Below the pieces are notes generated by a model that searched no databases, had not been told where the DNA came from, and worked only from the letters and a program-made list of their open reading frames with translations. Below are positions 1 through 28,286 of a stretch of 28,286 nt of DNA, piece after piece. Source of the stretch: a virus; the IMG/VR virus record IMGVR_UViG_3300018048_000043, positions 1 to 28,286 of that record, one strand, 5' to 3'. Position numbers and translations under genes: made by a program. The first letter of the stretch is position 1, and every line of letters begins with the position of its first letter.

Positions 1-315
1 AGAGTTATAAATAATGCAACCGTCTGCTGAGACAGTTACGGTAGAAAACGTTTCATCAGCAATATCAATAATAGCAGTCGTGCCATCTAAGCTGATTGTA
101 ACACTGTCCAAATCTTGTCCACCCGCAGTGTAACCTGTTCCGGTTGCTTCATCAGAATTACCAGTAACATCAGTATAATTTGCGGTGTTCGTATCGTATG
201 TACCTGTTGGTGTTTCTTTAATTAATGCAACTTTAAGCGTGTCAGTATCCAAATCGTGGACACCTCCTAACAACTCTTCTTTGAATGATTTGCAAATAGC
301 AGTTGTAATTGCCAT
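1..315 (-). CDS. conserved phage virion-associated protein (3' end outside window)
   Basis: Partial gene read leftward from an ATG at 315, with at least 105 codons and no stop before the window edge. The start is supported by an AGGAA Shine-Dalgarno about 9 bases upstream. The N-terminal pattern, a short helix followed by GVHDLDTDTLKVALI and then a Thr/Gly/Asp-rich beta region, resembles a widespread family of small phage proteins found among head and neck genes. That likeness is from memory of the family; the exact role is not known. It lies downstream of the capsid genes and beyond a hairpin terminator, so it is probably expressed at a lower level or from its own promoter. Confidence 0.75.
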   Translation of the reverse strand, partial: MAITTAICKSFKEELLGGVHDLDTDTLKVALIKETPTGTYDTNTANYTDVTGNSDEATGTGYTAGGQDLDSVTISLDGTTAIIDIADETFSTVTVSADGCIIYNS

Positions 316-332
316 GCTTCTAAATTCCTATA

Positions 333-364
333 TAAAAGAAAGGAAGAAGGGGGCCGAAGCCCCC
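333..364 (-). terminator. intrinsic terminator downstream of capsid genes
   Basis: On the minus strand GGGGGC and GCCCCC form a perfect 6-bp stem closed by a UUCG tetraloop (349-364). A pyrimidine-rich, T-containing tract (348 down to about 333) follows. It sits between the 135-aa gene and the next leftward gene, so it probably attenuates read-through from the highly expressed capsid genes. Confidence 0.8.
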
Positions 365-377
365 AACTTAGTGTTGC

Positions 378-785
378 TTAGATTTGATCTCGTGCAACTT
401 CGTCTGCTGTGATAGGAGCAGTCATATCTGCAACAAGTGCATAGATACGTGCTTTACCAGCAGTGCCAGTACCAGTTACAGTTGAGACAACATCAATTGT
501 ATCAGCCGCAGTTGTACCCTGTGGTACAGCCGCTTCAGTAACGATGTCTCCCACTGAACCTGTTTGTAGGTTAATTGCAGTCACGATGTCAGCAGACCCG
601 ATTGACAAGTCAGCAACGTGTGCAGTTGAACCAGCACAAGCTTCAGTGATTACTGCACCAGCGGCAAGAACCATGCAGTTAGCAGGAATGCTAATAGCGG
701 TTACTGTGCCAGTGGCAGTTGGAAGTGTAACTTCAGCTTCGTAGATACGAACGCCTTTAGATACAGTCTGTGATAATGTAGCCAT
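378..785 (-). CDS. small Ala/Thr-rich structural protein, possible head decoration
   Basis: A 135-aa protein that begins MATLSQTVSKGVRIYEAEV and is then dominated by Ala, Thr, Val, Ile and Gly with few charged residues, suggesting an all-beta fold. A GGGGG-containing Shine-Dalgarno precedes the ATG at 785. It starts 16 bases after the major capsid gene ends and is followed by a terminator, so it belongs to the capsid transcript. A head decoration or head-stabilising protein is a reasonable guess from position and composition. I do not recognise a defined family. Confidence 0.7.
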   Translation of the reverse strand: MATLSQTVSKGVRIYEAEVTLPTATGTVTAISIPANCMVLAAGAVITEACAGSTAHVADLSIGSADIVTAINLQTGSVGDIVTEAAVPQGTTAADTIDVVSTVTGTGTAGKARIYALVADMTAPITADEVARDQI

Positions 786-800
786 TATAAAATCCCCCTA

Positions 801-1877
801 TTAATAGCCAGTTTGGTAACGTGCAGTGACGATACCTTCAGGACGAAGGATCTTGCGACCGTACAAGTGCATACCACGAACGATGTCAGCGAAGCTGTCT
901 GGATCACGGTAAGTCTCAGTCTTGTTGATCTGCTGGGCAGTAGCAACCGCTGAGTCGTGACCTGCAGTCAAGACACCATAGTTAGTAGCCTGAAGTGTAG
1001 CACTACCTACAGCAGGACCAGTTCCGACAGCAGGCATGTTGTTAGAAACATAGACACGGAAACCGTGCAAGTTGTTAATAACAAGGCCATTCTGAAGACC
1101 TGAACCACCGAAGTCTGAGTTGAAGAGACGTGAGTCTTCATCTTTCAGAGTCTCAGCGAATACTGGGTCAATGACCAACCAACGGCCACTGGTGTCAACA
1201 AACTGCTGATCCAACAGACGGCTCATACGAGAGATGATCTGAAGTGGTGATGCAGAAGCTGTTGTGATAGCAGTAGCGCCCGGTAAACGTGGAACAACTA
1301 CAATTGCTTCACCAGCAACAGCGGCACCGCCATCGTTGAGGTTGAAGTCAGTAGCGTCAAGCTTCATAGAAGCAAGCAGTTCGTCAGAACCTGCAGTTGT
1401 TACTGCCTTAGTTCCGTTGACCGTTGTGTTGACTGTGTCACCAGCAGAATGCAAAGCAGACTGAGTGTAACCTGACAAGTAAGCAAGTACTTCTTGGTCA
1501 TACTGATCACGAAGACGGTATGCCGCACGATCCGTAGCCATTTGCATGAAGTTCACATGTGAGTGCGCTTCTTCAATGTCATCAATCTTGAATGCAAAGT
1601 AGTTTGACTTATCAATTGTCAGTGAGAAATCTTCATCATCAAGATCTTGCGCTGTGATTTGTGAACCACGAGAGTAAGGCTGAACTGAGATTTCAGGCTC
1701 TTTGATGATCTTCACTGAATCACCCATCTGAGCGATTTCACCGAAGTAGTCGTTGTTAGTGATATCTTCTACAGTAGAAGACTTACGGAAAGCAAGCTGT
1801 ACCTGCTTTGAATAGATAATTGGGCTAAAGTTACCATTAGGAAGGTTGCCGTAGCCCGCTGCGCTAGTAAATGCCAT
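801..1877 (-). CDS. major capsid protein
   Basis: About 358 aa. The longest frame opens with a GTG at 1886, but that GTG overlaps the Shine-Dalgarno AAGGAG (1887-1892). The ATG at 1877, 8 bases after AGGAG, is the better start and gives MAFTSAAGYGNLPNGNF. The protein shows the pattern of phage coat proteins in marine podoviruses: an early segment about binding and folding of the shell (VEDITNNDYFGEIAQMGDSV), a central Ala/Gly-rich region and a C-terminal part ending RKILRPEGIVTARYQTGY. It follows the probable scaffold gene and a 275-bp leader. Fold assignment (HK97-like) is inferred from family knowledge and not shown by a motif. Confidence 0.88.
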   Translation of the reverse strand: MAFTSAAGYGNLPNGNFSPIIYSKQVQLAFRKSSTVEDITNNDYFGEIAQMGDSVKIIKEPEISVQPYSRGSQITAQDLDDEDFSLTIDKSNYFAFKIDDIEEAHSHVNFMQMATDRAAYRLRDQYDQEVLAYLSGYTQSALHSAGDTVNTTVNGTKAVTTAGSDELLASMKLDATDFNLNDGGAAVAGEAIVVVPRLPGATAITTASASPLQIISRMSRLLDQQFVDTSGRWLVIDPVFAETLKDEDSRLFNSDFGGSGLQNGLVINNLHGFRVYVSNNMPAVGTGPAVGSATLQATNYGVLTAGHDSAVATAQQINKTETYRDPDSFADIVRGMHLYGRKILRPEGIVTARYQTGY

Positions 1878-1887
1878 GATGGACACT

Positions 1888-2152
1888 CCTTATAATAGCA
1901 TGGGTTAGGTTCTCGTGTAACTTCGCCAGAGGCCATCTAACATCAGGGTGGTATAGTCACCGGCCAAAGTGATCATACGGCCTGCGTAGTTTGGGTGTTC
2001 TGTGAAGGTGAAATAAGACTTCCCGCTAATTTAACAACTGGCCTGAAGTTAAACTAACGGTGCATTTTATTTCAAGTTATTTTGTGGGTATCCGCAAGGG
2101 GGCCACAATAATACACTTAGTTATATTTAAAATAGTATAAAAGTCAACAAAT
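1888..2152 (-). promoter_or_regulatory. 275-bp non-coding leader of the capsid gene
   Basis: No long ORF lies between the scaffold and capsid genes. On the minus strand, 2057 down to 2026 forms a hairpin with a 10-bp stem (TTAGTTTAAC / GTTAAATTAG, two G-U pairs). TGTGG and CCACA arms also flank 2080-2108. A 23-codon frame (1976 to 1905, MITLAGDYTTLMLDGLWRSY then TRT) is open, with no stop in that frame back to 2031. The region could be a promoter plus structured 5' leader for high-level capsid expression; which of these applies cannot be decided from sequence. Confidence 0.45.
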
Positions 2153-3028
2153 TTATCGTGCTGAACCAGATACGTCCATGATAAATCTATCTTCTCTCAT
2201 TGCTGTTGCAACCTCTTCTTGGATTGCTTCATATTGATCGGCAGTCATTTTTAATATTTCAGACTCCCGAATAATTCTTCCTTCACTTCCAGATCCAGGA
2301 TTAGATCTTTCAGTTTTTGTTCCTACTTTTTTAGCAGCTTCTTTAGACGAAGAACTACGTTTTGCTTTAATTCCTTTATCCGCTTTATAAAGGTCAATAG
2401 CCCTTGATGCAGATAAAGCATCGGAATCATTGTGGATAAGCGCGTCTTTAACCCACTGAGGTTGTTCATCAACCCAATCTTGGAAATCATCGCTGTCACG
2501 TATTTCTTCAAAATCTGGTTGCAATCGCATAAGCTCTGCTTCAGCCTTCTCACGGATAGCCTCCATTTTCATTTCGTCAATTTGCTTAAACTTAGATTCA
2601 AACTCAGACGCTTGTTCGTGGGCTTTTTTCATGGCAATTGTTTCCACAATTTTAGCCACATCTGGGTATTGTTCCATCCAAGACTCTAATTCTGTCTCAG
2701 ATTTTGGATATTTTATTTCCTTCTTGGTAGAAGCATCAAGTTGCGATCTTAACTCATCAATTTGAGTTTGTAACTCTGCCTCTTTCTTCTGCGAGTGTCT
2801 GCGCAGATCGCCATACCTTTTCTTAAAGGTCTTCTCCTCTGCTCCCTCTGGATCTGGGCCATCGTCAACAGATTCTTCTGCGTTTGTTTCATTTCCTTTA
2901 TTAAGAAGCTCCTCTAGCTCTTTTTCTTCGTCTTCGATTCTCTTCTTGTTTGCGTTACGCTTTGCAAAGCCAGATGCTACTTTGACTTGCTCTACTTTTT
3001 CTACCATTTCGGTTGTTGTGGTTGACAT
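2153..3028 (-). CDS. probable capsid scaffolding protein
   Basis: A 291-aa highly charged, Glu/Lys-rich protein, predicted mostly alpha-helical. Long heptad-like stretches run from about residues 25 to 170 (for example IEDEEKELEELLNKG and KKEAELQTQIDELRSQL). The middle resembles sequences seen in phage scaffolds, with SETELESWMEQYPDVAKIVE and a QPDFEEIRDSDDFQDWV segment. It sits immediately upstream of the major capsid gene in transcription order, the usual place for a scaffold. An AAAGGA Shine-Dalgarno precedes the ATG at 3028. No protease active site is visible, so this looks like scaffold only. Confidence 0.82.
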   Translation of the reverse strand: MSTTTTEMVEKVEQVKVASGFAKRNANKKRIEDEEKELEELLNKGNETNAEESVDDGPDPEGAEEKTFKKRYGDLRRHSQKKEAELQTQIDELRSQLDASTKKEIKYPKSETELESWMEQYPDVAKIVETIAMKKAHEQASEFESKFKQIDEMKMEAIREKAEAELMRLQPDFEEIRDSDDFQDWVDEQPQWVKDALIHNDSDALSASRAIDLYKADKGIKAKRSSSSKEAAKKVGTKTERSNPGSGSEGRIIRESEILKMTADQYEAIQEEVATAMREDRFIMDVSGSAR

Positions 3029-3110
3029 ATGTTTTCCTTTACGTCTGGGGCTAACGGTAGCTTTTTAGGGCGTTAGGTAGCCAGTTAAGATGTGAATTAT
3101 TTTTTAAAAG

Positions 3111-4490
3111 CTAATTCACCTCGCTTTCTTCTTCTCTATCTTGCGCCTCTTGTCTATCTCTATCTGCCTGAACAGCATCTCTAAAATCTTCTATTTCGTC
3201 TTGAACTTCCTGCTTTTGTGCTTCTTTTTCTGCCTCTGAAATTCCTTCTATATCAAAAGGATCAGGCCCTTCTGTTTCTGGCCTGCTTTGTTTTGCTTCT
3301 GAGATAGCTTCTTGGGCTTTTTGTTGATTATACTTAGGACCAAAGTAAAAATCATTTTCATATTCTTTTGGATCAAGATCATATTCTTTTAATTTAGTTT
3401 CTATGAAATCATCTGCACCTTGAAGATATCCAGCTTCTTCTATCGCTGTTCCGATACCAAACGTACCAAAGAATTTACTAGCTGCTTTTCCTTTACTTCC
3501 TTCTTTATGTGGAGAGTTGTTCCAATCTTTAGCAAATTTAGAATCCGGATCAATCGCAGCGAGTTTATCCATTGTATCTACATAGTTATTATATTGTTCT
3601 TTTTGTTTTGTTGCCCGCTCCTCGTCTTCTGGACCTTCATCCATAGCGTTGACTGGGGCAACTTCAGGTTGTTTTATTTCTGGAGTTGTAGGAGATGCAA
3701 GCTCTTGGGCAGTAGCTTTTCTATATCCCGCTGGTGGATTTGTTATTGGCCTACCGTTAACAAATTGAACAGGTACTCTTTCTCCATTGGGTCCAATGTA
3801 CGTTTCTGTTGTTACAGTAGGCTGTAAAGATTGACCTAATTTCATAGCTGGATTAAGTACAAATTCTGAAAAACTTGGTGAAGGTTGTTGGGATTGAGGA
3901 GATACAAAAATTCCTTGATTAGCATGTAAAGCTTTCTTTTTGAGTCCTGTAGCAAATGGATTTCTTACCATTCCTCCCGAAGCCAATGGTAGAGACTCAA
4001 TCATTTCACTTGTTTCAGCCTCAAAATCAACATCATCTTCGATTACGGCTTCTTCGGCATTGCCCATTTGCCCCATGTCTTCCATCTTCTGGAGTCCTGC
4101 TTTCGCCTTTTGGCGGAGTTTCATGAGATTTTCTAGGCCGATATAGCGTACAACATCAGCAGGAAAAACAAATTCACCTTCGCTAAGTTGTGCAGGAATA
4201 TCATCTCTAACTTCCTTTTGAGTAGATCCTGAAGGAACTTCATTTCCTGATACTGGATCAACGGTTCCTCCTTCATCTTCTAATCCCCCCTCAGCAAAGG
4301 AAGATGTTTCTGGCTGTTTGTTTTTTTTAGCTAAAAGATCATTAATTTGTTTTTCAATTTTTTCTCTTTCTTTTTCAGTATCACTACCTTTGAAAAACAT
4401 CTCCATTCCATTATGAGAAAACTTGTGTCCTTTTCTTCGTTTGTCATAAGTAAGTTTAATGGAATCCATTTGAGTATTAATGTCAGACAT
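3111..4490 (-). CDS. 459-aa phage protein of unknown function with RDDIPAQLSEGEFV motif
   Basis: An acidic, low-complexity-rich protein. Residues 65-118 hold a recognisable block: FAEGGLEDEGGT, then EVPSGSTQKEVRDDIPAQLS and EGEFVFPADVVRYIG. I know this block from proteins encoded near portal genes in marine phages, where no function is assigned. A second Gly motif, ASGGMV, is at 170-175, and the C-terminal third is rich in Glu, Asp and Gln. It overlaps the 77-aa gene by 8 bases and lies between portal and scaffold, so a head-assembly or ejected internal protein is plausible. The stop codon lies inside an 8-bp inverted repeat (GTGAATTA/TAATTCAC, 3092-3119). Confidence 0.75.
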   Translation of the reverse strand: MSDINTQMDSIKLTYDKRRKGHKFSHNGMEMFFKGSDTEKEREKIEKQINDLLAKKNKQPETSSFAEGGLEDEGGTVDPVSGNEVPSGSTQKEVRDDIPAQLSEGEFVFPADVVRYIGLENLMKLRQKAKAGLQKMEDMGQMGNAEEAVIEDDVDFEAETSEMIESLPLASGGMVRNPFATGLKKKALHANQGIFVSPQSQQPSPSFSEFVLNPAMKLGQSLQPTVTTETYIGPNGERVPVQFVNGRPITNPPAGYRKATAQELASPTTPEIKQPEVAPVNAMDEGPEDEERATKQKEQYNNYVDTMDKLAAIDPDSKFAKDWNNSPHKEGSKGKAASKFFGTFGIGTAIEEAGYLQGADDFIETKLKEYDLDPKEYENDFYFGPKYNQQKAQEAISEAKQSRPETEGPDPFDIEGISEAEKEAQKQEVQDEIEDFRDAVQADRDRQEAQDREEESEVN

Positions 4491-4716
4491 TAGATAAAGC
4501 CTCGTCGTGTAGATACTTTAATGCACGAAGTGCTTGTACTGCACCCTGTGCTTGATGAATTGCAACTATATTGTCCGATTGTTCCAATTTCTTGTGGCTT
4601 TCAGCAATTTGTATATCTAGATATTCGCAAAAAGCTTCCCATTGTCTGTTGTTACTGCAAAGGGGTTTGAGTTTGCTGACCACCTTCTTGCGGTAATCCT
4701 TGTCCACCTTGTTCAT
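4483..4716 (-). CDS. small helical phage protein overlapping portal 3' end
   Basis: A 77-aa predicted all-helical protein (MNKVDKDYRKKVVSKLKPL start, then QWEAFCEYLD and LEQSDNIVAIHQAQGAVQAL). Its first ~21 codons overlap the portal C-terminal coding region in another frame, so that stretch encodes two proteins. Its own end overlaps the next gene by 8 bases. The KVDxxYRxxVxxxLxPL opening is a pattern I have seen in small phage proteins that follow portal genes. Function is unknown. Confidence 0.72.
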   Translation of the reverse strand: MNKVDKDYRKKVVSKLKPLCSNNRQWEAFCEYLDIQIAESHKKLEQSDNIVAIHQAQGAVQALRALKYLHDEALSNV

Positions 4717-6778
4717 TACCTGTAAATCCTTGCTCTCCCGGAACCGGAGATTGTCCTACACCAATGTTTCCTCCGCCAGCACCAGAAGTATCTGCCACAT
4801 TAGGTGGCCCTCCATCTGGTTGCGCAGGAGCAGGTGGTGCATTTTGTTGCATGAGTTTTTGTTGGAGTGCAGCTTCTTCGTAGCTGTTAGTAACTTTATC
4901 TGGATCAAGATCCATAGATTTTGCAATCTCCCTAACAATATACGGGAATTTAGCAAATGGCGCAAGTGTTGGATTAGAAGCAACTTGCATGAACTGCATA
5001 AGGCGCTGTGACCGTACTTCATTAGCCATCAACGACTCTGTACCTCTGGCTTTAACATCTAAGTCACCTTTAATATCAGGATCAAAATCAAACTGCATAT
5101 TAAATGAGAACATTGCTTTACCAAGTGGTGAAAGCAAATAATCATCTACATTTTTAATTACTGTTTTAATGCCACCAGCAGCAGCATTCATCAACATTGA
5201 TATACCAGATGCTGTACGCCCTACACCGGCTACACCAGTCTGTCCGTGAGCAAAAGATGGGAAGCCCGTTGACTCATCCGCTAAAACTCGCGCTTTGTCA
5301 AACAACTGCATATTCTCATTAGATACATTCGGGAACTTTGTACCGAAGATAGCTTGACCCGGTGCACCGCCCTGACGACGGAATACTTTACCCGGATACA
5401 CTGAGAGATCTTGACCAGGAACTAAATTTGTCTCATCAATCTCAATGAGCAAGTTACCTGACAAGACTGCATTGTCCACCGCCATGCGCATAAAACCGTT
5501 CATCAGCGTTTGCGTATCGTCCATGTTTTCTGCGATACCTACACCAAAGAATGAGTATGGATTTAACTCATACGGAACTGCATAGTATGGTATGTTGGCG
5601 GGCTTAAATGGGTTAATAACAGCGCGAATAATACGGCCATTACAATACCAAATATTAGCTTGTACTTCGTTGTGTTCACTTACGTCTTCTGGAATTTCAA
5701 CGCCAGCTTGTTCAAGAATATCCGTGTCTACAGACCCCCAATACTCTAGAACTTCAAAACGCTCAATGTCGTGATCCGTTGTGTAGTCTCGTAGATCATC
5801 TTCCCAGTATTTTTTTACGTAACCTTCGCCATGAGCAATGACATCATCAATAACAGTTTTGCGGAAGAATGGGCGACTCTTTAACGCTCTAACCTGTGAA
5901 CGTGACATTTTGTGACGCTCAATAACGTACTGCGCCTCATCCATGCTAGATGCATCTGGGTCAGGGAAAAAGTTCCATACAGAAACGTGGGACGTAGAGG
6001 GAACCGTTTTAAATATCGGAGTGTATTCCCCTTCCTCGTCCCAATTCGGGTATTCTTTGTCTGATGCAAACGGACCTTTCATAATCCCAGTACCAAACAA
6101 AGCCATTTCAAAAGCTGTAGATCGTAACTGCTTAGACGCATACGATTCTTCTAACTGATCCATAATTTTCTTTTCCATGCGCTTTGCAGCAATCATGGAT
6201 GGAGAAAAAGTAATCTGAGTTGCAGTTACTCCTGCGCCTTCTTTAAGACCTTCTACATCCCCTAGTTTTTCGGATAGTGGTCCTAACTTTTCAGATAAAC
6301 TTAAAGCTGTTGCACCCGGAGGTAAATCATTACCATCCCCAGAAAATCCATACAAAGACTCCATTGCTTGATTTTCTGGTGCATTAGGTTGCATATCAAA
6401 ATGAACATTTTCTGCAACACCCTCTGGTAAAGTCGTAGGTTCTACAGAAATTGGGAACTTGTGATTGGCAAACAATACGTCAATGATTTGCCCGTATGCC
6501 GCAAGAGTTTTTGTTTTTGTAACTTTTACAAATACGCGAGATTTCTCTGCTTCTGTAAACTGTACATCAGGACCATATAATCCCCTGTAGTTTCTATAAG
6601 CACGGAGCCATCGCTCTTCATCTTGGCGGCGTGTATCTTCTGCTTTTTGGTATCGCTCCATTACATGACGAACTAGGCTTTGAAGTTCTGTAGGCTCTTC
6701 ATATGAGTCTTCCACATCTGACAGTGTTATCTGTACATCTGCTTCTGTGACATCATAAATATCGTCTTGTTCTTCCAT
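4652..6778 (-). CDS. portal (head-tail connector) protein
   Basis: A 708-aa protein immediately downstream of the large terminase, the standard position and size for a podovirus portal. It would form the dodecameric ring at the capsid vertex through which DNA is packaged. Visible family-like segments are the opening helix with RYQKAEDTRRQDEERWLRAY, the SVWNFFPDPDASSMDEAQYV core stretch, the YWGSVDTDILEQ region, and GIAENMDDTQTLMNGFMRMA with GRTASGISMLMNAAAGGIK in the second half. The last ~80 residues are Pro/Gln/Gly-rich (APPAPAQPDGGPP) and probably disordered. The assignment is firm from context and pattern; no catalytic motif is expected. Confidence 0.9.
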   Translation of the reverse strand: MEEQDDIYDVTEADVQITLSDVEDSYEEPTELQSLVRHVMERYQKAEDTRRQDEERWLRAYRNYRGLYGPDVQFTEAEKSRVFVKVTKTKTLAAYGQIIDVLFANHKFPISVEPTTLPEGVAENVHFDMQPNAPENQAMESLYGFSGDGNDLPPGATALSLSEKLGPLSEKLGDVEGLKEGAGVTATQITFSPSMIAAKRMEKKIMDQLEESYASKQLRSTAFEMALFGTGIMKGPFASDKEYPNWDEEGEYTPIFKTVPSTSHVSVWNFFPDPDASSMDEAQYVIERHKMSRSQVRALKSRPFFRKTVIDDVIAHGEGYVKKYWEDDLRDYTTDHDIERFEVLEYWGSVDTDILEQAGVEIPEDVSEHNEVQANIWYCNGRIIRAVINPFKPANIPYYAVPYELNPYSFFGVGIAENMDDTQTLMNGFMRMAVDNAVLSGNLLIEIDETNLVPGQDLSVYPGKVFRRQGGAPGQAIFGTKFPNVSNENMQLFDKARVLADESTGFPSFAHGQTGVAGVGRTASGISMLMNAAAGGIKTVIKNVDDYLLSPLGKAMFSFNMQFDFDPDIKGDLDVKARGTESLMANEVRSQRLMQFMQVASNPTLAPFAKFPYIVREIAKSMDLDPDKVTNSYEEAALQQKLMQQNAPPAPAQPDGGPPNVADTSGAGGGNIGVGQSPVPGEQGFTGNEQGGQGLPQEGGQQTQTPLQ

Positions 6779-6780
6779 TT

Positions 6781-8367
6781 TTAATATCCAAATTTATTGT
6801 CTGCAGGAGCATATCCCGACGGACGTTGGTGAGCAGGATCATAATCCCAAATAGAGAATCTTGGTCTAGACATAATACCGTAGCGAAGTGCATCATAAAG
6901 ATGATCTTCTGCTTTAGTATCAACGTCTTCTCTTGTTTTTTTATCAAGAGGCAATATAGGTAGTTGTGAAATTATGTTTGTGCAGTTGTTAAAAAATACG
7001 ATTCTTGGTTCTTCTGTAAACTCGTCTACTTGCAATCTTCTATGTATCTCGTTTTTACCTGCAATACGAGAACCTGCAGATCTATCGGACGGCCTCCAGC
7101 GACATCCTTTTTGAATCATCTGTTCAGCAAGTGATGGTCCTGTATCACCACGTTTATGCCAGCAGGAGCTATCAAGAACTCCGTATTTTATATTCCCGTC
7201 TTGGGATTCGAGATCCAATACCATGTCCGCAAGATCAGTCGCCAAGACTTTACTAACATATAGCTCACGATAGACAACAAGCTGTTCGTCAGGTGATACA
7301 GCAAACCAAACAACAGCAGAGTAAGAACCATAGCCATAATCGCAGGCACGAAATTTAACCCAATTCCTAGGAATATCAAAAGGCTCAACAGTATGTACTT
7401 GTCTGTTAAATTCTGGAAAGGCGGCACCTTCTGCAACATCCCAATTACCCTCTAATAACTGCTTCCGCTGATGCTCTGGTAAAGATAACAGCATTGCTTC
7501 ATAATCACCCTGCTCACACAGATATGGATTATCTACAAGCATAGCCGGTATAAATCTACGTTTAAATAGTGCTTCACCCGCCTTGCTGTGATTTGAAGGA
7601 TATACTAAAGTTGTTCCTGTTTCAATATCTGTTGCATCAAAAGCTTTTGTTGGTGGCGAAGGATCAATAAACATTTTCTTAACCCAAGCATGTCCGGGAC
7701 CACCGGGGTTAGTTGTTGCTCGCATATACACCGGTAAATCGGATGCCGTGCTTCGCAAACGAGAACGCATATAGTTCCAAGCAAATGGCGTAGCCCATTG
7801 TGTCAATTCATCAAAACCTACCCAACTAAAAGCAAGACCCTGATAACGCATCACGTCTTCGTCGCGGTCTAGGTAGGAGAACCACAAACGAGCACCAGAT
7901 GGAGCAGTCCATTGCATCTTACGCTCTGACCACTTAATTCCTGGCCAGATCTTTGGATACATCTCCTGAGACTTCCATATAAGCTCTCTAAGCTCCTCTG
8001 TAGTGTGTCGTAATAACAAACCACTAAAAGAGGGATGACCCATGAATCTGAGAGGATCTGCGAGCATTGCGTAGGACTTACCACCACCTGCTGCGCCGCC
8101 GTACAGCACTTCGCGTTCACCTGCTGCCAAGAACTCGGTCTGAGGCCCTGGATTTGGTTTGAAGATAACATTAGCAGTTTCTTCAGGACGAATAGGTTCA
8201 AACTCTTCCTGTTCTTCTAGATTTTCTTTAACTAATATCTTCGGTTGTTCTTTCTTTGGTTGCGCCGAGACGGGTACTTTCGATTTTCTCCGCTTCCGCG
8301 ATTGCCTTTTGGTACCTTCTGGCCCATTCGCGGATAGTTGCAACTCGTCTTTTATTTGATTGCTCAC
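6781..8367 (-). CDS. terL: terminase large subunit
   Basis: A 528-aa DNA-packaging motor and headful nuclease. The ATPase domain shows Walker A GAAGGGKS (residues 91-98), Walker B VGFDEL with D186-E187, and the coupling motif RATTNPGG (216-223). The RNase H-like nuclease shows candidate metal-binding Asp residues at D343 (RACDYGYG), D399 (GVLDSSCW) and D488 or D492 (EDHLYDALRYGI). The first possible start is GTG 8367 and the only other one nearby is TTG 8343. Both lie inside the upstream gene, giving a 116-140-base overlap, and the Shine-Dalgarno is weak, so the N-terminus is uncertain. It docks on the portal encoded next. Confidence 0.95.
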   Translation of the reverse strand: MSNQIKDELQLSANGPEGTKRQSRKRRKSKVPVSAQPKKEQPKILVKENLEEQEEFEPIRPEETANVIFKPNPGPQTEFLAAGEREVLYGGAAGGGKSYAMLADPLRFMGHPSFSGLLLRHTTEELRELIWKSQEMYPKIWPGIKWSERKMQWTAPSGARLWFSYLDRDEDVMRYQGLAFSWVGFDELTQWATPFAWNYMRSRLRSTASDLPVYMRATTNPGGPGHAWVKKMFIDPSPPTKAFDATDIETGTTLVYPSNHSKAGEALFKRRFIPAMLVDNPYLCEQGDYEAMLLSLPEHQRKQLLEGNWDVAEGAAFPEFNRQVHTVEPFDIPRNWVKFRACDYGYGSYSAVVWFAVSPDEQLVVYRELYVSKVLATDLADMVLDLESQDGNIKYGVLDSSCWHKRGDTGPSLAEQMIQKGCRWRPSDRSAGSRIAGKNEIHRRLQVDEFTEEPRIVFFNNCTNIISQLPILPLDKKTREDVDTKAEDHLYDALRYGIMSRPRFSIWDYDPAHQRPSGYAPADNKFGY

Positions 8368-8650
8368 TTTCGACTCGTTTCTTCAGACCTACGTGAGAGA
8401 TGCTTCTTCCTGTTTGCTTAGTCAGCCAATTAGAAACTTCTCTGTAGCTATACTGCTGTAAATATTCCTTTGCCTTTTCCAGTGCTCTAAGCTCTCTTGG
8501 AATAGGTAATAACATATCCGAATCTTCTGGATGTTCTGTGTACCCAAAAGGAATAGTACGAGCAATCCGTGGTATTGCTATAAACTCTTCATCTTTAGTG
8601 ATATTTTCTGGCTGTGGTAAAATCCACTTGCCAGCAGATCGTGCGGACAT
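8228..8650 (-). CDS. HTH protein preceding terL, possible terminase accessory subunit
   Basis: A 140-aa protein. The middle contains a recombinase/terminase-type helix-turn-helix pattern (YSYREVSNWLTKQTGRSISH, about residues 68-87) followed by a very basic helix (VESEQSNKRRVATIREWARR). It lies between the small and large terminase genes and shares up to 140 bases with the terL 5' end. DNA binding during packaging initiation is inferred from the HTH and the location. It may instead be the true small terminase, with the next upstream gene serving another role. Confidence 0.72.
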   Translation of the reverse strand: MSARSAGKWILPQPENITKDEEFIAIPRIARTIPFGYTEHPEDSDMLLPIPRELRALEKAKEYLQQYSYREVSNWLTKQTGRSISHVGLKKRVESEQSNKRRVATIREWARRYQKAIAEAEKIESTRLGATKERTTEDIS

Positions 8651-8652
8651 AT

Positions 8653-9015
8653 TTACTCTGTGTTCTTAGGAGGTAGTATCATGACACCGCCTGATGCCTC
8701 TACCTGAATTTTTTCAGCCTTAATAATCCCCACGCGATCCATAACTTCTTTAGCGGCTTGCATCTTTTCTTTTATACCCAACTCAGTTGGATCTATTAGT
8801 GCTCCAGTCATCGCTACAGCAGCTAGTGGTGCATTACGCGCTAAATACAAATTAGTTTTTTCTATAATCTCATCTTTTAATGAGCTAACAATTTCTGTTG
8901 TCGAATTAGTATCTGAGTACCCAGCAAGCTTTTTGGCAGACAAAACACTACCGTTCGCTTCATCAAAGAGAACGTCTAAAAACTTTTGTTGTTTTTCTGT
9001 TAGCTGTCTAGCCAT
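8653..9015 (-). CDS. terminase small subunit (putative)
   Basis: A 120-aa protein that begins MARQLTEKQQKFLDVLFDEA and continues through SAKKLAGYSDTNSTTEIV, a pattern matching phage small terminase subunits: an N-terminal HTH that recognises phage DNA, then helical oligomerisation segments (ELGIKEKMQAAKEVMDRVGI). The C-terminal VMILPPKNTE resembles the tail that contacts the large subunit. It ends 2 bases before the next gene starts. The family likeness is from memory; no search was run. Confidence 0.75.
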   Translation of the reverse strand: MARQLTEKQQKFLDVLFDEANGSVLSAKKLAGYSDTNSTTEIVSSLKDEIIEKTNLYLARNAPLAAVAMTGALIDPTELGIKEKMQAAKEVMDRVGIIKAEKIQVEASGGVMILPPKNTE

Positions 9016-9016
9016 T

Positions 9017-9271
9017 TTACTTTACCCTTCTATGCGCCCTTGTTTTTTGAGCGATTGTTTTTGGTTGCTTCACAAACTGTTTGCCTGCTTTAGTACCTTT
9101 CCTTTTGGCTCTCGTAGTAGCGGCATACTCTTTTGCCGAAAGACTCTTGATCGCCTTTTCTGGGAGGTATCGCTCCCCTGTTGCTTTTGGACCCTGCGTT
9201 GAAGGCTTGCCGCTCTTCGTGCGCCACTTTTGCTTGGTCCATGCTTTTAAAGACTTTTGGGGTGCCTTCAC
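9017..9271 (-). CDS. small very basic conserved phage protein
   Basis: An 84-aa Lys/Arg-rich protein. The start is a GTG at 9271 whose bases overlap the TGA of the preceding gene (GTGA), so translation is probably coupled. The segment APQKSLKAWTKQKWRTKSGK followed by PSTQGPKATGERYLPEKAIK is a strongly conserved block that I recognise from many marine phage genomes and some giant viruses, without an assigned function. The composition suggests nucleic-acid binding. Its place just before the terminase genes suggests a packaging or internal virion role, which is inference. Confidence 0.75.
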   Translation of the reverse strand: MKAPQKSLKAWTKQKWRTKSGKPSTQGPKATGERYLPEKAIKSLSAKEYAATTRAKRKGTKAGKQFVKQPKTIAQKTRAHRRVK

Positions 9272-9585
9272 GACTTATATCCACCACCCTTCGCTTTATA
9301 CTGCTTTGCGAGCATCTGTGCTTTTCTTGCGCTCCATTGTCCGGGTGCGCCACCTTTTCCACCGGATTTAATTTGGTTGAATAGGTTTTTACGCATACTG
9401 GGTTGTGTATAGTTTCCAGCCGCATTAACTGTACTCCCACCTTTTGCCATATTCACGGAATTGTATGGGCCACTCTTTGCCATGCCACCACCCATCATAT
9501 GCTTCTTGATTTCTTTAGGTGATTTGCCTGCTTTCTTCATTGAGATTGCGACAGCGGCTTGTTGTTTAGGATTTTTGTATGGCAT
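9268..9585 (-). CDS. small basic Gly-rich phage protein with GGGMAK motif
   Basis: A 105-aa protein. The frame is open from a GTG at 9594, but AGGTGG lies 5 bases before the ATG at 9585, so MPYKNPKQQAAVAISMKKAG is the likely start. It has the Gly motifs GGGMAK (32-37) and MAKGG (46-50), then a C-terminal block GGAPGQWSARKAQMLAKQYK (78-97) ending in KGGGYKS. That C-terminal block is conserved among phages with the neighbouring basic gene. No catalytic motif is present and function is unknown. Confidence 0.72.
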   Translation of the reverse strand: MPYKNPKQQAAVAISMKKAGKSPKEIKKHMMGGGMAKSGPYNSVNMAKGGSTVNAAGNYTQPSMRKNLFNQIKSGGKGGAPGQWSARKAQMLAKQYKAKGGGYKS

Positions 9586-9586
9586 C

Positions 9587-9958
9587 TTATCCACCTACAG
9601 GCAAAAAGAATTCTTCTACAGTACAAAAACAATCAATGTGAGGAGATGCCCCGCCACCCGTTGCACTGGGAGTAAAAGAAATATAATCACCGGGTTCTAA
9701 TACAATAAATGCACCAGACCACTGTACATAATCACCTACCACTAAATTCTTACCTGCGATGATCTGGTGAGTCTCTGCATCTTCTGCACGATACCAACTT
9801 ACTTGGATATCGGATGCGTTTGTACCACTGTTGCCAATGTACAATAAAGACATATGAGTGCGGCAGTTATCCGGGCATGTATATAAAGTTACAGCAGTGC
9901 CATCTACCGTAGCATCATCAATGTAGCTTCTAGTTCTGCTAAACTTGGCAATAGTCAT
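9587..9958 (-). CDS. beta-rich phage structural protein, unknown family
   Basis: A 123-aa neutral, beta-rich protein with no long helices. Alternating hydrophobic strands are seen in VDGTAVTLYTCPDNCRTHMS, IGNSGTNASDIQVSWYRAED and LEPGDYISFTPSATGGG. The composition fits a small jelly-roll or head-tail adaptor, unlike its basic neighbours. Its stop (9587-9589) lies just ahead of the ATG of the next gene, with only one base between them. Function is not recognised; a virion component is inferred from fold-like composition and location. Confidence 0.72.
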   Translation of the reverse strand: MTIAKFSRTRSYIDDATVDGTAVTLYTCPDNCRTHMSLLYIGNSGTNASDIQVSWYRAEDAETHQIIAGKNLVVGDYVQWSGAFIVLEPGDYISFTPSATGGGASPHIDCFCTVEEFFLPVGG

Positions 9959-9961
9959 TTA

Positions 9962-10258
9962 TTATTTCTTCTTACTCCCGAGGTGATCTACTACATTACC
10001 GCCTGTAGCGTAGTTATGTTGGTACATCTTATTACCTTTACCGCGGGCCATACCACCATTAGCCATTTTTGCTTTACCTTTAGCTTCAGCAATCTTCTTT
10101 TCAAAAAAGTCTAATGGATCTTTGGCATCAATAGCATCCATCTCAGCACCTGAAGGTGCAGCTTCCATCTGCTCCATAATGTCAGCAGATTTGTATTTAG
10201 CTTGACGAGCTAATATCTTCTCAAGTTCTGAATTAGTTGTTTTAATATCTTCGGCCAT
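9962..10258 (-). CDS. small phage protein with NGGMAR and TGGNVV motifs
   Basis: A 98-aa protein. The N-terminal two thirds are helical and charged (ELEKILARQAKYKSADIMEQ); the C-terminal third is basic and Gly-rich, with NGGMAR at 67-72 and ATGGNVV at 84-90, ending SKKK. A GGAG Shine-Dalgarno sits 5 bases before the ATG. The Gly motifs recur in several neighbouring proteins. Function is unknown. Confidence 0.68.
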   Translation of the reverse strand: MAEDIKTTNSELEKILARQAKYKSADIMEQMEAAPSGAEMDAIDAKDPLDFFEKKIAEAKGKAKMANGGMARGKGNKMYQHNYATGGNVVDHLGSKKK

Positions 10259-10259
10259 G

Positions 10260-10517
10260 TTAGCTCCGTGGATTCTTTTTACGTGCTGTTGCGGTTCTGG
10301 GGAATGAACGGTTAGCTGATGCAGTTTTTACTGCTAGCTTTTTATTGTTCATTGGATTACCTGTTGTGTGATGCACATCTTTGCCATCACCTTTTTTAAC
10401 TTTACCGCCAGCCATCATTTTAGCTCGTGCAGAGTTGCGAGATGCTCTCGCCTTCTTTTGCTTAGGTGTGCTGTGGTAATTAGCGTATTCGCTTTTGTAA
10501 TTGCGTGTAGAAGCCAT
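10260..10517 (-). CDS. small basic protein with HNH-like core
   Basis: An 85-aa very basic protein: MASTRNYKSEYANYHSTPKQ, a Lys/Arg-rich helix, then GDGKDVHHTTGNPMNNKKLA and SANRSFPRT. The DVHH-GNP-NN spacing is reminiscent of the histidine-rich core of HNH nucleases, in which V-H-H and N-x-x-N form the beta-beta-alpha metal site, but no zinc-binding Cys pairs are present. This conserved block is familiar from marine phages without assigned function. The ATG at 10517 overlaps the stop of the upstream gene (TAATG). Confidence 0.7.
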   Translation of the reverse strand: MASTRNYKSEYANYHSTPKQKKARASRNSARAKMMAGGKVKKGDGKDVHHTTGNPMNNKKLAVKTASANRSFPRTATARKKNPRS

Positions 10518-10975
10518 TAGCTACGTGACATCCGATTAGGTTTTACAGATGCTCCGCAGTTAGCCATGCCACCTCTGTTAAGCCTTGTTTCGCTAACTAC
10601 GCGACGGTTCTCTTTAATGGTTTGACCACCTTTTGGTGACTTCGGTTTTGATTTCTTTTTGTTTTGTTCGTCAGCGTATGCTTTTCGTTGGGTAACTTCT
10701 GCTTTACCGTCGCCCCTTCCACCAAAGACTTCATTTAATACAGCAACGCCAACCGCACCCTGCGTCAATCCCTTGGCATATTTTTTTAAGTTTGTTCTTT
10801 GTACAGATCTTTGTTTTTGACTTAATCCCGCAGTGCTTTCTGCAGCGGGGTCTAGCTTTTTAACATATGTTTCGTATGCATCTTTCGCTCTTTGCACAGC
10901 CGCTTTGCCAAACTTTGTTTTAGCAGCAGCTTCACCTGCTTTTACTATTAAACGTGCAACTGGTAGTAGACTCAT
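10517..10975 (-). CDS. basic phage protein with C-terminal RGGMANCGASV motif
   Basis: A 152-aa protein: an Ala/Lys-rich helical N-terminus (ARLIVKAGEAAAKTKFGKAA), a central Gly-rich turn (FGGRGDG, 84-90) and a Lys-rich linker. The C-terminus carries RGGMANCG (134-141) and GASVKPNRMSRS. This terminal motif recurs in marine phage proteins of unknown role. The Shine-Dalgarno is weak. Membership in the leftward operon of small basic proteins is clear from spacing and overlap. Confidence 0.68.
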   Translation of the reverse strand: MSLLPVARLIVKAGEAAAKTKFGKAAVQRAKDAYETYVKKLDPAAESTAGLSQKQRSVQRTNLKKYAKGLTQGAVGVAVLNEVFGGRGDGKAEVTQRKAYADEQNKKKSKPKSPKGGQTIKENRRVVSETRLNRGGMANCGASVKPNRMSRS

Positions 10976-10983
10976 AATTTATA

Positions 10984-11268
10984 TCACCATTTCTTGCATG
11001 ACCAGTATCTGGCCGAAAATTTATCTGTTGCGGTATCGCAGTTGTGCCGCGCGCGAAACGACTTACGTCGTTCGGGATTGTCTTTCTTGATTTCCATATT
11101 CGGATCACCGAATCTGACTAACTTAATCTGGTCACCTTTCTTCGCTAATACTGCGAACTTCTTTGATCCACCCGACGTGCGCTTAGGTTTATTGAAACCC
11201 GCAAATGTCTCACCACGGTATTTAATACGGCCTGATGGTAAACGCTCTACATCTTTAGTTGTTGCCAT
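10984..11268 (-). CDS. conserved small phage protein (GDPNMEIKKD / RYWSCKKW family)
   Basis: A 94-aa basic protein. The C-terminal half matches a very widely conserved small-protein pattern: FGDPNMEIKKDNPERRKSFR then ARHNCDTATDKFSARYWSCK and a final KW. Two conserved Cys and one His could bind a metal. The family occurs in many unrelated phages and has no established function known to me. It overlaps the upstream 71-aa gene by 14 bases, so the two are probably coupled. Confidence 0.78.
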   Translation of the reverse strand: MATTKDVERLPSGRIKYRGETFAGFNKPKRTSGGSKKFAVLAKKGDQIKLVRFGDPNMEIKKDNPERRKSFRARHNCDTATDKFSARYWSCKKW

Positions 11269-11470
11269 TGGTATCTGTCCAACCTGCGAGTCTCATGTAC
11301 TCTTCTGCCTGCTCCAGTGAAATATCAACGTCAAACCGGACCTCTAATGCGGTACGAACGAAGAATACATCCGAATGAGGAACGTACAAACCTTCCAGGG
11401 ATCTACCATTCTCTAGAAAATCATATACTTGTTCTAATAAACCCTCATGTGTAGGGTACGGATTCTTCAT
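11255..11470 (-). CDS. first gene of leftward operon, small acidic protein
   Basis: A 71-aa acidic protein (MKNPYPTHEGLLEQVYDFLE; later LEQAEEYMRLAGWTDTNGNN), probably helical. No Shine-Dalgarno is visible before the ATG at 11470, unlike most genes here. It is the first gene downstream of the leftward promoter candidate, with a leader of about 180 bases. Family and function are not recognised. Confidence 0.62.
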   Translation of the reverse strand: MKNPYPTHEGLLEQVYDFLENGRSLEGLYVPHSDVFFVRTALEVRFDVDISLEQAEEYMRLAGWTDTNGNN

Positions 11471-11484
11471 AGTTGTATTTATAG

Positions 11485-11498
11485 TGACAAAAATGTCA
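11485..11498. promoter_or_regulatory. TGACA-AAAA-TGTCA palindrome
   Basis: A perfect inverted repeat of 5-base arms with a 4-base spacer, 14 bases upstream of the first leftward gene. The minus strand reads TTGACA over its inner part. Possible operator; no repressor is encoded in this window. Confidence 0.4.
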
Positions 11499-11655
11499 AG
11501 ACTTTTGTTATGGACGTACAGAATAGTACAAATATAAGTGATTATAGGTAGTACATATAATATGTTTCATTTAAGTTAGCATTTGTAAGTGACTTTTACA
11601 AGAATTTTCTGATTATTTGTCAATGTAACACATTATATGTAAGCCTTCGGCTACA

Positions 11656-11683
11656 GTTATACTGTTTTCAAAAAGTATGTCAA
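11656..11683 (-). promoter_or_regulatory. sigma70-type leftward promoter
   Basis: On the minus strand TTGACA (11683-11678), a 16-base spacer and TATAAC (11661-11656), so -35 matches 6/6 and -10 matches 5/6. The -10 lies inside the palindrome ACAGTTATACTGT (11653-11665). It points toward the virion operon, with a predicted start near 11649. Two more TTGACA copies (11623-11618, 11499-11494) lie downstream with poorer -10 partners. Confidence 0.6.
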
Positions 11684-11704
11684 GCACATTTGATGATCCA
11701 GGGT

Positions 11705-11746
11705 GAATGTGCAGCTGTATGTATATCAATAGGTTACAGCACATTC
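11705..11746. repeat. long inverted repeat, possible operator or hairpin
   Basis: GAATGTGC-AG-CTGTA (11705-11719) is mirrored by TACAGCACATTC (11735-11746). The arms pair over 12 bases with a 2-base bulge, and the AT-rich spacer contains GTATATCAATAGG. It lies just upstream of the leftward promoter candidate. Confidence 0.5.
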
Positions 11747-12136
11747 CAAGAATGTATAAATTTTATGTGTACTGTAAGTGGTTAACACTTTAATTTTCAT
11801 GATCTGTGTATTTCTGTGTATATACGTACTAGGACACCCCCCGTGGCCCTTGCGCCCCCTTTGCCAATCAACATTAAATCACTGTTTTTGCTGGCATTTT
11901 TACATGTTCTCTTTTGATTTCAGACACTTACAAATGTTTGCAAATGGTATGAAATCACTTGCGACACCACAGACCACCGAAAGCATGCGAATTTGTGAGC
12001 ATTGAACGGTGTGAGAGGGTGTGCATCTTTTATACCCACACCCCCTTTACACATGTTCTAAACACCCACCCCCTACTTGCGGTGGTCCATTCGATTTGCT
12101 CCACATGATTTGCTCCGGTTTAGGTGGTCCTTTTGT

Positions 12137-12372
12137 CGTGGTTTCAAAATAATTTTTTCACCCATTTGTAAAACGCTTTTTATCTCGTGATTCAGTGTCG
12201 CATTTTCGATGGTCCAAAACCCCGCTGCCCCGCGCCACACCTGGCTTTCAGGCGATTTTCACACCGTCTTTTTCCAGTGTTTTTTATCGTTGTTTCAGAA
12301 TCGTTTTTTCACCTCTTCCGGATAACGCTTTTTAACCCATGAAAAAAATTATGGAACTATTTCGATTGGTCC
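12137..12372 (+). repeat. two ~80-bp imperfect direct repeats
   Basis: Copy 1 (12137-12215) and copy 2 (12288-12372) share, in order, CGTnGTTTCAnAAT, TTTTTTCACC, AACGCTTTTTA, and end in TTCGATGGTCC or TTCGATTGGTCC. The end motif also appears degenerate at 12090-12102. Copy 2 additionally contains the ECF-like -35 element. Duplication of a promoter or origin segment is likely. Confidence 0.65.
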
Positions 12373-12382
12373 TTGTCTAAAC
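12350..12382 (+). promoter_or_regulatory. ECF-sigma-like promoter upstream of methyltransferase
   Basis: TATGGAACT (12350-12358), 15 bases, TGTCTAAAC (12374-12382). GGAACT with GTCTAA about 16 bases apart matches the general form of RpoE/ECF promoters. The predicted transcript would start roughly 50 bases before the methyltransferase ATG. An identical bipartite element with the same spacing is at 14485-14517. Confidence 0.5.
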
Positions 12383-12438
12383 TTTCAACACCGCATGAAA
12401 TCGGTGTCACATTTTCCAAACATTAAGAGGATATGGAA

Positions 12439-13434
12439 ATGCAAAACACAAATAGCAAAACTAACACTTTAAACGTAATCAGCCTTTTCGATGGTCACGG
12501 GTGCGGATGGCAAGCACTCAAAAACAATGGTTTCAATTTGGGTACATGTTGGGGTGTTGAAATTGACAAATACCCTCGCGCCATTTGTCAAAAGAACCAT
12601 CCCGAAGTGATGCATCACGACGACGTTCGCACGTTCTCTTACGCATCCCACGGGTGCGGTCAATCTTTCGATCTGGTTATGGGTGGTTCACCCTGCCAAG
12701 ATCTTTCGGTGGCATCGCCAAATCGTAAAGGCTTGGACGGTGCGCGTTCTGGATTGTTTTGGGAGTTTGTCCGCATCGTTGAGGAATTCCAACCAACGTA
12801 CTTTTTCCTCGAAAACGTCGTGATGAAACAAGATCAGGCGGACCAAATCACTAAAGCACTAGGTGTTGAACCAATTACAATCAACTCCAAAAAGTTTAGC
12901 GCACAAGCACGGACGCGCATGTATTGGACCAACATCCCATTGGACGCATTGCCAGAAAACGATTCACCAATCGTTTTGCAAGATATCTTGGAGGATGGAT
13001 TTGCCACGGATCGCGCTAAGGCTTTATGTATTGACGCGAACTATTTCAAGGGCGGAAATTTGAAGCAATATTTCGAGAAGCACCGTCGCCAATTGGTATT
13101 TAGTGCCGATGGTTTATGCCATGCGGGTGATGCTGATTTGCGAGGTCTGGAGGTGATCCGTCGCGTTTATCATCCTGCAGGAAAAGCACCTACCTTAACC
13201 ACGATGCAAGGCGGACACCGTGAACCAAAAGTGATCACGTCCGAAACAACATGGCGCAAGCTTACACCCATGGAGTGCTTGCGCTTGTCGGGTCTTCCGG
13301 ATGATTATGCGGACGGTGTCACGGTGGAAGACCATCACGGCAAACAACGTCCAATTAGTAATTCACGAGTCTACAAGGCTTGCGGTAATGGTTGGGAGGT
13401 CAACACAATTACTTGGCTATTCCGGAATATCTAG
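12439..13434 (+). CDS. C5-cytosine DNA methyltransferase
   Basis: A 331-aa enzyme transferring a methyl group from S-adenosylmethionine to cytosine C5. Motif I is VISLFDGHGCGW (13-24), the catalytic Pro-Cys loop is GGSPCQDLS (82-90, C86), motif VI is FLENVV (123-128) and motif VIII is QARTRMYW (156-163). A short target-recognition region follows (~190-250), then RKLTPMECLRLSGLPDDY (273-290) and motif X YKACGNGWEV (312-321). An ATG at 12433 is only 2 bases after AAGAGG; the ATG at 12439 is 8 bases after it and is preferred. No restriction enzyme gene lies nearby, so protection of phage DNA from host restriction is the likely role. Confidence 0.95.
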   Translation: MQNTNSKTNTLNVISLFDGHGCGWQALKNNGFNLGTCWGVEIDKYPRAICQKNHPEVMHHDDVRTFSYASHGCGQSFDLVMGGSPCQDLSVASPNRKGLDGARSGLFWEFVRIVEEFQPTYFFLENVVMKQDQADQITKALGVEPITINSKKFSAQARTRMYWTNIPLDALPENDSPIVLQDILEDGFATDRAKALCIDANYFKGGNLKQYFEKHRRQLVFSADGLCHAGDADLRGLEVIRRVYHPAGKAPTLTTMQGGHREPKVITSETTWRKLTPMECLRLSGLPDDYADGVTVEDHHGKQRPISNSRVYKACGNGWEVNTITWLFRNI

Positions 13435-13444
13435 TGTTCTGCTT

Positions 13445-13468
13445 ATGCCCATCCTCTGGGGTGGGCAT
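13445..13468 (+). terminator. strong hairpin between methyltransferase and next gene
   Basis: ATGCCCATCC pairs with GGGTGGGCAT (after a TCTG loop) over 10 bp including one G-U. No T-run follows, so it may be an mRNA processing or stability element or a weak terminator, not a classic intrinsic terminator. Confidence 0.5.
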
Positions 13469-13518
13469 TATCGGAAACACTCCGAACCACGACAAACAAA
13501 CCAAAGAGGAAACTAGTC

Positions 13519-14262
13519 ATGGCACAATCTAAAAAACCAAAAGGATTCGTATTTTATCGCGGACCATCACAATTGGACCCCTTGCGCGAGGTGGTGGGCA
13601 TCATTACGTTTTCATCATCAAACGATAAAACGGGTGACATGGCGACGGTGTGGTATCTACTCGAAGCGATTTCACCCGTACAAGCACAAAAGAACGGCAC
13701 CGACGAAGCGATATGCGGAAAATGCCCGCACCGGAAAGGATCTTGCTACGTTCTCACGTTCCAAGCACCGCTAAACATTTGGAAAAACTACCACGGTGGC
13801 AAGTATCCCACCGCGACGGTGGAAGAGGTGGCGCAATATGTGTCGCTTCACAAGTTAGACGTGCGATTTGGTGGATACGGTGACCCCGCAAGTATCCCAA
13901 CAGATTATACGCGAATCATCGCGGAATCAGCCGACACCATCACTGGTTACACCCACCAATGGATGCACAAAAGCTTCGATCCTGAATTACTCAACTATTG
14001 CATGGCATCCGTGGATAACGAAAAGCAAACCATCCACGTGGCAAAAATGCATCCCACAATCAAACCACGGTACTACCGTGTCAAACGCGAGGACGCGCCA
14101 CTATTAGTGGGTGAAATAGAATGCCCACACTATACGACGAAGATTCAGTGTCGTGCTTGTGGTTTGTGCGATGGTGCGAGGCGCGAGGGTGCTTCAATTG
14201 TCGTCAACATCCATGGCGCAAAATGGAAACAAGACAAATTTGATTTGATCGCAAAAGCTTAA
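13519..14262 (+). CDS. Cys-cluster phage protein of unknown function
   Basis: A 247-aa protein preceded by an AGAGGAAA Shine-Dalgarno. Two Cys clusters are clear: C66-x2-C69-x6-C76-Y and C202-x8-C211-x2-C214-x2-C217. Between them are VRFGGYGDPASIP (115-127), ITGYTHQW (141-148) and NYCMASVDNEK (159-169). I recognise this pattern from a family spread across phages and plasmids with no known function. The Cys and Gly motifs loosely recall phage Gp37/Gp68-type (DUF5131) proteins, suggesting a metal- or iron-sulfur-containing barrel; this is speculative. It shares a transcript with the methyltransferase and ends at a strong terminator. Confidence 0.8.
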   Translation: MAQSKKPKGFVFYRGPSQLDPLREVVGIITFSSSNDKTGDMATVWYLLEAISPVQAQKNGTDEAICGKCPHRKGSCYVLTFQAPLNIWKNYHGGKYPTATVEEVAQYVSLHKLDVRFGGYGDPASIPTDYTRIIAESADTITGYTHQWMHKSFDPELLNYCMASVDNEKQTIHVAKMHPTIKPRYYRVKREDAPLLVGEIECPHYTTKIQCRACGLCDGARREGASIVVNIHGAKWKQDKFDLIAKA

Positions 14263-14280
14263 ACGCGAACCAATCCAAAC

Positions 14281-14310
14281 GGGGTCACTTTTGATTGACC
14301 CCATTTTTTT
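14281..14310 (+). terminator. intrinsic terminator of methyltransferase cassette
   Basis: GGGGTCA (14281-14287) pairs perfectly with TGACCCC (14296-14302) around an 8-base loop and is followed by A and seven Ts. It closes the two-gene cassette 18 bases after its last stop codon. Confidence 0.9.
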
Positions 14311-14546
14311 CTGCTGTTGCTGATCGCTGCGGTACTATCACGTTTGCAGTCAATTTTTGTCTGCACTAGGTACTATCAGCACGGGTCCAGTCAGAATTTG
14401 CAATGGTCACAAACACGGGCCAGGTCTAGTCGCGCCTGCACAAAACCTGGACACATAAAATTTTTTTAATTTTTTTTATTTTTTTATGGAACTTTCAAAC
14501 ACGGGTGCTGTCTAAACCAGTACAAACAAACAAAAAGGAACTGAAC
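14311..14546. other. repeat-bearing intergenic region with long A/T tract, origin or promoter candidate
   Basis: Non-coding. GGTACTATCA occurs at 14331-14340 and 14369-14378, each followed by AGTCA and TTTG. CACGGG occurs at 14380, 14414 and 14500. CCAGGT and ACCTGG form inverted arms (14420-14449). A 30-base tract of almost only T and A spans 14458-14487 and abuts the ECF-like promoter. Iteron-like repeats beside an AT-rich tract are typical of replication origins, but this is inference. Confidence 0.5.
14485..14517 (+). promoter_or_regulatory. ECF-sigma-like promoter of main rightward operon
   Basis: TATGGAACT (14485-14493), 15 bases, TGTCTAAAC (14509-14517), identical in sequence and spacing to the element at 12350-12382. 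The predicted start is about 26 bases before the ATG at 14547. Confidence 0.55.
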
Positions 14547-14777
14547 ATGAACGAGCAAAAGTGGGTGGAGCAGATCTCCAAATTCTTAGTCGGCAAGACT
14601 ATTAAAACCGTGCGGTATTTAACTGCAGAAGAAGCGGACGATTGGTATGAGCGTCCCATCGCAATCGTTTTTGACGACGGTTCTTTCATTGTGCCAATGG
14701 CAGATGATGAAGGTAATAACGGTGGCGCAATGTATACGTCTGAAGAAAGTCTTCCGGTCATTCCGGTAATGCAATAA
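14547..14777 (+). CDS. small acidic protein, first gene of rightward operon
   Basis: A 76-aa protein starting MNEQKWVEQISKFLVGKTIK, with Shine-Dalgarno AAGGAA about 7 bases before the ATG. The frame is open from an ATG at 14505, but that start falls in the promoter element. An alpha-beta pattern ends in an acidic sheet-like region (AIVFDDGSFIVPMADDEGNN). Family not recognised. As the first gene of the operon it may be expressed early. Confidence 0.72.
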   Translation: MNEQKWVEQISKFLVGKTIKTVRYLTAEEADDWYERPIAIVFDDGSFIVPMADDEGNNGGAMYTSEESLPVIPVMQ

Positions 14778-14787
14778 GGAAACAATC

Positions 14788-15219
14788 ATGAAAGATATCA
14801 AACCGTTTAAAGCGTACTCACCAGAGTACGATGCTGTCATGAACACCGAACACGAGGTTGTTCAGAATGTTTACGCTGGCAGTATTTTTGAAGAGTTCAC
14901 GTATTCCGTGAAGATCTCCAACGACATTTCGATACTCAAAATGATTGAGTGCTACGACGGTGATCAACCCAGTTATGAACGGGACGGTCAGTTTGAAGCA
15001 CTGTGCGAGAACTTAGGTATTCACGCAATGGATTACCGTTCTATCGCTGATTACCCTAGACACGGTAACACGTTGCGATTCGCTTTTAGAACTTTCGAGG
15101 ACGCACGGAACTTTTTGGATTCCGTGAAGTCTATATTCTTAGACGATGGCAAACGGTATGAGGCTCAAGCACGAGCGTTCTACAATGCCCACCCAGAAGC
15201 AACACGAGGTGATTTCTAA
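14788..15219 (+). CDS. phage protein of unknown function
   Basis: A 143-aa protein after an AAGGAA Shine-Dalgarno. It has an alpha-beta pattern (FTYSVKISNDISILKMIECY, HGNTLRFAFRTFEDARNFLD) reminiscent of ferredoxin-like folds, but no known motif. It overlaps the next gene start by one base (TAATG), so the genes are coupled. Confidence 0.72.
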   Translation: MKDIKPFKAYSPEYDAVMNTEHEVVQNVYAGSIFEEFTYSVKISNDISILKMIECYDGDQPSYERDGQFEALCENLGIHAMDYRSIADYPRHGNTLRFAFRTFEDARNFLDSVKSIFLDDGKRYEAQARAFYNAHPEATRGDF

Positions 15220-15470
15220 TGAAGAATAGGTACGGGCTGCCCGACATAAGCACGGGTCCAATCGTATACGCTCTGGATGCACGTGTGGGTGATTACCTGC
15301 ACGATCCAGAACCACAATACGATGCGTTCTTTGAGTGTGTCCCACGGGAGAAGCTTGAAGCTTTAGAGGAAGCACTGCGTGATGTACTCAAAGAGTATGC
15401 ACATGTGGCAGTTGAAAGAGTAGTAGAGCAAACCCTAGACGGTTATGAACTAGCGAGGAGTGAAGACTAA
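15219..15470 (+). CDS. small acidic phage protein of unknown function
   Basis: An 83-aa protein, with GAGGTG upstream of its ATG. The second half is a predicted long helix (REKLEALEEALRDVLKEYAH). It ends with TAATG overlap into the Api92-like gene. No family recognised. Confidence 0.7.
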   Translation: MKNRYGLPDISTGPIVYALDARVGDYLHDPEPQYDAFFECVPREKLEALEEALRDVLKEYAHVAVERVVEQTLDGYELARSED

Positions 15471-15970
15471 TGCCAAATCACACAGACAATCGCGTGACAA
15501 TCACGCACGAGAAGCCTGCAATGTTGTATTTGTTGCGGGACATTCTGAACACGGATGAGCCGTTCAATCGGATCAAACCAATGCCAAGCCTAGTCTTGTG
15601 CCAGAATTGGGGTAAGGCGGAGGCTGAAACTTACGGTGACCAGAACGGTTGGTACTACTGGTGTCAGCGCAATTGGGGAACCAAGTGGGAAGCTTACAGA
15701 TCTGAGATGTCAGAAATCGGTGGCGTTATCACGTGGTCATTCAACACCGCATGGTGTCCACCAATCCCAATCTTTGAAGAGTTGGAGGCACGTGGATTCA
15801 AAGTACATGCCCGATACTTGGATGAAGGTTGGAACTTTATCGGAGAGTACAAAGATGGTGTGGACTCTGATTACACAGACATCACGAGTAATGAAGATGT
15901 TCCATCGTCTTTGAAAGATGAGTTTGAATTAGATGTTCTGTTAGCAGAAATGGAGATGAACGATGAGTAA
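15470..15970 (+). CDS. Api92-like (YubB ferredoxin-like) protein
   Basis: A 166-aa protein with the hallmark of the Api92/YubB-type family: an N-terminal MPNHTDNRVTITHE strand, a central NWGTKWEA motif (68-75), then ITWSFNTAWCPPIPIFEEL (87-105) and a strand pair with WNFIGEY (121-127). The family is common on phages and plasmids and has a ferredoxin-like domain, but its biochemical role is not established. It overlaps the next gene by 8 bases. Only the C-terminal ~35 acidic residues look disordered. Confidence 0.78.
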   Translation: MPNHTDNRVTITHEKPAMLYLLRDILNTDEPFNRIKPMPSLVLCQNWGKAEAETYGDQNGWYYWCQRNWGTKWEAYRSEMSEIGGVITWSFNTAWCPPIPIFEELEARGFKVHARYLDEGWNFIGEYKDGVDSDYTDITSNEDVPSSLKDEFELDVLLAEMEMNDE

Positions 15971-16196
15971 GCCAGTTGCACGTTATGTGTTTAAAGAAAT
16001 CCCTAACACGGATGAAGGACGTTTGTTGGTGACACTGATGAAGAAGCACCTCAACAAACAAGGATACAGCATGCGAGTTCGTGGTCAGTACATGAACGAT
16101 AAGGCCCGTGCTAACTGGAGACGTTGGGAGATGGGTCAGCCTATCCCTTTGTCCACTCACTTACGTGTGTACATAGAAGAGAAAAAAGCGTCATGA
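15963..16196 (+). CDS. small basic phage protein of unknown function
   Basis: A 77-aa protein with Arg/Lys-rich composition (KEIPNTDEGRLLVTLMKKHL; later RGQYMNDKARANWRRWEMGQ). It overlaps its upstream neighbour by 8 bases and its downstream neighbour by the ATGA tetranucleotide at 16193. Predicted alpha-beta. Nucleic-acid binding is possible from charge only. Confidence 0.68.
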   Translation: MSKPVARYVFKEIPNTDEGRLLVTLMKKHLNKQGYSMRVRGQYMNDKARANWRRWEMGQPIPLSTHLRVYIEEKKAS

Positions 16197-16459
16197 GTGG
16201 CAGTGAGAAGAAGATGTTCTGTGTGGTGCAGGAGGCCCACACAGAGGACAGGATCGTGGATATCTGCGACAGTCTGTGGGCTGCCCAGATCTGGTGCAAG
16301 CATTTGACTGATAGTCTTTCCGGATCTGATTACACAGTGAAACCGATGCCGGTGGTCACTGAGTTGGAAGCTTACCTGATTGATCAGCAGGTGCAGGAAG
16401 AAAAGCAAGAGTTTGAGAAGTTACACAAGTATCGTGTGAAGGAAGGTAGACAATGGTAG
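16193..16459 (+). CDS. small phage protein of unknown function
   Basis: 88 aa from the ATG at 16193, which overlaps the preceding TGA. The frame is open to 16124, but starting there would overlap the upstream gene by 73 bases. It begins MSGSEKKMFCVVQEAHTEDR, has a helix with AAQIWCKHL and ends in a charged helix (QEEKQEFEKLHKYRVKEGRQ). No family recognised. Confidence 0.68.
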   Translation: MSGSEKKMFCVVQEAHTEDRIVDICDSLWAAQIWCKHLTDSLSGSDYTVKPMPVVTELEAYLIDQQVQEEKQEFEKLHKYRVKEGRQW

Positions 16460-16659
16460 ATATCAATGAAATGGCAGGCGACGTGAGGCGTAGTGACACA
16501 AGCCTGATGAACATGATGCAGAACTACAAGGTTTCTGTCAGGTATTATGGTAAGTCGTGGATTGCATCCACAGAGGACCACAAGGGTATGGGTAACTCTC
16601 TGAGGTCAGCACTGATCTCTTTGGATCGGTTAATAAAAGGAGCGAGTCGTGATAATTAG
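16453..16659 (+). CDS. small phage protein of unknown function
   Basis: A 68-aa protein: MVDINEMAGDVRRSDTSLMN, then a beta pair with VSVRYYGKSWIASTEDHKG and a helix LRSALISLDRLIKG. It overlaps the previous gene by 7 bases and the integrase by 11. No family recognised. Confidence 0.66.
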   Translation: MVDINEMAGDVRRSDTSLMNMMQNYKVSVRYYGKSWIASTEDHKGMGNSLRSALISLDRLIKGASRDN

Positions 16660-17545
16660 AAACCTGATCATCTTGTACTTGGACTCCAAGGATTTCAAAC
16701 GGGTAGGCGCAAGTTCACAACAGTATCAATACTGGCTAAAGGTTGTGCAGGATATTCACGTGGAGGGTGTCGCGCTAGGGACACGTAAAGCCAACCTCAA
16801 AGCATCACAATGTCAGCTAGTGTACGACGAACTATCTGAGCGTGGTGTTACCTTTGCCAACAGAGTCTTGGCTGTGATCCGTAAAGTGTTTTCGTTTGGC
16901 GTGAAGTACGACTACATCTCGCAGAATCCCTGGATTTCTGTCCAAACGATAGCAACTTTGCCACGACGAGTGGTCTGGACACGGGATGACGTGATCTCAT
17001 TTCTTAATGTGGCGTACAGCGACTTTGAAACGAGGTCAATCGGTCTGATAGCTCACATGGCATACGATTGGGCGCAACGAATAGGGGATATGCGCCTGCT
17101 GACGTGGGACTGTCTGGACTTGGAACAAGGTGTATTAAATTTAGAACAGTCGAAAAGGCGAGCAGTGGTGCATCTACCTATCGGTGATCAGTTGCGTGAC
17201 ATGTTAGTGCAACAACACAACGATCTAGGGTGGCAGCCATACGTTGCTCCGAACATAAATGTCAAAAAGGATGGCGGTTATGGCGCGTACACGGTCTTTA
17301 ATGTATCTAGAAAAGCGAATGAAATCAAAGAGTTGGCAGGACTTCCTCCAGAACTTAGACTATCAGACCTTAGAAGGACGGCGACAACAGAAATGGTGGA
17401 GGCAGGTGTCGGTATTGCACAGATCATGCAGGTTACGGGACATCAAAATCCGCAATCGGTGAAACCGTACATGAAGAACACCTTGACGGGTGCTTCAAAT
17501 GCGCTTATGCTCCGCAACGCACACACGGCAGGTGATACACCATGA
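16649..17545 (+). CDS. int: tyrosine recombinase / integrase
   Basis: A 298-aa protein from a GTG start, with AGGAG 6 bases upstream. The N-terminal SAM-like core-binding domain (~20-100) is followed by a catalytic domain with R144 (AQRIGDMRLL), beta-hairpin K169 (EQSKRRAVV), R242 (LSDLRRTATTEM), H265 (TGHQN) and nucleophile Y274 (KPYMKN). The usual His of the HxxR motif is Ser239 here, which may lower but not abolish activity. It would catalyse site-specific recombination between attP and attB, or resolve genome multimers. It is cotranscribed with replication genes; no repressor or obvious attP was seen. Confidence 0.92.
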   Translation: MIIRNLIILYLDSKDFKRVGASSQQYQYWLKVVQDIHVEGVALGTRKANLKASQCQLVYDELSERGVTFANRVLAVIRKVFSFGVKYDYISQNPWISVQTIATLPRRVVWTRDDVISFLNVAYSDFETRSIGLIAHMAYDWAQRIGDMRLLTWDCLDLEQGVLNLEQSKRRAVVHLPIGDQLRDMLVQQHNDLGWQPYVAPNINVKKDGGYGAYTVFNVSRKANEIKELAGLPPELRLSDLRRTATTEMVEAGVGIAQIMQVTGHQNPQSVKPYMKNTLTGASNALMLRNAHTAGDTP

Positions 17546-18342
17546 AAAATGTATACACATACGTTTCGTCATTGGATTTAAGCAATGGCGAGACACACAG
17601 AGGAACATGCCCTACATGTGGAGGTAAAAACACGTTCACAGTCACTAAAAACGATGGCAGTTTGCTTTGGAATTGTTACAAAGCGGGTTGCCCCACGTCA
17701 GGTGGCAAGAATGAGTTCATGACGGCAGATGAAGTCATTGAATCATTGCAAAAAGACAATGAGCCTGAGAACTACGAAGAGGCTCTGTGTACGATCTTTG
17801 AAAAAGAACCGTACATGGTACCTGTTGACGCAAGTAAAGCTTACCTGCGTTCTTTCCTGCAGAAATGGAGCATAGAACCCAGTGATGTGTGGCACGACGT
17901 GCGTCAAGATCGTATTGTATTTCCAGTGCTGTCACTTGCAGGCGATCTGATGGACGCAGTTGGCAGATCAGTCATCAATAAGCATCCGAAGTGGCTTAGA
18001 TACAATGCATCACCCGTCCCTTACTCACATGGGTTGGGTAGAACTGCTGTTGTAGTCGAAGATGCAATCAGCGCGTATACAATAGGGCAGCTTTACCAGT
18101 ACAACGCTACTGGAGTTGCATTGCTGGGTACTCAATTGACTAATTTTCACAAATGGTACATCGCAAACTTTTTTGATAGCGCAATCATTGCTTTAGATCC
18201 GGATGCTATAGACAAAACTGTTAAAATCACAAAGGAATTGCGAGGTTACATGGACAATGTTCTCGCATTAGTCTTAAATGACGATCTCAAATACAAAAAT
18301 GAAGACGATTTAGATCGGTTAGAGGAGATGTTAGATGCATAG
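17542..18342 (+). CDS. DNA primase (T7 gp4 primase-like)
   Basis: A 266-aa protein. The N-terminal zinc-binding domain has C23, C26, C45 and C50 (TCPTCGG, WNCYKAGC). The TOPRIM core has VVVEDAISA (E173) and IIALDPDA (D219, D221), the metal-binding acidic residues. It would make RNA primers for the phage replisome. It corresponds to the primase half of T7 gp4 as a separate protein; the helicase is encoded four genes downstream. The ATG overlaps the integrase stop (ATGA). Confidence 0.9.
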   Translation: MKNVYTYVSSLDLSNGETHRGTCPTCGGKNTFTVTKNDGSLLWNCYKAGCPTSGGKNEFMTADEVIESLQKDNEPENYEEALCTIFEKEPYMVPVDASKAYLRSFLQKWSIEPSDVWHDVRQDRIVFPVLSLAGDLMDAVGRSVINKHPKWLRYNASPVPYSHGLGRTAVVVEDAISAYTIGQLYQYNATGVALLGTQLTNFHKWYIANFFDSAIIALDPDAIDKTVKITKELRGYMDNVLALVLNDDLKYKNEDDLDRLEEMLDA

Positions 18343-18643
18343 GCGAGGCGGTTATAATGTTCCTTGGACTGAGGAAGAGATTGAGACAACAATCAGAATG
18401 TACAAAGAGAGTAAGACCAACTATGAAATTGGTTGTGCTATTGGTAAGACAGGGGATGCTGTTAAAACTAAGCTAGGTAAATTGCGTAAGCAGTTTAACT
18501 TAGCCCCTAGGAGTCAGTCTCTTCTCAAGAAAGGAAATAGGCGTAGACCACCGAAGGGGATGACATCATTTGATCGTGACTGGCAAGGCTCTGTGCCATT
18601 CGGACACTGGATGATCACTAAGCCGTGGAAGAAAGTGTCATGA
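18335..18643 (+). CDS. Myb/SANT-like HTH protein with Trp-rich C-terminus
   Basis: 102 aa. Residues 10-52 (PWTEEEIETTIRMYKESKTN and YEIGCAIGKTGDAVKTKLGK) form a tri-helical Myb/SANT or GcrA-like DNA-binding domain. The tail FDRDWQGSVPFGHWMITKPW is conserved in phage proteins I have seen but has no assigned role. GAGGAG precedes the ATG. A transcription or replication regulator is inferred from the HTH. Confidence 0.75.
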   Translation: MHRRGGYNVPWTEEEIETTIRMYKESKTNYEIGCAIGKTGDAVKTKLGKLRKQFNLAPRSQSLLKKGNRRRPPKGMTSFDRDWQGSVPFGHWMITKPWKKVS

Positions 18644-18759
18644 CACAACCAATCAAGTGTGATCACTGCAATAAGAAAGCAGATGCAAAGGTAGGAGATG
18701 AACCTCAATATCTTTGTGCCGATTGTTGGATAAAGTTTTATGGGGAGAAAAAGAAATGA
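18640..18759 (+). CDS. 39-aa zinc-ribbon miniprotein
   Basis: A 40-codon frame joined to both neighbours by ATGA overlaps (ATG 18640 inside the previous stop; TGA 18757 inside the next start), strong evidence it is translated. The protein begins MTQPIKCDHCNKKADAKVGD and has C7-x2-C10 and C26-x2-C29, a treble-clef or zinc-ribbon pattern. It is shorter than common gene-calling limits. Its role is unknown; a small replisome- or RNA polymerase-binding factor is possible. Confidence 0.75.
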   Translation: MTQPIKCDHCNKKADAKVGDEPQYLCADCWIKFYGEKKK

Positions 18760-19037
18760 GTAAAGTACCCTACGTTGAGAGGCCATTGCTATGGCAGGGA
18801 GATGGCATAGGTCTAACTGGTGAGTGTGCTTACTTGTGGGCATTGTTCTTGGCTAATGAAGCTGACATGGCAGATGATACCTTTGAGTACTCCAAGTGGA
18901 AATCCATGGCCGATGACCTTGCACCTAAGCAGGGCAAGCCTACACCTGCCGCTGTGTACTACTACGATTTAGAGGAGGCGATGAAGAAGTACAATGCGCC
19001 TGAGTATGTGTACCCTGGCAGTGATCCACAGGAGTGA
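18756..19037 (+). CDS. phage protein of unknown function
   Basis: 93 aa from the ATG at 18756; upstream in-frame starts would run across the miniprotein. It begins MSKVPYVERPLLWQGDGIGL, followed by TGECAYLWALFLANEADM and an acidic end. Its Tyr, Trp and Asp content is high and it has no motif known to me. The upstream GGGGAG region could serve as ribosome binding site. Confidence 0.68.
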   Translation: MSKVPYVERPLLWQGDGIGLTGECAYLWALFLANEADMADDTFEYSKWKSMADDLAPKQGKPTPAAVYYYDLEEAMKKYNAPEYVYPGSDPQE

Positions 19038-19051
19038 TGAGGAGGGACTCA

Positions 19052-19225
19052 ATGAGTAAGCACTGGAAAGATGCAATGAATGAACGCAATCAGGACTGGA
19101 TGAGCAGTCGTGAAAAGCCTAAAGAAATTGTGAGTAAGGTACCGACACAAAAGTATCGGGATAACTGGGACAAGATATTTGGAGACAAGAATGGAACTAG
19201 CGATTCTAAAAACGCTACTGAATAA
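19052..19225 (+). CDS. small charged protein preceding helicase
   Basis: 57 aa from the ATG at 19052, with GAGGAGGG 6 bases upstream; the open frame extends to a GTG at 19034, which is less well placed. It is basic and helical, with KYRDNWDKIFGDKNG near the C-terminus, a motif common in small phage proteins beside the helicase. It overlaps the helicase start by 35 bases. Confidence 0.68.
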   Translation: MSKHWKDAMNERNQDWMSSREKPKEIVSKVPTQKYRDNWDKIFGDKNGTSDSKNATE

Positions 19226-20423
19226 AGAATTTTACGACAGTTATCGTGGTGTGAATTGTCCTCACAAGATATTTTCTAAGGACAATGGCAAGATCAAGAC
19301 GATGATTGATGAAGCGATGCAAAAGTATCGTCGTGACTTATCAGTAGAAGAATTGCAAGTCATATTCTTATCTGCAGATCCATCAATGACGAGTGCTGAA
19401 AGGCAGCATTTCACGGGTATATTCGACAAGATGAAGCGTACCGATACAATCAGTCATGACATTGCACAAGAGTGCTTGTCTAAGATGTTTCAGAAGTATC
19501 TTGGTGGTCAGATTACACAACTGGGTGGTCAGTACCTCAATGGGATGCAGACTTCTCTTGAACCTCTCCGACACATGCTTGAAAAGCACAACGATGACTT
19601 CACGCCTAACGTCACTGTTGATTGGGATGACTTATCCATTGAACACTTGTTGGAGAAGAATGACCTTGAGGCGCGTTGGAGATTTAACATCCCACCATTG
19701 GCACGTAAGGTTGAAGGTGTAAATGCGGGTCACTTAGTTATCGTTGGCGCACGTCCTAACACCGGCAAGACTTCTTTTCACGCAAGCTTGATCGCAGGTC
19801 CAGGCGGGTTCGCTGAACAAGGAGCGAAGTGCATTATCTTATGTAACGAAGAGAGTACACACCGTGTCGGTGCGCGTTACCTGACTGTTGCCTCCGGTAT
19901 GAATTTGAAGCAGATAAAGCAAAACCCTAAGCAGGCTCAACAACGGTGGAGAAGGATTACTGAAAACATCTCCATCAAGGATGTCACCGGCAGGGATATG
20001 ATGTGGGTGGAGTCAGTTTGTAAAACCTACAAGCCAGACGTTATTGTCTTGGACATGGGTGATAAGTTTACTCACGGCGGTTTCACAAGCCAGCACGAAG
20101 CACTTAAAGCATGTGCTATTCACGCACGTATGATCGCAAAGGAATATAACTGTGTAGTTTTTTACATGTCGCAGTTATCGGCTGATGCTGAAGGGCGCAT
20201 CCAACTGGATCAATCCATGATGGAGGGCAGCAAGACCGGCAAAGCGTCTGAAGCTGATCTTATGCTTTTGATCAGTAGGAATCCTGTTTCTGATAACTCC
20301 GGAGGGGAAGATGAAATTGATGACCCACAACGACATATCAATTCAGTGAAAAATAAATTAACAGGTTGGCATGGATACGTATCCGTAAATTTAGATGTAT
20401 CACTAGGAAGGTATGGGGTTTAG
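19191..20423 (+). CDS. replicative DNA helicase (DnaB/gp4-like)
   Basis: 410 aa from the ATG at 19191, 6 bases after GGAG; a TTG at 19179 is in frame but less likely. The RecA-like motor has Walker A GARPNTGKT (186-194), NEES (219-222, catalytic Glu region), Walker B VIVLD (284-288) and the sensor region FYMSQLSADAEGR (324-336). MEGSKTGKASEADLMLLISR (344-363) matches the conserved DnaB-family segment. The N-terminal ~160 residues are helical. It would unwind DNA at the phage fork with the separately encoded primase. Confidence 0.92.
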   Translation: MELAILKTLLNKEFYDSYRGVNCPHKIFSKDNGKIKTMIDEAMQKYRRDLSVEELQVIFLSADPSMTSAERQHFTGIFDKMKRTDTISHDIAQECLSKMFQKYLGGQITQLGGQYLNGMQTSLEPLRHMLEKHNDDFTPNVTVDWDDLSIEHLLEKNDLEARWRFNIPPLARKVEGVNAGHLVIVGARPNTGKTSFHASLIAGPGGFAEQGAKCIILCNEESTHRVGARYLTVASGMNLKQIKQNPKQAQQRWRRITENISIKDVTGRDMMWVESVCKTYKPDVIVLDMGDKFTHGGFTSQHEALKACAIHARMIAKEYNCVVFYMSQLSADAEGRIQLDQSMMEGSKTGKASEADLMLLISRNPVSDNSGGEDEIDDPQRHINSVKNKLTGWHGYVSVNLDVSLGRYGV

Positions 20424-20425
20424 GT

Positions 20426-20881
20426 TTGTCAGATGATCAGTTTGAGTTGTTTGAAAAACCAGACCTTAGTGATTACACCGGCGAGGATGGATTACAGTGT
20501 ATCAAATGTTCCAGGTACAAACACGTGGACGACTTCCCACGTGCTGTTGGCGGAGAAGTTAAGAGAACTTGCAAAACATGCATGTATCATGCGAAGAAAA
20601 TTAGGGATGAATTAAAGAAGTTGCATCCGTACCCTGATAAGTATCATCGTTGCCCTATTTGTGACAGAACAATAGAAGAGGTAGGGGCGGGATCAAAAAC
20701 ACCGATGCTGAGTCAGTGGGTGCTAGATCACGATCATGAAACCGGAGAGTTCCGAGGACATATTTGCTATAATTGCAATGTTGGCTTGGGTGCATTTAGG
20801 GATGACATAAGTCTTCTTAATACTGCAGAAACATATTTAAAAGAACACGAGGAGCGCAGACAAGATGAGACTAGTTCTTGA
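20426..20881 (+). CDS. recombination endonuclease VII
   Basis: 151 aa if translation starts at the TTG 20426, directly after the helicase stop and 7 bases after GGGG. The only ATG (20366) would give a 58-base overlap. An N-terminal zinc pair is C25/C28 with C49/C52. The endo VII/HNH core is C76/C79, WVLDHDHETGEFRGHICYNC (98-117; D101, H102, D103, H104; C114/C117), then NVGLGAFRDD. The enzyme resolves Holliday junctions and branched DNA before packaging. It overlaps polymerase by 17 bases. Confidence 0.92.
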   Translation: MSDDQFELFEKPDLSDYTGEDGLQCIKCSRYKHVDDFPRAVGGEVKRTCKTCMYHAKKIRDELKKLHPYPDKYHRCPICDRTIEEVGAGSKTPMLSQWVLDHDHETGEFRGHICYNCNVGLGAFRDDISLLNTAETYLKEHEERRQDETSS

Positions 20882-22916
20882 CGTAGAGAACACAGTTACC
20901 AAGAGTGATGGAAAGTTACATTTAGATCCATTTACGCCTACGAACAGTTTGGTAATGATCGGTGTGTACCCAGAACATGGAGAGCCAAAGCACTACACTT
21001 TTGATCACACAGAGTATGATTGTAAGTACGAGTACAGACAGAAAGATTGCGCGGAGATACAAGAGTTACTTGATCGGTGTACTTTGTTAATCGGACACAA
21101 CATTGGTCACGATCTACAATGGCTGTGGGCCACAGGATTTAAGTACGATGGTATGGTGTGGGACACGATGCTTGTTGAATATGTAATGCAACGAGCGCAG
21201 AAACAACCTTTGTCTTTGGAAGCAGTTGCTGAACGCAGAGACTTAGATTTCAAGAAACAAGACACACTTAAAGAGTACATGAAGAATGGTTACACTGTTG
21301 ATCAGATCCCGTATGAAGAACTGAAAGAGTATTTGTATGGTGATTTGCGAACTACCATGTCACTTTTTTGGGAACAGGATTTAGACTTGAGAGATGATAG
21401 TAATAGGGTACTTACTGACGTAGTCTTTTTGACTAATGAAACTGCATCTCTTCTTGCTCGTATATACCGCAACGGATTTTCCGTTGACACACAGGCGTTG
21501 GAAAGTGTCCGTGCAGAGTTTGAGGAAGAGAAAAAATTACTTATACGTGATTTAAATGCATCTGTTTTATCACTTATGGGTGATACTCCAATCAATCTCA
21601 ACTCACCTGAGCAACTGTCGTGGGTAATCTATTCCCGTAAACCGACGGACAAGACGCAGTGGGCTATGGGGGCAGATCCATATATGTCGGCAGATAAATT
21701 TAAGAAGTTTATCAATCAATCTTCCACACCAGTACGCAGAACTAAGGCTGAAAAATGCACAGACTGTAGCGGTAATGGGACATACTTCAAAAAGAAGAAG
21801 GATGGATCAGATTTCAAGAAGGCTAGTAAATGTGCTACATGTAACGGTCTGGGTTACATTTTAAAGGAATTACCAAAGTTAGCAGGTCTTAAATTCAATC
21901 CACCGTCACCTAAATGGCAAAGTGCCAATGGGTTCCGTACAAGCAAGGAAAACTTAGAGTATTTAGAACGTGTCGCAAAATCGAAAGGCATGGATGAGGC
22001 AGCCGATTTCCTTTCCAAAATTCGTAGACTCAGTGCTGTTGATACTTACCTTAATAGTTTCGTGGATGGCATCAGGGCTTACCTTAAACCAGATGGCAAG
22101 CTTCATGTTCGTCTTACACAGCATATGACAGCCACTGGACGATTCTCAGGACGTGACCCTAATATGCAGAACATGCCACGTGGAGGTACATTTCCTGTAA
22201 AACGTGTTTTCATCTCCCGATTTTCAGGAGGTAAGATCATGGAGGCTGACTTTGCGCAGCTAGAGTTCCGTGTTGCCGCATTCTTATCTCAGGATGAGGT
22301 AGCAATGAAAGAAGTTAAGGAGGGATTTGATGTCCATTCGTACACCGCAAAAGTCATTTCGGAAGCGGGTCAGGCAACTAGCAGGCAGGAAGCGAAAGCA
22401 CATACATTCGCGCCGCTTTACGGAGCAACAGGCTACGGAAGAACACCAGCCGAAGCTAGATACTACGAACACTTCACAGAGAAGTACAAAGGAATCGCCC
22501 GGTGGCACAGAGAATTAGCCAAGGAGGTTCTTACTCACACTTACATCACTACACCAAGTGGTAGGCAGTTTTCTTTTCCGGATGTGAAGCGTAGAAGAAA
22601 TAACACTGTTACAAACTTCACTGCAATTAAAAACTACCCAGTACAGTCATTTGCAACTGCTGACATAGTTCCTGCGGTTCTGTTGGAGATAGATCGTAAG
22701 ATGAGGGGCATGCAATCATTGATTGTCAACTCAGTTCACGATTCTATTGTCATTGATATACATCCTGACGAGGAAGAAAAAGTGTTAAACATAATTGGAG
22801 ATATCAACAATATGTTGTTTGATATTATTAAAGAAAGATTCAATGTCAATTTTAATGTTCCTCTTTTACTTGAGGCTAAAATTGGTGTAAACTGGCTAGA
22901 TCAGAAGGAGGTCTAA
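20865..22916 (+). CDS. family-A DNA polymerase with DnaJ-like zinc insert
   Basis: 683 aa. The 3'-5' exonuclease has D6/E8 (LDVEN), D83 (GHNIGHDLQ) and Y156/D160 (YLYGD). Polymerase motif A is DFAQLEFR (D462), motif B is RQEAKAHTFAPLYG (R507, K511, F515, Y519) and motif C is SVHDS (H625, D626). F515 corresponds to E. coli Pol I F762. Between exonuclease and thumb/palm is an insert with two CxxCxGxG repeats, CTDCSGNG (298-305) and CATCNGLG (323-330), a one-zinc DnaJ-like finger typical of HMO-2011-type phages. It is the phage replicative polymerase. Confidence 0.96.
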   Translation: MRLVLDVENTVTKSDGKLHLDPFTPTNSLVMIGVYPEHGEPKHYTFDHTEYDCKYEYRQKDCAEIQELLDRCTLLIGHNIGHDLQWLWATGFKYDGMVWDTMLVEYVMQRAQKQPLSLEAVAERRDLDFKKQDTLKEYMKNGYTVDQIPYEELKEYLYGDLRTTMSLFWEQDLDLRDDSNRVLTDVVFLTNETASLLARIYRNGFSVDTQALESVRAEFEEEKKLLIRDLNASVLSLMGDTPINLNSPEQLSWVIYSRKPTDKTQWAMGADPYMSADKFKKFINQSSTPVRRTKAEKCTDCSGNGTYFKKKKDGSDFKKASKCATCNGLGYILKELPKLAGLKFNPPSPKWQSANGFRTSKENLEYLERVAKSKGMDEAADFLSKIRRLSAVDTYLNSFVDGIRAYLKPDGKLHVRLTQHMTATGRFSGRDPNMQNMPRGGTFPVKRVFISRFSGGKIMEADFAQLEFRVAAFLSQDEVAMKEVKEGFDVHSYTAKVISEAGQATSRQEAKAHTFAPLYGATGYGRTPAEARYYEHFTEKYKGIARWHRELAKEVLTHTYITTPSGRQFSFPDVKRRRNNTVTNFTAIKNYPVQSFATADIVPAVLLEIDRKMRGMQSLIVNSVHDSIVIDIHPDEEEKVLNIIGDINNMLFDIIKERFNVNFNVPLLLEAKIGVNWLDQKEV

Positions 22917-23813
22917 ATGACAAATGAAATTGCAACATTAAACAGTGGAAACTTTGCTGAAATGGCAAAGGCTATGGGCGTAGCTTCCGATATCGGGGCA
23001 GGCGAAAAGACCAAAGCATCCACTCTCGCTCGTTTACGCATCTGGAATCAACCTGTTATGGGCCAGGTGGACGTAAAAGGCAAAATGAAGAACATGGAAG
23101 TTGTTCCTGCCGGTATGTTCCGTCTTCAATTGTCCGACGACAAGTTTGTTTACGGAGAGAAAGCGCACGTCCGAGTATTTGTACAGCGTTTTATGTACAA
23201 GCGTTATGATTCTGAAAAGAAACAGTACGTCAAAACACTGATGGCTGAAGATTTAAACGGTGATCTCAAGGATAATGTTGGTGGCCTCAATTGTGGCAAG
23301 CCTGCAGGATACATCAAAGACTTTCAGTCGCTGCCAGAAGAAACAAAGACACTGATTAAACAGATCAAACGTGTCCGTGTTTTGCTAGGTGAAGTGTGCT
23401 TAGAAAATGCTGTTGATTCAGATGGAAACGACATCTCTGATGAGACGTACTACCCATTCATCTGGGAGATTGACAACAAGGATGCTTTTAAAACAATGGG
23501 ATCACCCTTCGCTGTCATGGCAAAGCAAAAGCATCTTCCGATTCAGCACTGGGTTGTATGTGGTTCTGAAGAACATAAGCTTCCAACAGGGGCTTCATTC
23601 TTCTTGCCTACGTCTAATGTAGATATGGCGCAGTCCATTGACCTTCAAGAAGAAGATCAACAGAAGTTTTCTGACTTCTTAGAATGGATCAACAACTACA
23701 ATGACTACATCGTTAATGCTTGGAATGAAAAACGCCAAGTGTCTATGTCTAAGGAAGATGAAAATCTCGTTGAAGACTTCATTGATCTAGATGAAGATGT
23801 GGTTACTGAATGA
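22917..23813 (+). CDS. candidate single-stranded DNA-binding protein
   Basis: 298 aa with a strong AAGGAGG Shine-Dalgarno. Beta-rich central region (VVPAGMFRLQLSDDKFVYGE; HVRVFVQRFMYKRYDSEKKQ) and an acidic C-terminal tail (VEDFIDLDEDVVTE) resembling the protein-interaction tails of phage SSBs. Its position after polymerase and before recombination nucleases supports an SSB-like role. No OB-fold motif can be proved by eye, so the function is inferred. Confidence 0.65.
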   Translation: MTNEIATLNSGNFAEMAKAMGVASDIGAGEKTKASTLARLRIWNQPVMGQVDVKGKMKNMEVVPAGMFRLQLSDDKFVYGEKAHVRVFVQRFMYKRYDSEKKQYVKTLMAEDLNGDLKDNVGGLNCGKPAGYIKDFQSLPEETKTLIKQIKRVRVLLGEVCLENAVDSDGNDISDETYYPFIWEIDNKDAFKTMGSPFAVMAKQKHLPIQHWVVCGSEEHKLPTGASFFLPTSNVDMAQSIDLQEEDQQKFSDFLEWINNYNDYIVNAWNEKRQVSMSKEDENLVEDFIDLDEDVVTE

Positions 23814-24688
23814 GTGTACAGCATCCTAACGAACTAAAGATACATCGTTATCTTGAGGATGTACGCAAAGGCAAGCGTGGCATGTCAGATGCCACCATTG
23901 CCAGAGTACTCAAGGACGTAAAAGAGTCACTGGAAAAACAGTTCAGCAAGCGTAGCAGTAAATTTACTCTTCGCATGTCTAACGTTGGCAGACCTAATTG
24001 CCAACTTTGGTTTGAGAAGAATGATCCAGAATCCGGCATTGATCCTTCACCATATTTCTTGATCAACATGATGATGGGAGATATTGGCGAAGCCGTATTC
24101 AAAGGCATGCTTACAGAAGCCGGTGTAGACTTCAGTGATGGATTCAAGTCCACACTTACCGTTGGTCAGTACAAGATTGATGGTACCCATGATCTTATTA
24201 TGAATGGCAGAGTTGATGACATTAAAACTGCATCACCTTGGTCATACAAAAATAAGTTTAAGGACTACTACACACTCAAGGAGCATGACGCATTTGGCTA
24301 TGTAGGGCAGCTTGCAGGCTATTCTCGTGCATTGGGAGTTGAAGTTGGCGGTTGGTGGGTTATCAATAAAGCCAACGGTGAGTTCAAGTACGTTTCTGCA
24401 TGGGACATGAATGTACAAGACGAGATTGAAAAGATTAAAGATACTGCTGACACACTAGAAACAAATAAGTTTGAAAGATGTTTTGAGCCAGTTGAGGAAA
24501 CTTTTCGTAAAGTTCCTACCGGCAACAAGGTATTAGCAGACGAATGTGTCTGGTGTAAGTTTCGGCACAAGTGCTGGCCCTCATTACAAGAGCTACCCTC
24601 ACTTGCATCTAAGGCAAAAGATCCGCCTACAGTTGCGTATATAGAGATAGCAGATGAGTACCAGAAGAATACCAAAGGTAAGGGCTGA
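23810..24688 (+). CDS. Cas4/RecB-like PD-(D/E)xK exonuclease
   Basis: 292 aa. Nuclease residues: E94 (GDIGEAVF), D128 (IDGTHDLIMNG), D137-I-K139 (VDDIKTAS) and Q167 (GQLAGYSRAL). A single Cys (C64, RPNCQLWF) plus C246, C249 and C255 (ECVWCKFRHKC) make the four-cysteine set that binds a 4Fe-4S cluster in Cas4/AddB-type nucleases. It would degrade DNA ends for recombination or host DNA breakdown. ATGA overlap with the preceding gene. No CRISPR locus is nearby, so it is not a CRISPR Cas4. Confidence 0.9.
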   Translation: MSVQHPNELKIHRYLEDVRKGKRGMSDATIARVLKDVKESLEKQFSKRSSKFTLRMSNVGRPNCQLWFEKNDPESGIDPSPYFLINMMMGDIGEAVFKGMLTEAGVDFSDGFKSTLTVGQYKIDGTHDLIMNGRVDDIKTASPWSYKNKFKDYYTLKEHDAFGYVGQLAGYSRALGVEVGGWWVINKANGEFKYVSAWDMNVQDEIEKIKDTADTLETNKFERCFEPVEETFRKVPTGNKVLADECVWCKFRHKCWPSLQELPSLASKAKDPPTVAYIEIADEYQKNTKGKG

Positions 24689-25115
24689 TGCCATACGGAG
24701 AGGGTATCGCTCCGGTCTTGAAGATAAAATTAGCGATCGCTTAAAAACTATTAAGTGTGATGCTAAATATGAGTGCATGAAAATTGAGTGGGAGGATCTG
24801 GCGTATAGAACATATACTCCAGACTTTCTCCTGCCTAATGGAATTATTATTGAAACAAAGGGTAGATTCACACCAGAAGACCGGCGTAAGCATCTGCTGA
24901 TTAAAAAGCAACATCCTAAATTAGATATCCGTTTTGTGTTCAGTAATGCTAACTCTAGACTTCGTAAGGGAGCTAAGACAACGTATGCTTCTTGGTGTGA
25001 AAAACACGGATTTCAGTACGCAAGTAAAGATATTCCAGAATCTTGGATCAAAGAGCGTAAAAAGAAATTACCTGATATGTTTGTTAATGTGCCTTTTAAA
25101 AAGATAGTGAGATAG
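24654..25115 (+). CDS. endonuclease I, Holliday-junction resolvase (T7 gp3-like)
   Basis: 153 aa closely following T7 endonuclease I: YRSGLEDKISDRL (E23), YTPDFLLPNGIIIETKG with D57, E67 and K69, then DRRKHLLIKKQHPKLDIRFV and SNANSRLRKGAKTTYASWCE, ending KDIPESWIKE. These are the catalytic Glu, Asp, Glu-x-Lys of the family. It resolves branched replication intermediates and helps degrade host DNA. The start lies 35 bases inside the previous gene. Confidence 0.94.
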   Translation: MSTRRIPKVRADAIRRGYRSGLEDKISDRLKTIKCDAKYECMKIEWEDLAYRTYTPDFLLPNGIIIETKGRFTPEDRRKHLLIKKQHPKLDIRFVFSNANSRLRKGAKTTYASWCEKHGFQYASKDIPESWIKERKKKLPDMFVNVPFKKIVR

Positions 25116-25118
25116 AAA

Positions 25119-25469
25119 ATGTCAGAAGATACTGAACAAAAAGCTTCTTCGTTTGCTGTTGTGTTGACACCCGAGTTCACCAATGGAAGTTGGAATGGGT
25201 CTGTTGCGGCGCATATAGAAGAAGAGATTCTAGACGATTTAGGTGAAACTGAAATATCACAAATACGCAACGCTTGTGGTATGATGGCATCTACAGTCAT
25301 GTTAATGGAGTTAGATGAAGAATTTAGGGATTATGTAAGAAATTTTTTTGTAGATAACTTTGAGTCCTTCGTTGAAGATATGCAAAACGATATGCCTTCT
25401 TTTACTCGTAGTGAAGATGGTAAAGTAATCACATTACACATGAATACTAAAACACATGGGAGCGCATAG
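25119..25469 (+). CDS. acidic phage protein of unknown function
   Basis: 116 aa, strongly acidic, predicted helical in the middle (EEEILDDLGETEISQIRNAC; EEFRDYVRNFFVDNFESFVE). It starts 3 bases after the endonuclease gene, with a weak ribosome site. Acidic DNA-mimic proteins are common in phages, but nothing specific supports that here. Family not recognised. Confidence 0.7.
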   Translation: MSEDTEQKASSFAVVLTPEFTNGSWNGSVAAHIEEEILDDLGETEISQIRNACGMMASTVMLMELDEEFRDYVRNFFVDNFESFVEDMQNDMPSFTRSEDGKVITLHMNTKTHGSA

Positions 25470-25472
25470 CAT

Positions 25473-25808
25473 ATGAAATCTACAGATTCAGATGGTGTCT
25501 CACGGTTCGTTGAATCATCATTATCAGGCGATTCGCTAACCTTGTTAGAAGATATTATAGATGATACCGATTATGATGAAGTAGAAAAGCCTAAGCATTA
25601 CAACAGTAGTAATATAGAAACATTTGATTATATTCACAGTGTGCTTGGGGATTGGGGAACAATTCATTATTGTTGGGGTAATGTTCTTAAATATCTTGGG
25701 ACTCGTCTATTTGAAAAAGGCTTACCAACCACCAATGCTGCCAAGGCACGGTGGTACCTAAGAAAAATGAGAGAGTTAATTAAAAAGACAGAAGGTGTTA
25801 ACTGGTAA
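25473..25808 (+). CDS. DUF3310 / T7 gp1.7-like nucleotide kinase family protein
   Basis: 111 aa. After a variable acidic N-terminus, the DUF3310 signature is clear: EKPKHYNSSNIETFDYIHSV (39-58), then IHYCWGNVLKYLGTRLFEKG (64-83) and NAAKARWYLRKMREL (88-102). T7 gp1.7 of this family is a nucleotide kinase acting on dGMP and dTMP, so a role in dNTP metabolism next to NrdA is consistent. Its stop overlaps the nrdA start (TAATG). Confidence 0.88.
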   Translation: MKSTDSDGVSRFVESSLSGDSLTLLEDIIDDTDYDEVEKPKHYNSSNIETFDYIHSVLGDWGTIHYCWGNVLKYLGTRLFEKGLPTTNAAKARWYLRKMRELIKKTEGVNW

Positions 25809-27550
25809 TGTCTATGGATGTTATGTACTACAACAAGATTGCGATTGACTACAATCGTGATTCTGTATTCTCTGAGCAAGCTATGACGCTTCTTCGTGAC
25901 TATTACATGCTTGATGAAGAAACAAGTCCACAGGAAGCATTTGCTCGTGCGGCTTTAGCTTATTGTGAGGGTGACTATGCTTTTGCTCAACGCATTTATG
26001 ACTATGCTAGCAAGCGGTGGTTTATGTTTGCTTCTCCTGTGTTATCGAATGCACCCAAAGATGGAGAAAAACCAACTGGTCTTCCTATCTCTTGTTTTCT
26101 CACTTATGTTGATGACACTTTGGATTCCCTTATTGCTCACAATTCTGAAGTTGCATGGCTATCTGTCAAAGGAGGTGGAGTCGGCGGTCACTGGTCTGAT
26201 GTACGTCCTGTAAGTGACAAGGCGCCAGGAGTAATTCCATTCATGAAGGTTGTTGACTCCCAGATGACAGCCTACAAACAAGGCAAAACCCGCAAGGGAT
26301 CATATGCCGCATACCTTGATGTATCGCATCCAGAGATCATTGAGTTTATTAAGTTTAAAGTCCCGACTGGAGGGGATAGTAATCGCAAGTGTTTCAACTT
26401 GTTTAATGCAATCAATATCACCGACGATTTTATGGAGGCGGTAAAAAATGGAAAAGAATGGCAACTTAGATGCCCGCATACAGGAACTGTCCGATTTACA
26501 GTTAAAGCTCAAGAACTGTGGGCAGGAATACTTGAAGCTCGCTTCAAAACTGGAGTCCCTTACCTCAACTTCATTGATACAGCCAGAGATGGGTTACCGG
26601 ATTCTCAAAGAGCACTTGGACTCACAATTAACGGCAGTAACTTATGCAATGAAATCCATCTCGCTACATCTGGAGAACGTACAGCAGTTTGCTGCCTCTC
26701 CTCCGTCAACCTCGAAAAGTGGGACGAGTGGCGAGACACCAGAATGGTTCAAGACTTGGTCAGACTCTTGGACAACGTTCTTAAATTCTTTATCAGGCAT
26801 GCGCCGGAAGAGCTAGAGAAGGCTAAGTACAGTGCTTACATGGAACGCTCTATCGGACTGGGTGCGATGGGCTTCCACGGGTACTTACAGGACAAAGGTA
26901 TTCCTTGGGATACACAGGAGGCTGTCCGTGCAAATTATCAAATGTTTAAGCACATCAAGGACAAAGCCGTTGAAGAAACTGAAGCTCTCGCTAAGGAGCG
27001 AGGTGAAGCACCGGATATGGCAGGCACAGGGCGGCGTAATGCTCACCTACTTGCGATTGCTCCGAATGCTAACTCGTCTATCATATGTGGGTGCTCGGCG
27101 TCTATTGAGCCTATCAAGTCGAATGCGTACACGCACAGAACACGTGCAGGTGCGCATCTGGTTAAGAACAAGAGTCTAGAGAATATCTTAAACGATTACG
27201 GCAAGAATGATGATGCAACATGGAAGAGCATCATCGTTAATGAAGGCTCTGTACAGCACTTAGATTTTTTAAGTTACTACGACAAGGAAGTATTTAAAAC
27301 AGCATTTGAGTTAGATCAAAAGTGGGTAGTGGAGCAAGCGGTAATTCGCCAGCCATTTATTTGCCAAGGGCAATCTGTAAATCTATTTTTCCCTGCAGGC
27401 ACAGACGTTATGGAAGTACATGAAGTGCATGTAAAAGCATGGAAGGGCAAACTCAAAGGACTGTACTACCTACGCACTAACGCAGGCGTATCTGCTGATA
27501 AGGTAGGACTTTCAGTTGAAAGAGAAGCATTGAAAGATTATGAAGATTGA
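25808..27550 (+). CDS. nrdA: ribonucleoside-diphosphate reductase, alpha subunit
   Basis: 580 aa, class I large subunit, making dNTPs from host ribonucleotides. Active-site residues: C96 (PISCFLTY), N278-C280-E282 (GSNLCNEIHL; C280 is the thiyl radical site), C295 (TAVCCLSS, disulfide partner of C96), Y553-Y554 (LKGLYYLR) for radical transfer. The N-terminal ATP-cone is absent, so activity would not be switched by that site. The C-terminal tail after the Tyr pair is 26 residues with no Cys, so the usual redox pair is missing. No sign of frameshift. NrdB lies downstream. Confidence 0.95.
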   Translation: MSMDVMYYNKIAIDYNRDSVFSEQAMTLLRDYYMLDEETSPQEAFARAALAYCEGDYAFAQRIYDYASKRWFMFASPVLSNAPKDGEKPTGLPISCFLTYVDDTLDSLIAHNSEVAWLSVKGGGVGGHWSDVRPVSDKAPGVIPFMKVVDSQMTAYKQGKTRKGSYAAYLDVSHPEIIEFIKFKVPTGGDSNRKCFNLFNAINITDDFMEAVKNGKEWQLRCPHTGTVRFTVKAQELWAGILEARFKTGVPYLNFIDTARDGLPDSQRALGLTINGSNLCNEIHLATSGERTAVCCLSSVNLEKWDEWRDTRMVQDLVRLLDNVLKFFIRHAPEELEKAKYSAYMERSIGLGAMGFHGYLQDKGIPWDTQEAVRANYQMFKHIKDKAVEETEALAKERGEAPDMAGTGRRNAHLLAIAPNANSSIICGCSASIEPIKSNAYTHRTRAGAHLVKNKSLENILNDYGKNDDATWKSIIVNEGSVQHLDFLSYYDKEVFKTAFELDQKWVVEQAVIRQPFICQGQSVNLFFPAGTDVMEVHEVHVKAWKGKLKGLYYLRTNAGVSADKVGLSVEREALKDYED

Positions 27551-27728
27551 ATTATCAGATGAAACTGTAAGTCAACTTGTTGTAAGAGATTTAAAAGATG
27601 CGTATGAATTATGTCGCGTATATGACGACAAAGTGACAATGGAAGCATTATCTAGGGTGTTGAAGCATTACATGATAGCTTCTGAGTATGATACATGGCA
27701 TAAAGAGAACGTAAGGAAAAAACAATGA
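27540..27728 (+). CDS. small phage protein following nrdA
   Basis: 62 aa, helical (MKIELSDETVSQLVVRDLKD then AYELCRVYDDKVTMEALSRV). It overlaps nrdA by 11 bases and the next gene by 4 (ATGA). Small proteins with a MKIEL-DE-V opening are common in phage early operons without assigned function. Confidence 0.72.
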   Translation: MKIELSDETVSQLVVRDLKDAYELCRVYDDKVTMEALSRVLKHYMIASEYDTWHKENVRKKQ

Positions 27729-27928
27729 GCACTGATTTTGAAGAAGAGTTTGACCTAGTTAAACTACTTAGAGATGCTACCGCACTAGAGATGGTAGAAG
27801 AGACTGAGAATGGATGGCAGACAAAGGTAGTGCCTTGTGAACTTTCTAACGCTGCCGCAAAAGAAATTATTCAATTAAGACAAGAAGTTAACGATTTACG
27901 CAATAGATTAGCAGAAGTCAAGACTTGA
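27725..27928 (+). CDS. small acidic coiled-coil-like protein, last gene of operon
   Basis: 67 aa. An acidic N-terminus (EEEFDLVKLLRDATALEMVE) and a heptad-like C-terminal helix (AAKEIIQLRQEVNDLRNRLA). ATGA overlap with the previous gene; the operon terminator follows 35 bases after the stop. Function unknown. Confidence 0.7.
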   Translation: MSTDFEEEFDLVKLLRDATALEMVEETENGWQTKVVPCELSNAAAKEIIQLRQEVNDLRNRLAEVKT

Positions 27929-27952
27929 CTGTTTTTCCCTCGTGAGTATAAC
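27925..27952 (+). promoter_or_regulatory. possible sigma70 promoter for nrdB
   Basis: TTGACT (27925-27930), 16 bases, TATAAC (27947-27952), with the -10 inside the palindrome TGAGTA-TAAC-TACTCA (27943-27958). Same spacing and -10 context as the leftward promoter at 11656-11683. The predicted start would be just before the terminator hairpin. Confidence 0.4.
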
Positions 27953-27963
27953 TACTCATTGTT

Positions 27964-27986
27964 GCCGGGTTCGCCCGGCTTTTTTT
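27964..27986 (+). terminator. intrinsic terminator of early operon
   Basis: GCCGGG and CCCGGC form a perfect 6-bp stem with a TTCG loop, followed by seven Ts. It separates the long rightward operon from nrdB. Confidence 0.92.
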
Positions 27987-28012
27987 ACCAAAAATAATGG
28001 AGCACGTTATCA

Positions 28013-28286
28013 ATGGCGCTAATTGATGAATCAAAAACGTATAAACCTTTTCAATATCCGTGGGCTGTAGAATATGCCATCAAGTCCGAAAAGGCGCACT
28101 GGGGGGAATGGGAAGCTAAACTACAAGATGATGTAGCTCAGTGGAACAACGGGAAATTGAGTTATGTCGAAAGAAACCATATTACACAGATCCTTAGACT
28201 CTTTACGCAGTCGGATGTCCAAGTTGGAACAAACTACTTGGAATCTTACATACCTAAATTTAAGAATAACGAAATTCGGGCTATGC
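28013..28286 (+). CDS. nrdB: ribonucleoside-diphosphate reductase, beta subunit (3' part outside window)
   Basis: First ~91 residues from the ATG at 28013, with GGAG 10 bases upstream; cut by the window edge. Opening MALIDESKTYKPFQYPWAVE then SEKAHWGEWEAKLQDDVAQW and ITQILRLFTQSDVQVGTNYL match the N-terminus of class I small subunits that hold the metal/tyrosyl radical cofactor. Most of the remaining metal ligands and the radical site lie beyond the window. It pairs with NrdA encoded at 25808-27550. Confidence 0.93.
   Translation, partial: MALIDESKTYKPFQYPWAVEYAIKSEKAHWGEWEAKLQDDVAQWNNGKLSYVERNHITQILRLFTQSDVQVGTNYLESYIPKFKNNEIRAM

Follow-up and report, generated by a model that had tools for sequence, protein, structure and literature searches.

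Organisation of the early region

The DNA analysed here (hereafter the window) is an IMG/VR record of 28,286 bases from a marine virus of bacteria, an HMO-2011-type phage. Its family A DNA polymerase, which shares 63% identity with the Puniceispirillum phage HMO-2011 enzyme over the entire length, carries an inserted DnaJ-like segment (DnaJ_CXXCXGXG, E 2.7e-5, below the Pfam cut-off), and the genome follows the HMO-2011-type gene order, with leftward structural genes and rightward replication genes in divergent halves. The early and late halves are separated by a long non-coding gap (11471-12432), possibly an origin or attachment site. Positions 11471-12349 of this gap align with 4998-5917 of a divergent relative (contig L010) through many conserved blocks, and the gap also holds a repeat (12131-12162 and 12282-12313, 84% identical, 151 bases apart). 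No tRNA was found in the window, which therefore gives no attachment-site hint to the host.

Two rightward transcription units lie beyond the gap. The first opens with a C5-cytosine DNA methyltransferase (12433-13434, + strand, Pfam PF00145, E 2.5e-32), whose start is more likely at 12439, this ATG fitting an AAGAGG ribosome site better than the ATG at 12433; it continues with a phrog_2554 gene (13519-14262, +) and ends in an intrinsic terminator (14281-14312, +) formed by a stem at 14281-14302 and a subsequent T run. The first gene of the second unit (14547-14777, +) encodes 76 amino acids, and the replication genes after it are likewise rightward; in order, this unit comprises a putative promoter, a short leader, several small early genes, integrase, primase, helicase, polymerase and ribonucleotide reductase. 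Among the small proteins of the early operon, one (18335-18643) matches PHROG 323 (transcriptional regulator, D5-like) and is a possible phage regulator. Another contig (L104), whose polymerase part is identical to that of the window, overlaps the right end of the window; in it the rightward early operon stops at an nrdB-like gene just past the window, where a leftward gene starts, so that nearly the whole early operon could be inspected.

A bipartite element precedes both early units

The element TATGGAACT-N15-TGTCTAAAC occurs twice on the + strand with no mismatch, at 12350-12382 (P1) and 14485-14517 (P2), where 0.02 sites are expected from shuffled sequence and no shuffle contained two; no further site was found at up to three mismatches on either strand of the window. 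The initial annotation had described two identical elements with the same spacing and no other copy, and it was correct on each point. P1 contains a putative -35 GGAACTA (12353-12359) and -10 GTCTAA (12375-12380), P2 a putative -35 GGAACTT (14488-14494) and the same -10 (14510-14515). P1 ends 50 nt before the ATG at 12433 and 56 nt before that at 12439, and P2 29 nt before the ATG at 14547, roughly the 57 and 30 bases first estimated. As the terminator separates the two units, the second needs a promoter of its own, which P2 would provide. Downstream of P1, a leader hairpin (12388-12407, +) lies close to where the mRNA is expected to begin; L010 has the same hairpin, and the z scores for the two leaders were -1.8 and -2.7. 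Among near-identical phage contigs, P1 is unchanged in two (L004 and L005) and P2 in one (L006). Compared as DNA against phage isolates, the region gave no match, and an Rfam search around P1 and P2 recognised no RNA family. We regard P1 and P2 as very probably promoters.

The only divergent relative found with both sites was L010, whose methyltransferase is 89% identical. There P1 (5918-5950) keeps GAACT in 5 of 5 positions and TTGTCTAAAC in 10 of 10, against 9 of 14 matching bases in the spacer; the leader hairpin is retained with compensating changes, and at the terminator position a hairpin is present with altered sequence. At P2, before a first gene that is 80% identical, GGAACTTT is retained, with GTCCAA as the -10 and a downstream shift that lengthens the spacer by one base. 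L010 also carries a small gene that is absent from the window (8360-8560), preceded by a perfect GGAACTTTTC-N10-TTGTCTAA, and contains two sites of N15 spacing and no more than one mismatch where 0.01 are expected.

Resemblance to RpoE promoters

Scored against GGAACTT-N15-GTCTAA, the form of gammaproteobacterial RpoE (sigma-E) promoters, P1 matches 12 of 13 positions and P2 all 13. The promoter of the E. coli rpoE gene itself, read from the genome as a yardstick, is GGAACTT-N15-CTCTAA and matches 12 of 13, so that P1 and P2 fit the RpoE class as well as this promoter does. Sigma-E motifs given in the literature are GGAACTTTT and GTCAAA (PMC1804206). The class as applied here has a -35 GGAACTT and a -10 of the GTCTAA/TCAAA type spaced 15-16 bases apart, a form shared by P1 and P2. 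Promoters of the RpoE class (sigma-E, ECF02), such as those of E. coli rpoE and Salmonella rybB and micA, likewise combine a -35 GGAACTT with a GTCTAA-like -10 over N15, and the gammaproteobacterial ones share with P1 and P2 the short distance to the gene; unlike them, P1 and P2 are phage-borne, stand before the first early genes and are predicted from sequence. At up to one mismatch the consensus has three sites in the window against 0.02 expected; the third (15107-15134) is in coding sequence, within a gene, and probably arose by chance.

To see how widely the motif occurs, IMG/VR was scanned with GAACTTTTC-N-TTGTCTAA, a pattern taken from the L010 copies, at spacers of 9, 10, 11, 12, 13 and 14 bases, which gave 10, 52, 1, 9, 5 and 9 matches; when similar contexts were joined into families, these became 3, 31, 1, 4, 5 and 5. 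In this pattern N10 corresponds exactly to the RpoE spacing and to that of P1 and P2, and it forms a clear peak (31 families vs. 1-5 at the other spacers). Coding sequence does not explain the peak, as N13 has the same reading phase yet is not enriched. Of the 31 N10 families, 12 have no open frame of at least 100 codons across the candidate site; some of the others may not be working promoters. Proteins downstream of the other viral-contig sites had either no relatives among isolates or only remote ones. Five apparently unrelated IMG/VR viral contigs (L216, L237, L188, L201 and L210) each carry at least two RpoE-like sites.

Sigma-70 promoters before the early genes of sister phages

In sister HMO-2011-type phages with a syntenic genome, sigma-70 promoters occupy the place of the early sites: TTGACA-N18-TATTAT precedes the first early gene in L258 and L259, TTGACT-N17-TTTAAT that in L253 and L254; near-perfect sigma-70 sites are numerous in HTVC033P. 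These promoters, of the TTGACA-N17/18-TATTAT type, contrast with the GGAACTT-N15-GTCTAA of the window. No RpoE-like site with at most two mismatches was found in the parts read of HMO-2011, CRP-1, CRP-2, CRP-207, CRP-345, CRP-603 and HTVC033P, all isolates from alphaproteobacterial hosts. No sigma-70 site (TTGACA-N16-18-TATAAT, up to two mismatches) was found in the early regions of the window and of L010, where 1.2-1.6 are expected by chance, an absence that is only suggestive and mildly informative.

Several relatives have repeats of their own in this region. On the minus strand of L254 (1-2300), GTAGGATTTTCCTAC palindromes precede early genes and many GCGCAAaTnTTGCG-like palindromes lie in the gap; in L090 (5210-7350), GCGTAAAAATTTTTTACACAT palindromes, unlike those of L254, are repeated before successive early genes; and the first early gene of L259 (4872-5622, minus) is packed with short inverted repeats, e.g. 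CCACCTAAAGGTGG and CTTCCCCAAAGGGGAAAG.

Host

Cultured relatives infect Alphaproteobacteria, the known hosts of the family. In 289 genomes of the class of an alphaproteobacterial MAG the motif had four exact sites, below the reversed-pattern control, and motif counts in these 289 genomes together with 249 of the phylum revealed no host. A few motif matches in bacterial genomes stand before Hsp20-like genes. A scan of a genome collection with the polymerase was of no use for host assignment, its matches being phage contigs binned into unrelated MAGs. The lineage has either left the usual hosts of the family, or infects a host with an atypical ECF factor, or relies on a factor of the phage.

Which sigma factor reads P1 and P2

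The ECF/RpoE-like form named in the initial annotation is well supported by the consensus, the exact spacing and the conservation in L010, and further by the position of P2 after a terminator, the sigma-70 promoters of the sister phages and the spacing preference in viral contigs; P1 and P2 are most likely of the RpoE/ECF type. The same annotation had proposed a stress-linked host sigma factor, and this is still the best explanation, although the motif is not enriched in the genomes sampled from the Alphaproteobacteria, the known hosts of the family. We consider it probable that P1 and P2 are early promoters of an HMO-2011-type phage with an RpoE-type (sigma-E, ECF02) -35 and -10, read by the host and replacing sigma-70 promoters; that an RpoE-type host holoenzyme is the one reading them is likewise probable. 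The RNA polymerase of the host, with an RpoE-like ECF sigma factor bound, would start transcription a few bases after GTCTAA, methyltransferase mRNA arising from P1 and replication mRNA from P2, and where its relatives have sigma-70 early promoters the lineage would have taken up sigma-E ones in exchange.

Another host sigma factor, for example an alphaproteobacterial one belonging to a different ECF group, would fit the known hosts of the family and the lack of motif enrichment in the sampled class. EcfG, the general-stress sigma factor of Alphaproteobacteria, recognises a -35 GGAAC, as found here, and a CGTT-type -10; however, this -10 is lacking from both P1 and P2, and TTGTCTAA at the observed spacing better fits RpoE, which makes such a factor rather unlikely.

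A sigma factor encoded by the phage has precedents, as phiEco32, SU10 and 7-11 encode ECF-like factors and likewise place phage genes behind bipartite ECF-style promoters, that of 7-11 recognising GTAAtg-(16)-aCTA. If P1 and P2 were read in the manner of phiEco32 and 7-11, the gene would lie in the unread part of the structural half or be too divergent for recognition; the restriction of the motif to this lineage within the family would agree with this. In those three phages, however, the phage sigma gene is needed for middle or late promoters, early promoters using sigma-70, whereas here the sites stand before the first early genes, so the factor must be present at infection, and no sigma gene was recognised. 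Sigma70_r4_2 had no match in the window, Sigma70_r2 had none in L010, L004, L006, HMO-2011 and six long relatives, and Pfam scans, which covered many though not all of the early proteins, recognised no sigma domain. A Sigma70_r2 match in a further record (L230) failed confirmation as a sigma gene. The consensus is moreover identical to that of bacterial RpoE, and viral contigs with no relation to this phage show the same spacing again. The phage-encoded regulator that the initial annotation offered as an alternative is thereby weakened, with no sigma domain recognised in the early genes, HMO-2011 or the six long relatives and with the structural half read in part; we judge a phage sigma factor unlikely. 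A host factor is the simplest reading.

It is very unlikely that the element is a binding site for a phage repressor, activator or replication protein and not itself a promoter. Early genes of sister phages are indeed preceded by palindromes specific to each lineage, and other conserved blocks and a repeat lie in the gap ahead of P1, but the element is not palindromic, is always directed at the downstream gene and combines promoter spacing with a leader of plausible form, and these genes have no other good promoter in front of them. A chance repeat, to which the unrelated spacer sequences of P1 and P2 might point, can be set aside given the number of sites expected at random and the conservation in L010.

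Implications of probable RpoE-type early promoters

Phages usually start on the housekeeping sigma factor of the host and later switch with factors of their own. If P1 and P2 are read by the host's RpoE-type factor, control of the early genes by an envelope-stress sigma factor would link infection to the condition of the host envelope, an envelope that the entering phage itself disturbs. We tentatively suggest, as a possibility somewhat short of even, that the lineage traded sigma-70 for envelope-stress sigma early promoters so that infection or ambient stress gates its first genes, and that the spacing excess in viral contigs reflects many unrelated phages doing likewise. Our literature search, of incomplete coverage, returned cases of phage-encoded ECF factors and no report of early phage promoters under host sigma-E or another envelope-stress sigma factor. 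The motif can also be used at the sequence level to search for such phages and to narrow down their hosts, and the contrast with the sigma-70 promoters at the same place in sister phages makes the switch testable with promoter fusions.

The putative late promoter

The leftward late operon has a promoter-like site of sigma-70 form (11472-11499, - strand, TTGACA-N16-TACAAC), and the late operon would use a promoter of this type. The same form with the 16-base spacing is present in nearly all relatives checked, including HMO-2011. In the family-conserved version, TTGACA-N16-TATAAC(TATG), the first late gene has its start codon directly next to the -10 or overlapping it, pointing to either a leaderless mRNA or a later start.
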